Shown here piece after piece: positions 1 through 64,000 of a stretch of DNA of 64,000 nt; within the stretch, counting starts at the first letter, position 1, and every line of letters starts with the position of its first letter. The stretch is from an uncultured Sulfolobales archaeon (lineage in GTDB: Archaea > Thermoproteota > Thermoprotei_A > Sulfolobales > Acidilobaceae). The DNA is taken from NCBI GenBank assembly GCA_937921695.1, contig CAKZTZ010000022.1, forward strand, positions 1 through 64,000, in the 5' to 3' direction. The position numbers and the translations under genes were made by a program. Under the pieces are notes generated by a model. It was not told the origin of the DNA, did no database searches, and saw only the letters and a program-made list of their open reading frames with translations.

Positions 1-257
1 TCAAGGTTCAAGCCAAGCCTAGAAGCTAGCGTGTAAAGCTTAGCTTTATCCTCATAAAAGCTAGCATAAAGGCAAGGATGACCTTTCAAAGCATTAGCAT
101 AACACAAGGTAAGAGCCAAAGTAGTCTTACCAGACCCGGGATGACCAGACAATAATATAGTAGACCCGGGCATTAGAGAAGACCCTATCAAAGAATCTAA
201 AGCTTCAACTCCAAAGGTGAACCCACTATAACCACGGGAACCCGGGGCGCCCAGCAT
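1..257 (-). CDS. KaiC/RadA-like ATPase, N-terminal part (cut by window edge)
   Basis: The first 85 codons of a gene that runs off the left edge. The protein shows a KaiC-type opening (G-V-E-A-L-D-S-L at about residues 16-23) and a Walker A loop GHPGSGKT at residues 38-45, followed by a helix typical of RecA-fold ATPases. I chose the ATG at 257 because AGAGG lies about 8 bases before it; a GTG directly upstream is also possible. KaiC-domain proteins of archaea are ATP-binding proteins with varied and often unknown roles, so no specific function is assigned. A TTTATAAA box at 341-348 could serve as promoter. The Walker B and C-terminal parts are outside the window. Confidence 0.75.
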   Translation of the reverse strand, partial: MLGAPGSRGYSGFTFGVEALDSLIGSSLMPGSTILLSGHPGSGKTTLALTLCYANALKGHPCLYASFYEDKAKLYTLASRLGLNL

Positions 258-681
258 CACACATCCTCTTCTCTTCTAGGAGTGAAAGGGAGGAGCCTTA
301 AACTCAAATCAAGGGGAAATCATAAGCCTTAAAATAACCCTTTATAAACTATCACATCTAACGAGCTACCATACGCATAGAGATTTACCCTGCGATCCAA
401 AAATGCTGGCACCCGCTCCCAATACACTACAGCTAAATATTACTCGCAAGAGATGTGCGAGCGTGTTTAGCTCTGGACTCACCTACACTCCTACCAATGC
501 TCTGAAAGAAGCCTCCACTAGAGCTAGAAGCTTCAAGAAACTTAAAGTTAAAAATCTGCCGGTTTAAAGGGAGAACTTTATTGCAGGATCTTTCTACTTC
601 TTAAATATTAGAGATCAAAAATAATATTAAAAATATAAGCTTTAGAATAATAAAAAGACCTGCGGAGCGGAGGGGTAAGAT
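258..681. other. Intergenic region between divergent genes
   Basis: These 424 bases separate the leftward ATPase gene from the rightward peroxiredoxin gene. I see no convincing open reading frame, tRNA or long repeat. The right end is AT-rich and carries the peroxiredoxin promoter; a TTTATAAA box at 341-348 may drive the leftward gene. Confidence 0.6.
631..640 (+). promoter_or_regulatory. TATA box of the peroxiredoxin gene
   Basis: The sequence AAATATAAGC is centred about 26 bases before position 661. A start there would give a leader of about 20 bases containing the ribosome binding site GGAGGGG at 669-675, well placed for the ATG at 682. The transcription start is inferred from spacing only. 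Confidence 0.5.
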
Positions 682-1335
682 ATGGAGGAGAAAACTGTTG
701 AGGAAAGACTTTTCCCGAGGCTCGGCGATACAGTCCCAGACTTTGAAGCTGTAACAACCCATGGAGTTATCAGGCTTTCGGATTTTAAAGGGAAGTGGGT
801 TATCCTGTTCTCACACCCAGCAGATTTCACCCCCGTCTGCACAACTGAGTTCGTGGCTTTCGCCAAGATATACCCTGAGCTAGTGAAGCGGAATGTTCAA
901 TTAATAGGATTGAGTGTTGACAGCGTATTCTCTCACATAGCATGGGTTAGGAATATTGAAGAGAAGCTGGGTGTAAAAATACCTTTCCCGATCATAGCTG
1001 ATTTAGACATGAAAGTTGCAAACTTGTTCGGCATGATACACCCAAAACAAAGCACGACAGCAGCAGTACGCTGCGTCTACGTCATAGACCCGGAGATGAA
1101 GCTAAGGGCGATGATGTGCTATCCAATGGAGGCCGGGAGAAACATGGATGAGATCCTAAGGCTTATCGACGCCCTACAAACAGCAGATAAATATAAAGTG
1201 GTTATACCAGCCAACTGGAGACCAGGAGACCCAGTCATAGTGCCGCCGCCTAGAACACAGGAAAGCGCTGAAAAACGCCTACAAGAAGGCTATGAATGCA
1301 TAGACTGGTATCTCTGCAAGAAGAAACTAGAATAG
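682..1335 (+). CDS. Peroxiredoxin (thioredoxin peroxidase, Prx6-like archaeal type)
   Basis: A cytoplasmic peroxiredoxin of 217 residues that reduces hydrogen peroxide and organic peroxides. The peroxidatic cysteine is C53 in the motif PVCTTEF. The C-terminal arm carries C206 and C212, matching the pattern of the Aeropyrum pernix enzyme (C50, C207, C213), where these cysteines take part in disulfide exchange. Length and domain order (thioredoxin-fold AhpC/TSA domain to about residue 160, then the 1-Cys-type C-terminal domain) fit the family. The strong GGAGGGG site 7 bases before ATG fixes the start. The gene stands alone with its own TATA box and a T-rich terminator, which suits an oxidative-stress gene. 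The function is well supported; the physiological electron donor is not visible. Confidence 0.95.
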   Translation: MEEKTVEERLFPRLGDTVPDFEAVTTHGVIRLSDFKGKWVILFSHPADFTPVCTTEFVAFAKIYPELVKRNVQLIGLSVDSVFSHIAWVRNIEEKLGVKIPFPIIADLDMKVANLFGMIHPKQSTTAAVRCVYVIDPEMKLRAMMCYPMEAGRNMDEILRLIDALQTADKYKVVIPANWRPGDPVIVPPPRTQESAEKRLQEGYECIDWYLCKKKLE

Positions 1336-1366
1336 AACACGATCGCACAGCTACACCTATTAACGG

Positions 1367-1382
1367 TTTTTCCCCATTTTTT
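1367..1382 (+). terminator. T-rich terminator after peroxiredoxin
   Basis: Two runs of T (five and six bases) lie 32-47 bases after the stop codon. Archaeal RNA polymerase terminates at oligo-T tracts without needing a hairpin, so this is a likely terminator. Confidence 0.5.
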
Positions 1383-1468
1383 CGAGCCCCCTCTTTCCCC
1401 CACAACCCAACAAGGATAGATTAACACCACCTTGTAGGGCTAAGCTAAAACATTATAGGGGCGTAGAA

Positions 1469-1556
1469 TGGTGCGGGGGGTGGGATTTGAACCCACGACG
1501 GCCTACGCCAACGGGTCTTGAGCCCGCCCCCTTCGCCCTGGCTCGGGCACCCCCGC
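1469..1556 (-). tRNA. tRNA-Leu (anticodon CAA)
   Basis: A type II tRNA read on the minus strand from 1556 to 1469 with CCA encoded. The 7-bp acceptor stem GCGGGGG/CCCCCGC is perfect, the anticodon loop is CTCAAGA (anticodon CAA, reading TTG), a long variable arm follows, and the T arm GTGGGTTCAAATCCCAC is canonical. No intron is apparent. The long variable arm and anticodon identify leucine. Confidence 0.95.
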
Positions 1557-1720
1557 TCCACTTAACATTTATGAGATCTGAGGTTTTAACTCTAAAACTC
1601 TGGGGTGCTAACAATATTTAGGTTAGAGCGTTATAACTAATAGTGGCGGGGGATGATTGGGGCGTTGACTTTAGATTCTGGTGATTGGAAGCCCATGATG
1701 ACCCGCCCTTGTAATATTGG

Positions 1721-1951
1721 CTACTCTTCTTTGCTCATTGTTATCTCATAGTATCCTTCTCTCGATTCTATAGATACTAGTTTGAAGTCGAGGTCTTTCC
1801 CATAGTCTGGGATGAAGTTAAGGCATGTCTCATCGTCTGTTATGACTTTAACCCTCCCCTTTCCCCCCATTTTCATGAAGGCTTTAACCATTTCTACGAA
1901 GGGGTAGGGGCATTTCTGGCCTCTAGTGTCTACTATTGTTTCCCCCGGCAA
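1721..1951 (-). CDS. tusA: TusA/SirA-family sulfur carrier protein
   Basis: A 76-residue protein of the TusA (SirA, UPF0033) family. The signature CPxP is present as C14-P-Y-P, where the cysteine carries a persulfide in sulfur (and in some relatives selenium) relay. A second cysteine lies in TDDETCLNF. Length matches the family. It is the last gene of a minus-strand set after a SelD-like gene and acylphosphatase, with 52 bases separating it from the latter. TusA-like YedF proteins are known neighbours or fusion partners of selD in bacteria, so the context hints at handling of activated sulfur or selenium; that is inference. A TTG start is used. Confidence 0.88.
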   Translation of the reverse strand: MPGETIVDTRGQKCPYPFVEMVKAFMKMGGKGRVKVITDDETCLNFIPDYGKDLDFKLVSIESREGYYEITMSKEE

Positions 1952-2003
1952 TTCTAGGACACCAAGTGTTAAAGTCGGCTGGAAAAGGTTTATATCCTGA
2001 GGT

Positions 2004-2297
2004 TTACGGTAGCTCGTAATCCCTATATATTACCTCGAAAGACTCGTAGGAGCCTGTGGGCTGCATCCACTCGACTTCAACTTTCTCTATTACCGCTAGT
2101 GGGGGGCCTTTCCCGCATTCTTCTACGAGCTTCTCTATAGCTTCTCTGGAGCCCTCGACAACTATAGTGACGCTGCCGTCGGGCTCGTTGGCTACATAGC
2201 CTTTGAGGTTTAGTTTTAAAGCCCTCCTAGCAACCCACGCTCTGAAGCCTACCCCCTGAACTTCCCCGTATACTTTTATCCTAGCTGCTGAGCTCAT
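2004..2297 (-). CDS. acyP: Acylphosphatase
   Basis: A 97-residue acylphosphatase, hydrolysing carboxyl-phosphate bonds of acyl phosphates. The family signature GEVQGVGFRAW is at residues 11-21, giving the phosphate-binding R19, and the second catalytic residue N37 falls in GYVANEPDGSV; the 18-residue spacing of Arg and Asn equals that of studied enzymes. The start ATG overlaps the stop of the SelD-like gene by four bases (ATGA), so the two are almost certainly translated from one mRNA. Small acylphosphatases are common in crenarchaea, and its cellular substrate here is unknown; coupling with a phosphate-activating SelD-like enzyme is suggestive only. Confidence 0.93.
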   Translation of the reverse strand: MSSAARIKVYGEVQGVGFRAWVARRALKLNLKGYVANEPDGSVTIVVEGSREAIEKLVEECGKGPPLAVIEKVEVEWMQPTGSYESFEVIYRDYELP

Positions 2298-3733
2298 GCT
2301 AGCTCGAACTCCTTTAGGTAAGATTTGGCTGCAACATATTTTCTAAGTTTTTGGGGGGCCTTCACCTTCGCCTCCCCCCTCGATACTACTACTCCAACCT
2401 TAACCGGGCTCTCACCCTCCCCTCTAAGCTCTTCTTCAACCCCCTCAATTACTTGTTTCGAGGCTAAGATAACTATAGCCCCGTTAGTGCCTGCTGTAGC
2501 ATTAGGTATTATGAAGTTTCTAGTGGCGAACTCGCTTAGGATCGGGGATATTAAGGGTATATCGTCTATTCTCACAGACACGTTTGAGAGCTCTGCTAAT
2601 TCCTTAATAACATATATCCCGGGGCCTGTAACATCAGTCGTTACAGCTATGTGCTCTCTAGGGTTGAAATCCTCGCCAGCTCTGGGAAGCCTCCCCTCTA
2701 TTATTCTAGCTATTTTAACGTTAGGCTTAGCCATGAGGTCTACTACCGTGTTCTTCAACTCTAGGAGCCCCTCAACGCTAACCCCTGTCTGGCTTTCAAG
2801 CTCCCCAGCTATCTCCCTGTCGAGCATCGCTAGCATGTAAACGTTTATTATAGCAAGCTCCCCGAAAGGCCTTGTAACTAGGAGCTCCATGCCCGGCTCG
2901 ACCCTATCATAGAAGAATGGAGGCTTCCCCCGGAGCTCAGCGAAGACTGTGGCCCCCATTAGGAGGGACCCAGTGCTGGGCTGGGCTGTCTCCATAAAGG
3001 ATCCTCCAAGCTTCTCAACATAAGACTCCATGTTAACCCTGATCCTCCCCTTCAGCTCCTCGCTGGGAGCGTCATATACAGGATAGACTCTAATATTCCT
3101 CCAAGCTCCAACAGTGAAAAGGTCGTTGAGAGAATTAGCTATTGCAACGGCAGCCTGCCTAGGGCTCCCAGGGTCTTCAGCCGGGTCTATTACCTGTATC
3201 GTATCATTATTAGCAGCTAGGAGGCCCTCCCCACCCTCATAACCTACATAGTCTACGAGGAAAAACTGGCTCTTAGCGTGCGCCGAGACTATAGAGTGGC
3301 CTTTACCCACAACTATCTTCCCCCCCACAGCTTCCGCAACCCTAGAGTAAAACCTCCCCACAACCTCCCTGAAAGGCTCGGGGCCCGAAGCTAGACTCTG
3401 ATGAACCTGGGCGAGCACTATAGCCCTCGAAGGGCTGAAAGCCCTAAGCTTCACAACATCAACACTCGGCTCGCCAACATCATAAATATCTCTTAAAACC
3501 CTCAAACTCCCAGGATCTCCTGGGAAAACATCGGCATCCCTCCTAGGAGCTATAGTTAACCCTAAAACTTCAAGCTCAGACCTTATAGACTTAAGAGCGG
3601 GATAAAGAACATCAACAAGGTCAACCTTAACAGCACAACCAGTAGCTAGAGAAAAAGGATTAACACCCAAACCCCTATAATACTCAACCCTCTCAGCAAA
3701 CTCCTTAAAGAGCCTATCATAACCCAAACCCAC
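2294..3733 (-). CDS. Selenophosphate synthetase-like (SelD/AIR-synthase fold) protein
   Basis: A 479-residue protein related to selenophosphate synthetase. It keeps the N-terminal catalytic pattern C-x2-K (C33 and K36 in TGCAVK), the GKGHSIVSA segment, and the ATP-grasping AIR-synthase pattern ANSLNDLFTVGA, with a Gly-rich C-terminal strand (AGTNGAIVI). It is longer than bacterial SelD (about 350). SelD makes selenophosphate from selenide and ATP; distant SelD-related proteins in archaea without selenocysteine have no settled function. It heads an operon with acylphosphatase and TusA. A palindrome lies about 50 bases upstream. I see no selA, selB or tRNA-Sec here, so selenium use is uncertain and a sulfur-activating role is possible. 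A GTG start is used. Confidence 0.72.
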   Translation of the reverse strand: MGLGYDRLFKEFAERVEYYRGLGVNPFSLATGCAVKVDLVDVLYPALKSIRSELEVLGLTIAPRRDADVFPGDPGSLRVLRDIYDVGEPSVDVVKLRAFSPSRAIVLAQVHQSLASGPEPFREVVGRFYSRVAEAVGGKIVVGKGHSIVSAHAKSQFFLVDYVGYEGGEGLLAANNDTIQVIDPAEDPGSPRQAAVAIANSLNDLFTVGAWRNIRVYPVYDAPSEELKGRIRVNMESYVEKLGGSFMETAQPSTGSLLMGATVFAELRGKPPFFYDRVEPGMELLVTRPFGELAIINVYMLAMLDREIAGELESQTGVSVEGLLELKNTVVDLMAKPNVKIARIIEGRLPRAGEDFNPREHIAVTTDVTGPGIYVIKELAELSNVSVRIDDIPLISPILSEFATRNFIIPNATAGTNGAIVILASKQVIEGVEEELRGEGESPVKVGVVVSRGEAKVKAPQKLRKYVAAKSYLKEFELA

Positions 3734-3782
3734 TCAAAAACACACCCCTAAATTAAAAAAGAAACAACCCTTAAACGCTTGA

Positions 3783-3800
3783 ATATTAATTAGTTAATAT
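3783..3800. promoter_or_regulatory. Palindrome upstream of the SelD-like operon
   Basis: ATATTAA-TTAG-TTAATAT is a perfect inverted repeat with 7-bp arms, about 50 bases before the SelD-like start. It may be a repressor site or part of the AT-rich promoter; base composition alone makes such AT palindromes fairly likely, so confidence is limited. Confidence 0.35.
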
Positions 3801-3981
3801 AAAAGATAAAACACATAGTAGACCGTCGTCAGCAACTAATTTTATGACCGCACATTCCACCTAGCATAGATCTCTGTTACGCTTTCTAAGTAGAGGATGT
3901 ATAAACCTCTACTCGGCATGCAGCCTCTAAATCTTTAGGAGATGAGAGAGGCTCCATAGATCCTGAAAAGTTTCAAGGGCA

Positions 3982-4803
3982 TTGGAGTGTTTGCGCGGCC
4001 ACATAATAGCTCTGACTGGGAGAAAACTTTTAGTTGGATACGTACAAGCTGGGGGGTATGGTTTCCGGTTGACTGTCTGCTCTCATGTCGAGGTTGCAGC
4101 TGGTAACATATATTATTGTGAGGATTATAGCTGGAAGTATTACGTTTTCAAGGATAGGCTTGAAGCCGGGTCTCTGCTGGCTTCCTTTATAAGCCAGGTT
4201 GTTGGGGGTTTCGAAGGCTACATCGTAGGTCTCGCAGCAGGGGGCGTCCCAGTGGCATACGCTGTTTCAGAGGCTCTAAAGCTCCCTTTTGATGTTGTAG
4301 TTGTGAAGAAGATAACATATCCGTGGACTAGTGAAGCCGGCTTCGGGGCTGTAGCTGTTGATGGAACCTTGAAATACGACGTTGGAGCCGCTAGAAGCAT
4401 AGGGTACACTGTGAGGGACGTTGAGGGGAAGGCGCGGCAAGTCAGAGAATATGTGATAAACAGGACTCTAAAACTGAGAGGCAGCATAGACTATGGAAAC
4501 GTTAGGGGAGAGAAAGTCATACTAGTAGATGATGGGATAGCAACAGGGCACACAATAATAGTAGCCTCAATATTCCTGAGAAACGCTGGAGCAACAAACA
4601 TAACAATAGCAACCCCAACATCAAGCATAGATGGAGCCCTAGCAGCAGCTAGAGAAGCAGAGAAACTCCTAATACTAAACCTTAGAACAGGCCCCTTCTA
4701 CGCGGTAGCAGACGCCTACGTAGAATGGCATGATGTGACAGAAGAAGAAGCCCTAGAGTACATAGTTAAAGCGAGAAAACACTTTAAACCCCAAGCTATG
4801 TAA
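3982..4803 (+). CDS. Phosphoribosyltransferase-domain protein
   Basis: A 273-residue protein with a type I phosphoribosyltransferase fold. The PRPP-binding loop V-I-L-V-D-D-G-I-A-T-G-H is at about residues 179-190, and residues 80-110 hold the conserved strand and GG turn. These enzymes transfer ribose 5-phosphate from PRPP to a base or related acceptor; the acceptor cannot be told from sequence. The N-terminal 70 residues do not match the core domain and may form a separate lid. The start is a TTG; no strong ribosome binding site is visible, so it could lie a few codons away. tRNA-Val follows 12 bases after the stop and may be cotranscribed. Confidence 0.78.
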   Translation: MECLRGHIIALTGRKLLVGYVQAGGYGFRLTVCSHVEVAAGNIYYCEDYSWKYYVFKDRLEAGSLLASFISQVVGGFEGYIVGLAAGGVPVAYAVSEALKLPFDVVVVKKITYPWTSEAGFGAVAVDGTLKYDVGAARSIGYTVRDVEGKARQVREYVINRTLKLRGSIDYGNVRGEKVILVDDGIATGHTIIVASIFLRNAGATNITIATPTSSIDGALAAAREAEKLLILNLRTGPFYAVADAYVEWHDVTEEEALEYIVKARKHFKPQAM

Positions 4804-4815
4804 ACTAAAACAGGA

Positions 4816-4891
4816 GGGCCCGTAGTCTAGCGGTTAGGACGCCGCCCTCACACGGCGGAGGTCCGGGGTTCAAATCCCCGCGGGCCCACCA
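4816..4891 (+). tRNA. tRNA-Val (anticodon CAC)
   Basis: A 76-base tRNA with encoded CCA. Acceptor stem GGGCCCG/CGGGCCC is perfect, the anticodon stem is CCGCC/GGCGG around the loop CTCACAC (anticodon CAC, reading GTG), and the T arm CCGGGGTTCAAATCCCCG is canonical. No intron is seen. Confidence 0.95.
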
Positions 4892-4996
4892 AACCATTCA
4901 CTTCTCGCGGGATAACATCCGCCTCGAACCCGTTACTCAACATTATAATTAGCTATCCCACCGTCGAGTTGAGAGTATATAGTGATCTAGCTAAGA

Positions 4997-5004
4997 TTTA
5001 TAAA
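4997..5004 (+). promoter_or_regulatory. TATA box of the TAXI-TRAP operon
   Basis: TTTATAAA lies about 50 bases before the ATG at 5050, which predicts transcription start near 5027 and a short leader holding the strong ribosome binding site GGAGGAGG at about 5036-5043. Confidence 0.6.
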
Positions 5005-5049
5005 TTCTAGTTTTAACCAATGTAAACGGCTGATGGAGGAGGATGTTAG

Positions 5050-6105
5050 ATGGCCGTTCAGACCAGATATTTGGCTACAGCGTTAATCATTATAGCTTTG
5101 ATAGCGATCGCCGCGTTCTTCTTGCTTAGGCCTACCGAAGCCCCACCAACTCCAACGCCAACTCCAACGCCGACGCCGACCCCAACACCTACGCCGGCTC
5201 CACCTTATTCTATTAAGATTTTCACTGGCGGTACTGCCGGTGTCTACTATCCCTTGGGTGTTAAGCTTGCCGATATGTTAAATAAGTATTCGGATGGTAG
5301 GATTACTGCTAGTGCTGCTACGAGCGGGGCTAGTGTTGCTAATGCTCAGGCTTTAGCTGCCGGCGACGCTAACCTCGTGTTCATACAGAATGATATAGCT
5401 TATTACGCTTATAAGGGTATATTCATGTTTGAAGGATCGAAAATAGAAGTTATAAGGGGGGTGGCAGTCCTCTACCCGGAGATAATACAGATAGTTGTCA
5501 GGGCTGACAGCGGCATTAAAACGTTGAAAGACCTTGAGGGTAAAATCGTGGCTGTAGGAGCTCCAGGTAGTGGCACTGCTGTCGAGGCTGAAATCATACT
5601 GAGGACTGCAGGGCTATGGGATAAGATAACACCACAATACCTAGACTTTAGACAGGCGGCTGAAGCTCTAAAACTAGGCCAGGTGCACGCAGCGTTCATA
5701 GTGGCAGGCATACCCACAGCTGCAGTCCAGGAGCTGGCGGCAACAACCCCCGTAAACCTGGTTTCCATACCGCAGGAGCTCGTAGGAGAGCTCAAAAAAC
5801 GGGGTTACATGTTCTTCGTGTCAGCCGTAGTGCCTAAGGGTACTTATGCCGGGATGACTGAAGATGTTCAAACACTAGCTGTAATGGCCATGCTAGCTGT
5901 GAGGTCCGACGTTCCTGAAGATGTTGTATACAAGATCCTAGACATAATGTTTAAATATCTCGCCGAGTGGAGGCAAGCTCACGCGAGGGCTGAAGCCATA
6001 TCCCTAGAGAAGGCCTTAGATGGTATGCCGATACCGTTACATCCTGGCGCAGTTAAATACTATAAAGAGAAAGGATTAAGTATACCGCCCGAGCTCCTAC
6101 CATGA
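5050..6105 (+). CDS. TAXI-family TRAP transporter solute-binding protein, membrane anchored
   Basis: A 351-residue extracytoplasmic binding protein of the TAXI type. Residues 6-26 are a hydrophobic anchor or signal, followed by a Thr-Pro repeat linker to about residue 50, then the binding domain, which opens with FTGGTAGVYYPLG, a typical TAXI start. TAXI-TRAP systems import organic acids or amino acids (glutamate is one studied ligand) using an ion gradient; the ligand here is unknown. There is no lipobox Cys, so the anchor probably stays uncleaved, as is common in archaea. The stop overlaps the start of the DUF1850 gene by four bases. The start is set by the GGAGGAGG site. Confidence 0.93.
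   Translation: MAVQTRYLATALIIIALIAIAAFFLLRPTEAPPTPTPTPTPTPTPTPTPAPPYSIKIFTGGTAGVYYPLGVKLADMLNKYSDGRITASAATSGASVANAQALAAGDANLVFIQNDIAYYAYKGIFMFEGSKIEVIRGVAVLYPEIIQIVVRADSGIKTLKDLEGKIVAVGAPGSGTAVEAEIILRTAGLWDKITPQYLDFRQAAEALKLGQVHAAFIVAGIPTAAVQELAATTPVNLVSIPQELVGELKKRGYMFFVSAVVPKGTYAGMTEDVQTLAVMAMLAVRSDVPEDVVYKILDIMFKYLAEWRQAHARAEAISLEKALDGMPIPLHPGAVKYYKEKGLSIPPELLP
5146..5196 (+). repeat. Thr-Pro codon repeat in the linker
   Basis: A run of alternating Pro and Thr codons (CCA/CCG/CCT with ACT/ACG/ACC/ACA) encodes about 17 residues. It forms a stiff spacer between membrane anchor and ligand-binding domain and, being a near-tandem hexamer, may vary in length between strains. Confidence 0.8.
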
Positions 6106-6575
6106 CAAATTATTTTAAAACATTAATTCCCACCTTTTTCTCTCTCATACTCATAGCCACTCTACTAGCCCCCATCATTCCCGTGGTGGAGGTTGAAGCT
6201 AAGGGAGAGCTTCACAAGTTTTACAGTACACCTTTAAACGTTGAAGTCCGCTATGTTCACAGTGTTGAGGGTTTACCTGTTATCGAGGTTTTAACTGTTG
6301 AGGGCTCATGCATAAAACTATCTAAGATGCTGTGGCCGGGTTGCGGCGCCGGGATGCCTTCAGCTATTTATGACATGGAAGGGGCTGAGGTTAAAATTGA
6401 GGGGGATCTCTTTTCTGCAACCCCAGAAAAGTGTTTAGGTATGGAACTTGTAATTAACGTTAAATACATGGTTAACGGAACTGTTAAGATTGGAGACTAT
6501 GTTTTTAGAGACCAGGTGAAAATTCGCGTAACTAGAGTCTCATTAGCAAGTTATATAAGCAGTTGGTTAAGCTAG
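6102..6575 (+). CDS. DUF1850 protein of the TRAP operon
   Basis: A 157-residue protein with an N-terminal hydrophobic segment (about residues 9-32, signal or anchor) and the DUF1850 core, recognised from VRYVHSVEGLPVIEVLTVEG. DUF1850 proteins are found beside or fused to TAXI-TRAP genes and are thought to be small accessory parts of the transporter; a precise role is not established. Its ATG overlaps the binding-protein stop (ATGA) and the permease starts 8 bases after its stop, so all three genes form one operon. The two cysteines in CIKLSKMLWPGC could form a disulfide outside the cell, which is speculation. Confidence 0.75.
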   Translation: MTNYFKTLIPTFFSLILIATLLAPIIPVVEVEAKGELHKFYSTPLNVEVRYVHSVEGLPVIEVLTVEGSCIKLSKMLWPGCGAGMPSAIYDMEGAEVKIEGDLFSATPEKCLGMELVINVKYMVNGTVKIGDYVFRDQVKIRVTRVSLASYISSWLS

Positions 6576-6583
6576 GGAGCTAG

Positions 6584-8692
6584 GTGTTTAAAGGTATGTA
6601 TTTAGGGGAGAGGTTTAAAAATATTATATTAATATCTTTAGGTTTTATCTTCGCTTTCTACGAGCTACTTTATGTTATGAAATTTAACTTCTTCCTTTAT
6701 AGTATTTTTTCTAGGGTTGGGTTTGAAGCGCGCTTTCTACTTAACATCCCTGATATTCAGCTTTCCATGGCCCTCCTCCTCTCAATAATAATTGTTGCCA
6801 CAATAGTCTCTAAGCCTTCCCGCTTCCTCGGAAGGTTCTCAATCATATATGATGTTATAGTTTGTGTTTCTGGCGTTGCCGGGTTTCTTTTCCTCTTCCA
6901 CGTCTACGAGGATGTTATCAAGTACGGCTACTTAATTCCGACCCCCGAGAGGATCATTATGCCTCTCCTCGCCTTATTCGCCTTGATGGATGCTACTAGG
7001 AGGGTTTTAGGGTTCTCCCTCCCAGTTATAGCCCTGGGCGCTCTCCTACTAGCTTTCTACCTTGAAGGCTTTAATGTGAGGCTCATAGTGAACCACTTCT
7101 ACTATGCTAAGGAGGGTGTTTTCGGCATACCTTTATTCGTAATGGTTTCCTATGTTTTCGCCTTCATATTCTTCGGCTCCCTCCTCACATCACTAGGCAT
7201 AGGCAGGTACATAACAGAGTTCCTGCTAGCATCACTAGGCCCCCGTGTTAAGGGGGTGGCTAAGCTTGCAGTGGTGAGTAGCATGCTTACAGGCACCGTT
7301 TCTGGTAGCAGCGTGGCTAACGTAATGGTCACCGGTACATACACTATACCCCTATCGAAAAAAGCTGGATACCCAGCCCACGTAGCTGGGGCTGCTGAAG
7401 CCTCCGCTTCCACAGGCGGGCAGATAATGCCCCCCATACTCGGTGCTGCCGCCTTCGTAATGGCGGAGTTCCTCGGAAGACCTTACAGGGATATAATGAT
7501 AGCCGCTACTATACCTGCGATCCTATACTTCTTTTCCGTATATATGTTCCTCGACAGGATAAGTAAGAGGCTTGGCCTCACTACTGTTAGGCGTGAAGAC
7601 ATGCCCCCCCTAGCCCCCCTACTAATGAGAATCTACCTGCTAACCCCCATACCTTTAATAGCAGTGCTCCTACTATGGGGTTTAGAGCCTCAATATGCCG
7701 CTATAGGATCCCTCGGGGCCGTAATCCTGCTAGCGTGGCTTGGCGATGCTACTATACCCTTGTTATTCAAGGTTTTAATGGGGGCTACGATGGCTCTATT
7801 CTTAGCTGTAGGTTTCTGGGCCGGGTTCCCATTAGGGGCTACCCTATTTTTCCTAGGTGTTTCCTCTATAGTGCTGGCTCTAGCTATAGCGTTCATGGCC
7901 CGCGGAGTCTCAGGGGTATTCGGGAGTTTAGTATACTCCTTTAAGAGCACTCTTGACGGTGTCTCAACTGTTTTCCTGGCTGCAGCATTAGCTGGCATAG
8001 TTCAGGGGAGCCTAACGTTAACAGGGCTAGCGGCATCTATAGGGTTCAGAATACTAGACATAGCTGGCGGTAACGTGTTCCTTGTAGCGTTCCTAGTAAT
8101 GATTATGAGCCTAGTACTAGGCATGGGGGTCCCCACGACGGCAAACTATATAATAACCTCAACTATCGGGGGGGCAGCCCTAGCAATAGCTGTACACGAC
8201 TGGACAGGGCTACCCATGGCATCCTCGAGGCTAGTAGCACACTTCTTCGTCTTCTACTTCGGAATACTAGCTGATGTGACGCCACCAGTAGCCTTAGCAT
8301 CTTACGCCGCCTCAGGGCTCGCCAAAGCCGATTTCTGGAGGACAGCCCTAACAGCTTGGAAACTCTCCCTAGCCGGCTACCTCGTGCCATACATATTCCT
8401 GTTAAACCCCACACTACTAATACTAACAGTAGAATGGCATTTCGAGACTCTAGCCCTTTTCGCCCTCGGATTCGCCGGGGCCGTGCTAACAATAATAGGC
8501 TTAAGCTCGGGAATAGAAGGCTGGCTCGGCGGGAGCATAGGGCTGAGTGAGAGATTCCTACTAGTAATGCTAGCGCTCCTCAACATAGTCCAGAACCCTT
8601 TAAACCTCTCAGCCACAATAATAATCCTGACGACCGCAGTATACACGTTCATATACCTGAGGAACTCTAGAAAATTTAGAATTCGAAGTTAA
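6584..8692 (+). CDS. TRAP transporter fused permease (4TM/12TM type)
   Basis: A 702-residue membrane protein in which the small (DctQ-like) and large (DctM-like) TRAP permease parts are fused, as usual for TAXI systems. The N-terminal 160 residues contain about four hydrophobic segments; the rest has many more, with conserved glycine-rich stretches such as TGTVSGSSVANVMVTGTYTIP and EASASTGGQIMPPILGAAAF and, later, MGVPTTANYI. It works with the binding protein encoded upstream to move substrate with Na+ or H+. A GTG start follows GGGAG; an ATG four codons downstream is an alternative. The gene ends the operon. Confidence 0.93.
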   Translation: MFKGMYLGERFKNIILISLGFIFAFYELLYVMKFNFFLYSIFSRVGFEARFLLNIPDIQLSMALLLSIIIVATIVSKPSRFLGRFSIIYDVIVCVSGVAGFLFLFHVYEDVIKYGYLIPTPERIIMPLLALFALMDATRRVLGFSLPVIALGALLLAFYLEGFNVRLIVNHFYYAKEGVFGIPLFVMVSYVFAFIFFGSLLTSLGIGRYITEFLLASLGPRVKGVAKLAVVSSMLTGTVSGSSVANVMVTGTYTIPLSKKAGYPAHVAGAAEASASTGGQIMPPILGAAAFVMAEFLGRPYRDIMIAATIPAILYFFSVYMFLDRISKRLGLTTVRREDMPPLAPLLMRIYLLTPIPLIAVLLLWGLEPQYAAIGSLGAVILLAWLGDATIPLLFKVLMGATMALFLAVGFWAGFPLGATLFFLGVSSIVLALAIAFMARGVSGVFGSLVYSFKSTLDGVSTVFLAAALAGIVQGSLTLTGLAASIGFRILDIAGGNVFLVAFLVMIMSLVLGMGVPTTANYIITSTIGGAALAIAVHDWTGLPMASSRLVAHFFVFYFGILADVTPPVALASYAASGLAKADFWRTALTAWKLSLAGYLVPYIFLLNPTLLILTVEWHFETLALFALGFAGAVLTIIGLSSGIEGWLGGSIGLSERFLLVMLALLNIVQNPLNLSATIIILTTAVYTFIYLRNSRKFRIRS

Positions 8693-8719
8693 ACCCTATT
8701 AACTTGCAGAACAGAATTC

Positions 8720-9727
8720 TCAGGCGAAGCCCGGCCTCCTCTTTTGAACGACTTCAGGGTTTACTAGTGTCGGGGGTATTTCACCTTGGCTGAAGGCTAT
8801 CAGGTTTTCTGCCGCTAGCTCGGCCATCTTCCTCCTAGTTTCTAGTGTTGCGCTCGCTATGTGGGGTGTTAGTATCACGTTTTTAAGCGATGTCAGAGGG
8901 TGGTTTGGATTTAAGGGTTCCCCTTCAAACACGTCTAGAGCCGCCCCCGCTATCCACCCTTCCCTCAAAGCTTTAATTAGGGCTTCCGTGTCTACTATTG
9001 CGCCTCTCGCCGTGTTTATTAGTAGGGCTGTTTTCTTCATTTTTCTGAGTCTCTCCTCGTTTATTAAGTGTTTCGTCTCAGGAGTTAGGGGGGTGTGTAG
9101 TGTTACTATGTCCGATTCTTCGAGCAGTTTTTCTAGTTCAACATATTCTATGCCTAGTTTCTCCTCGAGATCCCTCCTCCTGACAACATCATAGTATATG
9201 ACTCTCATGTTGAAGGCCCTGGCTATCTCAGCCACCCTACCCCCTATTCTACCCAGGCCTACAACCCCCAAGGTTTTACCTTGGAGTTCAACGCCGAGGA
9301 GCATGAGGGGGTGCCATGCTGTACCCCTCCTCCACCACTCGCCCCACCTAACGTAAGTGTCTGCCTCAACAATCCTCCTAGCAATAGAGAGTATTAGAGC
9401 CCAAGTATGCTCAGCGGTAGCTTCAGTGAGAACCCCTGGAGTATTAGTCACGTAAACGCCAAGTTCTGAGGCGCACTTAACATCTATGTTGTCGAAGCCC
9501 ACAGCCATCTGAGCCACTATTCTAAGCCTAGGAGCGCTAGATAGAAGGTTGCAGTCAATCTTATCAGTTAAGAGCGTGAAAAGAGCATCAACACCTCGAG
9601 CTTTATCCAAGAGAACCCCGTAAGGGGGCTCCTTAAACTTATCCCAAACCTCTACATCAAAATATCCTGAAAGTTTATCAATAACATCCCCGAAAACTTC
9701 CCTAGTCATGAAAAGCCTAGGCTTCAA
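8720..9727 (-). CDS. gyaR: Glyoxylate/D-2-hydroxyacid reductase
   Basis: A 335-residue NAD(P)H-dependent D-2-hydroxyacid dehydrogenase. The Rossmann motif GLGRIGGRVAE is at residues 158-168, and the catalytic triad R241 (NTARGAI), E270 (DVFEGEP) and H289 (LTPHIAS) is at the same positions, within one residue, as in Pyrococcus glyoxylate reductase. The length fits that family. It likely reduces glyoxylate to glycolate or hydroxypyruvate to D-glycerate in the cytoplasm. It faces the TRAP permease convergently with 27 bases between stops. Other 2-hydroxyacid substrates cannot be excluded. Confidence 0.85.
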   Translation of the reverse strand: MKPRLFMTREVFGDVIDKLSGYFDVEVWDKFKEPPYGVLLDKARGVDALFTLLTDKIDCNLLSSAPRLRIVAQMAVGFDNIDVKCASELGVYVTNTPGVLTEATAEHTWALILSIARRIVEADTYVRWGEWWRRGTAWHPLMLLGVELQGKTLGVVGLGRIGGRVAEIARAFNMRVIYYDVVRRRDLEEKLGIEYVELEKLLEESDIVTLHTPLTPETKHLINEERLRKMKKTALLINTARGAIVDTEALIKALREGWIAGAALDVFEGEPLNPNHPLTSLKNVILTPHIASATLETRRKMAELAAENLIAFSQGEIPPTLVNPEVVQKRRPGFA

Positions 9728-9851
9728 ACCCTACACCCTCAATCTACACGAGCAAGGGAAATTATAAATCTTACATTACGAGAAACGGCTGAGAAATGTT
9801 AAAACCTCAAATTTTAAGGATACATATTTCAATTTGTTTGGGGGGCTTAAA

Positions 9852-11027
9852 ATGTCTCATATACGCGTAGCAGGCATAGACCCCGGGACTAGGAGTTTCG
9901 ACATTGTACTTTTAGAGGATGATGTTGTAAGGGGAGAGGCTAGCCTTAACACGGAGCTCGTGGCTAGAGAGCCTCAGAGGCTTATAAATATTTTAGATAA
10001 TATGAGTGTAGACTATATCGTGGCCCCTTCAGGCTACGGCGTCCCAGTCACTTCCGGGGCTGAAATTAGAGAAGCTAGGAGGTTTGCCGTCGAAGTCCTC
10101 CTCTTAAGCGATGAAGAAAGTATAGCTGAAGGCGTTAAGGCTGGAGAGGCTGGCGTATGGGTCTACAGCGCCCTAGCAAATATTGTAGAACACCTCATTA
10201 AAAACTATGGGGGGAAAGCGCTCTTCCTCCCGGCAGTTATAAACTTGAGGAGCGTGCCCCGGCATAGGAAAGTCAACAAGGTCGACATGGGGACAGTAGA
10301 TAAGCTAGCCTCAACATTCCTCGCTATACATGAGACTAGCGAGAAAGAAAGTATAGACTATGAGGATGTCAACATTATCGTCGCAGAACTAGGCTACGGT
10401 TATGCCGCGTCAATAGCTGTGAAACAGGGCAAGATCGTGGATGGCGTCGGAGGCACATACGCGTCAACAGGAACACTCACTAGCGGAGCTTTAGATGCAG
10501 AGCTCGTAGCGGGAGTTGGGAACTGGAAACGCTGGGACATATTCCACGGAGGAATACTAGAAGCTCTAGGAGCCGCAAACATGGAGGACATAGTTAAAGG
10601 CTATGAAAAAGGAGAGGAGCCCCACAAATCCTACCTAGAAGCCTATATTGAGGGGGTAGCTAAGGACGTTAAGAGAGCCCTAACGTCAACACCTAAAGCA
10701 AGAACCCTGATAATAACTGGGAGACACGGCAAGAACGAAACTATAACCAAGAGGCTGAAAGAGCTCCTACCAGAACTAGACATTAGAAACCTAAAAGGGC
10801 TAAAGGGAGCTTCAAAATCAAAGGAAGCAGCCCAAGGATATGCAGCAATAGGAGAAGGCATAGTAGGGACTTATTTCAAGAGACTAGTAGAGCACATGGG
10901 TATTAAAGAAGCGTGTGGAACCGCCGTAGATTATATAGTCCACCCTAGGGCCAAAAGCTTCGTAGAGAGGGTTAGGAGAGCCTACATTGAAACAATGAGC
11001 AGCCTGAAACTATGTGAAGACAGTTAA
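9852..11027 (+). CDS. DUF1464 family protein (ASKHA-like fold)
   Basis: An archaeal DUF1464 protein of about 391 residues. The N-terminus VAGIDPGTRSFDIVLLEDD and a second glycine-rich region resemble the phosphate-binding loops of the actin/hexokinase (ASKHA) superfamily, suggesting ATP binding, possibly kinase activity; no substrate is known. I place the start at the ATG at 9852, preceded by GGGGGGC, rather than the TTG six codons earlier. It is followed by the ATP synthase B gene on the same strand after 144 bases with its own TATA boxes, so the two are not clearly one operon. Confidence 0.8.
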   Translation: MSHIRVAGIDPGTRSFDIVLLEDDVVRGEASLNTELVAREPQRLINILDNMSVDYIVAPSGYGVPVTSGAEIREARRFAVEVLLLSDEESIAEGVKAGEAGVWVYSALANIVEHLIKNYGGKALFLPAVINLRSVPRHRKVNKVDMGTVDKLASTFLAIHETSEKESIDYEDVNIIVAELGYGYAASIAVKQGKIVDGVGGTYASTGTLTSGALDAELVAGVGNWKRWDIFHGGILEALGAANMEDIVKGYEKGEEPHKSYLEAYIEGVAKDVKRALTSTPKARTLIITGRHGKNETITKRLKELLPELDIRNLKGLKGASKSKEAAQGYAAIGEGIVGTYFKRLVEHMGIKEACGTAVDYIVHPRAKSFVERVRRAYIETMSSLKLCEDS

Positions 11028-11171
11028 ACCTAGGAGGTCCCCGGAGAATATCCCCTTGAAGAACCAAAATTATATACCTCCCAGGGGGATAGAGGCTAAG
11101 ACAGCTCTTAGCGATTGGGGCTTAAGCTATTTAAGGTTGATGAAGAGCACTGTATTGCGGGTGTTAACCTA

Positions 11172-12569
11172 TTGGCTGTTATAGGAGTCAGGGAGTATGC
11201 TAGGATCTCCGAGGTTAAGGGGCCCCTGCTTGTTGTTGAGGGGGTTTCGAGGGTCGCTTATGACGAGATCGTCGAGGTTGAGCTGTCTAATGGTGAGAAG
11301 AGGAGGGGTAAGGTTTTAGAGGTAGCATATAATACTGCTGTAGTTCAGGTTTTAGAGGGGACCACTGGTATAACGTTGACAGGGACTACTGTAAGGTTTT
11401 TGGGGAAAACTTTGGAGATACCTGTAAGCGAGGACATGCTGGGTCGTATATTCAATTCTTTAGGGGAGCCTGTTGATGGGGGGCCGCCTGTTATCCCCGA
11501 GGATATGAGGGATATAAATGGGGCCCCGTTGAACCCTGCTGTTAGAGCTTATCCTTCAGAGTTTATACAGACCGGAGTGAGCGCTATAGATGGTATGAAT
11601 ACTCTTGTGAGGGGCCAGAAGCTCCCGATATTTAGCGGCTCCGGGCTCCCCCATAATAAGTTAGCTGCGCAAGTAGCGAGGCAGGCTACTGTTAGGGGTG
11701 AGGAGGAGGAGTTTGCCGTTATATTCGCTGCTATAGGGGTTAAGTATGATGACTTCCTGTTTTTCAGGAAGTTCTTCGAGGAGACCGGGGCTTTGAGTAA
11801 GGTGGCTATGTTCGTTAACTTGGCTGACGAGCCTGCAATGATGAGGCTCTTGACTCCGAGGGCTGCCTTAACTCTAGCTGAGTACCTGGCTTTTGAGAGG
11901 GACATGCATATCTTAGTCATATTAACTGACATGCTCAACTATGCTGAAGCCCTGCGGGAGATAAGCAGCGCGAGAGAAGAAGTTCCCGGGAGGCAGGGCT
12001 ACCCGGGATACATGTATAGCGACTTAGCCAGCATATATGAGAGGGCTGGGAGAGTCCATGGGAAGAAAGGTAGCATAACGCAAATGCCAATACTCACAAT
12101 GCCCAACGACGATATTACGCATCCAGTTCCAGACCTCACAGGCTACATTACTGAGGGACAAATAGTCCTAAGCAGGGAGCTCCACAACAGGGGCATATAC
12201 CCGCCGATAAACGTCCTCATGAGCCTCTCAAGGCTCATGAAAGAAGGTATTGGCAAGGGTAAGACGAGAGAAGACCATGGAGACGTGAGCAACCAGCTTT
12301 ACGCAGCATACAGTAGGGGTGTTGAGGTTAGAAGCCTAGCCACCATAGTTGGGGAAGAGAGCCTCAGCGAAGTAGAAAGGAAATACCTTAAATTCGCCGA
12401 CGTGTTTGAGAAAAAATTCCTAAGCCAAGGAGAGAGGGAGAATAGAAGCATAGAAGAAACGCTAGACACAGCCTGGGAGATCCTATCAATACTACCGGAG
12501 GAAGAGCTTACAAACATAAAAGAGGAGTACATCAAGAAATACCACCCAACATATAGAAGCGTAAGCTAA
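11172..12569 (+). CDS. atpB: A/V-type ATP synthase subunit B
   Basis: The non-catalytic nucleotide-binding subunit of the archaeal ATP synthase, in the cytoplasmic A3B3 head. Conserved features include [19 protein letters not shown] at the N-terminus, the degenerate nucleotide loop [12 protein letters not shown] and [13 protein letters not shown]. The frame is open from 11115, but I start at TTG 11172: this gives 465 residues and the usual N-terminus, GGTG lies 8 bases upstream, and a TATA-like TATTTAAGG lies about 40 bases upstream. Subunit D is encoded about 1.4 kb away on the other strand, and no other ATPase subunits are in the window, so the usual operon is broken up. Confidence 0.94.
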
Positions 12570-12660
12570 GCCGGTGAAGTGAAACTTAAGCCTGCCACAT
12601 CTTAGAAATATAGGAGCGCTTAGGGAATTACGTTAGTGGAGCACGCTATGAAACTCGCCC

Positions 12661-13341
12661 CTAAAATAGTAGGGTGCCATCTACGTGCTCCCCCCTCACT
12701 ATCCTAGTTATGACCTGGGGGTCGTCGCCGCTAGTGAAGAATATTTTTATCCCGCTCCTCTCAGCAACCCTAAGAGCCACAATATCTAGGAGTTTGTAGG
12801 AGCCGGCTATTTGAGGATAGCTTCTAAGGAGCTCCTCCATATCAGTGTAACTCAGCTTGTCAAGCCTCCTACTACCCTCAAATCCTGGAGGGGGCTTGTA
12901 GACCCCGTCTATGCCTGAAAGCATGTTGATTACAAGCTTAGCCTTGAGAGCCTCAGCTAGAGTGAGGGCCACAGCATTAGTACTCTGCCCAGGCTGCAGG
13001 CCGCCCATAACTGGGATTAAGCCTTTAAAAGCGAGTTCAACAGCTTCTTCAACACTCTCCAAAGCCCTAGGAGGGGAGAAGGGTGTTAGAGTTAGCGCTA
13101 GAGCTAGGGCGTTCAACCTGGAAGCCTTAATCCCAACAACGTCGAGGAAAGCCTCTGAAACCCCTAAGCCTCTAAGAACATCAATATAAGACCTGGCGAG
13201 AGAGCCTCCACCAGTAACAATAGCTATGCCGACGCTCCTGGAAGCCTCTAGAACAGAGTCCCTCAAGCTCTTGAGATAATCAAGCCTAGGAGGGCTCAGA
13301 AGCCTGCCACTAACCTTGACAACAATGAAATCCCCCAACAC
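12661..13341 (-). CDS. pyrH: UMP kinase (archaeal type)
   Basis: A 226-residue member of the amino acid kinase family that phosphorylates UMP to UDP with ATP. The opening VVKVSGRLLSPP, the TGGGSLARSYI loop and VDGVYKPPP-like central segment (GIDGVYKPPPGFEGS) are those of archaeal PyrH, which is shorter than bacterial enzymes. It lies convergent to the ATP synthase B gene. GTG is used as start with a TTG at the next codon as alternative. Confidence 0.92.
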   Translation of the reverse strand: MLGDFIVVKVSGRLLSPPRLDYLKSLRDSVLEASRSVGIAIVTGGGSLARSYIDVLRGLGVSEAFLDVVGIKASRLNALALALTLTPFSPPRALESVEEAVELAFKGLIPVMGGLQPGQSTNAVALTLAEALKAKLVINMLSGIDGVYKPPPGFEGSRRLDKLSYTDMEELLRSYPQIAGSYKLLDIVALRVAERSGIKIFFTSGDDPQVITRIVRGEHVDGTLLF

Positions 13342-13622
13342 TATGCCCCGAAAACTGTGAACTATAAATTAAAACCTATAACTTCAACCCCAGCGTTTTC
13401 CACACTAGGGCTTCCAAGTTCAAACTAAAAATTGTGGAGAGAAAGTTACGAAGCTCTATGGTTCAGAAGCCTGGTTCGCATCATCCTATGGGTCAGCGCT
13501 TTTAACCCTCAACATCAAGAGTGGAGAGTGTCGCCCCGGCGCTTTTAAGGTTTCACTAGGTATTATTTACCCTCTCTCACGTTTAACTTTGAAGCCCCTA
13601 GTTTACCCGTGGGGGTTTAGGT

Positions 13623-13874
13623 ATGGCGTTAAGCGATCTTGTGAACGTCTTGCAGGACCTGGCTAGGCTGGCTCCCTTTAAGGGTAGTGTTAACATCAGC
13701 TACTACATGATACTAGCTGGAATACTAATATTTCTAGCTATAGCAGCCTATGTGGGGCTAGTATTAACTTTTAGGTCTGTGACTACGGTGTTTAGGAAGC
13801 CTCCAAGCTTCCTGTTGAAGGCTGTGATAGTTCTGAGTATAGCTCTAGTTGTAATTGGAACTCTAATACCATAA
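13623..13874 (+). CDS. Hypothetical two-helix membrane protein
   Basis: An 83-residue protein I do not recognise. It has two hydrophobic helices at about residues 26-48 and 62-82, joined by a short basic loop (RSVTTVFRKPPSF), so both ends are probably outside the cytoplasm. The ATG follows GGGGG about 5 bases upstream, which supports translation. It lies between UMP kinase and ATP synthase subunit D on the opposite strand. It lacks the conserved carboxylate of the ATPase proteolipid, so I do not call it subunit K. Confidence 0.6.
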   Translation: MALSDLVNVLQDLARLAPFKGSVNISYYMILAGILIFLAIAAYVGLVLTFRSVTTVFRKPPSFLLKAVIVLSIALVVIGTLIP

Positions 13875-13947
13875 CAATAACAGTGTCTATAGAGTTTTAA
13901 ACTCTAGGCTCCTTTCTCGACTCATCCTCGGCTGGAGGAGATATTCT

Positions 13948-14598
13948 CTAAGCTGCTCCCGCCTCAACTGTTTTAGCTTCCATCTTTTTCTTGAGCGTCT
14001 TCAACCTTATGAAGTCCTCTCTAAGCCTCTGGTCTAGGACGCTCTTAATGTAGTTTATTGATTTCGAGTAGCTTGGAAGTATAACGTAGTCTAGAGCGTT
14101 TATAAGCCTCTGGGTGTCCTTGAGCTCCATTATAAGCCTCCTCAGAGTCTCCTCATACTCTGCTAGTTTAAGTATTGACGGCGTTAGCTCCCTCAACTTC
14201 AGAAAACTCGCCGCCAGGTGAGGATCAGCATCTAAGGGGATAGGTAGTGGGGGTAGGGCGCCCTTGTCAACATGGAATGTTGGGACTTTAACTGCGAAGA
14301 GAACCCTGGAGCGCGCGGAAACATGAAGAGTGCCGGCGACGTTGCCAGTATAGCCCTCAACCCTCTCAAGACCCTCACTGGATAAGCCTAAATAATACTC
14401 TGAGAACATGTCGTTAAGCTTAGCTAAAACCTCCTTCTGATACTTGTTATACTCTTCAGCATAACTCTTAATATAATGTAGGAGAACCTCCCTCTTCTCC
14501 TCCATAAGACTCCTAATCCTAACCATCATCCTATACTCTCTCCTCAATCTTATCAAGTTAATCTTAGTAGGCAGAACTTTCCTAGGGTCAACAGCCAA
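13948..14598 (-). CDS. atpD: A/V-type ATP synthase subunit D
   Basis: A 216-residue, strongly helical protein of the archaeal ATP synthase central stalk. The N-terminal segment [31 protein letters not shown] and C-terminal [38 protein letters not shown] region match the subunit D family; length is normal. It rotates inside the A3B3 head and couples it to the membrane ring. A TTG start is used. It is separated from subunit B and read in the opposite direction, with no other stalk subunits nearby. Confidence 0.93.
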
Positions 14599-14853
14599 AC
14601 AATCACACCAGCCTTAAACCTTTGAAACTAAAACTTAAATCTGAAAAGTGAAATATAGCTAAGGCAAACAATTAAATGACAATAAAACTACATTTCAGAC
14701 AAAACCTCTACATGAGAAGCGAGGCCGCAGCTCCCTGAAAAGAGGCTGAGCGAGGATCGCTGAGAATACACGACGATAAAGCCCGGAGAGATGCATATAA
14801 GACTTTATAACCTAGACCCAATACTGGGAGGGAAAACTTAGGGTGGAAAGAGA

Positions 14854-15030
14854 GTGAACTGGATAATGAGGAAATGCTCTCTATGCTATAGGTATACCCT
14901 GAGAAAAGACTCGTGCCCCCACTGTGGAGGCCCCCTTATAACACCGCATCCTCCCAGGTTCTCGCCCGAAGACAGATACTTAAAGTATAGGTATGAGCTA
15001 AAGAAAAATACAGGGCAAATACCCGGGTAG
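14854..15030 (+). CDS. nop10: Nop10, box H/ACA ribonucleoprotein subunit
   Basis: A 58-residue protein too short for ordinary gene finding. It contains the Nop10 zinc-binding cysteines CSLC and CPHC near the N-terminus followed by GGP and the hallmark PHPPRFSPEDRYLKYR. Nop10 binds the pseudouridine synthase Cbf5 in the H/ACA guide RNP for rRNA modification. GTG at 14854 is chosen because GGTGG lies 7 bases upstream; an ATG four codons later is possible. Nop10 commonly follows aIF2-alpha in archaea, but here that gene is about 6 kb away on the other strand. It converges on carS. Confidence 0.95.
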   Translation: MNWIMRKCSLCYRYTLRKDSCPHCGGPLITPHPPRFSPEDRYLKYRYELKKNTGQIPG

Positions 15031-15042
15031 AAGTGTTTTCCC

Positions 15043-15558
15043 CTACCACGGGACATTTTTGAGCCCTGTTTTATGTGCTATGATGTTAGCCGCTATGTGT
15101 AGGAGTGCTGAGAGTATTGCTAGTAGAGTGAAAACCCATAGTGTGAACTTGAAGCCTGCTAGGTATAGTAGAGCTACAGCCCCTATGTAAAAGTTTAGCT
15201 GGTCGAGTAGAGGTGCGGGGGCTCCCCTAGAGAGGCCGAGCCTCCTCTTTATGAATGAGGCTGCAAGATCCCCTAGCATTGCCCCGGCTGAGGCTATGAA
15301 GCCGGCATACGCTAGTATTAAGTTTCCGGTGAGGACGGCTAGTATGATTCCTGTTAGGGTTCCTGCAAGCATGCCTGCTGCTAGTCCTTCCCATGTTTTA
15401 CCGTCTCCTAATAGTCTCCTCCCATCTATGAAGTTTCTTCTGAAGTCTACCGGTCTTTTCCCTTTAGCTATGACTGGTGTGGCGTTGGCGAACATGGCTG
15501 GGAGTATTATGAGGAAGCCTTCTATAATGCCGTCGACATACTTGTATTCTAGAGCCAC
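15043..15558 (-). CDS. carS: CDP-archaeol synthase
   Basis: A 171-residue integral membrane protein with about five transmembrane segments. The central D-G-K-T-W-E-G and G-A-M-L-G-D-L motifs identify the CarS family, which activates digeranylgeranylglycerol phosphate with CTP in archaeal phospholipid synthesis. Length matches. Its start overlaps the end of the upstream RecA-like gene by 10 bases, so the two are in one transcript with the winged-helix gene. This is a hallmark archaeal gene. Confidence 0.92.
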   Translation of the reverse strand: MALEYKYVDGIIEGFLIILPAMFANATPVIAKGKRPVDFRRNFIDGRRLLGDGKTWEGLAAGMLAGTLTGIILAVLTGNLILAYAGFIASAGAMLGDLAASFIKRRLGLSRGAPAPLLDQLNFYIGAVALLYLAGFKFTLWVFTLLAILSALLHIAANIIAHKTGLKNVPW

Positions 15559-16103
15559 ACTATGTCGCCCCCCTCAATCTTGAAGGCTGCTAGGCGCTCT
15601 TCAGGCTTAACTATCCTCAGGTGAAACTTGCCTTCTCCAGCCTTGCTCGTAACCCCCACTATGTGGGCATACCTCCCTATAATACTGTAGCCCGGGCTCC
15701 CCAACCTACCTTCAACCTCTGAAGCCTGGCCTAGGGCTAGACCCCCGGAGATCCTCATAAAACTACAGGCTGCCGCCAGCATCCTCCTAGAGTAGTAGTC
15801 TGGGTCGCCCCTATAATGGGAGTTTATAGTGTCTACTATAATATAGCTCCCCGACAATGCTCCTGAGGCTACAAGCTTAACCATCTCATCTATAGTCTTG
15901 ACGTAGTTAACTTTAAAGCCTAGAGACCTGAAAGCTAGGAGGGCCCCACTCTCACTAGCTACCACTAGGGTTTTAAGCCCCCTCTCTTCCGCAACCCTAA
16001 CAATGTGGAGGGCTAGCCTAGACTTCCCGGATCCTGGAGGCCCATATATGAAAGTTAAAACCCCCTCCCCCACTATCCTAGCTATATATGGGTGTGTCTT
16101 CAT
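15549..16103 (-). CDS. RecA-fold ATPase (RadA/RadB paralogue)
   Basis: A 184-residue single-domain RecA-like ATPase. Walker A is GPPGSGKS at residues 21-28 and a Walker B-like SYIIVDTINS is in the middle. It lacks the N-terminal HhH domain of RadA, as in RadB and similar crenarchaeal paralogues that assist recombination. The gene overlaps carS at its end and overlaps the winged-helix gene at its start by four bases, so they are cotranslated; this pairing suggests the winged-helix protein is a partner. Exact role is not established. Confidence 0.78.
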   Translation of the reverse strand: MKTHPYIARIVGEGVLTFIYGPPGSGKSRLALHIVRVAEERGLKTLVVASESGALLAFRSLGFKVNYVKTIDEMVKLVASGALSGSYIIVDTINSHYRGDPDYYSRRMLAAACSFMRISGGLALGQASEVEGRLGSPGYSIIGRYAHIVGVTSKAGEGKFHLRIVKPEERLAAFKIEGGDIVWL

Positions 16104-16639
16104 CTTAGCATTCCAGGCCTGAAACTGAAAGGTTTCCTGCCAGGCCTCTCAACTCTCCTCTTAAGCTGAAAGTCCACCTGACTGTCTAGTAGGGCCACCA
16201 AGTTCTTCAAGTTCTCCCTGTTCTCCCCCACAACTTTAACTAAGCCTGGAGGGGCGCCATACTTGTCTAAGGCCTCCATACCCTCGCCTGTAACCCTATA
16301 TTTCTTCCTTGAAGGATCGGCCTCCACGAAGCCCACGTAGGTTAAAGCTATCACGTCGTTCTTAACGTCGAAACTATACATTGAATCGCCGACTTTCCTA
16401 AACTCATAGCCTAGGTCAGCCCCAAGTTCTTTCAAATGCTTCACTATATCCTGCAGGGTCCTCTCATGAAGAGGGCCTAGAGCTGATATAATATATAGTA
16501 GCCCCATCTGCCTCTGGTTTTTAACGACTTTATCCCTAGTTACAACCTGGACAGTAACTATTTTAAGCTCTTTAGTGCCTTTAGCCGGCTCCTGTTTAGC
16601 CTGACCTTTCTGCTCCTCCTTCTTAGGCATCTCCAGCAC
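16100..16639 (-). CDS. Winged-helix protein paired with RecA-like ATPase
   Basis: A 179-residue protein with a charged, Lys/Glu-rich N-terminal tail (residues 1-30), a winged-helix-like region from about 40 to 130 (ALGPLHERTLQDIVKHLKELG and KKYRVTGEGMEAL) and a basic C-terminus rich in Arg and Pro. The shape suggests a DNA-binding or protein-interaction role. The end of the gene overlaps the start of the RecA-like gene by four bases (ATGA-type). I do not recognise a named family. An in-frame ATG at codon 4 is an alternative start. Confidence 0.7.
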   Translation of the reverse strand: MLEMPKKEEQKGQAKQEPAKGTKELKIVTVQVVTRDKVVKNQRQMGLLYIISALGPLHERTLQDIVKHLKELGADLGYEFRKVGDSMYSFDVKNDVIALTYVGFVEADPSRKKYRVTGEGMEALDKYGAPPGLVKVVGENRENLKNLVALLDSQVDFQLKRRVERPGRKPFSFRPGMLR

Positions 16640-16715
16640 CTCCCCTCACTAGTATCCTTCAAACCTCTAAAATTTAAGCTTCAGGGAGCTCATAAGCTCT
16701 CTGGAGGCTACTGGT

Positions 16716-18563
16716 ATGAGGAACGCTTTAACCCTAACCCTAGTATTGGCTATTCTAGCCTCCCAGGCTGCTCAAGCGTTAGCCCTCGAAAACCAAATAG
16801 TCTTGACAGGGTGGGTTATGATCCCCGCAGTGGAAGGTAGGGGTGAGGGTAGCTTGATAAATGTGACAATAACCTTAACATACCCCGGGTCTGGAAAAGT
16901 AGAAATCAAGACCCTCATCGGCGAGGGCGGAGTAGGGTCTACTACTAAAGCTAGCATGACCATGGCTGTGAAGACTGGAAGCCTACTAGCTGGAGTAGAC
17001 TGGAGGCTTCTAGACGCGAATATAATGATTAACGTGAGAGACAATGTTGAGGGGCCTAGTGGAGGGTTCGCCGTATCCCTGTTAACTTACCTTCTACTAG
17101 TATATCAGAGGAATATAGGCGTAAAAGACTATACAATAACGGGAGCCATATCTCCAGAAGGTCTCTCTTCGAAAGTTGGAGGCATAGACACTAAATGCCG
17201 GCTAGCCCAGAGAGGAGGATACACTCTAGTGCTCCCAGCGGGGAACGTTGAAGACTTAACACCCGACTGCGCTAATAGAGTAGCAGTAGCGGGGATCGTG
17301 GAGGCTCTGAAAGTTGTTAAGGGGATGCCGAGGCTGTATGCAAACATCACATATGAATTGCCTGAAGGGTTCAAATCAACCATGAGGGAGGCTACTCTAC
17401 ATTTCCTAGAAGAGGCTTCGCGGATTAGAAATAAAGTGCCTAAAGGCTATGAAATGCCCGGAGTCCCGGCGGTTAATGTTAGCCTGGTTTTAAGCCTGGT
17501 AGAGGCTAACCCATACGCCTCCGCGAGCATGGCTTTCACAGCTTATGTGGGCGCCGTGCAGTCACAGTATTACTATATGGTTGAAAAACAGGGGCTCACA
17601 TGGGCTGTCAAGGAGGCGGGGAGGCTTGAAGAAGAACTGGGAAAAATTAAGAACATGCTAGACTCCATGGAGCGTAGGGGCTCAGTATACTATATTGAAT
17701 TCCTGGCGACAGCGTACACGAGGCTCGCAGACGCTAACGCCTCACTAACTATAGCTAAAGGAGAGGCCTTGAGAGGGGGTAGTGTTGAGGAGACCGCTAG
17801 CTATCTAGGGCTTGCGAGCGCCAGGCTAGAGTCTATAAGATACTGGGTTAAAACAGCGGAAGCTGTCAAGTGGGAGAAGCCCATTATAGATGAGAGGGAT
17901 GTTGAGAAGGCCGCCATAGCCTTCGGGGATTACGTTAAGATCTCAGCCTCATACGCTGACGTCCTCATAGATTATGTTATAAACGCTTATAGGCCCCCGA
18001 ACTCCGCGGTTTTGAGAAGCCAGCTCAACACTGTTAAAGATATAGTGAGAGCGGCCGGCAAAGAAGAGTCGAAAGGAAACTACGTGGCCGCCCTAGGCTT
18101 CTATAGGGAAGCTTTTTCCCGGAGCCTCTACTGGCTCTTCATGAGGCCTGAGAACATTACTGAGGACGTCGCTAACAGCTACAGGAGAGAACTCTTAACT
18201 ATCCAAGCCCTGCTAACATCGCGCATAGTGCTCAGAGGCCTCGTATCAGGCCTTGCACCCGCATACTCTGGATATGGGGAGTTTAAATACATTAGAGGCG
18301 ACTACTCGGACGCTATACGACTCCTCGAAGACGCTGCAGCCTCCACAATATTATGGTCTACTCTAACTCTAAGCCCTCTAGCAGCCTCGGGCTGGACATT
18401 ACAAGACACGGGGACACTCACCCCAGGGGGGGCTGTAGCCCCGAGCGTTAGAGTTCCAAGCCTAGACTATTACATGTTAACAGTCTCTATAGCTCTAGCT
18501 TCAATGTTCATAGGCTTACTCTTAGCTTTCCTAGCTAGCCGTAGAGCGTTTCTCCTCCCCTAG
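16716..18563 (+). CDS. Secreted, membrane-anchored Lon-like (S16) protease without ATPase domain
   Basis: A 615-residue protein with an N-terminal signal peptide (about 1-23) and a C-terminal transmembrane helix (about 590-610) followed by a short basic end. Residues 25-200 form a Lon proteolytic domain: the nucleophile S115 lies in GPSGG and the general base K160 in GGIDTK, 45 residues apart against 43 in E. coli Lon. There is no AAA+ domain. The rest is helical. This matches the predicted archaeal serine protease group COG1750. It should act outside the membrane, perhaps in surface protein processing. Its 3' end overlaps the convergent UDG gene by 33 bases. Confidence 0.85.
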   Translation: MRNALTLTLVLAILASQAAQALALENQIVLTGWVMIPAVEGRGEGSLINVTITLTYPGSGKVEIKTLIGEGGVGSTTKASMTMAVKTGSLLAGVDWRLLDANIMINVRDNVEGPSGGFAVSLLTYLLLVYQRNIGVKDYTITGAISPEGLSSKVGGIDTKCRLAQRGGYTLVLPAGNVEDLTPDCANRVAVAGIVEALKVVKGMPRLYANITYELPEGFKSTMREATLHFLEEASRIRNKVPKGYEMPGVPAVNVSLVLSLVEANPYASASMAFTAYVGAVQSQYYYMVEKQGLTWAVKEAGRLEEELGKIKNMLDSMERRGSVYYIEFLATAYTRLADANASLTIAKGEALRGGSVEETASYLGLASARLESIRYWVKTAEAVKWEKPIIDERDVEKAAIAFGDYVKISASYADVLIDYVINAYRPPNSAVLRSQLNTVKDIVRAAGKEESKGNYVAALGFYREAFSRSLYWLFMRPENITEDVANSYRRELLTIQALLTSRIVLRGLVSGLAPAYSGYGEFKYIRGDYSDAIRLLEDAAASTILWSTLTLSPLAASGWTLQDTGTLTPGGAVAPSVRVPSLDYYMLTVSIALASMFIGLLLAFLASRRAFLLP

Positions 18564-19178
18564 AATAAAGTCTTCTAGTGTAGTCTTCCTCCCCGCCGCC
18601 TGGAAGGTTATTCTAGCTATGCGCTCTCTGAAATCGCCTTCAAGCTCCTCTCTTAAGCCTGGGTTGTATAGTGCTGCTGCAGGATGGTATGTCACTATTA
18701 GCTTGAAGGAAGCCCCTCCAACCCTGCATTTTACAGCCTCCCTCCTAGCCACCCTAATATTATGCCATTTGAGCCCGCACATTTCATACAGGGTTTTACC
18801 CGCAATTCTACCTAGAGCTACTACTACCCTAGGGTTAACCATTTCTAGCTGCCTCACAAGGTAAGGGTTGCAAGCTCTCACCTCAGACTCTTCAGGCTCC
18901 CTATTCTCGGGGGGCCTACATTTAACAATATTAGTTATGTAGACACCACCCCTCTCCAGCCCTATAGATTCGAGGAGGGTGTTCAATAGTTTACCCGCCG
19001 CCCCGACGAAGGGCCTCCCCTGCTCATCCTCGCTCTTCCCAGGCGCCTCCCCAACAAACATGATAATAGAGTCTAGGGGGCCTTCCCCGGGCACTGCTCT
19101 AGTCCTAGACTTGTATAGGGGGCACTTCTTACAGGCTAGGATCTCGGAGACTAGGTTCTCGTATTCCGAGGATTTCAA
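18531..19178 (-). CDS. Uracil-DNA glycosylase, family 4 (Fe-S)
   Basis: A 215-residue DNA repair enzyme that removes uracil from DNA. Four cysteines at 16, 19, 87 and 103 match the [4Fe-4S] ligands of family 4 enzymes (C14, C17, C86, C102 in Thermus). The active-site motif GEAPG is at residues 43-47 and the second motif TYHPAA near residue 165. Uracil repair is important at high temperature, where cytosine deaminates quickly. The C-terminal 11 codons overlap the convergent Lon-like protease gene. Confidence 0.93.
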   Translation of the reverse strand: MKSSEYENLVSEILACKKCPLYKSRTRAVPGEGPLDSIIMFVGEAPGKSEDEQGRPFVGAAGKLLNTLLESIGLERGGVYITNIVKCRPPENREPEESEVRACNPYLVRQLEMVNPRVVVALGRIAGKTLYEMCGLKWHNIRVARREAVKCRVGGASFKLIVTYHPAAALYNPGLREELEGDFRERIARITFQAAGRKTTLEDFILGEEKRSTAS

Positions 19179-19257
19179 GGCATCGCCCCTTAAAATTCTG
19201 GACGCTTAAAGCTTATAGGCTTCTCGCCAGGCTCTAGAATGCGGTGGCTTAAGTATT

Positions 19258-20418
19258 GTGGCTGAGGAGTTCACAGTCACGCCTTGGGAGGTTAAGGGTA
19301 GGGTTGACTATGAGAAGCTCGTCAAAATATTCGGAACAGAGTTTATAGGGGAAGAGCTGTTTAAGAAGATTGAAGCCTTAGCTGGGGAGCTCCACGTCCT
19401 CTTAAGGCGTAGGGTATTCTTCTCGCATAGGGATTTAGATCTAGTGTTAGAAGATTATGAGGGGGGGAGGGGCTTCTTCCTATATACTGGTAGGGGGCCT
19501 TCGGGCCCTATGCACATAGGTCACATAATACCCTTCATATTAACCAGGTGGCTCCAGGAAAAGTTTAGGGCTAACGTTTACATAATGATAACGGATGATG
19601 AGAAGTATTTCGACGAGCCAGGCATGAGCCTTTCAGAGGTTAAAAAGTGGGCCTATGAGAACACTCTAGACATAATAGCTGTGGGCTTCGACCCAGACAG
19701 GACATTCATATTCCACGACATAGAGTATATAGGGAAACTCTACCCCATGGCTGTAAAAGTAGCTAAGAGGATAAACTTCAACACCGCCAGAGCAGTATTC
19801 GGCTTCACAGGCTCCACAAACATAGGCCTCATATTCTACCCAGCCCTCCAAGTAGTCCCAACATTCTTCGAGAAAAAGAGGTGCCTAATACCGGCAGCAA
19901 TAGACCAAGACCCATACTGGAGAATCCAGAGGGACATAGCTGAGAGCATGGGCTACTATAAGACTGCAGCGCTACACTCTAAATTCATGCCCCCCCTCAC
20001 AGGTCTAGAAGGTAAGATGAGCTCCTCAAAGCCTGAAACAGCCATATTCCTCCACGATGACCCCAAAACAGTCAGATATAAGATAATGAAGTACGCATTC
20101 TCAGGAGGCCAGCCCACAATAGAACTCCACAGAAAACTAGGGGGAAACCCCGAAATAGACATATCATTCCAGTGGCTCCACATATACTTCGAGCCCGACG
20201 ATGTCAAACTAAAGAAAATAGAGGAAGAGTATAGGGGTGGAAAAATGCTAACAGGAGAACTAAAAGAATACCTAGTAGAGAAGCTCAACAACTTCCTGGA
20301 AGAACATAGAAGCAGGAGGGAACAAGCGAGAGAACTCATAAAAATAATAATGTACAACGGGGAACTCGCAAGGAAAATGTGGAAAGAAGGCCCCTGGAGC
20401 CCTGAAGATCTAGAGTGA
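19258..20418 (+). CDS. trpS: Tryptophanyl-tRNA synthetase
   Basis: A 386-residue class I aminoacyl-tRNA synthetase. The HIGH motif is intact at residues 86-89 (PSGPMHIGH) and the KMSKS loop appears as KMSSS at 253-257. The N-terminal extension and the AIDQDPYWR segment are typical of the archaeal/eukaryotic TrpRS. It charges tRNA-Trp in the cytoplasm. GTG is used as start with GGTGG about 10 bases upstream. The gene stands alone. Confidence 0.96.
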   Translation: MAEEFTVTPWEVKGRVDYEKLVKIFGTEFIGEELFKKIEALAGELHVLLRRRVFFSHRDLDLVLEDYEGGRGFFLYTGRGPSGPMHIGHIIPFILTRWLQEKFRANVYIMITDDEKYFDEPGMSLSEVKKWAYENTLDIIAVGFDPDRTFIFHDIEYIGKLYPMAVKVAKRINFNTARAVFGFTGSTNIGLIFYPALQVVPTFFEKKRCLIPAAIDQDPYWRIQRDIAESMGYYKTAALHSKFMPPLTGLEGKMSSSKPETAIFLHDDPKTVRYKIMKYAFSGGQPTIELHRKLGGNPEIDISFQWLHIYFEPDDVKLKKIEEEYRGGKMLTGELKEYLVEKLNNFLEEHRSRREQARELIKIIMYNGELARKMWKEGPWSPEDLE

Positions 20419-20686
20419 AGCTAAAACATAAACATCGCCCCTAAGGCTCCCAGCACTAACCTCAAGGTTAAACTTCGACTTGGAACCGGCTATGGAGACT
20501 CTATAGTGGGTGAGTCTCAGGCGTAGAGTTCATGAGGTTATGTGAGAGCTTAAACTATCTAAACTCGCACCCCCCAATATTCGAGCACCGGGCTCGCCGC
20601 TCTTAGAGTAGAGCGTTGTATTTAATAATAATCTAGGGGTTTACACTTTGCTCTTGTTTTCGCGTTTATAGCTCGGGCTTGGAGGT

Positions 20687-21484
20687 TTACTCTTTTATTC
20701 TCTCGAATTTCATCTCCACCCCTAGTTTCCTGGCTTTGTTCTCCGCTTCTTCTATGAGGGATTTGAGGGTTTCTTCTAGTGTTTTATAGTCGTGTCCTTC
20801 AAGCTCTACCCTATATCTCGGGGTTCCCACTGTGTATAGTCTTAGTTTCACTTTTGGTTTTTCAGCCGCTTTCCTAGCGGATTCTAGGACTGTTTTAATC
20901 CTCTCGACACCGTCTCCCGCCGTGCTTTTCAATGTTAGTATTCCTAGGACCCTGACTGTTTTAACTTCCACATGGGTTTTCGCAAGCTCTACTAGGTGTT
21001 TCGCCCATTCTTCAGGGACTCCTGCGGCTTTCAACGCTTTCTCGCCTTCTAACACTGCTCTTTCAAGGCCTGCTAGGGGGTCGCCGTATGTGTCTTCGAG
21101 TCTCCATATGACTTCCTCGTATGCTTCGTCAACGCTCTTCCCAATCTTCCGTGCTAGTGTCGTTATTAGTGTTGATGCTTTTACGTAACGCTTATACTGC
21201 ATCATCTTCCTCCTCCTCTCCCCCTCCATGACCCTCTTAAGGCTTACATCCACGTGCCCTTTACCCTTATAAACCCTTATGACTTTAACGACGACTTTCT
21301 GGCCGGGCCTCACAACTTCATCTATGCTCCTAACAGACCTGCTCGCAACCTCGCTCCATGGGAGGAGAGCCTTATGACCCCCATACTCGTCCAGGGTCAA
21401 GTAAGCCCCGTACTCGTGGACTTCAGCTACAGTGCCTACAACAAGCTCCCCAATATCTGGGAGGGGCCTCCTAGACTTTAGCAA
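20687..21484 (-). CDS. Translation initiation factor aIF2 subunit alpha
   Basis: A 265-residue protein with an N-terminal S1 RNA-binding domain (residues 8-85, with GTVAEVHEYGAYLTLDEY), a helical middle domain and a C-terminal alpha/beta domain that binds the gamma subunit. It belongs to the aIF2 trimer that delivers initiator tRNA to the ribosome. The position of the phosphorylatable serine of eukaryotes cannot be confirmed by eye. A TTG start is used. Nop10, often its neighbour, is elsewhere in this window. Confidence 0.94.
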   Translation of the reverse strand: MLKSRRPLPDIGELVVGTVAEVHEYGAYLTLDEYGGHKALLPWSEVASRSVRSIDEVVRPGQKVVVKVIRVYKGKGHVDVSLKRVMEGERRRKMMQYKRYVKASTLITTLARKIGKSVDEAYEEVIWRLEDTYGDPLAGLERAVLEGEKALKAAGVPEEWAKHLVELAKTHVEVKTVRVLGILTLKSTAGDGVERIKTVLESARKAAEKPKVKLRLYTVGTPRYRVELEGHDYKTLEETLKSLIEEAENKARKLGVEMKFERIKE

Positions 21485-21617
21485 TTGAAACCACCATTGT
21501 TAAAGGCTTTAACTCGCCCCTAATATATCCAAGCCATGACAGCCGCACTAGTGGGGAGCTGGAGAGATTAGCGTTTAAGGGTTCCACTCTACAATACACG
21601 ATAGTGGAGAGTGGGAG

Positions 21618-21902
21618 GTGATTAGGGTGTCTGTTGACACCGCTCAGGCTAATGAGGCTAAAGTCAAGTACGCCATGGCCCTACTAACGTCTATAATTAA
21701 TGATGCCGGCATACCGAGGAACATTAGGAGGGCTGCTGTTAACGCTCTCACACAGCTTAGAGACACTAAGCTATCTCTAGGAGTTAGGGCTGCTAACGCT
21801 GTAAGTGTTTTAGATGAAGTTAGCCAAGACCCTAACATGCCCTTCCACGCTAGGACTAAAATATGGCAAGTTATATCTATCCTGGAGACTGTAAAAGATT
21901 GA
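21618..21902 (+). CDS. UPF0147 family protein
   Basis: A 94-residue all-helical archaeal protein of the UPF0147 family, recognised from the segment [13 protein letters not shown] and [34 protein letters not shown]. Function is unknown. A GTG start follows GGGAG. It lies 12 bases before the FAU-1 gene and is probably cotranscribed with it, which hints at an RNA-related role, though that is inference from position only. Confidence 0.85.
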
Positions 21903-21914
21903 GGTTGAGGCTCT

Positions 21915-23324
21915 TTGATGTGGAGGGTTAGAGTTAGAGGTATATATGCGACAGCACTGACATGGCTACTAGCGGAGGAAGGCTTCCTGCTGGCCGATGT
22001 TAGTGAAGCTATTAAAAACAGGCTGTCCCAGCCTTTCTCAGAGGGCCCGGCGGATGTTACTGTTAAGAGTGTTGATACAGACCCGGACTCCCTCCTAATA
22101 ATAGGGAATCCGTGGGAGGCGGGGGTTAAAGTCGAAGAGTCTATAGTGGGCGCTATCTCATACGCTAACATTAGGAGGGGGAGGCTAGGCCTCTACACTG
22201 TAGTCGACGCGGTGAGCCTGGGAGAGTGTAGGGCGATGTTACCTGAAGGTTTAGAGGGCATAGTTCAGGGGGAGTGCCCCCCTAAGGGTGAGGCTTTCAG
22301 GGGCTATGTGGTTAAAGACTCACTATCTAGGGAAGATAAGCCTGTTGTGAGGCCCGGGGTGGCTCTTGTAGGCGTTTACGTTACAGTCTACACGCCGGGG
22401 AAAGACTATAGTTTCAGCGAGCACTTAAAAGAGGAGCATAAGAGGGAGGAGCTCCTAGAAGCTGTTAGGGGGAAAGTAAACTTCTCCAGAGTACATGCAA
22501 GGTTTAGGAGTAACAGTAAATATGGGAGCTCGAGCGAGGTAGCTTTAGAAGCTGAAAGTCTAGCGGCGAAGGCTGAAGCTCTAGCGGGCGAGGAGCCCTC
22601 AAGCACTCCAAGCCTAGTGTCTAGGGGAGAATATGTCTCCATAATATACGTGCCCTCCCCCGCTAAACAAATACTAGACTCTTACAGGGCCCAACTATAC
22701 CCTACAGTTAAATTCCACCACTCCCTGAAAGCTGGGGGCTTCGAGGGGTCCACGCTAGTAGACTATAGTGAAGAATCTATAAGGCTCGGCTACTCTACGA
22801 GCGACGCGGGGATAGCCATATTATCCTATATAGCTTCAAACCTTAAAGGGAGGAAGATAAACATAGACCACAGGCTCCCAAACGGGAACAGGCTAACACT
22901 AGGGCCCTTCACAGTAGACAGTTTCTCACTCTCAGACTCGGGAATAACACTAGCGCTGAGTAGAGTTTTCAAGACGCGGGGGGTCTTAGATGGTTTAGAT
23001 GTAGAGAAGAGGCCTGGAGACTACTCTAAAACCATAGTAGATACTAGCTCATGGCATATAATCCACGAATACTACAGCCAGGAAGGCAAACTCCTAGGAG
23101 TCTACGCTAACATAAACACCCCGCCGGAACTAGGGTTTAAAGGCTTAAGATACCTAGACCTCCACGTTGACATCGTTAAAAAGCCTGGAAGAGACCCTGA
23201 AATCATAGATATAGGGGAACTCGAGAAAGCCTATAGAGAAGAGCTAATAACCAGAAGCCTCTACGAGAAAGCTGTTGAAGAAGCCCGCAAAACAGCCAGA
23301 AAACTAGCAGCAACATACCCGTAA
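21915..23324 (+). CDS. FAU-1-like ribonuclease / AU-rich RNA-binding protein
   Basis: A 469-residue protein matching FAU-1 of Pyrococcus furiosus (472 residues): the N-terminal segment VRVRGIYATALTWLLAEEGF starts an RNase E/G-like S1 region, and the C-terminal part with DYSKTIVDTSSWHIIHEYYSQEGKLLGVYANINTP is a DUF402 domain. FAU-1 binds AU-rich RNA and has RNase E/G-type endonuclease activity, with a proposed role in 5S rRNA maturation. It follows a UPF0147 gene by 12 bases. The second Met codon is an alternative start. Confidence 0.88.
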   Translation: MMWRVRVRGIYATALTWLLAEEGFLLADVSEAIKNRLSQPFSEGPADVTVKSVDTDPDSLLIIGNPWEAGVKVEESIVGAISYANIRRGRLGLYTVVDAVSLGECRAMLPEGLEGIVQGECPPKGEAFRGYVVKDSLSREDKPVVRPGVALVGVYVTVYTPGKDYSFSEHLKEEHKREELLEAVRGKVNFSRVHARFRSNSKYGSSSEVALEAESLAAKAEALAGEEPSSTPSLVSRGEYVSIIYVPSPAKQILDSYRAQLYPTVKFHHSLKAGGFEGSTLVDYSEESIRLGYSTSDAGIAILSYIASNLKGRKINIDHRLPNGNRLTLGPFTVDSFSLSDSGITLALSRVFKTRGVLDGLDVEKRPGDYSKTIVDTSSWHIIHEYYSQEGKLLGVYANINTPPELGFKGLRYLDLHVDIVKKPGRDPEIIDIGELEKAYREELITRSLYEKAVEEARKTARKLAATYP

Positions 23325-23420
23325 GCTAAGGAGAAAAACTTCAAACCTGGGGCGCCTAAGGCTGGAGAACCTCCAAGCATATAGGGGTTAACCCTCCCAG
23401 CCCCCCGGGAGGGGCTAAGT

Positions 23421-24581
23421 TTGCGCTTGCCAAGCCTGCTTCCAGTCTTCGCAGTAGTGGCTCTGGTTAGGTCTTCAAACGCTGTTTTTATTGTTTCGCT
23501 GGCTCTAACGCTCCCCGGTATATCGCCTCTAGTCCACGGACTTATACTAGCCTCTTACGCTCTAGCTGAGGGTTTTACTGGTTTCATAATGGGGGGTCTC
23601 TATGAGAGGTTGGGCCTTCGCCATTCCCTAGTTTTAGCTACGCTATTGTTGACTCTCGTCTACACCGCTATGAGTGCCTTCCAGGATCCCGTGGCTCTAG
23701 CATTATTGAACTGTGTTGGGGGAGTGAGCGCTGCTTTAACACTAGCTTCGAGCTTATCTATTCTAGGAGAGGAGACTAGGGGCAGGTATGCTGGGAGGAT
23801 TTATGGGGCGGGGTTTTTCGAAGCTTCAAACCTTGGAGGCTACGCTCTAGGCTTAGCTGTAGCCGCGTCACTAGAACTCCTAGATGCCCTTAGGGGTTTC
23901 ACAGTGCCAGCCCTTCTAAGCTTAGCGGCGCTAGCGGCTTCCCTCACAGCCCCCCGAGGCGGAGGGCGTAATGTTATGGTTTTCACTGTTGAGAGGGGTG
24001 CCTTAAAGCTTTTACCGTTATGGTTTGGAATAGCCTCCCTAATAGGGGTCGGCTTCATGGCCCCCAAAATACTGGTGGAAGCCGAGATAAAGATCTCCCT
24101 AGATGCGCAGAGCGGGGCGGCAGTAAGCCCGGTCCTCATACTAGTGTTGATAGCAGCATCCATAGGCCTCATAGTTGGGAGCCATATAGCCTCCAGGATA
24201 GGCAAGGTTAAAGCTTTAATTCTAGGGTCAGCCTCCCTATCCATAGCGGTAGCCGTTGGAGGCCTCTTCCACGAGACCCTCCTAAACCCCCTCTACATGC
24301 CAGTCCTAGCACTACTAGCTACTCCAGCAATGACCCTGCCCCCAGCCCTCCTAGCACTACTAGCAGACTACACTGATAGAAGCCGTTTCAGAGGGCCCCA
24401 AATGGGGGTTTACGTGACTGCCCTAGCATTAGGCATAGCTTTTGGGGAGTCCGCTCTAGGAGGTCTAGTCTTCAAACTTTACGGGATAGAAATCCTAGCT
24501 TTAACCACTGCAACCCTCTTCGCCCTAGCATCCACACCTACAATAGTTGCAGTCGTGAGAGATTGGGGTTTAAAGGCTTAA
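23421..24581 (+). CDS. Major facilitator superfamily transporter
   Basis: A 386-residue membrane protein with about 12 hydrophobic helices arranged in two halves. The GGLYERLGLRHSLVL loop after helix 2 and ASRIGKVKALILG after helix 8 are the MFS signature loops. Substrate is unknown; drug or small-molecule efflux is typical of this size. TTG start with GGGAGGGG six bases upstream. Its stop overlaps the convergent gene by four bases. Confidence 0.88.
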   Translation: MRLPSLLPVFAVVALVRSSNAVFIVSLALTLPGISPLVHGLILASYALAEGFTGFIMGGLYERLGLRHSLVLATLLLTLVYTAMSAFQDPVALALLNCVGGVSAALTLASSLSILGEETRGRYAGRIYGAGFFEASNLGGYALGLAVAASLELLDALRGFTVPALLSLAALAASLTAPRGGGRNVMVFTVERGALKLLPLWFGIASLIGVGFMAPKILVEAEIKISLDAQSGAAVSPVLILVLIAASIGLIVGSHIASRIGKVKALILGSASLSIAVAVGGLFHETLLNPLYMPVLALLATPAMTLPPALLALLADYTDRSRFRGPQMGVYVTALALGIAFGESALGGLVFKLYGIEILALTTATLFALASTPTIVAVVRDWGLKA

Positions 24582-25495
24582 CTGAAAACTATCCTACCAG
24601 CAAAGACCAGTAAAGCTACTATGACAGCTATGCCCGCTAACGCTATCATAACAGCTACCGGTATCCTCCAAACTTCCTCTTTGATTTTAACGTTTACTAA
24701 TATGGGCTCGCGATTGTTATCGGGATAAGTGTCTGGGCCTTCATAAATGACTTCTATGGTGCGCACTAGGGACCATTCTTTAAAAATATAGAGCCTTCTA
24801 GGGTTCTCTGGAAGCTTAACGTAAACATCGTGAGTAATAGTTCCTTTGACTCTCACGTTAACCCTCTTAAGCTCAACGTTTAAAGTCTTATCCCTAACTA
24901 TTATAGTGCCATAGCCTTCAACGAGGTTACTTCTGAGAGTCACCGGTAATATTAGCCATCCCTCCTCGAAAGCCTCCATTAAAGGCCTGAGACCCCTAAT
25001 TTCAACTCTAACCTCAGGACTCACGTGAAGCTCCGAAGAGGCTTTAAGGCCTGCCAGCTCGCCGGGTTCCAGCACTTCGAATAAAACTATAACCCTGGGA
25101 GTCCAGGGCACGGTGAAATCAACGTGCCCCAACCCAACCCCATCCTTAAACAGTATCTCTAGAAGCCCCCTATCTAGAGTCCTCTCAACGTCGTTTGAAG
25201 GGTCCACATAGAATATCATATAAGCTACACTAACCCGTAACACTTGAACATCCGCCCTCAACACTACGTTAACCCTGTAAAGGTCGCCTGGCAACACTTT
25301 GCCTTCAACGAGGACATTCACAGGCTCGAAAGAAACTTCTAAACCCCGCTCTCTACTAGGCTCAGCTAGTAGTTGAACTGCTGGGATAACTAGCAAGGCT
25401 ACTATGGAAGCTAAGAGGAAGGTTTTGAAAGACACTGGCGAGAGGCGGAACCCCCCATGCATATCCCGCATCCCCATACTAACAGTTAACCCCAT
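24578..25495 (-). CDS. Hypothetical membrane-anchored protein with beta-rich outer domain
   Basis: A 305-residue protein I do not recognise. A hydrophobic segment at about residues 25-45 and another at about 280-302 frame a beta-rich, charged domain, which would place the domain outside the membrane. It looks like an archaeal surface protein with an Ig-like or CARDB-like adhesive fold (repeated strand pattern such as VLPGDLYRVNVVLRADVQVLRVSV). It overlaps the convergent MFS gene by four bases and lies 13 bases downstream of the acetyl-CoA synthetase gene, possibly the same transcript. Confidence 0.65.
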   Translation of the reverse strand: MGLTVSMGMRDMHGGFRLSPVSFKTFLLASIVALLVIPAVQLLAEPSRERGLEVSFEPVNVLVEGKVLPGDLYRVNVVLRADVQVLRVSVAYMIFYVDPSNDVERTLDRGLLEILFKDGVGLGHVDFTVPWTPRVIVLFEVLEPGELAGLKASSELHVSPEVRVEIRGLRPLMEAFEEGWLILPVTLRSNLVEGYGTIIVRDKTLNVELKRVNVRVKGTITHDVYVKLPENPRRLYIFKEWSLVRTIEVIYEGPDTYPDNNREPILVNVKIKEEVWRIPVAVMIALAGIAVIVALLVFAGRIVFS

Positions 25496-25508
25496 GCAGT
25501 AATAAATT

Positions 25509-27587
25509 CTAGTATGCTAGTTTAACCCTAACATCTAAGGCTTTAACCTTATCATCTAGCAACATTAGAGGGTTAACGTCGACCTCAGCTATCTCAGGGT
25601 TGCCGGATATTAAGAGGCTAACATTAACTATAGCCTCAGCCATCTTGCGAGCGTCAGCCTTAAAGCCCCTATAACCTTCAACAAGCCTCCCAAGCCTAGT
25701 CTCCCCTATCATTTCAAGAGCTTCGAAAACACTTAGAGGAGCCCCTCTAAACGTGACATCACCCAAAAGCTCAACAAGAACCCCCCCAAGACCAGCCATA
25801 ACAACAGGGCCCAGTAAAGGATCTCTGAGGGCTCCAATAGAAGCTTCAAAACCCCCGGGAACCATCTCCTCTACAAGGACGCCTGTGAACCTAGCTTTAA
25901 ACCGAACCGCTAGTTCCCGGAGCCTCTCATAAGCACTTCTAACATCCCTGGGGCTCTTCAAGCCTAGAATAACGCCCCCGACATCGCTCTTATGCAGGAT
26001 ATCTGGGGAGGCTATTTTAGCTACGACGGGATAGCCTATACTGTCGGCTAGGGCTACAGCTTCATCAACGCTAGAAGCTAGCCCCCCTCTAGGAGTCTCT
26101 AGCCTATAGGCTCTAGCTAACGCTTTAGCCTCATGCTCTAGGAGGACTCCCCTACCTTCGCGCTTAGCAGCCTCTATGATCTTAAGGGCTTCAGCCCTAG
26201 CCTCAAGTGGATGCTCCGGAGGCTTTTCAAGCCTCTTCCGCTTGGAGGCTGATAGAGCCCACACCATTGCAGCCGCCTCTTCCGGCGTGGAGGCTACTGG
26301 GAGCCCCCTGAGTCTCAGGTGGTTAGCGAGCTCCCGTGAGTAGCCGCTCCCCTCTACTAAAACTATCACCGGGATGTTAAGCTCTCTAAGCTCGCCTGCG
26401 AACTCTATGAAGTTCTCGGAGTCCATGGCTATGGTTTGCGGCTGGTTAACAACTAGGAGGATCCCGGCCTCTTGGGAGTCTAGTATTATCTTGACAGCCT
26501 CCCTATAAACGATTGTGGGAGCCCCTCCCGAAAGGTCTAAGGGGTTATTTATGGAGACGTAAGATGGGAGAATCTCCCTAAGTTTAGCTTCTAAGCCCTC
26601 GGAGAGCCTCTTCAACCTTAAACCTTTAAACTCCAGAGAATCTGACACTAAAACACCCATACCGCCAGTGTTTGTGACAACAATAACATTACCCTTAGAG
26701 GGTCTAGGAAGCTTTCTACTCAAGAGCTCTAAGACAGCTATGAACTCGCCCATACTCTCAACCCTCAGGACCCCGGATCCTCTGAGGAGCCCATCCACGA
26801 CCCTAGCTGGGGCTGAGAGAGCCGCTACATGAGTCGACGCGGCCCTAGAGCCTGACTCGCTCGCACCACCCCTTAAGACTACTACTGGTTTACGCTCCGA
26901 AAGTTCTGAAAGCTTATCTATAAGCTTCCTCCCCTCGCTCAAACTTTCAAAGTATAAGCCTACAGCCTCTGTTAGGGGATCTTCTCCGAAAAGCTCGAGG
27001 AGCTCCCACATTTTAACATCGGCAGCATTACCTACGCTGGCAAACCTCCTCAGCCCTATAAGCCTCTCACCCATAAGATCCATTATAAGGGAGCCTAGGG
27101 CTCCCGACTGGGACACTATTGATATTGAGCCCCGAGGAGGCATCATCTGCCTCTCCATAGATATGAACGTGGCGTTCAACGGCGTCCAGCTATCTATTAC
27201 GCCAACACAGTTGGGCCCCAGGAGTCTCATACCATGCTTTCTAGCCACTTTAACCGTGTAATCCTCGAGATCCTTGAAGCCAGCCTCGCTGAAACCACTA
27301 CTATAAACTATGGCAGCCCCGGCGCCAGCCTCCCCCGCATCTTCTAAAACTTCTGGGACTGTTTTCGAAGGCGTTATTATAAGGATGAGGTCCACGTGCT
27401 CCCCTATATCGCTAACCCTTCTATAAACAGTCCTACCCTCAATAGATCCCCCCTTAACGTTCACAAGGTAAACCTTGCCGGGAAAACTAGAGAGAACATT
27501 GAAAGTTAAGCCCCAACCGAGAGAGCCTCTCCTATCGCTAGCACCGACTATAGCTACACTTCTAGGCTCGAAGAACACCGTAGACAT
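25509..27587 (-). CDS. Acetyl-CoA synthetase (ADP-forming), alpha-beta fusion
   Basis: A 692-residue enzyme with the alpha part (CoA-binding Rossmann domain near GASDRRGSLGWG, residues 14-25, and the ligase domains) fused to the beta (ATP-grasp) part after about residue 460. The ATASTHVAALS-like segment (AASTHVAALSAP) carries the conserved active-site His. It makes acetate (or other acid) and ATP from acyl-CoA, ADP and phosphate, the main substrate-level ATP step of peptide- and sugar-fermenting hyperthermophiles. Fused forms occur in several archaea. The gene is 16 bases after the LSm gene. Confidence 0.9.
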   Translation of the reverse strand: MSTVFFEPRSVAIVGASDRRGSLGWGLTFNVLSSFPGKVYLVNVKGGSIEGRTVYRRVSDIGEHVDLILIITPSKTVPEVLEDAGEAGAGAAIVYSSGFSEAGFKDLEDYTVKVARKHGMRLLGPNCVGVIDSWTPLNATFISMERQMMPPRGSISIVSQSGALGSLIMDLMGERLIGLRRFASVGNAADVKMWELLELFGEDPLTEAVGLYFESLSEGRKLIDKLSELSERKPVVVLRGGASESGSRAASTHVAALSAPARVVDGLLRGSGVLRVESMGEFIAVLELLSRKLPRPSKGNVIVVTNTGGMGVLVSDSLEFKGLRLKRLSEGLEAKLREILPSYVSINNPLDLSGGAPTIVYREAVKIILDSQEAGILLVVNQPQTIAMDSENFIEFAGELRELNIPVIVLVEGSGYSRELANHLRLRGLPVASTPEEAAAMVWALSASKRKRLEKPPEHPLEARAEALKIIEAAKREGRGVLLEHEAKALARAYRLETPRGGLASSVDEAVALADSIGYPVVAKIASPDILHKSDVGGVILGLKSPRDVRSAYERLRELAVRFKARFTGVLVEEMVPGGFEASIGALRDPLLGPVVMAGLGGVLVELLGDVTFRGAPLSVFEALEMIGETRLGRLVEGYRGFKADARKMAEAIVNVSLLISGNPEIAEVDVNPLMLLDDKVKALDVRVKLAY

Positions 27588-27603
27588 TCAAACTCTAAAC
27601 CCC

Positions 27604-27867
27604 CTACCCTGTGAGCGCCTGTTCCGCTGCTATGTCAGGGTTGAAACTAATGTATTGTATCATACTACCTCTTATAAGAGCCCTCCCTATCTTAGCAACT
27701 TTAGTCTTCCCACCTTTTAATTCCACAGTCTCGTCGAGTATGAGGTTCATAGTGTTATCCGTAATCCTTAAAACCCCAAGATACTCGCTCCCATCTTTCA
27801 ACTTAACATATATACTACTGTTAACAGCCTCCCTCAGATACCTTATAGGGTTAACGGGCTCGGACAA
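27604..27867 (-). CDS. LSm (Sm-like archaeal) RNA-binding protein
   Basis: An 87-residue Sm-fold protein. The Sm1 motif (SSIYVKLKDGSEYLGVLRITDNTMNLIL) and Sm2 motif (LIRGSMIQYIS, with the usual IRG) are clear. Archaeal LSm proteins form heptameric rings that bind U-rich RNA and take part in RNA processing. TTG start with GGTGG six bases upstream. It is read leftward at the border of the gene-poor island and may share a transcript with the acetyl-CoA synthetase gene. Confidence 0.93.
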   Translation of the reverse strand: MSEPVNPIRYLREAVNSSIYVKLKDGSEYLGVLRITDNTMNLILDETVELKGGKTKVAKIGRALIRGSMIQYISFNPDIAAEQALTG

Positions 27868-28001
27868 ATCAAACCACCAACAGCAGGCTCCAGATAGGAG
27901 GTTTATGGAAGCATAACCTTAAATATTAAGCTTAAACATTTTAATCCCCACGCTTTAGAAAAGCCCCCCTCCCGAAACCCCAGCATGAACACCCCTAGGG
28001 G

Positions 28002-28090
28002 CCGGGGTATCCCACCATGAATTTCCAGAGGGTTGAGTTAAGCTAAATCTACCCAAACACATTGACCCATAGGACCGGGGTATCCCACCA
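28002..28090. repeat. Pair of 16-bp direct repeats
   Basis: CCGGGGTATCCCACCA occurs at 28002-28017 and again at 28075-28090, identical and 73 bases apart (start to start). The unit contains GGGGTATCCC, a near-palindrome, and could be a protein site or part of a duplicated RNA. Confidence 0.75.
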
Positions 28091-28151
28091 GCCCCGGGGT
28101 GTTGATGAGTGGGAAACCCCGGGTCCCGGGGCTCCCATAAAACCCATAACT

Positions 28152-28166
28152 TTATGAGTCTCATAA
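28152..28166. repeat. Perfect inverted repeat TTATGAG-T-CTCATAA
   Basis: Arms of 7 bp separated by one base. It is better read as a protein-binding palindrome than as a hairpin because the loop would be too short. Its half site resembles the CTCATAG word repeated through this region. Confidence 0.6.
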
Positions 28167-28391
28167 TATTACGGTTTCTAGAGGCTGAAGGTCCGGGCTT
28201 TGAGACCCCGGGCTTTAGGTTAACGCTCATAGCCTCAAGGCCGGGCCTAAGGCTGACATTCCCCCTAACATGTAAACACGTGCTACACTTACCCCACATG
28301 TTTACTATCAGTTTTCTCATACGCCAAATCAAAGGCTAGCCCCTGGGAGGCCATAGGGCTGGCCTGGGGTTACAATTAAATTTAAATGCAG

Positions 28392-28406
28392 CCCCCAGCC
28401 TGGGGG
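28392..28406. repeat. GC-rich hairpin CCCCCA-GCC-TGGGGG
   Basis: A 6-bp perfect stem with three-base loop, which would be stable even at high temperature if extended by nearby GC pairs. It is followed at once by the AT-rich repeat. Confidence 0.55.
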
Positions 28407-28414
28407 TGTAAAAT

Positions 28415-28440
28415 GTTAATATATTAGTTTGTTAATATAT
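28415..28440. repeat. AT-rich direct repeat
   Basis: GTTAATATAT occurs at 28415-28424 and 28431-28440, separated by TAGTTT. It may be tandem TATA elements or a binding site; it lies just beyond the 3' end of the weak 49-codon frame on the minus strand. Confidence 0.5.
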
Positions 28441-28458
28441 CAGGGTTGTTTCTGGGTT

Positions 28459-28608
28459 TCAGCTAGGGCTCCTTCTATCTCTCTTAACCTTCCTCAGTGT
28501 TTCCAGGATTTCACTTCTTAGGTCTGGCTTAAGGTCTAGCTCTAAAGCCTCTGTTATGGTGTGTGTTAGAGTCTCATAGTATTTTATGAGCCTCCTAGAA
28601 ACACTCAT
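28459..28608 (-). CDS. Possible small protein of 49 residues (doubtful)
   Basis: The minus strand holds an ATG-started frame of 49 codons giving a Lys/Arg/Glu-rich, probably helical peptide (RRLIKYYETLTHTITEALEL in its first half). The frame continues upstream without stop for about 30 codons, through imperfect repeats of a TGTAGCTT unit. There is no clear ribosome binding site at the ATG. It may be a true small gene, the tail of a decayed gene or chance. I recognise no family. Confidence 0.25.
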   Translation of the reverse strand: MSVSRRLIKYYETLTHTITEALELDLKPDLRSEILETLRKVKRDRRSPS

Positions 28609-28675
28609 ACCGTGTAGCTTGAAATCATGTAGCTCAAACTTGTGTAGCTTGCTAACGTTAAGGGGGAGAGCTAGG

Positions 28676-28706
28676 CCTAGAATTTTACGTATGTGAAAAT
28701 TCTAGG
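28676..28706. repeat. Perfect 11-bp inverted repeat
   Basis: CCTAGAATTTT at 28676-28686 and its exact complement AAAATTCTAGG at 28696-28706 enclose a 9-base loop. The flanks also repeat directly (GGGGGAGAGCTAG before, GGGGGAAAGCTAG after), so the hairpin sits between two copies of a 13-base unit. It could be a transcript hairpin or the end of a mobile element. Confidence 0.7.
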
Positions 28707-29109
28707 GGGAAAGCTAGAGATACCTAGAACTGTATAGGTAGTAGAAGCTCTGGATTTCCTGGAGGGTTTCGGGGTATGAGGTTGATGGGCCTGCGTGACG
28801 GTCTCGGAACACTCTAGGCCGGGGTTCCATGTCTCTACGGTGGGTTTGAAGACACCTAATACCATCCTGGAGACATTGGAAGCAAACACCCAGCCCCCTA
28901 GGGGGAGACTGACGCACTACTACCTTTAGGCCAGTCTCTAAGGAGGGCTTTCAGAATTTTATACAACCTTGTGAAAACGAAACCTAGGCAGGGGAGGGCC
29001 ACCCTGATGAGGCTCATAGGCTTTCCTTTTTCAGCCTCTAACTAACCCCTGTCTAGAGTTAAACCCCCCTTACTTTTAAGTTATATTATGTCAAAACTAT
29101 TTGGGATTT

Positions 29110-29288
29110 GGGTCTCATAGCGGCTGATATCAGCCTGAGACCCTTAGGTCTCAACAGCTCCTCCCCCCCTCCCGGGTTCCCCGGGGGCTGTCATAGCTCT
29201 TCCCCCCTTCGCGTTAACCCCACCCTATGAGGGGTCACTTTTCACCACACTATGGGTTGTGCTCGGCTCCCGGGAAACCCGCTCATCT
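29110..29288 (-). ncRNA. Structured RNA-like element, copy A
   Basis: A non-coding element read on the minus strand, related to copy B at 31337-31493. Shared segments are, in the same order: GATG-GCGGGTTTC, CATAGTGTGG, GGTTAACG, CTGTTGAG, AAGGGTCTCAGGCTGATATCA and CTATGAGACC. A long-range helix joins 29269-29280 (GGGTTTCCCGGG) with 29174-29185 (CCCGGGGAACCC), 12 bp with one G-U pair; copy B forms the matching helix with different bases. The 3' end folds as GGGTCTCA/TGAGACCC around the palindrome GGCTGATATCAGCC. A TATA-like sequence lies at 29294-29302. Covarying helices suggest a functional RNA; family unknown. It points away from guaA. Confidence 0.55.
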
Positions 29289-29398
29289 ACAGCTAATATA
29301 TAGCCGCCCCTCTCTCGGGCTTCCTCTACTTTTGGAATGGCGGGCGCTCTAGCGTAACGATATTTAGGCTCCACCCAGATATTGTTTCATGGAGAGCT

Positions 29399-30925
29399 GT
29401 GGTGGATTACATTCTTGTGATAGACTTTGGAGGCCAATATGCCCACCTAATAATGCGCAGGATCAGAGAGTTAAATGTTTACAGCGAGATTGTTAGCGCC
29501 TACGCTAGCCTTGAGGAGCTTAAAGAGCTTATGAGGGGCTCTCGAGGCGTCATACTAAGCGGGGGCCCTGGTAGCGTGTGGGAGCAGCATCACGACTACA
29601 TTGTGGAGATGGCTTTGAAGGAGGATAAACACCTCCTAGGGATATGTTATGGGCACCAGCTAATAGCTAAAGTCCTAGGGGGGGTTGTAGGTAAAGCTCC
29701 TAAACCCGAGTTTGGCCCCACCCTTGTAACTATAAAGGCTAAAGACCCCCTCTTCACCGGGATCCCTAAATTCATCTCCGTGTGGATGAGCCATAATGAT
29801 TCTGTTCTAGAGCCTCCTAAAGGAGCTCTTCTGCTAGCTTCCAGCAATAATAGCCCGGTAGCAGCTTTCAAGTTTGGAAGTAGGGTTTACGGTGTCCAGT
29901 GGCATCCTGAGGTTGCACACACAATGTATGGGATAGAGCTTTTAAACAACTGGCTTAGAATAGTTGGAACTCCTAGAAACTGGCTCCCCGAGGTTATGGT
30001 TGAAAATCTCGTGTCTAAAGTGAGGGAGGCTGTTAAGGAGTCTAAAGCTGTGGCCGCTGTGAGTGGAGGTGTAGACTCTACAGTAGCGGCGTTAATAGCG
30101 CGTGAGGCTTTAGGTTCTAGGTTGCACCCGGTAATCATAGATCACGGGCTTCACCCTGAAGGGGAGCCTTGGAGGTCTATTGAGCTACTTAGAAAGATAG
30201 GCTTGGAGGTTGAGCTTATAGATGCTAGCGATAGGTTCTATGAGGCTCTTAGAGGCGTTAGGGACCCTGAGGGTAAGAGGAGGGTTTTCGGAGCTGTCTA
30301 CGCTAAGGTGCTTGAAGATTATGCTGAGAGGGTGGAGGCAGAGTATTTAGTCCAGGGAACAATATATCCCGATGTTATAGAGAGTGGCGCGAGACCGGGG
30401 GCCAGCATAATTAAGACCCACCATAATGTTGCAGGGCTACCCTCAACTTTCAAGCTGAAGCTAGTGGAGCCCCTCAAATGGTTTTATAAAGATGAGGTTA
30501 GGAGGATAGCTAGGAAGCTCAAGGTGCCGGAGGAGATTATAAAGAGACAGCCCATACCCGGGCCCTCCCTAGCTGTGAGGGTTGAAGGTGAAGTTACAAG
30601 GGAGAAGATAGGGATAGTGAGGAAAGCAGACACTATACTCAGGGAGGAGGTTGAAAAAGAGGGACTCCAAGACAGGCTATGGCAATACTTCACAGTACTC
30701 CTAGAATCTAAAGCCACCGGAGTTAAAGGCGATGAGAGAGTGTACGGCCACGTAATAGCTGTTAGAGCTGTTATAAGCGTTGACGCCATGACAGCCTCTA
30801 TAGCTAGGCTACCATGGGAGGTGTTAGAAACCATAGCTTCAAGAATAACGAGCGAGGTGCCCGGCGTCGTAAGAGTAGTATATGACTTGACTAGCAAGCC
30901 CCCAGCTACTATAGAGTGGGAGTAG
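29399..30925 (+). CDS. guaA: GMP synthase (glutamine-hydrolysing)
   Basis: A 508-residue two-domain enzyme that converts XMP to GMP. The N-terminal glutamine amidotransferase has the triad C83 (GICYGHQ), H169 and E171 (QWHPEV). The ATP-pyrophosphatase domain starts with the P-loop SGGVDST at 222-228 and ends with the dimerisation domain (TSKPPATIEWE). Unlike many euryarchaea, both parts are in one chain. GTG start; a second GTG is the next codon. It converges on a zinc-ribbon gene with one base between stops, and structured elements lie on each side. Confidence 0.96.
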   Translation: MVDYILVIDFGGQYAHLIMRRIRELNVYSEIVSAYASLEELKELMRGSRGVILSGGPGSVWEQHHDYIVEMALKEDKHLLGICYGHQLIAKVLGGVVGKAPKPEFGPTLVTIKAKDPLFTGIPKFISVWMSHNDSVLEPPKGALLLASSNNSPVAAFKFGSRVYGVQWHPEVAHTMYGIELLNNWLRIVGTPRNWLPEVMVENLVSKVREAVKESKAVAAVSGGVDSTVAALIAREALGSRLHPVIIDHGLHPEGEPWRSIELLRKIGLEVELIDASDRFYEALRGVRDPEGKRRVFGAVYAKVLEDYAERVEAEYLVQGTIYPDVIESGARPGASIIKTHHNVAGLPSTFKLKLVEPLKWFYKDEVRRIARKLKVPEEIIKRQPIPGPSLAVRVEGEVTREKIGIVRKADTILREEVEKEGLQDRLWQYFTVLLESKATGVKGDERVYGHVIAVRAVISVDAMTASIARLPWEVLETIASRITSEVPGVVRVVYDLTSKPPATIEWE

Positions 30926-30926
30926 G

Positions 30927-31220
30927 TTAAATCCTCTCCCTCATAATATCCTCTATATCCAACTCTATGACCTGAGGCTCTCCAGCCTCCAGGGGCTCGC
31001 CCGGGCTCTCCTCCCCCCCACTTTTAATCCTCTTCATTGGAGCGTTCCACCTATGGCCGCACTCTCCGCATATAAATGAGCCCATAATCGTAACCGTAAC
31101 CCTACCCTGCCTATCAGGAATCGGGGACACCATAGTCCATGTTCTCACAGGCTCTAGAACTTTAGAGCCGCATTTAGGGCATGTAAGATACCCCTCCCCT
31201 TTAGCTCCCTTCCTAGGCAT
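30927..31220 (-). CDS. Small zinc-ribbon protein
   Basis: A 97-residue protein with two CxxC knuckles, CPKCGS near residue 14 and CGECGH near residue 52, forming a TFIIS-like zinc ribbon. A basic N-terminus (MPRKGAKGEG) and an acidic C-terminal tail flank it. Such crenarchaeal proteins may bind nucleic acid or RNA polymerase; I cannot name the family. It lies convergent to guaA. Confidence 0.8.
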   Translation of the reverse strand: MPRKGAKGEGYLTCPKCGSKVLEPVRTWTMVSPIPDRQGRVTVTIMGSFICGECGHRWNAPMKRIKSGGEESPGEPLEAGEPQVIELDIEDIMRERI

Positions 31221-31336
31221 TCCAGACAGCCCTCACTGTTAAATGTTGCTTATCACATTTTTAAACCCTCAACCCCCCTAACACTCCAAGCCTTGCTCTG
31301 CTATAACCTTCATACTAGTTTATAAAGGTTGGTATA

Positions 31337-31493
31337 AGATGTGCGGGTTTCTCCAGGGGCTGAGCCCTACTCATAGTGTGGCGGCTAAAACTTCCTATGA
31401 TGGGGGGAGGAAGCCCCGGGAAGGGTTAACGTGTAAGGGGAGAAGCCTGTTGAGCCCCAAGGGTCTCAGGCTGATATCAACAACTATGAGACC
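31337..31493 (+). ncRNA. Structured RNA-like element, copy B
   Basis: The plus-strand counterpart of copy A. The 5' segment GGTTTCTCC (31346-31354) pairs with GGAGAAGCC (31439-31447), one G-U included and extendable with wobbles to 12 bp. This is the same long-range helix as in copy A, but with different base pairs. The 3' end contains GGTCTCA (31462-31468) and TGAGACC (31487-31493) enclosing GGCTGATATCA. A TTTATAAA box is at 31319-31326. The last ten bases overlap the 3' end of the opposing riboflavin kinase gene. Presence of promoter, conserved order and compensatory pairs support a transcribed RNA of unknown type. Confidence 0.55.
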
Positions 31494-31909
31494 TGAACAC
31501 TTATAACTTTAAACCTAACCCTATCTCCGTCTGACAGTCCGAGCGCGGACCTTATATGGGTGGGTGACAGGAGCTCGACAACGTCAGCCTTGTAAACTGT
31601 TATGACAGGCCTCACTATGTAAACCTCGACTTCAACTAGCCCGGCAACTTCAGCTTTATAAGCGTAGACGGAGCCTAGGCGGGCTCCGGGTATTATTGGG
31701 GGCTCTATTAAGATAGGTTTAACGCTATTAATACACTCTTTGTAAGCGTCAACATGGCTGCTGTTAAGTTTCAAGTTTAGGGTTCCAGGGTATGGTTTGA
31801 ACCCTAGTCTTTCGAGGAACTTCCTAGTATATATGCTTACGTAGAAAGCTCCTTCTCCGGTTCCGCTGAAAACAGTGCCCTCGAAATGGTTGTTGCACGG
31901 GCCCCCCAA
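31484..31909 (-). CDS. ribK: CTP-dependent riboflavin kinase
   Basis: A 141-residue archaeal riboflavin kinase (DUF120) that makes FMN from riboflavin with CTP. Diagnostic segments are GTVFSGTGEGAFYVS, LGFKPYPGTLNLKL and the C-terminal SALGLSDGDRVRF. It lacks the N-terminal winged helix found in the fused regulator RbkR, so it is the stand-alone enzyme. A TTG start is used and is not certain. Its stop lies inside the 3' hairpin of element B. Confidence 0.9.
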   Translation of the reverse strand: MGGPCNNHFEGTVFSGTGEGAFYVSIYTRKFLERLGFKPYPGTLNLKLNSSHVDAYKECINSVKPILIEPPIIPGARLGSVYAYKAEVAGLVEVEVYIVRPVITVYKADVVELLSPTHIRSALGLSDGDRVRFKVISVQVS

Positions 31910-32046
31910 GATTGGTCCCTCATTATGTTAAATGCGTGGACCTTTTATTTCTAGGGGCTAGTTAAGTTTAAATTTACGTTTAATAGGTTCAGTCTCTATA
32001 TTTTAGAATTAAAGTTAGCAGAGTCGGCCTTGCAGGTGTCTGGTTT

Positions 32047-33183
32047 ATGGGGTTTATAGAGGCTGACATTGCAGTTGTACATGGGAGGGTTGTCGAGAAC
32101 TTCAGAATACCTTTCGGGGAAGACTTGTATTTCAAGGTAGTCTTAGTGCCGGGGTTTAGTGATGGCCACGCCCACCCTCAGGTTGTCGATGGTGGTTTAA
32201 GGCCCGGGGTTTTATGGCGTGATTCCTATGACTGGATTGAGAATAGGGATCTCGCTGTTGACGAGGTTATGGTTAGGAGGGATTTAAATCTAGCTTCAAA
32301 ACTAGCACTCTTAACTTTCTATAGGGCTCTCCTCGAAGGTACTACGCTCATATCTCTTACGGGCAGGTTAGCTGCTAACGTTAAAGCCTGGATATCTATG
32401 ACTCCAAGGCCTAAGGCTGTTATGCTACCTACTGTTATGGATAGGGAAGGGTGGACTGTAGAAGAAGTTAAAAGAGACTACCAGAGGGTTAGCATGATGG
32501 TTGGCGACGGCCTAGCTAGGCTCGGGGTTTTCGTTCACAGTATCCGCCTAGCAGGCAGAAACACTATAGGTGAAGCCTTGAGGCTCGCCTCCCAGAGGGG
32601 GGGATTAATAGGGTTGCACATGGGGGAGGGCAGGTCTGAAGCTGAAGATTTCAAAGAAGTTTTCGGGGAACCCCCATACCCATCTAGGATCGTCCCAGTA
32701 CACTGTATAGACGATGATACTACCACTATAGGCTTACAATGCGTCTCATGCCCCCTAACAAACATACTACTATACGGTAGAACTAGAACCAGCCTAGCTG
32801 GGGTCGGGAATTTCGGTAGCGACTGGCCCCTCCTCCTAGGAACAGTATCGAGACACCTCCCAATCATAGCCAGGCGCTTCAAAGAACCCCCAGACTCCAT
32901 AATGAGAATAGCCACTATAGGAGGCTACAGAATATACGACATACCCCCCGACGGCGACATAGTAGGCTACGACGTCAGCCTCCAAAAAATACTTGAAGGA
33001 AAAGCTAAACCTAAATTCGTGTCAGTCAAATGGGAAACAGCAGTATATGAAGGAACACTAACAAACAACAATCTAACACTCGAAGACGTAGAGAAAACCA
33101 TAACAGAAACTATAAAAGAAGCTACAGAAAAATACGGGAAAGGAGACAAGCCCTACATACCCAAACTACCTAGCCACCCGTAA
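32047..33183 (+). CDS. Metal-dependent amidohydrolase family protein
   Basis: A 378-residue protein of the amidohydrolase superfamily. The metal-binding H-x-H is H41 and H43 in FSDGHAHP; further likely ligands lie in GLHMGEG, PVHCIDDD and GSDWPLLLG. The substrate could be a cyclic amide, an aminated purine or pyrimidine, or a related deamination target; no closer call is possible. The C-terminal 60 residues are lysine- and glutamate-rich. It begins with ATG and stands alone. Confidence 0.75.
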   Translation: MGFIEADIAVVHGRVVENFRIPFGEDLYFKVVLVPGFSDGHAHPQVVDGGLRPGVLWRDSYDWIENRDLAVDEVMVRRDLNLASKLALLTFYRALLEGTTLISLTGRLAANVKAWISMTPRPKAVMLPTVMDREGWTVEEVKRDYQRVSMMVGDGLARLGVFVHSIRLAGRNTIGEALRLASQRGGLIGLHMGEGRSEAEDFKEVFGEPPYPSRIVPVHCIDDDTTTIGLQCVSCPLTNILLYGRTRTSLAGVGNFGSDWPLLLGTVSRHLPIIARRFKEPPDSIMRIATIGGYRIYDIPPDGDIVGYDVSLQKILEGKAKPKFVSVKWETAVYEGTLTNNNLTLEDVEKTITETIKEATEKYGKGDKPYIPKLPSHP

Positions 33184-33240
33184 AACCAACTAAGCATAAA
33201 GCTTCCCCACACAACCATAACAGCATCACAGACAACGTTC

Positions 33241-33537
33241 TCAGCTGAGAGCATCAAAGAGCACCGCCCAAAAAGCCAGGAAAGCCAGAAGCTGGGCCAC
33301 CCCACACTCCACTAGAGCCCCCCAAGACCAGGCAGCCCCAGAAAGCCTCAAATACACCCTAGACAACGCCGCTATGACAATCAAATTAATAGTAACACCA
33401 GTAACAGCTAGAACCACCGGAGCCCTAGGATCCCAATAGGAGAACCTAACATAGAGGGATACAAGAGCGAAAACAAAGCCTAAAACCAAGCCTACAACGC
33501 CCGCTAACGCTATGCCCCTCCTAAAATACCTAAACAT
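33241..33537 (-). CDS. Hypothetical three-helix membrane protein
   Basis: A 98-residue protein with hydrophobic segments at about residues 9-31, 38-60 and 73-95 and a basic N-terminus (MFRYFRRG), which predicts a cytoplasmic start. I do not recognise a family. It lies between the amidohydrolase and the molybdoenzyme operon, on the opposite strand. Confidence 0.5.
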   Translation of the reverse strand: MFRYFRRGIALAGVVGLVLGFVFALVSLYVRFSYWDPRAPVVLAVTGVTINLIVIAALSRVYLRLSGAAWSWGALVECGVAQLLAFLAFWAVLFDALS

Positions 33538-33722
33538 ACAACATCCCCAGCCCTAACACGAGCCATATAGAGAGTTTTACACTCGAACTATTAAGCCTGC
33601 CACAGTGGCATTGTTTAAAGCATAATGTTCTTTGCTGGAAAACTCTCCCATCTTGAACCCTGAGATTAATAGAATGAGTTTTGATCTCATTTATAGCTAT
33701 AGTTTAACTTTTTACGTTATAT

Positions 33723-33751
33723 ATACATATTTAAATATTAATAATATGTAT
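33723..33751. promoter_or_regulatory. Palindrome upstream of the molybdoenzyme promoter
   Basis: ATACATATT at 33723-33731 and AATATGTAT at 33743-33751 form a perfect 9-bp inverted repeat with an 11-base spacer, lying about 22-50 bases upstream of the presumed TATA box. Position and symmetry suit an activator or repressor site. Confidence 0.45.
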
Positions 33752-33772
33752 TTAAAGCTAATTAACCTAGCT

Positions 33773-33787
33773 TATTATATATAATAG
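33773..33787 (+). promoter_or_regulatory. AT-rich promoter core of the molybdoenzyme operon
   Basis: TTATTATATATAATA is a symmetric TATA region. A start about 25 bases downstream (near 33805) would give a short leader with GGTGAGG at 33814-33820, just before the ATG at 33825. Confidence 0.5.
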
Positions 33788-33824
33788 CGATCTGGATTGG
33801 GTAACCTTAAAAAGGTGAGGTTGC

Positions 33825-34628
33825 ATGGGAAGCACAGCTCCCAGGTCTGATACGAGGAGGAATGTTATTCTAAGGTTTCTGCAAGTGTTTGGGTTGCTGA
33901 ACGCGGTTGCGTTGCTTACACTACTGCTTCCTGGCTCTATGAGAGTTAAAGCTGAAACTGAGAGGTATTATAAGAATTTCCCACGTTTCAGTCGTGGCGA
34001 GATGAGGAAGAGGTGGGCTATGGTAATAGACTTGAGGAGGTGTGTGGGCTGTTACGGGTGTCAAGTTTCCTGTAAGATGGAGAATGGCATCCCTTATGAA
34101 GGCTTTAGAATGTGGGTGGAAACGTATGAGTATGGTAAGTATCCTAGGGTTAGAAGGCTCTTCCTCCCACGTATGTGTAACCATTGTGATAACCCGCCGT
34201 GTGTGCCTGTCTGCCCTGTTAAAGCCATATATAAGCGGGGCGATGGGGTAGTCTTAATAGATAGTTCTAAATGTATTGGTTGTGGTTATTGCGTCCAGGC
34301 ATGTCCTTACGGGGCCATATATAAGAACCCTGATAGAGGAACTTCTGACAAGTGCACGCTCTGCGAGCACAGGCTAGCTCAAGGGCTTCTCCCAGCCTGC
34401 GCGACTAACTGTTTTGGTAAAGCTATATACTTTGGAGACTTAGCAGATCCTAATAGTGTGGTTTCCAAGCTCATTAGGGAGAATAAAGTGCATGTCCTGA
34501 AACCAGAAATGGGAACGGACCCGATGGTATTCTACATTGGGCTTGACGAAGTGCTAGTTACGGGTGCAGCCGGTAAGATAATAGCGATATCGCCCAGAAC
34601 GGGTATTAGGGAGGTGAACAGTATATGA
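33825..34628 (+). CDS. Iron-sulfur subunit of a polysulfide/thiosulfate-reductase-like complex
   Basis: A 267-residue electron-transfer protein of the PsrB/PhsB/NrfC type. An N-terminal Arg-Arg followed by a hydrophobic stretch (residues 11-36) looks like a Tat signal or membrane anchor. Then come four ferredoxin-like cysteine groups: CVGCYGCQVSC (73-83), CNHCDNPPCVPVC, CIGCGYCVQAC and CTLC with CATNC, enough for four [4Fe-4S] clusters. It passes electrons between the membrane subunit and the molybdenum subunit. Its stop overlaps the next start (ATGA), so translation is coupled. Confidence 0.92.
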   Translation: MGSTAPRSDTRRNVILRFLQVFGLLNAVALLTLLLPGSMRVKAETERYYKNFPRFSRGEMRKRWAMVIDLRRCVGCYGCQVSCKMENGIPYEGFRMWVETYEYGKYPRVRRLFLPRMCNHCDNPPCVPVCPVKAIYKRGDGVVLIDSSKCIGCGYCVQACPYGAIYKNPDRGTSDKCTLCEHRLAQGLLPACATNCFGKAIYFGDLADPNSVVSKLIRENKVHVLKPEMGTDPMVFYIGLDEVLVTGAAGKIIAISPRTGIREVNSI

Positions 34629-35686
34629 TCATGCCCGCCCCGCTCGACTGGGATGTTCTAATAGCCTTCTACTTCTTCTCATCCGGCATAAGTGTGGGGG
34701 CTGCTGTTCTTGCGAGCTTACCATTAGCTTTCGGGGTCAAAGTTTTCCGTCCAGTAGCTGGGTTAGCGATTATTACAGCGATAGTGTTTGCCATATTAAC
34801 ACCGTTATTCGTGTTCCCCCACCTCCTCCAACCACTCCGCGGGTTGACCATGTTTACTACGATCCTGACAACTTCTCCCATGTCCTTGGTCGGCTGGACC
34901 CTTCTATTATACATTATACTATTGCTAGTAGGAGGCTGGCTCGCGCTCTACAAACTACCCGGTGCTGTGACGCCTGAAGCTGAGAAGTCATATACGAGAA
35001 TAGCTAGAGTTATTTTCGGGGTAGTGTTCTTGCTAGGTCTTCTAGTCTTGTTGCTGCAGGGTTTTGAAATGGCAGTCCTCAAATCGAGGCCCCTCTGGAA
35101 TAGCCCTGCAGTACCGCTCTTATATATGCTCTTATCGGTTGCGTCAGGCCTCGCTTTTGTCATGCTAGTGTGGATCATTGTGAACAAGTACTTTACTAGA
35201 GAGAAGGAGCTACATATGGACATGTTGTCTAGACTAGCAGCTATTATACTGGTGATTCTAATCGCATTCCTTGTAGTAAACGTGGTTGAATACTTGGCCG
35301 CTGTTCACTCAGGCGTTTATAGACAGTTGTCTGTTTCAGCGTTATTCACGGGGATAAACCTGTATGTTTTCCTAGTAATAGGAACTATACTGGGCGCGGT
35401 GATACCAGCGATACTATTAGCTATCCCGCAGGGAAGATATAATGTAGCTGTTCTCCTCGCAGCTTCAATATTAGTCTTAATAGGGGCTTTCTCGGTAAAA
35501 CTGGGAGTATTACTCGCCGGGCAGATGTTTGCTAAAGTGCCGACCTTAATCCCCACATTGACCCCTGTGTTAATATCTACCACCGAGCTCACTATCGGAG
35601 TCGGGGTCACAGTCCTGGCCCTAATCATATATATAGTATTAATCTGGCTGCTCCCGTGGAGGCGCTTAGCGGGAGGTGGCGGGTGA
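34625..35686 (+). CDS. NrfD/PsrC-like membrane anchor, quinone-interacting subunit
   Basis: A 353-residue integral membrane protein with eight or nine hydrophobic helices, of the NrfD (PsrC, TtrC) family. It anchors the complex and exchanges electrons with the quinone pool. The opening APLDWDVLIAFYFFSSGISVGAAVLASLPLAFG is characteristic. Four-base overlap with the iron-sulfur gene and one base between its stop and the molybdenum subunit ATG show a tight operon. Confidence 0.92.
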   Translation: MIMPAPLDWDVLIAFYFFSSGISVGAAVLASLPLAFGVKVFRPVAGLAIITAIVFAILTPLFVFPHLLQPLRGLTMFTTILTTSPMSLVGWTLLLYIILLLVGGWLALYKLPGAVTPEAEKSYTRIARVIFGVVFLLGLLVLLLQGFEMAVLKSRPLWNSPAVPLLYMLLSVASGLAFVMLVWIIVNKYFTREKELHMDMLSRLAAIILVILIAFLVVNVVEYLAAVHSGVYRQLSVSALFTGINLYVFLVIGTILGAVIPAILLAIPQGRYNVAVLLAASILVLIGAFSVKLGVLLAGQMFAKVPTLIPTLTPVLISTTELTIGVGVTVLALIIYIVLIWLLPWRRLAGGGG

Positions 35687-35687
35687 G

Positions 35688-38546
35688 ATGGTAAGTAGGA
35701 GGACTTTCCTTAAAGGCCTGGCGTTAGCAGGCTTAGGTGCTGTAGCTGCGTATAGCTATAAGCCCATCATAGACAAGTTCGCCCTAAGAGAGATTGGGGA
35801 GGAGGAGCGTAAAAGCCTATTAGAAGCAAAGGATGGAGTCCAAGTGAAATACACGGCTGACGTAATGTGCCCGTCTGAGTGCGCGTTAGAAGTATGGGTC
35901 AAAGATGGTAGAGCAATACGCATCTACGGCAACTATGCCAGCCCCCACAACTACGGGGCTGTCTGCGGGAAAGGCGCGGCCGGTCTAGGTCTAGTCTACT
36001 CTCCATATAGGATAAAGAAGCCGATGATAAGGGTTGGCGAGAGGGGCGAAGGTAAATTCAAGGAAGTTTCCTGGGAGGAAGCCATAGACTATATAGCTCG
36101 TAAACTCGTAGAGATCAAGAAGAAATATGGGCCTGAATCCGTCATAATGGACACTGGCGACGTAACAGATAGGGACCAATACTGGCGTCTCTTCTTCGCG
36201 TTCGGCACTCCAAACTGTGTTGAGCACGGTTCCATATGCGACACGCCGAGACGACATGGCCCCAAGCTCATGCTTAACGGTAAGAGGATAGAGCCTGATA
36301 TCATGGTGCCAAGGCTGGTGAGACAGCCAGACGGTAGCCTAGCGTGGGACTTTACGCAGAAGGCTAGGCTAATTATTTATGTTGGGTGGAACCCGTTCCT
36401 CGCCACGAGAATAGCCTGGGAAAGTAGAGGAACAGTAGCGGCCAAAGTGGAGAACGGCTGTAAGGTAATCGTGGTAGATCCCTCGTTCAGCAACACGGCC
36501 ACACATGCTGATGAATGGATCCCCATAAGACCGGGAACTGACGCAGACCTCTTCGCGGCAATGCTACGCTACATACTTGAAAACGATGATCCAAAGGATC
36601 CCGCAAGACGTTATATTGACTGGGAGTTTAAGAAGTATTCAATCGGGTGGGAAGACTTCGAGAAGGCGTTCAGAGAGTGGTGGGATAAAGTAGACCCTGT
36701 TAACGGGCTGAAATACTTCACACTCGAGTGGGCGGAGAACCGTACTGGTATTCCTAAAGAGAAGATTAGGGAGCTAGCTCACCTGTTTGGAATAACGAAG
36801 CCGGCCGCTCTCATCTGGGGCATGCAAGCTCCCGGGCACCATTACAACGGCTACTGTGCTTCAATACTAGGAACAGTCCTCAACATTATCACCGGCAACT
36901 TCGACGCGCCGGGAGGAGCGATAGATACTGAGATAACAAAGTCTAGCAAAGGTGGAACAGCAACAGGCAGATGGATGCTGGGTAGGAAGGTTAAGAGGAT
37001 AGTTAATGGTAAGGAGGTAGAGGGAACAGTAGCCCAGCTCCACATGGATCACTATGGCGACTGGCCAGCTGCCTGGGACGATGTTGTCGGCGACTACCCC
37101 AGAAGGTTCCGAGAAGGCGTCACGATCAGGTATGGACCCTTCCGCGGGCACAAGTATCCTATCAAAGCCTACATCCTGAGGACTGGTAACTCTGTCATAA
37201 CAGCCGGCGCTCCATGGGACTGGATTGATGCTCTAACAGCGAAAGATGAGAGGGGAGAGTATAAGGTAGAGTTAGTTGTTTATATTGACACTATATTCTT
37301 GGAGTCAGCCCTATACGCTGACGTCGTTCTGCCCGAGGCGAGCTACCTGGAGAGGATGAGCCTGTCAGACATATACCCCACATATCCAATGATCTTCCTG
37401 AGGGACCCTGTTATAGAACCTTTACATGAATCGAAGAAGCCCACAGAGATAATGAACATGCTAGCGAAGAGACTATACGAGCTAGGCGACACAGACATAA
37501 AGCCTGAAGACTTCTGGGAGAAATACAAGACTGAGGAAGACTTCGTCAACGAAATGCTCGCGGTTGCCCCGGGAAGACCTAACACAGGGCAGCCCCTCCC
37601 ATACCCACAGTATCCAGAGGGCTACACTATACTCGGCGACCCAGAATCTCTTGAAAAAGGTGAGGTCACTATAGACCATGAGAAGAAAGTGATCCGAGGT
37701 AGACTCTTAACTGTTAAGTGGCTGAGGGAGCATAAGGGGGTGGCTGTTTGGCCCATGAGCTGGTATCGTTACAGGAGATGGGATCCTGAGAAGAAAGAGT
37801 GGGTGCCTAACAAGGCTTGGCCTCCAACGCCAAGTAGAATGATAGAGTTAGTCTGGGACTACACCACGCCAGACGGGAAGAGGCAGGGCTTATACGCTCC
37901 TCATAACATTAAGATTGAAGAGGCAGGCGATATACCTAGAGGACTCCAAGAGATAGGGTTCACTAAGTTCCCCAGAACATTCTACTGGTTTGAACAGAAA
38001 TACAACCCATATACAAACCCGAAGGCGGCACGCTTAAAGACAGAGTATCCATTCATGTTCATATCCGGTAGAGTGCATCATGCGATGAGCGGGACTCAAA
38101 TGGTAGCATCTCTAGGACAATGCCCGTCCGAAGGCACCTGGCAGCCCCTCAATAAAGAGTTTGAAACTGAAATAGAAGATTACACGCCAGAAGGTATCAG
38201 AATACGTAAAAAGAAATTCCGCGAAGGAGAGTGGTGTATTGCCACAATTTGGATGAACAGCGAAGACGCGGCTAAGCTAGGCATCAAGACAGGAGACTTA
38301 ATAAGGGTGGTGAACCCCCTAGGGAAACACGTCGTAGGACGTGCATATGTGAGCGAGGGCATTAGACCGGGCGTTGTAAAGATACCATTTGCAACAGGCG
38401 GAAGATTCAGTCCAGGGCTCGGACCAGCATACCTCCATAAAGACTATACACCACTAGACAACACGCTATTTATTCCAGACTACCTCAGCCCAATAATGGG
38501 CCAGCCCGCCTTTACAGCTATCCCCGTAAAAGTAGAGAAACTCTAA
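35688..38546 (+). CDS. Molybdopterin oxidoreductase catalytic subunit (Psr/Phs/Ttr-like)
   Basis: A 952-residue molybdenum or tungsten bis-MGD enzyme. A Tat signal (SRRTFLKGLALAGLGA, residues 3-18) sends it outside. The N-terminal cluster motif reads D58-x2-C61-x3-C65-x27-C93, so the first Cys usual in this group is Asp. C184 in HGSICDTPRRHG is the probable metal ligand. Polysulfide, thiosulfate, tetrathionate or arsenate reduction are all possible; sulfur reduction fits this kind of organism. I start at ATG 35688, after GGGAGGTGG, one base past the upstream stop. Arginine CGN codons appear more frequent here than in neighbouring genes, perhaps from transfer. Confidence 0.9.
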   Translation: MVSRRTFLKGLALAGLGAVAAYSYKPIIDKFALREIGEEERKSLLEAKDGVQVKYTADVMCPSECALEVWVKDGRAIRIYGNYASPHNYGAVCGKGAAGLGLVYSPYRIKKPMIRVGERGEGKFKEVSWEEAIDYIARKLVEIKKKYGPESVIMDTGDVTDRDQYWRLFFAFGTPNCVEHGSICDTPRRHGPKLMLNGKRIEPDIMVPRLVRQPDGSLAWDFTQKARLIIYVGWNPFLATRIAWESRGTVAAKVENGCKVIVVDPSFSNTATHADEWIPIRPGTDADLFAAMLRYILENDDPKDPARRYIDWEFKKYSIGWEDFEKAFREWWDKVDPVNGLKYFTLEWAENRTGIPKEKIRELAHLFGITKPAALIWGMQAPGHHYNGYCASILGTVLNIITGNFDAPGGAIDTEITKSSKGGTATGRWMLGRKVKRIVNGKEVEGTVAQLHMDHYGDWPAAWDDVVGDYPRRFREGVTIRYGPFRGHKYPIKAYILRTGNSVITAGAPWDWIDALTAKDERGEYKVELVVYIDTIFLESALYADVVLPEASYLERMSLSDIYPTYPMIFLRDPVIEPLHESKKPTEIMNMLAKRLYELGDTDIKPEDFWEKYKTEEDFVNEMLAVAPGRPNTGQPLPYPQYPEGYTILGDPESLEKGEVTIDHEKKVIRGRLLTVKWLREHKGVAVWPMSWYRYRRWDPEKKEWVPNKAWPPTPSRMIELVWDYTTPDGKRQGLYAPHNIKIEEAGDIPRGLQEIGFTKFPRTFYWFEQKYNPYTNPKAARLKTEYPFMFISGRVHHAMSGTQMVASLGQCPSEGTWQPLNKEFETEIEDYTPEGIRIRKKKFREGEWCIATIWMNSEDAAKLGIKTGDLIRVVNPLGKHVVGRAYVSEGIRPGVVKIPFATGGRFSPGLGPAYLHKDYTPLDNTLFIPDYLSPIMGQPAFTAIPVKVEKL

Positions 38547-38550
38547 AACC

Positions 38551-38579
38551 TTTTTCCCCACTCTTTATTTACCTTTCTC
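38551..38579 (+). terminator. Pyrimidine-rich tract after the catalytic subunit
   Basis: A T-rich stretch (TTTTT, then CTCTTTATTT and CTTTCTCT) lies in the 60-base gap before the chaperone gene. It may cause partial termination, lowering chaperone expression relative to the enzyme. Confidence 0.35.
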
Positions 38580-38606
38580 TCACCCTTCTTTTCCGAGGTG
38601 TTACCT

Positions 38607-39236
38607 ATGAAGGAGGTCCAGGAAATAGTAGGGTGGTTTGTGTTAAGAGCGGCAATATACGACTTCCTGAGGAGCATATTTATTTTAGGCCCGAAGCCTG
38701 GGGTTTTAACAGCCCTTTACAGGATCCCGGCGAACCCCTATACTCAGACGCTATCAGAGTCACTGTTAAAGTATGATGTGGCGGGAGACGATCTTCTAGT
38801 AGAGCATACTCAAATATTCACAAACCCCGCCACTATGACAGCTGTACCGTACGCCTCATACTATCTTTCCCCTTCGAAACTTTTGGCGAGCGAGGTAACT
38901 ATATCTCTCAGAAAACTTTACGCGGAGCTTGGATACACTCTACAAGACAAGACTCTCTTAGAGGACCACGTGGGAGTTGAACTTGAAGTAATGTATAGGC
39001 TAGCAGCTAAAACTCTAGACACCCTTAAAGAAGGCAAAGAGAAGGAACTAGAAGAACTTATCAGGAAACAGCTCTACTTTATAAAGGATCATATGCTGAA
39101 GTGGATCCCCCAGTTCTGCTCGGATATAAAGAAAGGAGCTAGTAAAGACAGCTTCTACTACAAACTAGCCATTATGCTGGAAACGTTTTTAGCGGATGAC
39201 GCTAAAATGCTCGAGCTAGTTCTAAGTGAGGAATAA
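38607..39236 (+). CDS. TorD/DmsD-family molybdoenzyme chaperone
   Basis: A 209-residue all-helical protein of the TorD family. Such chaperones bind the Tat signal and apo-form of molybdoenzymes and hold them until cofactor is inserted. The family signature region is VEHTQIFTNPATMTAVPYASYYL followed by DHVGVELEVMYRLA. ATG 38607 is preferred, with GAGGTG six bases upstream, over the GTG three codons earlier. It follows the catalytic subunit after a pyrimidine-rich gap and belongs functionally to that operon. Confidence 0.87.
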   Translation: MKEVQEIVGWFVLRAAIYDFLRSIFILGPKPGVLTALYRIPANPYTQTLSESLLKYDVAGDDLLVEHTQIFTNPATMTAVPYASYYLSPSKLLASEVTISLRKLYAELGYTLQDKTLLEDHVGVELEVMYRLAAKTLDTLKEGKEKELEELIRKQLYFIKDHMLKWIPQFCSDIKKGASKDSFYYKLAIMLETFLADDAKMLELVLSEE

Positions 39237-39685
39237 ATAATATCATCATTAGCGTCTAAAAACCAATAGAGGTACCAATATAGCCCACGTGCTCACCGTA
39301 GCGCTCCCTACAGCTTATTCAACAGCTTTCTTTTTAAGCTCCTTACAACTCTATGACATCCTTTCCCAAGCTTGTTATCTCAATGTTTTAGCCTATAATT
39401 GTTTCCCCTCGCAAGAAAGGCTATAAGCCCATAGAGCCTACTCTCGCCATAACCCTTGAGGACTGCTCAGCCGCGAGGGGCGGAGCACTCTACACATAGG
39501 GAAAACGCTCCCTCACTAAAGGATAGGCAAAATTATTGGTACGTGTCATTAGCGGGAAAACGCTTTATTCAGGCCTTAAAGTGGAATCTATCCTTACAAG
39601 GATTTAACCTATAAATGTGATTTTTTAGAGTGGAGGTTTCAACGTTTAGGGCTGTCTTAAGGGATGTGGAGTGGCTAGGAATTCA
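39237..39685. other. Intergenic region with an 11-bp direct repeat
   Basis: About 450 bases without a convincing gene. GGGAAAACGCT occurs at 39499-39509 and 39554-39564, 55 bases apart; the second copy is within AGCG-GGAAAA-CGCT, a small hairpin. CCTATAAATG near 39609 may be the promoter of the next gene. No tRNA is seen. Confidence 0.5.
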
Positions 39686-41623
39686 ATGAGTAATCTTGAT
39701 GTTCACGTTTGGGTTAGGGGGGCTTCGGGTTTAGCGGGGTGTAGGGTTGATAATTTATATGCTTATGGGGGCGGTGTTCTCTTAAAGTTTAGGTGTCCTG
39801 GGAGGCTTGAATTCCTTGTTTTAGAGCCTGGTTTGAGGGTTCATAGGACTTTGAGGGTTCAGGGTTTCGAGGAGGGTTTGGGGGGGTTTGTGGGTGTTCT
39901 TAGGAGGCTTGTGAGGAATGTTAGGCTTGAGGGTGTGGAGCAGCTTGGCTTTGATAGGGTTGTAAGGTTTTCTCTGGGGGGTTACAGTCTTTATGTTGAA
40001 GTTTTACCTAGGGGTGTCGCGGCTCTCGTGGATAGTTCTGGCTCTATAGTGGCTTCTTCTTCTAGGGTTGAGATGAGGGATAGGGTTGTTAAGCCTGGGG
40101 CTCCTTATAGGCCTCCGCCCCTCCAGACTGTTAACCCTTTCGTAGAGTCTAGTGTTGAAAGTTTATTGGAGGGTTTGAGGGGGGGTAGGGATGTTGTTAG
40201 GGGGCTTGTGAGGGGTTTAAGCGTTCCCGGGGAGGTTGCTGAAGAGGCTGTTTATAGGGCTGGTCTCAGCTATTCAGCTAGCCCCGGGGGCCTAGCTAGT
40301 GGGGATGTGGAGAGGCTGCTGGAGGCTTTGAAAACGCTCTACATGGAGTCCCTGGAAGGTAGGGGGTATGTAGTGTTCTCTAGTGAGGGGCTCCCGGTAG
40401 AGGCTACCCCCTTCGAGCCTAGGCGTTTTTCAGAGGGTGGGGTGAGGGTTTACAATAGTTTTGACGAGGCTCTAGACGATTTCTTCTCCTCTAGGATCCC
40501 TGAGAGGAGTGTTTTAGACGCTGAGGCTGCCAGGCTTGAGAAGAGCTTGGATGAAGCTAGGGAGCTAGAGTCTAGGTATAGGTTTGAAGCTGAGTATTTA
40601 AGGAGGGCGGCGGAGCTCGCAGCTTCTAACTATGAACTTTTAGACTCCACCATAGAATGTGTAATGAGACGGTGGAGGGCTGGGAGCTCCTCCAGTTGTA
40701 GTAATGTCTCCGAGGTTAACGTGAACGAAGGCTACTTCACGGTATCCCTCGGAGACTATAAGGTTAAAATCTACTATGGGGAGAGTGTTCAAAACGTTAT
40801 CGTTAGACTCTACAGGGAAGCTGGGGAGCTTGAAGGTAAAGCTGAGAGGGCTAAGGCAGCCTTCGAAGAAGCTCTCAGAAAACTGGGAGAGCTCGAGGTT
40901 AAAGCTAGAGCTCGGATCATAGCGTCTAGAGCCTCGCTCAGGAAAATAGCCTGGTTTGAGAGGTTCAGGTGGACTATAACCTCAAACGGCCTCCTAGCAA
41001 TAGGAGGTAGGGATGCAAGCCAGAACGAGAGCCTCGTAAGAAGGTATTTGAGGGACGATGACATATTCATGCACGCAGACATACAAGGAGGCTCCGCAGT
41101 CATACTGAGAACTGGGAGCGTGAAACCCTCAAGAGAAGACCTGGAAGACTCTGCAGTCCTAGCAGCATGCTATAGTAGGGCGTGGAAAGCCGGGCTGGGG
41201 AGTGTTGACGTTTACTGGGTTTATGGGAGTCAAGTGTCTAAAAGCGCCCCCCCAGGGGAATACTTGAAAACAGGGGCTTTCATGGTTTACGGGGCTAGGA
41301 ATTATTTGAGAGGAGTCAAACTACTCTTAGCCCTTGGGGTAGCCTTAGACTCTGAGGAGAACCCTCTAGTAATAGTGGGGAGTGAGAGGGTGGTTAAGCC
41401 TAGGTCCATAGCCTATGTAATCCTAGCCCCGGGCTCTGAGAGTGTTAGCGGGGCGAGCGCTAAAGTCAAGGATCTCTTGTTGAAAACCGTAGACGATAGG
41501 GGGAAACCCTACGTGATAGCTTTAAAACAGGAGGTTATAGGGAGGTTGATCCCCGGGAAGTCTAGTATAGTTAAAGCTTCCCCGGGGGATGGCGGGCTCT
41601 TGGAACTGGGGGTTTACGATTAG
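39686..41623 (+). CDS. rqcH: RqcH (NFACT family) ribosome quality-control protein
   Basis: A protein of about 645 residues with the NFACT-N domain, a long coiled-coil middle (around residues 270-440) and the NFACT-R (DUF814) domain marked by DDIFMHADIQGGSAVILRTG. The family binds split large ribosomal subunits with stalled nascent chains and recruits tRNA to add C-terminal tails. The frame is open from a GTG at 39671; I prefer the ATG at 39686 because AGGA lies 5 bases upstream. The 5' half is strikingly G+T-rich. Confidence 0.92.
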   Translation: MSNLDVHVWVRGASGLAGCRVDNLYAYGGGVLLKFRCPGRLEFLVLEPGLRVHRTLRVQGFEEGLGGFVGVLRRLVRNVRLEGVEQLGFDRVVRFSLGGYSLYVEVLPRGVAALVDSSGSIVASSSRVEMRDRVVKPGAPYRPPPLQTVNPFVESSVESLLEGLRGGRDVVRGLVRGLSVPGEVAEEAVYRAGLSYSASPGGLASGDVERLLEALKTLYMESLEGRGYVVFSSEGLPVEATPFEPRRFSEGGVRVYNSFDEALDDFFSSRIPERSVLDAEAARLEKSLDEARELESRYRFEAEYLRRAAELAASNYELLDSTIECVMRRWRAGSSSSCSNVSEVNVNEGYFTVSLGDYKVKIYYGESVQNVIVRLYREAGELEGKAERAKAAFEEALRKLGELEVKARARIIASRASLRKIAWFERFRWTITSNGLLAIGGRDASQNESLVRRYLRDDDIFMHADIQGGSAVILRTGSVKPSREDLEDSAVLAACYSRAWKAGLGSVDVYWVYGSQVSKSAPPGEYLKTGAFMVYGARNYLRGVKLLLALGVALDSEENPLVIVGSERVVKPRSIAYVILAPGSESVSGASAKVKDLLLKTVDDRGKPYVIALKQEVIGRLIPGKSSIVKASPGDGGLLELGVYD

Positions 41624-41624
41624 A

Positions 41625-42863
41625 TCACATTATGTTCTCATAGCTGCACTTTAACCCTCTCTTCACCCTCCTATGCGGCCATACTTTGCAGCCTACTAGC
41701 TCAACGTTCTCCTCAACTACAACGTCATCGCCTATACTGCTTCCTATTATCTTAGACCCGCTCATAATCTTAACGTGCCTCCCAACTATGCTATTCTCTA
41801 TGTGGACCCCGCCAGCCACATGGCTCCTATCCATTATTACACTCTCTTCAATCCTAGAGCCGCCCCCTATTATAGTGTAATTGTCTATTATAGAGTTAGC
41901 TATCTTAACCCCATCCCCTATCCTCACATGCCTCCCAATCAATATATCACCCTCTAGGATCAACTTTTTAGTGGCCGCCCTCTCTATAATATCTACTTGG
42001 AGAGCCTTAGAAGCGGGGCTTGAACCCTGAAACTTGACCCCCCTATAAGACATAGACACTTCAAGCCTCTCCGGCTCCAAGTTTCTAAGGAGGTATAGGG
42101 ATGCCTCAAGGTAACTCTCCGGAGTCCCTATATCGAACCAGAAGCTCTCCATAAAGTAGCCGGCTACGCGCCTACCCTCACCTATTATCCTAGGTATCAC
42201 GTGAGCCCCGAAATCAGCTTTACCCTCCTTAATCATGGCTTCAAAGTCTTCTGAGAGCAGGAAGTCTATCATTTCCCTCGATAATATGTAGACCCCGGTG
42301 TTAACTAGTTTCGAGGGGGCTTCTTCAGGCCTCTTAGGCTTCTCTACGAAACCCTTAATCATCATGCTCTCATCTACAGCAGCCACCCCGAAGCGGCGTA
42401 GCTCCTCCACACTATCTATCTCTTTTAAAGCTATGCTCATGAAAGCTTCAGCCTCCCTATGCCTCCTATAGAATTTTTTAATGTTAATGCCCGCCACAGT
42501 ATCCCCCTGAACTACTAGCACGGGCTCCCTGATCTTATAGTATTCCGCGAGTATCTTGACGCTGTGGGCGTTACCTAGGCTGTCCTCGTTAGGCTGATAT
42601 CTGATTCTGACGAGCCTGCTAACCCCGGGGGCGAGCCTGACTTTGAAGCCCCCGCCTAGGTGGTCGTGTAGGGCTTTATAGTTGAAGTAGCCGCTAACTC
42701 CCAGGTATAGTTCTTCTACACCCTGTGATATGAGGCTGACCATTATGAAGTCTATTAGGAACTTGTTCATAAACCTTATCATAGCCTTGGAAGTTTCAAC
42801 GGTTAAAGGGTAGAGCCTTGTCCCCAGGCCTCCTATGGGGACGATTGCTTTAGTAACGCTCAC
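41625..42863 (-). CDS. Sugar-phosphate nucleotidyltransferase with beta-helix domain
   Basis: A 412-residue enzyme with an N-terminal nucleotidyltransferase domain (GGLGTRLYPLTVETSKAM, residues 12-29) and a C-terminal left-handed beta-helix of hexapeptide repeats (from about residue 300: IGRHVRIGDGVKI and following). It makes an NDP-sugar from NTP and a sugar 1-phosphate. The neighbouring glycogen synthase suggests it supplies ADP- or UDP-glucose, but GlmU- or RmlA-like activity is possible. It is 44 bases downstream of the GH57 gene on the same strand. GTG start. Confidence 0.83.
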   Translation of the reverse strand: MSVTKAIVPIGGLGTRLYPLTVETSKAMIRFMNKFLIDFIMVSLISQGVEELYLGVSGYFNYKALHDHLGGGFKVRLAPGVSRLVRIRYQPNEDSLGNAHSVKILAEYYKIREPVLVVQGDTVAGINIKKFYRRHREAEAFMSIALKEIDSVEELRRFGVAAVDESMMIKGFVEKPKRPEEAPSKLVNTGVYILSREMIDFLLSEDFEAMIKEGKADFGAHVIPRIIGEGRRVAGYFMESFWFDIGTPESYLEASLYLLRNLEPERLEVSMSYRGVKFQGSSPASKALQVDIIERAATKKLILEGDILIGRHVRIGDGVKIANSIIDNYTIIGGGSRIEESVIMDRSHVAGGVHIENSIVGRHVKIMSGSKIIGSSIGDDVVVEENVELVGCKVWPHRRVKRGLKCSYENIM

Positions 42864-42907
42864 ATCAACTAAACCCCACTATATAATATTTCATCGTAGA
42901 TTTATAT

Positions 42908-44431
42908 TTATTTCAAACCTTGAGAGCCTTCTAGTCCACACTTAGAAAATGCAGCACTTCGAGAACATCGCCTACGCGCAGCCCCTTTAAAGCGTAAACC
43001 ACACTTAGAAACTGCAGCCTTGAAACCCTCCCTAGCCAGGAGAACCTCCCTAGCCCACTTCTCTATGTCACCCCTGTTCTCATGATACTCTATAGACTCC
43101 CCCGGCACCCTATTCAGGGATTCGAGGAGCTCGCCCATACTACACGCTTTAAACCCCGTATAAGACCCGTCGGGGGTTTTAAAATAGAAGCAGAGCCTCT
43201 CGGGGGCTGTGAACTTAGACAGGAAAGTGCAGTAGTTTCTCCAAGCCATCTCGACAACCCATTTTGAGAATGCTTCTAGGGCTGTAATATAAGTGGCTTG
43301 AGCCTTATAGGGGCTCCCGTAGGGGTTGAAGTAGCTGTGAACATCGCCCGCCGGCCCTGCCTTAGTAGCCTGGTAGTAGAAGTGGTCGCTCATAGAGTAG
43401 AGCCTCCAAAGCCTTAAAGCCCTGTCTCCTAACGCTTTACTATAATAGTATAGGGTTCTAAGCTTCTCGAGAGCAATCTTCTGGATATCATTGCCAATCC
43501 ACGCGCTCAAATCCCTCTCGTCAGCCCAGCTTATAGTACTCCAGGGCGGCACATCGTAAACGCCTCGGGCTTCAACTTCTGAAGCTGCTTCCGTCACTGT
43601 CGAGAATACTAGCCCCCTCCTCTCAGCTTCCCTAGGGAGCCATTCGAGAAACTCGTATATCCCTGTTTCCGGCCATTGGTGCTCCCCGAAAGTTTCATAG
43701 TCTAAAGCAACCACCACTACTTCCCCGGGGGATGCTTCAAGCCAGGAGACGTACTTTGAGGCTGTAAGGGGGTGCTGGTCCCAGTTTCTAAGGCTAAACC
43801 TGAACCCTATGTCATCGCTCAGCCTGTAATTCCTTAAGAGTATTCTTATTCCGCATAGGGGGTTAGCATAAACGTGGTTATACCCTTTAAACCCCTGGAC
43901 CCACTCAACCCCCTCTGTAACTACAGCTTTGAAACCCATTTCCGATAGTGTGCAGCCGATATCATTGTTATATATGAACTCCACGTTCTCCGCAGAGCTA
44001 GGCTTATAGCCGAGGAGTTCCTCTAAAAGTTTAACATGCTCTAAAACCTGCTCCACGAACTCACCCCTATCTATTAGCCAGGCTAGCGAGTGATAGTATG
44101 TTTGAGCCGCGAACTCCACCCTCTCACTCTCAACCATCTCCTCGAAAAGCCCTATAGCCTCGGGGGCTTTCCTCTTAAGCTGCTCCAGGGTGATGCCGGA
44201 GACGCTCATTGTGAACTTGAAACTCTTATTCTCCTTTAAAGCCCCTAGGAGAATTTTGGAGGCTTTAACGTAAACCCTCTCTGAAACCCTCTTAAACACT
44301 ATGTCGTTAACATCCCAGTTGAAAACCTCCTCAGGATCCCCCATGAGGGCCCCTGGAGGGGCTTCAGCTAAGGGCTTAATCCTGAAGGGCTGGTGGACTT
44401 CGAAGAATAGGACAACACGCACGGGCGGCAC
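42908..44431 (-). CDS. GH57 glycoside hydrolase (alpha-amylase-like)
   Basis: A 507-residue glycoside hydrolase of family 57. The N-terminal VVLFFEVHQPFRI is conserved region 1 with the key His; the likely nucleophile E151 is in NVEFIYNND, and the acid/base D244 in VALDYETFGEH. It should cut or rearrange alpha-glucans, in the cytoplasm because no signal is present. The last 35 residues (three Cys, many Arg/Ser) are an unusual tail containing a 21-codon duplication. One base separates it from the glycogen synthase gene, so they are cotranscribed. Confidence 0.9.
   Translation of the reverse strand: MPPVRVVLFFEVHQPFRIKPLAEAPPGALMGDPEEVFNWDVNDIVFKRVSERVYVKASKILLGALKENKSFKFTMSVSGITLEQLKRKAPEAIGLFEEMVESERVEFAAQTYYHSLAWLIDRGEFVEQVLEHVKLLEELLGYKPSSAENVEFIYNNDIGCTLSEMGFKAVVTEGVEWVQGFKGYNHVYANPLCGIRILLRNYRLSDDIGFRFSLRNWDQHPLTASKYVSWLEASPGEVVVVALDYETFGEHQWPETGIYEFLEWLPREAERRGLVFSTVTEAASEVEARGVYDVPPWSTISWADERDLSAWIGNDIQKIALEKLRTLYYYSKALGDRALRLWRLYSMSDHFYYQATKAGPAGDVHSYFNPYGSPYKAQATYITALEAFSKWVVEMAWRNYCTFLSKFTAPERLCFYFKTPDGSYTGFKACSMGELLESLNRVPGESIEYHENRGDIEKWAREVLLAREGFKAAVSKCGLRFKGAARRRCSRSAAFSKCGLEGSQGLK
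42936..43018 (-). repeat. In-frame duplication at the 3' end of the GH57 gene
   Basis: CCACACTTAGAAAATGCAGC (42936-42955) recurs at 42999-43018 with one change. The 63-base period is 21 codons, so the copies encode the related peptides AAVSKCGL and AAFSKCGL in the C-terminal tail. Confidence 0.8.
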
Positions 44432-44432
44432 C

Positions 44433-46004
44433 TCAAGTTATAGCCCTATAGTAAGCCATGAGCCTCGCTTTCTCATAGCAAGCTTCAAGCTGGCTGTATA
44501 CGGCTGGTTTACTAAACATTTCTCTAGCTCTCTTCAAACAATTCGCCTTAATCCTATCACGGGAGCCCGGCCCCCCCACTTTAAGATCTTTTATTGGAGC
44601 TTTTGAAGGATCCCCCTCTATTGTAGCTATAGACTCCATAGCCATCCCAAGCTCCCAGGGATCCTCTGGTTTAACTAGGAGCCCTGTGCCTTCATCGCTA
44701 TCTCTTAAATCCACGATTATCTCCTTGAGGCCGCCTACGGAGGAGGCGATCACGGGAACTCCTAGAGCGGTAGCTTCTGCGGCCGCGAGACCGAAAGGCT
44801 CCCATCTCGACGGGGCTATGAGGGCTTTAGATAGTTTTATGAGGGCGAGCTTAGTGTTCGAGCTTAATTTCCCGACAACCACGGATACTCTGCCCGGCCT
44901 TTCCCCAGCCAGCTTTCTAATTAGATCCTCGTATTCGAGGTCCCCTATTGGTATCCCTAGGATTAAGAGTTTAACGCTGGGGGCGAAGTCTAAGGCTTTT
45001 ATCGCAATGTCGAAGCCTTTCTGCCATGTAAGCCTACCTATTGAAGTCATTAGGTTTCCTCCAGGCTCTAAATGCCCCCACACTTTTAAACCTCCAGTTA
45101 AATCCCTGATAGCCCTCCACTCGACCCCCTCAGTTTGACCTTCAAACTTTTCTCTTATGAAAGCCTCCACGCTTTCAACGTTAACATCCACGGGATTATA
45201 GGCTACGCACGACTTACCCCATATCCAGCCCCCATACTTTGGGAGGAGCTCCTCCCTTAGATATGAGAGGCTAACAGTTACTATAAGGTCTGCCTCGTTA
45301 ACGCCGAAAGCCTCCACGTTACCCCCAACGCTATCCCACACCCTACTATAATCTTCAATCTCATGGCTTGAAAACCTCCAGACAAGGTGTGGGCCGTTAG
45401 AGAGGCCAGACCAGTCCTGGGAGGCGTAATGCCAGGGGAAGCTCGGCGAGCCCGACAAGTGTATAGTATATACTAGGGGCAGGGCTAGCCCCCTCCTCTC
45501 AGCTTCCTGCTTAACCGCTACTCCTGCTAAGACGCTGTGCCAGTCATTAACATCAACTATGTCTGGGAGTTCTTGAAACCTCTGAGCGTAAGCCCTCACA
45601 GCCCTAGCTAGGAGGGAAGACTTCTCCTCCACATTCCCATATATATTCCACACGTCAAACACTTCCCTAGTAGCGCTGTCGAGACCCTTAAACGCAACTA
45701 TGCGGACACCATTCAATATAACCTCGTCAGCCCCAAGGCAGTAGCCGTAGAACCTACCGTCAACCCCCCTCCTATAGCCGCAGTCCGAGAACCCCACATC
45801 TCTAAGGCCAAGCCTAAACCTTAGGAGGGGGTCTAAATGCCTCCCGTGCGAGGGCATGAGGACAGTAACTTTTTTACCCATAGACGCTAGAGCCTCAGCC
45901 CTACCCCTAACAGCCTCCCCGAGACCTCCGAGGCTCGCTAGCCCTGAATACTCAAAAGATAACAGCCACACTTTATCTATACTAACGGGGGCGAAGAGCT
46001 TCAA
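44433..46004 (-). CDS. glgA: Glycogen synthase, GT5 family
   Basis: A 523-residue glycosyltransferase with two Rossmann domains. The N-terminal ... SLGGLGEAVRGRAEAL replaces the KxGGL loop of bacterial enzymes, and the C-terminal donor site has IGRLTWQKGFDIAIKAL and PSRWEPFGLAAAEATALGVPVIAS with the conserved E-x7-E. It extends alpha-1,4-glucan chains from ADP- or UDP-glucose. It is the middle gene of an alpha-glucan cluster. TTG start. Confidence 0.92.
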   Translation of the reverse strand: MKLFAPVSIDKVWLLSFEYSGLASLGGLGEAVRGRAEALASMGKKVTVLMPSHGRHLDPLLRFRLGLRDVGFSDCGYRRGVDGRFYGYCLGADEVILNGVRIVAFKGLDSATREVFDVWNIYGNVEEKSSLLARAVRAYAQRFQELPDIVDVNDWHSVLAGVAVKQEAERRGLALPLVYTIHLSGSPSFPWHYASQDWSGLSNGPHLVWRFSSHEIEDYSRVWDSVGGNVEAFGVNEADLIVTVSLSYLREELLPKYGGWIWGKSCVAYNPVDVNVESVEAFIREKFEGQTEGVEWRAIRDLTGGLKVWGHLEPGGNLMTSIGRLTWQKGFDIAIKALDFAPSVKLLILGIPIGDLEYEDLIRKLAGERPGRVSVVVGKLSSNTKLALIKLSKALIAPSRWEPFGLAAAEATALGVPVIASSVGGLKEIIVDLRDSDEGTGLLVKPEDPWELGMAMESIATIEGDPSKAPIKDLKVGGPGSRDRIKANCLKRAREMFSKPAVYSQLEACYEKARLMAYYRAIT

Positions 46005-46162
46005 AATCTAAACCCTAGATTCAAGGCTGAGTAAAAGTTTTTAAGACTAACCTAGGCCCTAACAATGCATGCTTATGAAACCCCTAGTGAACCCGCAACT
46101 TATGAATAGGCCACGGTGAAGGCGCCCTGAGCCCAGCTTTACAAGGCGTGCCCGCTATAATG

Positions 46163-48550
46163 TTAGGCTCTGACTTTTAAAATCTCGGAGAGATTGGCGA
46201 AAGCCTTAACCCACCGCCACATAGCCTCATCCCCGGCTTCAGCTGCCCTCTTAAAGTCCGAGTAGTACCTCCTTTTTAGAACTGCCATCAAAACCCTTGC
46301 GCTACTTAAATCCTCGAGGCTTAGCCCGGCGCTCAATGAGGCTTCTACAGTGTCGTGGAGGGCGGTTAAAGTGCTAGTGTCTTGGGGGTCCCTGTAGAGG
46401 TTGTTGATGGTTTTAGCTATCTTCGCTGCTAGGACTGTTTTAACGTCTGGGTAGAGCGTTAAACCCAGGTTTTCAACTAGTTTCAGGCATCCTCTGATTC
46501 GGGCCCAGTCGGGCGAAGGCCTGAAGAGTTCTTCGAGGAGCCTCGTGTTTAACGTGTGGGAGAGCGTTGCTTTCAGCTCTTCAGGCTCCGGGAGCCTTCT
46601 AAGCCTGTAGAACTTAACTATGCTGGTTAGACTTTGGAGCCAGCTGTCGATGGGCGGGGCTAGGCTTCTTAAAGCCTCACTAGCTGCTACCTCGGCAACT
46701 AGGGCTTGCTCGTCTGCTGGGAGTTCTTGTAATGTGTATATGCTGGGCTGGAAAGCCTCTTCTAGGGTGTTGAGGAGCTTAGCCTGGGAGCCCTCCTCTA
46801 AAGCTCTAACAGTTTTCCTGAGGAGGTTTATGTAAACCTCAGGCTTATCCAAGAACCCTGTGCCTACGTAAATGTCGGTGGGTCCTAGCTTTATAAGGGC
46901 GTAGTGTATAGTAGCCTGGTCCATTGTAGTTAATGATAAAGCGTTAACTATCCCTAGGTGGAGCTCTCTGAAAGAATCCCTCCTAGTCTCCGAGAAGCTG
47001 AAAGAGTATAATGTCATCTCCTTACCCGCGAGCCCTATGCTCCTCCTGACAGCATAGATCGCGGCAGCTTTCAGGAGGTCAACTCTATGGCCTATAGCCC
47101 TCCTATATATTATGGTGCCCCGCTCTCCAGTATTGCTTGAAGCCTCCCCAATCAGGGACGTGAAAGCTTCCTCAACACTATCATATCCCAGTTCCTTTAG
47201 AAGCTCTACGGTTCTAGCCGCGTGCCTCAAGACTTGGAAAGGCTCGGGCCTCCCCAAGTCCTCGAAAAACCAGGCGTCACTAGACTGTGATAGGAGCGAG
47301 TGCCTGACAGCTTCGAGGATTTTCAAAGCCTTGATGGAGGATTCGACATCTCTATCTTTAAGGTGGAACTCTAGGAAACCCGCTAGAACCCCGGGGCTCC
47401 TAAGGGATACGACCATATAGTAATCCTGGAGAGCCCTATAATGGTCTTTGAAGAGGGTGGGCCCGAGCTCCTCGTAGGCCTTCAATGTTTCAAGGCTTAA
47501 CATGTCTATAGCCTTCCTAAGGGGGGCCCTCCAATCCTGCCTCCACCCAGGCCTAATCTCCGAGGCACACCCGCACTCCGACTTCCACCTCTCCACTCCG
47601 TGAGGGCAGCTCCACGAAGTGTTAGCAGCTATTTTTGCTTTGATCCTGGGAGGGTTCACCTCCAGGAATCTCGCTATGCTCGTCAGCCTAGCCTCGCCAC
47701 TACTATCTATAATGTCGAGGGCTTTAGCAAGCTCTCTAGCCCCGTTCTTCTTATGGTGGCCGAAAACCTCCCCGTCCGAGGCTACAGTAATAATTTGAGG
47801 CTCTTGGAGGAGCTCGTTGTAAGAACCTAGAATCCTAGAAGCCAGCTTCCCCCCATCTTCTAGGAGGTCCCCGAAAGATAGTTCTCTCGATATCCCTTCA
47901 TCATAAACTACGGCCGCTAAGCTCCTCCCCGATGGTAGGGATATTCTGTAAGCCACCCTAGGGTCAGCCTTACTATATTCAAGCCACCTCCCCCCAACCT
48001 TAACAGTGCTAATCTGGTGTGGCGCTAGGATGACGAACTTTACCCCATTATCAACTAGTATTTCGAGGGTTTCATAGTCAACTGCAGCCTCTGGCAGCCA
48101 GAAGCCCTCCGGGGGCCTCCCGAAAGTGTCTTCGAAAAACCTAACACCCCAATAGACAGACAGCTCCCTATAAAGCCTAGGAGCCAGGGGCATGATTATG
48201 TGAGCGTAAGGCTGCGCTATCGCCACACCCCTCCCATACCTCGATATAGACTCCGCGTCAGCCTCAACTATAGCCTTGAAAACTTCAGGGCGCTTCTCCC
48301 TCAACCACGTTAAAAGTATGGGGCCAAAACTAAAGTTTATCCTAGAATAGTTGCTAACAACACCCTCAACCCAGCCATCAACACCGTAAACGGGGATCCA
48401 AGCATTAACACTGTAACATTCAGAGTCAACCCTCTCATTCCAGTCGTGGAAAGGATAAGCAGTGGGGTCCAAGTCCACATGCTCAGTCCAAGGGTTAAAC
48501 CTCGGAGGCTGGTAAAAATGGCCGAAAAACGCTACAAACTTTTCAATCAA
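46163..48550 (-). CDS. GH57 family protein with DUF3536-like C-terminal region
   Basis: A protein of 795 residues. The N-terminal GH57 barrel has HFYQPPR (about 11-17), the likely nucleophile E154 in GFWLPEAAVDYE and the acid/base D259 in ASDGEVFGHH. The long helical C-terminal half resembles DUF3536. The frame is open to TTG 48577, but a TTTATAAG box at 48585-48592 predicts transcription start near 48563, inside that extension. TTG 48550, with GGAG five bases upstream, gives the usual N-terminus and is chosen. Substrate is an alpha-glucan of unknown linkage; it is the first gene of the cluster. Confidence 0.87.
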   Translation of the reverse strand: MIEKFVAFFGHFYQPPRFNPWTEHVDLDPTAYPFHDWNERVDSECYSVNAWIPVYGVDGWVEGVVSNYSRINFSFGPILLTWLREKRPEVFKAIVEADAESISRYGRGVAIAQPYAHIIMPLAPRLYRELSVYWGVRFFEDTFGRPPEGFWLPEAAVDYETLEILVDNGVKFVILAPHQISTVKVGGRWLEYSKADPRVAYRISLPSGRSLAAVVYDEGISRELSFGDLLEDGGKLASRILGSYNELLQEPQIITVASDGEVFGHHKKNGARELAKALDIIDSSGEARLTSIARFLEVNPPRIKAKIAANTSWSCPHGVERWKSECGCASEIRPGWRQDWRAPLRKAIDMLSLETLKAYEELGPTLFKDHYRALQDYYMVVSLRSPGVLAGFLEFHLKDRDVESSIKALKILEAVRHSLLSQSSDAWFFEDLGRPEPFQVLRHAARTVELLKELGYDSVEEAFTSLIGEASSNTGERGTIIYRRAIGHRVDLLKAAAIYAVRRSIGLAGKEMTLYSFSFSETRRDSFRELHLGIVNALSLTTMDQATIHYALIKLGPTDIYVGTGFLDKPEVYINLLRKTVRALEEGSQAKLLNTLEEAFQPSIYTLQELPADEQALVAEVAASEALRSLAPPIDSWLQSLTSIVKFYRLRRLPEPEELKATLSHTLNTRLLEELFRPSPDWARIRGCLKLVENLGLTLYPDVKTVLAAKIAKTINNLYRDPQDTSTLTALHDTVEASLSAGLSLEDLSSARVLMAVLKRRYYSDFKRAAEAGDEAMWRWVKAFANLSEILKVRA

Positions 48551-48584
48551 GGCAACTCCAAATACTGGATAGTCCAAAGCCCCC

Positions 48585-48592
48585 CTTATAAA
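48585..48592 (-). promoter_or_regulatory. TATA box of the alpha-glucan cluster
   Basis: TTTATAAG on the minus strand, about 38 bases before the TTG at 48550. It sets the likely transcript start near 48563 and so decides the start codon of the first gene. Confidence 0.6.
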
Positions 48593-48677
48593 CCTTAAAC
48601 CCTACTATTAGGAAAACAGCCCCTATGTAAGTTGTTTTAAGCTTTCCGCTGACGTTAGTGTATTAGGTGTTTTTGTA

Positions 48678-49952
48678 TTGAAGGTTTTATATGTGGTTTT
48701 GGATGGGGCTTCTGATGGTTTTAACGCTCCGAGGAGGGTTTTGGATTATGCTTATAAGCCTAATATAGATTCTCTGGCTTCAACATGCCTCAGCGGCTTA
48801 ATGTATCCTGTGGGGCCTGGTATTGCCCCTGAGAGTGATGTTGCTGTTATGTCGCTTCTAGGCTATGATCCCCAGGTTTACTATACTGGCCGCGGCCCTC
48901 TTGAGGCTTTGGGGGCTGGCATAGTGTTCTCTGAGGGTTGCGTGGCTTTCAGGGCTAATTTCGCTACTGTCGACCGTGGGACTTTAAGGATTATTGATAG
49001 GAGGGTTGGTAGGAGTCTCTCAAGTTGGGAGGCGAGGGAGCTGGCTAAGGCTCTCGACGGTATGAGCCTCTCAGGCGGGAAAGCTAGGGCTGTCTTTAAA
49101 GCTACAGTGGGGCATAGGGCTGTCTTAGTGTTAGAGTGTGAGGGTCTAAGACTCTCCGCTAGAGTTTCTAATAGCGACCCGGCATATGAGAGGAGGGGGC
49201 TTATAAGTGTCGCCCTTAAAACTTTCGAGAATAAAATAGTGGAAGTTAAGCCCCTAGAAGAAACTGTGGAGGCGGAGCTCGCGGCCGAGCTGGCTAACGA
49301 GTTCATATTTAGAGCTTTAGAGATCCTGGAGGAGCACGATGTTAACAAGTTGAGGGAAGCTCGGGGGCTCCCAAAAGCTAACGCTGTCCTACTAAGGGAT
49401 GCGGGGGACAGGAAGCCTCCCGCGGAGCCTATTAGCGAGAAGTTTGGACTCAAATTCACAGCAATAGCTGAGATGCCTGTAGAAGTTGGGATAGCTAGAG
49501 CCCTCTCTATGAACGTTGAGAGTGTTGACGTTGAAGCCTACGCGAGCAAGCCCCAGCTACTTGAGGCTGAAGCTTTCAAAACCCTAAAGGCCCTAGAGTC
49601 TTCAGATGCTATCTACGTGCACCTTAAGGGCCCCGACGAGCCCGGCCATGACGGTGACTTCGAAGGTAAAGTTAGGGCTGTAGAGGATATTGACAGGTAC
49701 TTTTTCAAGACTGTGCTCGACAAGCTGGACTTTCAAAACACCCTAGTAATAGTCACTTCAGACCATTCAACACCATGGAATTTAAAGGCTCACAGCGATG
49801 ACCCCGTGCCAGTCATGTTATCGCATTCGAGGCTTGGCGAGAAGAGGTGGAGGTTCTCGGAGCTCGAGTTTAGGGAGGGCTCTCTAGGCCTCATAGATGC
49901 TGGCTACAAGCTACTTCCTATGGTTGTTAAAGTTTTGAGGGATTTATCCTAG
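48678..49952 (+). CDS. apgM: 2,3-bisphosphoglycerate-independent phosphoglycerate mutase (archaeal)
   Basis: A 424-residue enzyme of the alkaline phosphatase superfamily that interconverts 3- and 2-phosphoglycerate. It starts VLYVVLDGASD, with the metal-binding Asp, and has SDVAVMSLLGYDP with the phosphorylated Ser and VTSDHSTPW with metal-binding Asp and His near the C-terminus. It matches archaeal ApgM in length. A TTG start is preceded by GGTG. The last nine bases overlap the convergent PadR gene. Together with enolase this covers lower glycolysis. Confidence 0.93.
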   Translation: MKVLYVVLDGASDGFNAPRRVLDYAYKPNIDSLASTCLSGLMYPVGPGIAPESDVAVMSLLGYDPQVYYTGRGPLEALGAGIVFSEGCVAFRANFATVDRGTLRIIDRRVGRSLSSWEARELAKALDGMSLSGGKARAVFKATVGHRAVLVLECEGLRLSARVSNSDPAYERRGLISVALKTFENKIVEVKPLEETVEAELAAELANEFIFRALEILEEHDVNKLREARGLPKANAVLLRDAGDRKPPAEPISEKFGLKFTAIAEMPVEVGIARALSMNVESVDVEAYASKPQLLEAEAFKTLKALESSDAIYVHLKGPDEPGHDGDFEGKVRAVEDIDRYFFKTVLDKLDFQNTLVIVTSDHSTPWNLKAHSDDPVPVMLSHSRLGEKRWRFSELEFREGSLGLIDAGYKLLPMVVKVLRDLS

Positions 49953-50267
49953 GATTCTCCTAGCCCATTCTAGTATGTTTTTAGCTTCGCTTAGGGCTTT
50001 GAGCCCTTTCTCTGTGGGCCTGTAGAGTGTTTCGCCTCCAAGGCTTACAGTCTCTAGTAGTCCTTCTCTAGTCATCTTGTAGAGTACTATGTACACTGTT
50101 ATTGTGGCGGGTTTAATGTCTAGTTCTTCTAGTTTCTTCTTAACCTCGTAGGCTTTCAGGGGCTTGCCGGCCGCGAGTATCTTTATAATGTACATCCACA
50201 GGTTCTCCACTGTTATTTTTCTCTTGAACCTCTGTACTGCCTTAGTTTCGCTCATGAACCTCCCCAT
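49944..50267 (-). CDS. PadR-like winged-helix transcription regulator
   Basis: A 107-residue winged-helix protein of the PadR type (ENLWMYIIKILAAGKPLKAYEVKKKLEEL, then YRPTEKGLKAL in the wing). It is read divergently from the inositol-phosphate synthase gene; two matching palindromes lie between the genes. Start: a TATTTAAG box on the minus strand would give transcription at about 50267, making the ATG there leaderless; an ATG four codons later has GGGGAGG four bases upstream. Autoregulation and control of the inositol gene are inferred. Confidence 0.85.
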   Translation of the reverse strand: MGRFMSETKAVQRFKRKITVENLWMYIIKILAAGKPLKAYEVKKKLEELDIKPATITVYIVLYKMTREGLLETVSLGGETLYRPTEKGLKALSEAKNILEWARRILG

Positions 50268-50273
50268 TTAATA

Positions 50274-50287
50274 TTTACGGGCGTAAA
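50274..50287. promoter_or_regulatory. Operator palindrome 1 between PadR and ino1
   Basis: TTTAC-GGGC-GTAAA, arms of 5 bp. The same arms occur in operator 2; the centres are 32 bp apart, about three helical turns, so two dimers could bind one DNA face. Confidence 0.6.
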
Positions 50288-50305
50288 ACTTAAATACTCC
50301 TGATA

Positions 50306-50319
50306 TTTACAGCTGTAAA
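50306..50319. promoter_or_regulatory. Operator palindrome 2 between PadR and ino1
   Basis: TTTAC-AGCT-GTAAA is a perfect 14-bp palindrome. It lies just downstream of the TTAAATA box (about 50290-50296) that should drive the inositol-phosphate synthase gene, so binding here would block initiation. Confidence 0.6.
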
Positions 50320-50333
50320 AGAGGGTTGGAGGT

Positions 50334-51458
50334 TTGGCCCGCATAAGAGTTGGTATAGTCGGTGTAGGTAACATAGCTTCAATGCTTGTTCAGAGCATAG
50401 AATACTATAAGAGGATAGACTCTAGAGAAGGGCTCATACACGAGGTTATAGGAGGCTACGGGATAGAAGACATAGAATTCTCCTACGCTATAGATGTTTC
50501 AGAAGCTAAAGTAGGGAAAGACCTTTCAGAAGCCATACTAGAGTATCCAAACCTTGTAAGGATGCCCCTAAAAGTCCCCAAGCTAGGGGTAACAGTGAGG
50601 ATGGGAAGAATCCTCGACGGTGTAGCACCACACATGGCTGAGGATTTCAGGCCTTCTAAAACCCACCCGGAGCCGAGCCTAGAAGATATTGTGGGGGAAC
50701 TCCTGGAGAACGATGTTGACGTCCTAGTAAACCTGCTCCCCGTAGGTAGCGAGGAAGCATCAAAGTTCTACGCTGAAGCTGCAGCTAAGGCTGGAGTGTC
50801 TTTCGTGAACGCTATACCAGTATTCATAGCCAGCTCCCGTAACGGGATAGTAGAAGAAGCTTCTATGAGAGGAGCTCCAATACTAGGCGATGACATTAAA
50901 GGGCAGCTGGGCTCCACAATAGTCCACAGGGCTCTAGCGAGCCTCATAAGAATGAGGGGCGCCAAGCTCCTGGAGACTTACCAGCTTAATATAGGTGGTA
51001 ACACAGACTTCAAGAACATGCTTGAACTTGAGAGGCTCTCTAGTAAGAAAGTGAGTAAGACAATGGCGGTAGCTTCAACACAAGAGAAGCCTGAAACACT
51101 AGTTAAGGAAGGTAAAGTTTACGCGGGCCCGAGCGGCTACATACCATTCCTAGGGAACACTAAGATATCACACATGTATATAAAAGTCCAGGCGTTCGCC
51201 GGGAGCGAAGTAGAGATAGAGTTGAGGCTTAAAGTAGATGATAAAGCTATGGCAACCCCGGTCCTAGTAGATACTATAAGAGTAGCTAAAATACTTAAAG
51301 AACATAAAATAGGGGGGAGCATCCCCTGGGCTTCAGCATTCTACTTCAAACACCCCCCAATCCCTGTTAAAAGCGACTATGAAGCCCTCAAAATGCTATA
51401 TGAAGGCCTGGAAAAACTAGGAGCCAAAGTTAAGCCGGTGCTCCTAGAATACTATTAG
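50334..51458 (+). CDS. ino1: myo-Inositol-1-phosphate synthase
   Basis: A 374-residue NAD-dependent enzyme turning glucose 6-phosphate into inositol 1-phosphate. The Rossmann motif GIVGVGNIASMLVQ is at residues 8-21, and conserved GDDIKGQLGSTIVHRAL and NIGGNTDFKNM segments follow. Product feeds archaeal inositol phospholipids and the heat solute di-inositol phosphate. TTG start with GAGGG eight bases upstream. The promoter has two operators shared with the divergent PadR gene. Its stop overlaps the convergent galT gene by four bases. Confidence 0.95.
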   Translation: MARIRVGIVGVGNIASMLVQSIEYYKRIDSREGLIHEVIGGYGIEDIEFSYAIDVSEAKVGKDLSEAILEYPNLVRMPLKVPKLGVTVRMGRILDGVAPHMAEDFRPSKTHPEPSLEDIVGELLENDVDVLVNLLPVGSEEASKFYAEAAAKAGVSFVNAIPVFIASSRNGIVEEASMRGAPILGDDIKGQLGSTIVHRALASLIRMRGAKLLETYQLNIGGNTDFKNMLELERLSSKKVSKTMAVASTQEKPETLVKEGKVYAGPSGYIPFLGNTKISHMYIKVQAFAGSEVEIELRLKVDDKAMATPVLVDTIRVAKILKEHKIGGSIPWASAFYFKHPPIPVKSDYEALKMLYEGLEKLGAKVKPVLLEYY

Positions 51459-52423
51459 CCCTGAAGACATAATAGTATAGATTCCCTAAGCTTCGAAGCA
51501 TTATCCTCAGGCACACTATCGAAAGTAAAGTTACCACCACCCATCTCCATGCCGGCAGCATACTTCAAAACACCCTCACCCCTCATAACCCCGTATATTT
51601 CAAAATGCAAATGGTAAAAGCTATAGTCACCTTTAAGGGGTGCTTGATGCATAACCATTATATAGGGGGAAGGCTTCCTGAAAAGCCTCTTAAACCCGCA
51701 GAGCACAGCTTTCAAAGTTAAAGCTAGCAGCTTAAGCTCCCCCTCTCCTAAATCAGTTAAGAGCTGTAAGTGCCTCCTAGGATAAACATGGGCTTCAAAA
51801 GGCCAGTGAGAGTAGAAAGGCATGAAAGCCGCCCAGCTATCGTTAGAATAGAGGATTCTCACCTTCTCAGATTCCTCAACACTAACTATGTTACAGAATA
51901 AACACCCGCCCCTAGACTCTGTAAACTTTCTAGAATTAGCGAGCTCCCTTTCAACTCTAGCGGGAATAAAGGGGGTTATGTAGACCTGGCTGTGCGGGTG
52001 CGTTAGAGAAACCCCTATTTCAACACCTTTATTCCTAAACCATAATAGGTATTCAGCGTAACTTTTACCCCTCTCTTCCTCCACTAGATCCTTTAATGTT
52101 TCGAGGACTATTTTGATGCTCTCAACGTCTAAATCGCTAATATCGTCAAGGTCGTGTTGCGGGGTTTCAACTATTATTAAAGTCCTACCCGAAGATCTGG
52201 ATTTAACGTAGAACTGGTGGCCCGGCGGTTGAGGAGGCTCTGGAATTAACATTGGATACTTATTCTCTAAAACTAGAACCTTCCACCCATAACCTGTCTC
52301 CGGAGCCCCAGGGCAGAAAGGACAGAAACTTTCCGGGAGCCAGGGCCTCGCGTGCCTGACGCTAGAAACCATAACCCATTCTCCAAGCACCGGGTCCCAT
52401 CTAAGCTCCATTATGTTTCTCAA
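51455..52423 (-). CDS. galT: Galactose-1-phosphate uridylyltransferase
   Basis: A 322-residue HIT-superfamily enzyme of the Leloir pathway, exchanging UMP between UDP-glucose and galactose 1-phosphate. The active-site H-P-H is in THPHSQVY, and zinc-type cysteines appear as CPFCPG and CLFC. The first codons overlap the end of galK by 23 bases; the ATG at codon 5 (52411) is an alternative start. It is cotranscribed with galK. Confidence 0.93.
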   Translation of the reverse strand: MRNIMELRWDPVLGEWVMVSSVRHARPWLPESFCPFCPGAPETGYGWKVLVLENKYPMLIPEPPQPPGHQFYVKSRSSGRTLIIVETPQHDLDDISDLDVESIKIVLETLKDLVEEERGKSYAEYLLWFRNKGVEIGVSLTHPHSQVYITPFIPARVERELANSRKFTESRGGCLFCNIVSVEESEKVRILYSNDSWAAFMPFYSHWPFEAHVYPRRHLQLLTDLGEGELKLLALTLKAVLCGFKRLFRKPSPYIMVMHQAPLKGDYSFYHLHFEIYGVMRGEGVLKYAAGMEMGGGNFTFDSVPEDNASKLRESILLCLQG

Positions 52424-53675
52424 CTCTCAACCCCTCGTCGACTTTCACAATCCACCATCTCTTAATTAAACCTTCCTTCTCAGCCTTCATAGCTATAGTT
52501 TCCCCCACTTTTTCCGAAGGTATGAGGGCTATTACGGCTCCTCCAAGGCCTGCCCCTGAGAGTTTAGCCCCGTAAGCTCCCATGTCTACGGTTAGGTCGA
52601 CGATCTTATCTAATGTTGGGAGGCTTACTTCGTAGAGGTTGCTTAGGAGTTTATGCTGGTACGTCATTATATAGCCTATGAGGGCCATCCTCTCATCACC
52701 ATATCTGCTTACATACTCCTCTACATGTTCAGCGTTAATATTGAGGGTGTCTGCGATACTCTCAACAGTTACACGCTCCCCCCTAATAAGCTTTAGAGCC
52801 ATGACTGTAGATTCATGGGCTTTAATAGTATAAATAATCCTCCCAGCTAGAACGCTAGGTATAGACTTGAGATGAGGCTCTAGCATTTCAACCTTAAGCT
52901 CCCCCCACTTAGGCTCCCAATAGTTACTCCCTAGAAGCCTCCTAACATCCCAGGGGAGGCTTGAGTCTAGGAGAGCTCTGAGAGCCTCGTTCACCTCCCT
53001 CTGCCTCACAGGGTGAATAGAAGCTGTACTATGCCTTATCCCCGAGTCGAGCACGGCGAACAAACCATTAAAATCCAGCTTCTCAACACTATAAGGGGGC
53101 CTAGTCTCTATAAGAACTAAGCCTCCATAAGCCGAAGAATACTGGTCGAGGCGGCCGCAAGGAACACCCATAACATCATGCTCAGCCTCATAAGCAACCT
53201 CAGCAATATCACGCCTAGACATGCCGAGACCCAACACCTCGTTAACAACACCTATAAAAGCAACAAGCAAAGTACCACTACTGCCCAAACCACCACCTAT
53301 GGGGACACTACTCCTAACCCAAACATCTAAACCCTCAACAGGGAAGCCTCGCAACATTAAAGCTATTAAAGCAGCCCTAAAATAATCTCCAAACCACCGG
53401 CCGCCCAAAAGCCTTAGCCCATCAACATTAAAAGAATCGGAGAACTCTAGATACTCATCCCTCAAATTCCCCGAAGCAACCCTCACAATCTTATCAACCC
53501 TCCTACGAGCAGCAACAAAAGCCCTAAGATTCACCCCCACACCAACCACGGGGAGGCCTTTATAGTCCTGGTGTGTGTTCAAGAAATCAAGCCTCCCCGG
53601 GGCCGAAACAACAATATCGGCCCCCTTACTGAAATATCCTGCAAACTCTTTTAAAACAGTTTCTAGAAGCTCCAA
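52401..53675 (-). CDS. galK: Galactokinase (GHMP family)
   Basis: A 424-residue GHMP kinase. The N-terminal APGRLDFLNTHQDYKG is the sugar-binding signature, PIGGGLGSSGTLLVAF the ATP loop, and LSGAGLGGAVIAL the third motif. It phosphorylates galactose, or possibly another sugar such as N-acetylgalactosamine, since archaeal members vary. First gene of a galK-galT pair. Its 5' part is strongly G+T-rich on the coding strand. Confidence 0.9.
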   Translation of the reverse strand: MELLETVLKEFAGYFSKGADIVVSAPGRLDFLNTHQDYKGLPVVGVGVNLRAFVAARRRVDKIVRVASGNLRDEYLEFSDSFNVDGLRLLGGRWFGDYFRAALIALMLRGFPVEGLDVWVRSSVPIGGGLGSSGTLLVAFIGVVNEVLGLGMSRRDIAEVAYEAEHDVMGVPCGRLDQYSSAYGGLVLIETRPPYSVEKLDFNGLFAVLDSGIRHSTASIHPVRQREVNEALRALLDSSLPWDVRRLLGSNYWEPKWGELKVEMLEPHLKSIPSVLAGRIIYTIKAHESTVMALKLIRGERVTVESIADTLNINAEHVEEYVSRYGDERMALIGYIMTYQHKLLSNLYEVSLPTLDKIVDLTVDMGAYGAKLSGAGLGGAVIALIPSEKVGETIAMKAEKEGLIKRWWIVKVDEGLRVEKHNGA

Positions 53676-54098
53676 GCTAGAGCCTCCCCGGGGCTTAAAA
53701 TAGCCGTGGGAAACTTAAATGCTACCCTAACAACTCTTGGATAACATAGCTCTTTGAACTCTAGCTAGGAAGCTTTAGAGTTTTAGGCATGATCCTTGAG
53801 ACTCGTTCATGGGTTATGAGCTCATTAAGGGCTTCATCGGCGGCCACCGCTGAGGCAATTTTTGCGGGTATTGTGAGGGGGTGTCCCCGCCTCTAACAGC
53901 TATAGTTATTCTCGAGCGGACTTACCTATAATAGCTGGGAAAGCTTAAAAACTTTCACCCAGCTTAAAGTCTACATATAGTGTGAGAGGGTTCTAGCGAG
54001 ATGTTAAGTCAGGGTGGCCTAGTTTAAGGCGTAAGTATTTAATCTTTAAATGTTAATAGTGTCTTTGGCTTACCCTGTATGAAGGTAGTAGGGGAGGG
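53676..54098. other. Intergenic region
   Basis: About 420 bases upstream of both galK and a membrane protein gene. It contains AT-rich promoter-like sequence near its right end (TATTTAATCTTTAAATG around 54037-54053). I see no gene, tRNA or strong repeat. Confidence 0.55.
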
Positions 54099-54668
54099 GT
54101 GTTTTCTCTGGCTCGGCTTATGGTTGGCAGGGTTGAGGCGTTTGCTGGGGGTTTGTTTCTCCTGCTAGCCCCCTTAGTCTTTTGGGCTAATCTTGGCTTT
54201 GTAGCTCTGGTTTTAGGTGTTTTAGGTGTTTTGTTTGCTCTTCAGTGTTTTAGGGTCCTCTATAGGTTATATGGGGAGGGCCGGGCGTGGGATGATGTGA
54301 GGCATGGTTTTATCATGGCTGGTTTCGGCTTGTTTACTTTCTATGTTTCAAGCCTCTCCAGTATTATAGTGGGGGGCTATGGGTTTAGAGAGTTGACGCT
54401 TATTCCTTCAGCTGTTAACGCTATAGGGTCTCTAAGTGTTTTACATCTCCTGGCCTTCTTAGCTTCATATACTTTAATACTAGCTGGGGCTTTCAAAGCT
54501 TGGAGGGGGCTTGAAGTCCTAGCTTATAAGAGTAGAGAGAATATTTTGAAAGTCCTCGCATTAATAATAATAGCCTCAGCGGTTACACTCTCGCTCACGC
54601 TATCAACAATAGCCTTAGGCGCCGCCCTGCTAGTCTTAGCTGTACATGGAAAACCTAGAGCTCCATGA
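54099..54668 (+). CDS. Hypothetical polytopic membrane protein
   Basis: A 189-residue protein with about five or six hydrophobic helices (around 10-30, 33-52, 70-90, 112-135, 150-170 and 172-186). It may be related to crenarchaeal DUF973 proteins, but I am not sure. GTG start with GGGGAGGGG six to ten bases upstream. No neighbour on the same transcript. Confidence 0.6.
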   Translation: MFSLARLMVGRVEAFAGGLFLLLAPLVFWANLGFVALVLGVLGVLFALQCFRVLYRLYGEGRAWDDVRHGFIMAGFGLFTFYVSSLSSIIVGGYGFRELTLIPSAVNAIGSLSVLHLLAFLASYTLILAGAFKAWRGLEVLAYKSRENILKVLALIIIASAVTLSLTLSTIALGAALLVLAVHGKPRAP

Positions 54669-54879
54669 TTTAATGAAGGGCGCCCGCGGGAGCCAGCCTC
54701 ACAGCATCCCCTACGGGACTCTTAGCAGGCCCCGCGCCACGAACTAGTTAGAATCTAGAAGCTATATATTTTATAGTAGGACATCATAAACCCTCTTCTA
54801 AGCTTTCAGACCCTTAGTTCTTTCAGGTTTCGACTTATGGGTGTTGTCTGTTTTTAAGGCTTATTTTAAGTTTTAGTTT

Positions 54880-56382
54880 GTGGTGTCCGGCTTGCTATAT
54901 AGTAGGCCCCCCTCTGTAGAGGTTTATCTCGGGGACCCGTTTAGCTCAGACTGTAAATCTATTGTCGTCCCCGTATTTCAGGCTGGCGGGGGTGTTGATT
55001 TGGGTTCTGTGGGGTTTTTCGATAGGAATGAGCAGCTTAGGGGTGCTGTCGAGCTGGGGGTTTTTAAGGCTTCTGTGGGTGAGGTTTATAAGAGTGTTGT
55101 TGATGGGAGGCTTGTCGTCTACTCCGGGGTTGGGCCTAGGGAGGGTGATTTCTACCAGGTTCTGGAGAATGTTAGGAGGGGTGTGGCTGCCGGGTTAAAG
55201 TCTATTGTTGAGGGCTTCCAGTGTACTCTCCTCTCTTTGAAGGGTCTCGACTCTAAGGCTGCTTTTGAAGCTCTCGTCGCAGCCCTCCTAGCATCTTATA
55301 GGTTTGAGGCTTTCTCGAGCGAGAAGAAGAGGGTTTTAGGGAAAGTCTTGGTTGATAGGGATGACATATGGGTAGAGTTTGCAACTGCTATGGCTGAAGG
55401 AGTCTACCTAGCTAGGGATGTGGCTAACGCGCCCCCACACGAGCTCACACCTTCTAAGCTCGCTGAAACAGTGGAGAACCTCTTCTCCAGCCTTAAAAAT
55501 GTTGAGGTTGAGGTTTCCGATTTTGAGAGGCTTGTCAGGGAGGGTTTCGGCGGCATAGTTAATGTTGGCATGGGCTCCGAGGAGAAGCCTAGGCTAATAG
55601 CTGTTAAATACGTGGGGGCTGAGGGTAAACCTTTAACCCTCATAGGTAAAACTGTGGTTTTCGATAGTGGAGGCGTGAACTTGAAGACTGGAGAGTCTAT
55701 ATTCTACATGAGGGCTGACAAAGCTGGAGGCGCTACAGTACTCGGAGTATTATGGGCGGCGGCGAAACTAGGCTTGAAAGTCAACCTTGTAGGCCTACTA
55801 CCGGCTGTCATCAACGTGCCCAGCGGGAGCTCCTACTTACCTAGCGACATTATAAGGATGTGGGATGGAACTAGGGTTGAGATAGCTAACACAGATGCTG
55901 AGGGCAGGCTCATAGTGGGGGATGCTATAGCTTACGCCGCTAAAGCCCTAGACTCTTCAGAAATCGTAAACCTCGCTACACTCACTGGAGCAATAGTGGT
56001 CGCCTTGGGCCCCCTAATAGCGGGGCTGTTCACTAGAGATGAAAAGCTTAGGGAGGAGCTCCTCCACTCTTCTAAGAGCACGGGGGAGAAACTGTGGCCC
56101 ATGCCTATGGAGGATGAGTATAAAGCGTGGCTAACGCAGAAAACAATAGGAGACATAATTAACTCCGGCACCCGCACTGGGGGCGCCATATATGGGGCTT
56201 TGTTCCTAGAAAGGTTCTCACACGGGAAGCCTTTCGCCCACCTGGATATAGCTGGGCCTGGGATGGGCTATGAAGCTGGCCAAATAGCCCCCCCATACTG
56301 GCCTGATAAGGGGTTAGCCCCGGGCTTCGGCGTCAGGCTATTGCTAGACTATATAGCTAGGAGGGTTTCGGGGTCGGCTTAG
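54880..56382 (+). CDS. pepA: Leucyl aminopeptidase (M17 family)
   Basis: A 500-residue cytoplasmic metallo-aminopeptidase. The two-metal site is in VVFDSGGVNLK and the signature NTDAEGRL, with the catalytic Lys/Arg region FYMRADKAGGATVLG. It removes N-terminal residues from peptides, fitting peptide fermentation. GTG start. The DUF711 gene follows after two bases, so they form an operon. Confidence 0.94.
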   Translation: MVSGLLYSRPPSVEVYLGDPFSSDCKSIVVPVFQAGGGVDLGSVGFFDRNEQLRGAVELGVFKASVGEVYKSVVDGRLVVYSGVGPREGDFYQVLENVRRGVAAGLKSIVEGFQCTLLSLKGLDSKAAFEALVAALLASYRFEAFSSEKKRVLGKVLVDRDDIWVEFATAMAEGVYLARDVANAPPHELTPSKLAETVENLFSSLKNVEVEVSDFERLVREGFGGIVNVGMGSEEKPRLIAVKYVGAEGKPLTLIGKTVVFDSGGVNLKTGESIFYMRADKAGGATVLGVLWAAAKLGLKVNLVGLLPAVINVPSGSSYLPSDIIRMWDGTRVEIANTDAEGRLIVGDAIAYAAKALDSSEIVNLATLTGAIVVALGPLIAGLFTRDEKLREELLHSSKSTGEKLWPMPMEDEYKAWLTQKTIGDIINSGTRTGGAIYGALFLERFSHGKPFAHLDIAGPGMGYEAGQIAPPYWPDKGLAPGFGVRLLLDYIARRVSGSA

Positions 56383-56384
56383 AA

Positions 56385-57470
56385 TTGGCAGGGTTCACTG
56401 TGAGGGCTCTAGTCTTACACCTCTCAAGGGATGCTGTTGAGAGTGAAGCTGCTCTAGAAACACTAGTTTATAAGCTTCTAGAGGCTAAAGACACTGTAGA
56501 GTCCAGCCTTAACGTTAGAGTTGATAGTTTGAGAGTAACAGCCCCACCCCCCGTAGACCCTATAAGTCTAATGGATACTGTTGAGAACGTTAAACCTGAA
56601 GGTGTCTTAGTCTCAATAGGAAACCTGGAGAGCTCGCGTAAAAGCTTAGATTACGAGGTTAAAGAAGCTGTCTCCAGGGGCTTCTATGTTGGAATACTCT
56701 TAGAAGAACACTCGTGGAGCCACGCTAGGAGGCTCTCTAAACTAGTCCATGAAATAGCTGAAGAGTCCCCGGATAACGCTGTCAGGCTGGGAGTCAACAC
56801 CCTAGGCTCCCCAATATACACCCCCTACTATCCCCTAAGCTACTCCCCGGGGGATGGGAATAGTGTGACAGTAGCGCTCACATACCCAAACTATTTGAAA
56901 GAAGCCTACCAGAAAGGGGGCCTTGAAAATCTAAAGAAGGCGGTCGAAGAAGCTGCGGTAGTAGCGCTCAAAGCCCTAAACATAGCTACGTCTACAGTCA
57001 AAGCAGAGCCTGGAGGCGTAGACTTGAGCGTATCCCCCTGGATGGAAGAGTCTTCCCTAGGACTAGCTGAAACAATAGCGGGCGTTAGAATGCCAAAGCC
57101 GGGCTTCGCCCTCGGAGTAAGCCTCGTAAATGAAGCTCTAGAAACAGTAGCTTCAAAAATAGGGGCTGTAGGCTTCAACCAGCTCCAGCTACCAGTAGCT
57201 GAAGACTCGAAGCTTAAAGCTAGAGTGAGCGAGGGCGACACCACAGCGAGAGACCTGGCGAGACTAGCGGGGGCTTGCCTAGCGGGCTTAGACCTCGCAG
57301 TAGTGCCTGCAGACTTGGAAGGTGTAGCGGGCCTCATACTAGAAGTAGCAGCTTACTCGAAGTCTAAGAGGAAACCCCTAGGGGTGAGGATAATACCATT
57401 GGAAGGGGTGGAGCCTGGGGATAAGATACAACTAGCAAGGTTTGGGGAAACACCGGTGATACCTATATAG
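56385..57470 (+). CDS. DUF711 family protein
   Basis: A 361-residue DUF711 (UPF0210-like) protein, recognised by the C-terminal VGFNQLQLPVAEDSKLKARV, ACLAGLDLAVVPAD and YSKSKRKPLGVRIIP segments. Function unknown. It starts (TTG) two bases after the aminopeptidase stop and is likely translated from the same mRNA, so a part in peptide or amino acid handling is possible but unproved. Confidence 0.8.
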   Translation: MAGFTVRALVLHLSRDAVESEAALETLVYKLLEAKDTVESSLNVRVDSLRVTAPPPVDPISLMDTVENVKPEGVLVSIGNLESSRKSLDYEVKEAVSRGFYVGILLEEHSWSHARRLSKLVHEIAEESPDNAVRLGVNTLGSPIYTPYYPLSYSPGDGNSVTVALTYPNYLKEAYQKGGLENLKKAVEEAAVVALKALNIATSTVKAEPGGVDLSVSPWMEESSLGLAETIAGVRMPKPGFALGVSLVNEALETVASKIGAVGFNQLQLPVAEDSKLKARVSEGDTTARDLARLAGACLAGLDLAVVPADLEGVAGLILEVAAYSKSKRKPLGVRIIPLEGVEPGDKIQLARFGETPVIPI

Positions 57471-57547
57471 CATGGTGGCGGGCGTGCTCCCGCGCTAGTA
57501 CCTTTACATGTATAATTCATAGCGTCTGCCTGGCTATGTTAAAAGTC

Positions 57548-57565
57548 TTCTTTTTGTTTTTATTT
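57548..57565 (+). terminator. T-rich terminator after DUF711
   Basis: Two runs of five T separated by G, about 80 bases after the DUF711 stop and just at the end of the convergent enolase gene. Confidence 0.45.
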
Positions 57566-58834
57566 AAATGCTTTTACCCCAGGGTATACTGCTGTGGGGC
57601 CTAGCTCTTCTTCTATCTCTATTAGCCTGTTGTATTTAGCTGTTCTCTCGCTCCTCGCCGGGGCCCCTGTTTTTATTAGCCCTGTGTTTAGGGCTACTGC
57701 TAGGTCTGCTATGAAATTGTCTTCGGTGTCCCCGCTTCTATGGCTTACTATTATTTTTAGCCCGGTTTTCAACGCTAGGTTTGCGAAGTCTAGGGCTTCG
57801 CTTAGAGTGCCTATCTGGTTGACTTTCAATATAGCCCCTGTTGATGCTCCCAGCTCCACTCCTCTAGCTAAATGTTTAGGGTTCGTAGTGTATAGGTCGT
57901 CGCCTACTATTAAAGTTTTCCCAGCTAGTTTACCCGTAAGTTTTCTCGTAGACTCTAGGTCGTCTTCGTTGAAAGGATCTTCTATGTAGGCTATTGGATG
58001 CTCAGAGGCTATGCTTAAATAGTATTCGAGGAGCTCCCCAGCAGTCCACACTCTCCCATCAACTTTGTAAGTTCCAGACTCAGAATCGTATAGCTGGCTT
58101 GCAGCAGCATCCACCCCTAAGAGCACGTGGGACTCGCTGTAGCCTGCGCGTTTAACAGCATCTTCAAGGGCTTTAAAAGCTTCAGAGGAAATCTTCATGG
58201 GGGGCGCGAAACCCCCCTCGTCGCCGACGTTTAAAGAGCTCTTACCATACTTTTCTTTTAAGAGCTCCTTAAGGCTCCAGTAAACTTCTACTGAAAGCCT
58301 AAGAGCCTCTATGAAACTGTCAGCACCTGCAGGTATAACTATGAACTCCTGAAAGCCCAGCTCGTTCCCCGCGTGGACGCCCCCGTTAATCATGTTCATT
58401 AAAGGTACTGGGAGTGTTGAAGCCCCCACACCTCCAAGGTACCTGTAGAGGGGTGTTGACAACTGTTCTGATGCCGCCTTAGCCACAGCTAGGCTTGTAG
58501 CTGTAGTAGCGTTAGCTCCTAGCCTCGACTTGTTAGGAGTTCCATCTAACGCTTGAAGTATACCATCTATATACCTCTGCATCCTAACATCTAACCCTTT
58601 AAGCCTAGGAGCTATGACCTCGTTAACATTGCTGACAGCAAGCCCGACACCCCTCCCAGCCCACCTTAAACCTCCATCCCTCAACTCTAAAGCCTCCCCA
58701 GCCCCCCTACTAGCCCCGCTAGGAGCTAAGGCTACACCCTTAGAGCCCCCGGCAGTCCTCACTATAACCCTAACTGTTGGAGACCCCCTCGAGTCGAGAG
58801 CATACCCCCCTCTAACCTCTACTATTTCAAACAA
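57560..58834 (-). CDS. eno: Enolase
   Basis: A 424-residue glycolytic enolase, converting 2-phosphoglycerate to phosphoenolpyruvate. It carries ALDSRGSPTVRV near the N-terminus, GGVHAGNELGFQEF, the metal-binding Asp and Glu of LLGVDAAAS and AYIEDPF, and the catalytic loop VSHRSGDTEDNF. The frame is open to 58912, but the added 26 residues are not enolase-like; TTG 58834 gives the usual start (FEIVEV) with GGTG six bases upstream. Confidence 0.95.
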   Translation of the reverse strand: MFEIVEVRGGYALDSRGSPTVRVIVRTAGGSKGVALAPSGASRGAGEALELRDGGLRWAGRGVGLAVSNVNEVIAPRLKGLDVRMQRYIDGILQALDGTPNKSRLGANATTATSLAVAKAASEQLSTPLYRYLGGVGASTLPVPLMNMINGGVHAGNELGFQEFIVIPAGADSFIEALRLSVEVYWSLKELLKEKYGKSSLNVGDEGGFAPPMKISSEAFKALEDAVKRAGYSESHVLLGVDAAASQLYDSESGTYKVDGRVWTAGELLEYYLSIASEHPIAYIEDPFNEDDLESTRKLTGKLAGKTLIVGDDLYTTNPKHLARGVELGASTGAILKVNQIGTLSEALDFANLALKTGLKIIVSHRSGDTEDNFIADLAVALNTGLIKTGAPARSERTAKYNRLIEIEEELGPTAVYPGVKAFK

Positions 58835-59133
58835 CAGCAACACCCACAGTATAGAGGGAAAAGCTGGAATTTTAACGTTTTCATTAAAAACTACTAAGTT
58901 AAAAACCCTCAAACATAGGATGTAAAGTATTGATGGGAGACTTTAAAGGAGCAGACTTCAACAGCTATAGGGTAACAAGCTTAACCCACCCCCTCTCAAC
59001 ATAATCGCGTAGAGTCATATAACTTATAGCTAGCCTTTGACAATGCTTAATAGCACTATCCAGGCACTCTATTTAACCTATATAACATTGTGTGAGCTAT
59101 GTTTATAAGCATGAGAGACATACTGGCACTCTG

Positions 59134-60459
59134 GTGGCTGCTTTGGGGTTTAAGCCTAGCACAATACTAGGGTTGGCTCTAGCGGCTCTAGTAGCGCTAG
59201 CCTGCATGCAGGCTGGTGTTGTTGAAGGGCAGGTTAAACTTTTAACTTCAGAGGTTAAAGATGGGAGGCTCATAGTCTCCAGCCAGTTCTACACTATCGT
59301 TATGGATTTTAGGAGGGGCGCTTCAATAGTGAACTGGACTATAAGAACTCCGGAAGGCCCTGTTAACCTTATAGGTAGTGGAGACTTCCTAGCTTCAGTC
59401 CTCTTAAACGCTTACACTAAGAACCTTACGGGGGTTTACGAGTTCACATATAAGGGTAAGAAGCTTAAAATCCCCCTCTCAACACTAGCCTATAAGCCCT
59501 GGAGTTATGAAGTGCTAGCTAACACTAGTGAACTCCTAACAGTGAAGCTAACCCCGAGCCCTGAAGCTTTGAAAGATGTGGAGCCCCTCCAAGTATTCGT
59601 TACAGTAAAGTTTAAGGTTTGGAGCCCCTCCATAGAATACGAGGTCTTATTAATAAACGTTTCAAACGAAACTATAACCCTTAAAGGCCCCTTCGGAGGC
59701 CCTGAAGTGCTCCTAGTAGTTGACGATGGGCATCCGAAAGACTGGCTCATGTCTATTGCCGACTCAGGCCTCTCATATTTTGGGGGCAAAGCTAGCGAAG
59801 AGACTGAGACTCCTATGAGAGCGTCAGCCCTAGAAGCTGCAGCTTTAATAAGGACTATAGAGCCGGGGAACACGAGTGTAATACGTTATATGGCGGGCTT
59901 CAAACCCCTAGAGCCTCTAAGCTACACCCTAGTATTCTATAGGGGGTTTGAAGTAGAAAATACCACAGTTGAAACCCCTGTTGTCCTTAGGGCAATAGCG
60001 GGCCCAGCTATACTAGCTCCAGGGGATAGTAAGACGTTTAGGTTCACAGTATCATATGTGCAGGGTAACGCCCGCCTAGCCGCGCTAGCAGGCTTAGAGC
60101 CAGCCCTTATAGTGGCTAGCCCAGGATTCCTGCTAGACATATTTGAAATCATAGAATTAGAGGCTAGGATTAGAGAGCTTGGAAACCTAATAAAGAATTT
60201 AACTGGAACCGTGGACAAGCTCAATAGCAAGGTTAGAGAGCTTGAAGGTAGAGACGCTTACTGGCAGAACGAGCTCTCAATTAGAGACTCGCAGATAAAG
60301 AGTCTAGAGTCTTCGCTTAAAAGACAATCCATCATTTCAATAGGGCTCCTAGGCCTAGGAGTAGTCTTAGGGGTTGCAGGCGGCTTCATAGCCTCAAAAC
60401 TTAGAATGGAGGCTGCTGTGGCGGCTAGGAAAGAGAAGCCTGTAAGGAAAAAACGTTAA
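59134..60459 (+). CDS. Secreted beta-sandwich protein with coiled coil and membrane anchor
   Basis: A protein of about 441 residues: signal peptide (about 1-33), a long beta-rich domain, a coiled coil (about 335-395), a transmembrane helix (about 399-423) and a Lys/Arg-rich tail. The segment SQFYTIVMDFRRGASIVNWTI resembles the galactose-mutarotase-like outer domain of YidC, so an insertase-related or sugar-binding role is conceivable. I do not recognise the family. The frame opens at GTG 59092, but a CTATATAAC box near 59077-59085 puts transcription start after that, so I prefer GTG 59134, which also gives a normal signal peptide. It overlaps the MmgE gene by four bases. Confidence 0.62.
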   Translation: MAALGFKPSTILGLALAALVALACMQAGVVEGQVKLLTSEVKDGRLIVSSQFYTIVMDFRRGASIVNWTIRTPEGPVNLIGSGDFLASVLLNAYTKNLTGVYEFTYKGKKLKIPLSTLAYKPWSYEVLANTSELLTVKLTPSPEALKDVEPLQVFVTVKFKVWSPSIEYEVLLINVSNETITLKGPFGGPEVLLVVDDGHPKDWLMSIADSGLSYFGGKASEETETPMRASALEAAALIRTIEPGNTSVIRYMAGFKPLEPLSYTLVFYRGFEVENTTVETPVVLRAIAGPAILAPGDSKTFRFTVSYVQGNARLAALAGLEPALIVASPGFLLDIFEIIELEARIRELGNLIKNLTGTVDKLNSKVRELEGRDAYWQNELSIRDSQIKSLESSLKRQSIISIGLLGLGVVLGVAGGFIASKLRMEAAVAARKEKPVRKKR

Positions 60460-61838
60460 ACACTTTTAACCCTTATCCTCCTTACGAGCCTCCCTATGTC
60501 GCCCACATTTTCGAGAGCCCAAGAGCCGGCTAGGAATTCCTTGGCCCCCTCTTCTTCTACTAGCCCCCTGGCTAGGGCCCAGAATTTGCCTTCTACCCCT
60601 TCAACTGTTAGTGGGTTCATGAAATGCCCTGGGGGGTATGTGACTTCCTCCTCGTATACTCTCCCATCTTTTAGTTTAACTTTTATCTTGTTAGGTATTC
60701 CTCTAGGGTAGACTTTGTCATACTCGGGGTCTACGTCTATCCTAGTTCTCTTCATGACCACTCTAACGTCTTGGGCTAGGAACCTCTCAGGGTTAAACGT
60801 TTCAAGCCAAACTCTTCCATCTAATAGTGTTGCCGCCACTATATATGGTAGGCTGTGGTCTGCAGTCTCCCTAGTCTTCGGGTCCCATTTCTCAGGGTCC
60901 TCGACTATTATCTTATAGCTTACAGTGAATGTTTTAATCTCAACGCTCTCCACATCTTCAGGCTTTATGGGGCCGGCTTTCCCCCTAACTTTGAGGGCGG
61001 CGTCTACAGCGCTCATAGAGTGGTATTCTACAGGCCAGTATTTTATGCTCGTCTCCATGACTTTAAGCCTCCCCCCAAGCTCTTCAATGTTGAAAGTTTC
61101 CCCTCCAAGAGCTACTTTGAAGAACCCGAATTTACCCTCGAAGACGGGTGAGGGGCCAGTCATGCCTTTAGAAGCTAAGACTGCAGCGAGGAGCCCGTCC
61201 CTCGCAGCGTTCGAGGCTGCACAAGCTTTCCACATACTTATCTCTCCAGCCCTAGTCTGTCTTAGGGCGGCCGCTATTGTAGTAGCTATGTTTATAGCCT
61301 GCTCTACTTTCTCAGCTTTTAAACCTAGGACTTTAGATGCCCCTGCGGCAGCCGCTATAGCTATGTAAGTCACATGGTCCCACCCCTTACCCCTAACACT
61401 ATAAGCGTCTGCCAGCCTAGCAGCTATCTCGTAAGCTACAGCTATCCCTTCCACGAGGCTCCTACCGTCGGCATCCGAGATCTCCGCGGCCGCCACTAGC
61501 GCCGGGATCATGTCGCTGGGGTGTAGCGCTTCTTTAGCCAGGTACGTGTCGTTAAAATCAAGGTATCTAACTGCGCACCCGTTAGCGAAAGCAGCATGGT
61601 CGAATGCAGCCCTAACACAGGAGCCCCAGACTGTAGCTGGGAGCCTAGACCCCCCAGTGGATTCTGCGAGCCACCTAGCTATCTTTACAGGCTCCTCGTG
61701 GAAAGCCCCTATAGCTACAGCCATAGTATCCACGAACCTCTTCTTAATCTCTAGGAGTTCATCGCTTTTAACGTCTTTGAAAGTGAACCCTTCAACCCAC
61801 TCTGCAAGCCTCCTAGCTAGGGTTACCATAGGGTTCAC
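60456..61838 (-). CDS. MmgE/PrpD family protein
   Basis: A 460-residue protein of the MmgE/PrpD family, which includes 2-methylcitrate dehydratase, cis-aconitate decarboxylase and relatives. The N-terminal DTMAVAIGAF, the RYLDFNDTYL segment and HPSDMIPALVAAAE are typical. No methylcitrate cycle genes are nearby, so the substrate is unknown. A TTTTATAAGG box at 61861-61869 lies about 26 bases before GTG 61838, so the mRNA is probably leaderless. Confidence 0.85.
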   Translation of the reverse strand: MNPMVTLARRLAEWVEGFTFKDVKSDELLEIKKRFVDTMAVAIGAFHEEPVKIARWLAESTGGSRLPATVWGSCVRAAFDHAAFANGCAVRYLDFNDTYLAKEALHPSDMIPALVAAAEISDADGRSLVEGIAVAYEIAARLADAYSVRGKGWDHVTYIAIAAAAGASKVLGLKAEKVEQAINIATTIAAALRQTRAGEISMWKACAASNAARDGLLAAVLASKGMTGPSPVFEGKFGFFKVALGGETFNIEELGGRLKVMETSIKYWPVEYHSMSAVDAALKVRGKAGPIKPEDVESVEIKTFTVSYKIIVEDPEKWDPKTRETADHSLPYIVAATLLDGRVWLETFNPERFLAQDVRVVMKRTRIDVDPEYDKVYPRGIPNKIKVKLKDGRVYEEEVTYPPGHFMNPLTVEGVEGKFWALARGLVEEEGAKEFLAGSWALENVGDIGRLVRRIRVKSV

Positions 61839-61860
61839 CGTGTTAAATAGGGTGTGGAGA

Positions 61861-61869
61861 CCTTATAAA
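61861..61869. promoter_or_regulatory. TATA box between the divergent MmgE and priL genes
   Basis: CTTATAAAA on the plus strand, TTTTATAAG on the minus strand. For the minus strand it is ideally placed for a leaderless start at 61838. It directly abuts priL, so priL is probably transcribed from an element further upstream. Confidence 0.5.
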
Positions 61870-62863
61870 ATGGGGGGAGACTTGGACCTTAGAAAATACC
61901 CCTTTCATAGCTAGCCCAGTAGAGTATGCTGAGAGGCTCCTCGGGAAAGCGGGAGCCTTAGGAGACCTAGCGGAAGATGAGGGCCTCTGCAGCCTAGCCT
62001 ATGGGAGGGTGGTGGCAGCCCTTAAGCCCGAGGAGACCCCCAAGCTTTCCAAGACTACTACTGAGGAGTCGGTAATCTCTTTCTGGCTCGCCCTCCTAGC
62101 CCTTAAATCTTTTAACAGCATCTACCTTTACGAGAAAGTCCTTAAAGCAGAGCTTTCTAGAGTAGCGGAGGCTTTGAGGGGGGAGAGTGAGGATAGTTTG
62201 AAGAGGCTCGCTAAAACCCTGGGCTTGAAAGTAGGAGAGGAGAGCCTCAAGTTCCCCTGGGTTTTGAAGGGTGATAAGGTTGTCTATAGGGAGCTCAGGT
62301 TCTCAATACCTGTAGAGGACTTCCTGAGGTTCGCGTCGAACTCTAAGGATGAATCTCTGAGGCTCGTAAACAATTTCGTCCTTAAAGGGCTCGTCTACCT
62401 AGACAGAGCTAAGCTGGAAAAACTAGTCGTCGAAGCCTCACGTAAGATCATAGAGGAGAGGCTTAAAAACACTCTAATACCTGAGGCTGCAGCTTTCAGA
62501 AAACTCTCTAAGGATCTAAGGGAGCTCGAAGAGCGCGCCGCCTCCGGGTTCAACGAAGAGCTCTTCCCGGAATGCGTGAAGAGCATAATAGCCGCCGGTA
62601 AAACTAGGAGGCTGAGCGATGAGGAGGCTTATGTGCTACTATCATTCCTAAAAACCATAGGGGCCCCAAGGAGCTACCTAGAGGAGCTCTTGAGAAGCAT
62701 GGGAGTAGAAGAAGCTGGGGTCTTAGCGGAAGCTCTAGGGAGGCTGGGAGACTATACGCCCTTCAAGTGTGAAGTCCTTAAGGCCAAGGGTATATGTGAT
62801 TGTGATATGGATCTTGTAGAGGAATATGAAAGTCGCAAGGCCCAGGCTCGGAGGAGACTTTAG
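61870..62863 (+). CDS. priL: DNA primase large subunit PriL, with a reading-frame break
   Basis: The large subunit of the archaeal primase, which binds PriS and a [4Fe-4S] cluster. The conserved start LDLRKYPF is in one frame (from ATG 61870 or TTG 61882, the latter after GGGGGGAG); the continuation FIASPVEYAERLLGKAGALG and the remaining roughly 325 residues are in the +1 frame. The switch falls in CCCCTTTC near 61900-61907; the first frame stops at TAG 61912. One extra base explains it. The C-terminus has FPEC and PFKCEVLKAKGICDC cysteines for the cluster. PriL is essential, so a sequence error or frameshifting is likelier than loss. The end overlaps taw3. Confidence 0.8.
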
Positions 62864-63440
62864 AAGCGAGCGTTTCAAGCCTCCCCCTACCTTCAGCTAG
62901 GGCTTCGTTAGCCATTGATATTAAATCCTCTAGGGGCTCAAAGTTAAATAGGAGTTTACCGCCCCTCTTAAGGGGTACCATGAGCTGGACCCCGCTCATA
63001 ACTTCTACAACGTGCCCCCTAACATTATTGAGGGATATTATGCCGCTATGTTTGAAGCCTGAGACTCTAGCGTGCCTTATTATATGGTGGGCGCACCGGA
63101 GCCTTGGGGTTCTGAGGTGTATTATGGGCCCCGTCACTTTAAGCCACAAGTCTTCATAGTAGTTTTTGGCGAGATGGCTTTCTAGAACACTCTTCTCCAG
63201 GCTTTCATGGGTTTTATAGATTACTCTAGCCTCGCCCCTCTCCCAGTGCCATTTACCCTCAACTATAGTTATTCTCCCAGTGCAACTGCTAATCGTAGCT
63301 ATTAGGGTTGGCTTATTCAATAGGTAGAGGAACTTCTCAGCCCCGGGGTCTAAGTATCCTATAACCCTATCTTCCCATATGGCTTTAAAAGCCTCCTCCT
63401 TGACTTTAAGCCATTTATCCAGTTTTCTCGACGAGCGCAT
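62778..63440 (-). CDS. taw3: tRNA wybutosine-synthesising protein Taw3
   Basis: A 220-residue TYW3-family protein, a methyltransferase acting on a wyosine precursor at G37 of tRNA-Phe. Diagnostic segments are SSCTGRITIVEG, the WLKVTGPIIHLRTP stretch and SGFKHSGIISL. The gene overlaps the end of trm5 by 26 bases, and its last 86 bases overlap the 3' end of priL on the other strand. Pairing with trm5 places both in tRNA-Phe position-37 modification. Confidence 0.93.
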   Translation of the reverse strand: MRSSRKLDKWLKVKEEAFKAIWEDRVIGYLDPGAEKFLYLLNKPTLIATISSCTGRITIVEGKWHWERGEARVIYKTHESLEKSVLESHLAKNYYEDLWLKVTGPIIHLRTPRLRCAHHIIRHARVSGFKHSGIISLNNVRGHVVEVMSGVQLMVPLKRGGKLLFNFEPLEDLISMANEALAEGRGRLETLASKVSSEPGPCDFHIPLQDPYHNHIYPWP

Positions 63441-64000
63441 CGACAGCCACCTGGGCTAAGCCCGGGCCCACTTTCCTTACAACCCTAGAGTTAGCGTTGG
63501 GAATGCTCCACCCTAAACTCTCAACTTTAGACTTAACAATGTCCACAGCCTTTCCTAGAAACTCCCTCTTCTTATCCATGCCCATGTGGAGGTAAAAGTG
63601 TATGAAGCCCCTAGGCCCTTTTAAAGCTTTGAGAGCGTAGGGGGCATATTCTAAAGCTAGGTCGGGGAGGGGCATTAAAACCCTATCCGCAACCCCCACC
63701 AGCTTCTCCTCTACAACCCTAGCGGCATCACCGAGATGGGGGATCACAATGTCCTCCACACCGTTGATCTTAACGTTCTCAACCATTAAATTGTAAGCGT
63801 CAACATTAATATCTATACTATGCACCGCCCGGGGCTTCGATATCTTAGCTATCACTATAGAGAACACGCCGACGCCGGCGAACATGTTAACAACAACCTC
63901 CCCCCTGCCTGTAAGGCTCGCAACCCTTAAATGCTCGTAGCCAAGCCTAGGGGTTACGAAGACCCTAGTTATGTCTACTTTGAAAGAACACCCGTGCTCC
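63415..64000 (-). CDS. trm5: tRNA (guanine37-N1)-methyltransferase Trm5, C-terminal part
   Basis: The SAM-dependent methyltransferase that makes m1G37, first step toward wyosine. The visible part, 195 codons, begins inside the gene at the right edge and includes VFVTPRLGYEHLRVASL, the SAM motif VVVNMFAGVGVFSI and the LMPLPDLALEYAPYAL catalytic N/D-P-P-like motif, here LMPLPD instead of the usual NLP. An internal ATG exists at 63885, but the frame and family alignment continue upstream to 64000 without stop. Cotranscribed with taw3. Confidence 0.93.
   Translation of the reverse strand, partial: EHGCSFKVDITRVFVTPRLGYEHLRVASLTGRGEVVVNMFAGVGVFSIVIAKISKPRAVHSIDINVDAYNLMVENVKINGVEDIVIPHLGDAARVVEEKLVGVADRVLMPLPDLALEYAPYALKALKGPRGFIHFYLHMGMDKKREFLGKAVDIVKSKVESLGWSIPNANSRVVRKVGPGLAQVAVDALVEKTG

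Follow-up and report, generated by a model that had tools for sequence, protein, structure and literature searches.

Introduction

In ISDra2, the reRNA is formed by the 3' end of tnpB together with the right end of the element, flanking host bases serving as guide (PMC8612924), and a pseudoknot connects its 5' region with the nucleotides immediately preceding the guide (PMC10097598). Such omegaRNAs of TnpB have been surveyed (PMC10278001), and SisTnpB1 of S. islandicus cuts DNA in vitro with its omegaRNA (PMC10640517). In Staphylothermus marinus, 14 IS607-related MITEs of ~260 nt were reported in 2009 as DNA repeats, without a guide-RNA component (PMC2678158). Both this kind of omegaRNA and IS607-related MITEs are already known; omegaRNA scaffolds carried by such miniatures in large numbers appear to be unreported in the open literature searched. 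Stand-alone omegaRNAs were reportedly described for IscB by Altae-Tran et al. in 2021.

The window analyzed here is a stretch of 64,000 nucleotides from an uncultured Sulfolobales archaeon. On either side of its guaA gene, a preliminary description had noticed two copies, A and B, of a structured-RNA-like element that it could not assign to any kind. Our analysis indicates that A and B are, with high probability, two of at least 14 to 17 copies of a non-autonomous miniature IS607-type transposon carrying an omegaRNA scaffold, most likely relics. The sequence first noticed can be assigned to a known kind, as it represents a miniaturized IS607/TnpB element with its omegaRNA scaffold and right end.

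Results and discussion

Extent and homology of copies A and B

Two models were used: a sequence-only profile of ten copies from the own genome, copy A among them (R1, run on 60 relatives), and a covariance model of 18 scaffolds from the relatives G049, G005, G046, and G047, which contains no own-genome sequence (R2). The features of the two copies are the following:

~29103-29353, minus strand: copy A, miniature IS607-type element (from the own-genome copy alignment, omegaRNA part by R2), comprising a worn left end, a remnant of the zinc-finger codons, the omegaRNA scaffold, and the right end
29103..29289, minus strand: omegaRNA (reRNA) scaffold of copy A, full length of the model
29122..29135, minus strand: subterminal hairpin of copy A, GGCTGATATCAGCC, read from the sequence
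29083..29102, minus strand: where the guide of copy A is predicted to lie, in host DNA immediately past the right end, by analogy with the reRNA (PMC8612924)
~31290-31501, plus strand: copy B, miniature IS607-type element (from the copy alignment and R2)
within ~31319-31333, plus strand: left-end TATA-like box of copy B, TTTATAA (sequence AGTTTATAAAGG), read from the sequence
31336..31501, plus strand: omegaRNA scaffold of copy B (R2 30.6 bits, E = 1.3e-7; R1 87.7 bits)
31484..31501: stretch shared by the copy B right end and the 3' terminus of gene 31484-31909 (minus strand), from the ORF list and sequence
31502..31521, plus strand: predicted guide position of copy B, by the same analogy (PMC8612924)

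Alignment, blastn, R1, and R2 all showed that A and B are homologous, with conserved blocks in the same order over the span first described. That span is the core, and the full element is longer: when the copies are aligned with their flanks, a left part (consensus GCCGGAGCTCTGCTGTAGCGGTTTTCATAAAAGTTTATAAGGG) and then a GC-rich stretch lie 5' of the start originally given, so that the left end precedes it. A check by covariance model had been proposed, and the reciprocal R2, built from relatives, recovers both copies over model positions 1-188, copy A with 39.9 bits (E = 2.5e-10; 75 kb searched), which is the strongest single result. R1 gives copy A 136.6 bits, copy A itself being part of that profile. 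In a scan of the window with R2, A and B were the only significant matches, all else reaching at most 8.1 bits.

The two copies are worn to different degrees. The subterminal hairpin of copy A is a shorter version of the right-end hairpin found in the relatives, which has 10-12 bp, and the hairpin of copy B is degenerate; in copy B, the omegaRNA almost abuts the left end, the zinc-finger remnant being gone. The stop and last codons of the opposite-strand gene 31484-31909 come from the right end of copy B. Copy A folds better than its shuffles (z = -2.6), and copy B does not (z = -1.05).

A TATA-like box had been placed just before the 5' end of each copy. This holds for copy B, whose left-end TTTATAA lies where most own-genome copies, as well as the left ends of complete IS607 elements, have conserved the box. 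Copy A has lost the box, its TATATATTA just 5' of the core being at a non-homologous position. A further TATA-like sequence, GATATTTAGG, lies at ~29359-29368, on the outer edge of the recognizable copy A, where it may be a promoter box of guaA.

A long-range helix, made from different bases in A and B, had been taken as covariation, and this did not stand. The 3' arm in copy A, CCCGGGGAACCC, falls within a segment deleted from B, and the 3' arm in copy B, GGAGAAGCC, aligns to GGAGGAGCU of A; therefore, the two helices are not homologous. Across 12 copies, pairing at this helix was no better than chance, with 78.3% of cells paired versus 79.2% in shuffles and 1 double change.

Copies in the own genome

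The expectation of further copies was borne out by profile and covariance model searches, both in the own genome and in crenarchaeal relatives. In the own genome (1.39 Mb), the profile search returned at least 14 clear copies, with 17 places at E<1e-4, and blastn returned 16 matches (best non-self E = 2e-37); R2 recovers most of these other copies besides A and B. The copies, ~190-360 bp as excised for alignment, are intergenic, occur in both orientations, and have unrelated neighbors. A cis-regulatory leader was considered and rejected, as neither downstream gene nor orientation is common to the copies. The full 10-bp right-end hairpin is present in 2 own copies, L015 and L018 (GGCTGATATC-ACCA-GGTATCAGCC and GGCTGGTATC-TTGC-GATACTAGCT), the hairpin being shortened to a palindrome in most others.

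Two of the own copies, L017 (C7:51854-52102) and L014 (C20:29142-29420), each have a second, weaker copy on the opposite strand, near or overlapping, with the right ends of the pair facing each other (R1 E = 0.0027 for the weaker copy at L017, 1.7e-6 at L014).

The own genome, whose assembly is 86.6% complete so that the genes could sit in the missing part, yielded no tnpB of matching type and no tnpA or resolvase. Two matches to PF07282 were set aside: a weak zinc-ribbon at C25:38713-38802 (L106), near short frames like a worn TnpB of another type and, as a fragment, without a Pfam match, and one on C26 inside a 376-aa gene unlike tnpB. Considering that matching tnpA and tnpB were not found in this genome and that ten own copies have diverged to a mean pairwise identity of 67%, relic status is most likely for A and B. 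Direct comparison gave no empty site, the guaA of the same genus being only 65-74% identical and having a different upstream neighbor.

Association with tnpA and tnpB in relatives

Against the 60 relatives, blastn found no match outside the own genome, the family being detected by profile and covariance models alone. R1 matches of near full model length were present in other families of the order, 15 of them in G049 alone, and in G043, G046, G047, G049, and G053 they sit at the 3' end of the tnpB zinc-ribbon codons. Just upstream, in-frame TnpB zinc-ribbon codons read CPRCG...CPRCG...RQ...N, then MWGFPH... (G043, G046, G047, G053, and one copy in G049); PF07282 places lie directly 5' of the R1 matches in 5 of 5 genomes, and Pfam confirms the proteins. 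In G046, a serine recombinase (PF12728+PF00239, the HTH-resolvase type of IS607 transposase) is followed by a PF07282 tnpB; G014 carries a complete tnpA-tnpB-omegaRNA unit as in G046, with the scaffold again at the tnpB 3' end, and in G053 a shortened resolvase frame adjoins tnpB. The tnpB frame of G049 has 446 codons and, judged by eye, appears to keep the three RuvC acidic positions.

These arrangements can be set beside the described systems. As in the IS607 family (PMC6188088), the autonomous relatives carry a MerR/HTH-resolvase TnpA and then TnpB, and the C/G-rich termini (left GCC, right CCCC) are compatible with a GG-dinucleotide exchange; unlike that family, A and B lack both genes. 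Like the TnpB omegaRNA/reRNA, the scaffolds of the relatives are located at the tnpB 3' end and right end, with a hairpin near the 3' end and a boundary followed by host DNA, whereas no tnpB adjoins A and B. In G049, 14 copies are near-identical in the end GAACCCC and unrelated beyond it. Conservation of the scaffold thus stops at the element boundary, which would put host DNA in the guide position.

Rfam had no match for A and B at gathering thresholds and, at E<=1, nothing for two other own copies and six loci of relatives. The element is indeed, as first described, repeated, of structured-RNA type, and not a tRNA, SRP RNA, or RNase P RNA. Being intergenic, with TATA-like boxes and no Rfam match, it had been read as a multi-copy structured RNA of the host, of unassigned function and with no tie to a transposon. 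This reading is now highly improbable, considering that several genera have the same sequence as the 3' end of tnpB and that its upstream part consists of a remnant of the tnpB zinc finger and the left end of an IS607 element.

At one locus of a same-genus genome (G005:C62:18133-18547), an omegaRNA directly follows a truncated IS607 tnpA, with no space for tnpB. This locus is another deletion stage.

Layout of the miniature elements

The left end of the miniatures aligns with the sequence upstream of tnpA in the complete element of G046 (scores 22.5-29.5 versus shuffled maxima of 12.5-14.5), and the sequence just 5' of tnpA in G014 likewise aligns with the left ends of own and G049 miniatures. 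The GC-rich stretch corresponds to the zinc-finger codons of tnpB. At these codons, tnpB genes have a hairpin of CCTGCCC/GGGCAGG type, of which several of the G049 miniatures keep a CCCGCCC/GGGCGGG version and one own copy a ACCGCCCC/GGGGCGGT version, most own copies having lost it; tested singly, these hairpins were above shuffles only in tnpB genes and one miniature. As the left end is shared with tnpA-tnpB-omegaRNA elements, A and B are tnpA/tnpB-less, MITE-like derivatives: they are short, gene-less, and multi-copy, and have left and right ends in common with an autonomous element. The miniatures are thus elements with a deletion running from the left end to the tail of tnpB.

The divergence of the copies and the truncation of some of them (L013, L017) would also fit full-length IS607 elements that decayed separately in place, with no amplification of a miniature. 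We consider this improbable, because the own copies have one common left-end/remnant junction, which is not in the intact tnpB copy of G049, and because copies far outnumber tnpB.

RNA structure and covariation

RNAalifold gave no convincing consensus for ten own copies (covariation term +0.05), and an all-column helix scan of the own copies gave weak signals, similar on both strands; therefore, the search was extended to other genomes. Results showed that, in the R2 alignment of 18 scaffolds, three helices have real covariation, with 91.5% of cells paired and 9 pairs doubly changed, a level that 0 of 500 shuffles reached, slid controls being less than 45% paired. The 12-bp subterminal hairpin of the relatives has 6 doubly changed pairs. 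Among 12 own copies, covariation in the right-end helices was not above shuffles, and RNA activity in the own genome accordingly finds no support. The compensatory changes anticipated from aligning more copies are thus present for the omegaRNA helices of relatives and do not exceed shuffles among the own copies. A pseudoknot comparable to that of ISDra2 is possible: in most copies, GGGUUUC could form a helix with a GAAACCC or AAACCC close to the end, at shuffle level in the own genome.

Distribution across the order

At E<=1e-4, R2 matched in 63 of the 197 genomes of the order, spread over 27 of its 74 genera. In a sample of 40 omegaRNA places from at least 13 genera, tnpB was upstream in 13 and missing in 27, 3 of these being cut by contig ends and 24 being long enough to call the absence; the 40 places were hand-picked and skewed to high-copy genomes, and the proportion is not an unbiased rate. 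Five presumed Sulfolobaceae places (L218-L221, L225) have the scaffold at the tnpB end. In the presumed S. marinus genome, the R2 match falls in a tnpB-less element of the MITE kind, and the MITEs described there (PMC2678158) resemble the family of A and B in size, copy number, and relation to IS607. An exact-pattern scan of genome contigs returned a single match, bacterial and judged to be chance.

An imbalance between scaffolds and nuclease genes is seen in G049, where 51 R2 matches stand beside one intact full-length tnpB of matching type. This number, together with the significant covariation in relatives and a promoter box kept in most copies, would be expected if the miniatures were domesticated or active stand-alone omegaRNAs, guiding TnpB in trans and protecting insertions or targeting other DNA. 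As an account of the miniatures it is nevertheless unlikely, since the own genome has no matching tnpB and its copies show no excess covariation, several being truncated. In a genome such as G049, with structure kept and one intact tnpB, stand-alone scaffolds may possibly act in trans. Like the stand-alone omegaRNAs of IscB, A and B are guide scaffolds with no adjoining nuclease gene; unlike them, they are of TnpB/IS607 type, archaeal, and placed on a recognizable miniature transposon.

Proposed origin and spread

Returning to A and B as likely relic miniatures of an IS607-type transposon, an internal deletion of the element would have kept the promoter-bearing left end, in most cases a zinc-finger remnant, and the omegaRNA with the right end. 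The copy number and the common junction suggest that the miniatures most likely spread through tnpA, the serine recombinase, working on their ends in trans. Where a matching TnpB exists, that is, in related genomes, the left-end promoter could drive an omegaRNA whose 3' end would read into the flank as guide, and a TnpB with such a guide could cut copies of the site that lack the element. A bolder extension, of fairly low probability, is that throughout the order IS607 miniatures lacking tnpB, present by the dozen in each genome, have a promoter and working scaffold; a single TnpB would then receive many site-specific guides in trans, and each guide would defend the insertion it comes from and promote the spread of a non-autonomous element.

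These results remove an apparent orphan RNA class and provide, with R2, a model for the TnpB guide-RNA family in the order. Many scaffolds on tnpB-less miniatures make it testable whether non-autonomous transposons are kept or spread by TnpB in trans, and they raise the question of whether stray scaffolds could be a source for the evolution of separate guide RNAs.

Elsewhere in the window, two 19-nt near-identical direct repeats, GGNCCGGGGTATCCCACCA, lie in an intergenic region at 27999-28017 and 28072-28090, 73 bases apart, where chance would predict none.
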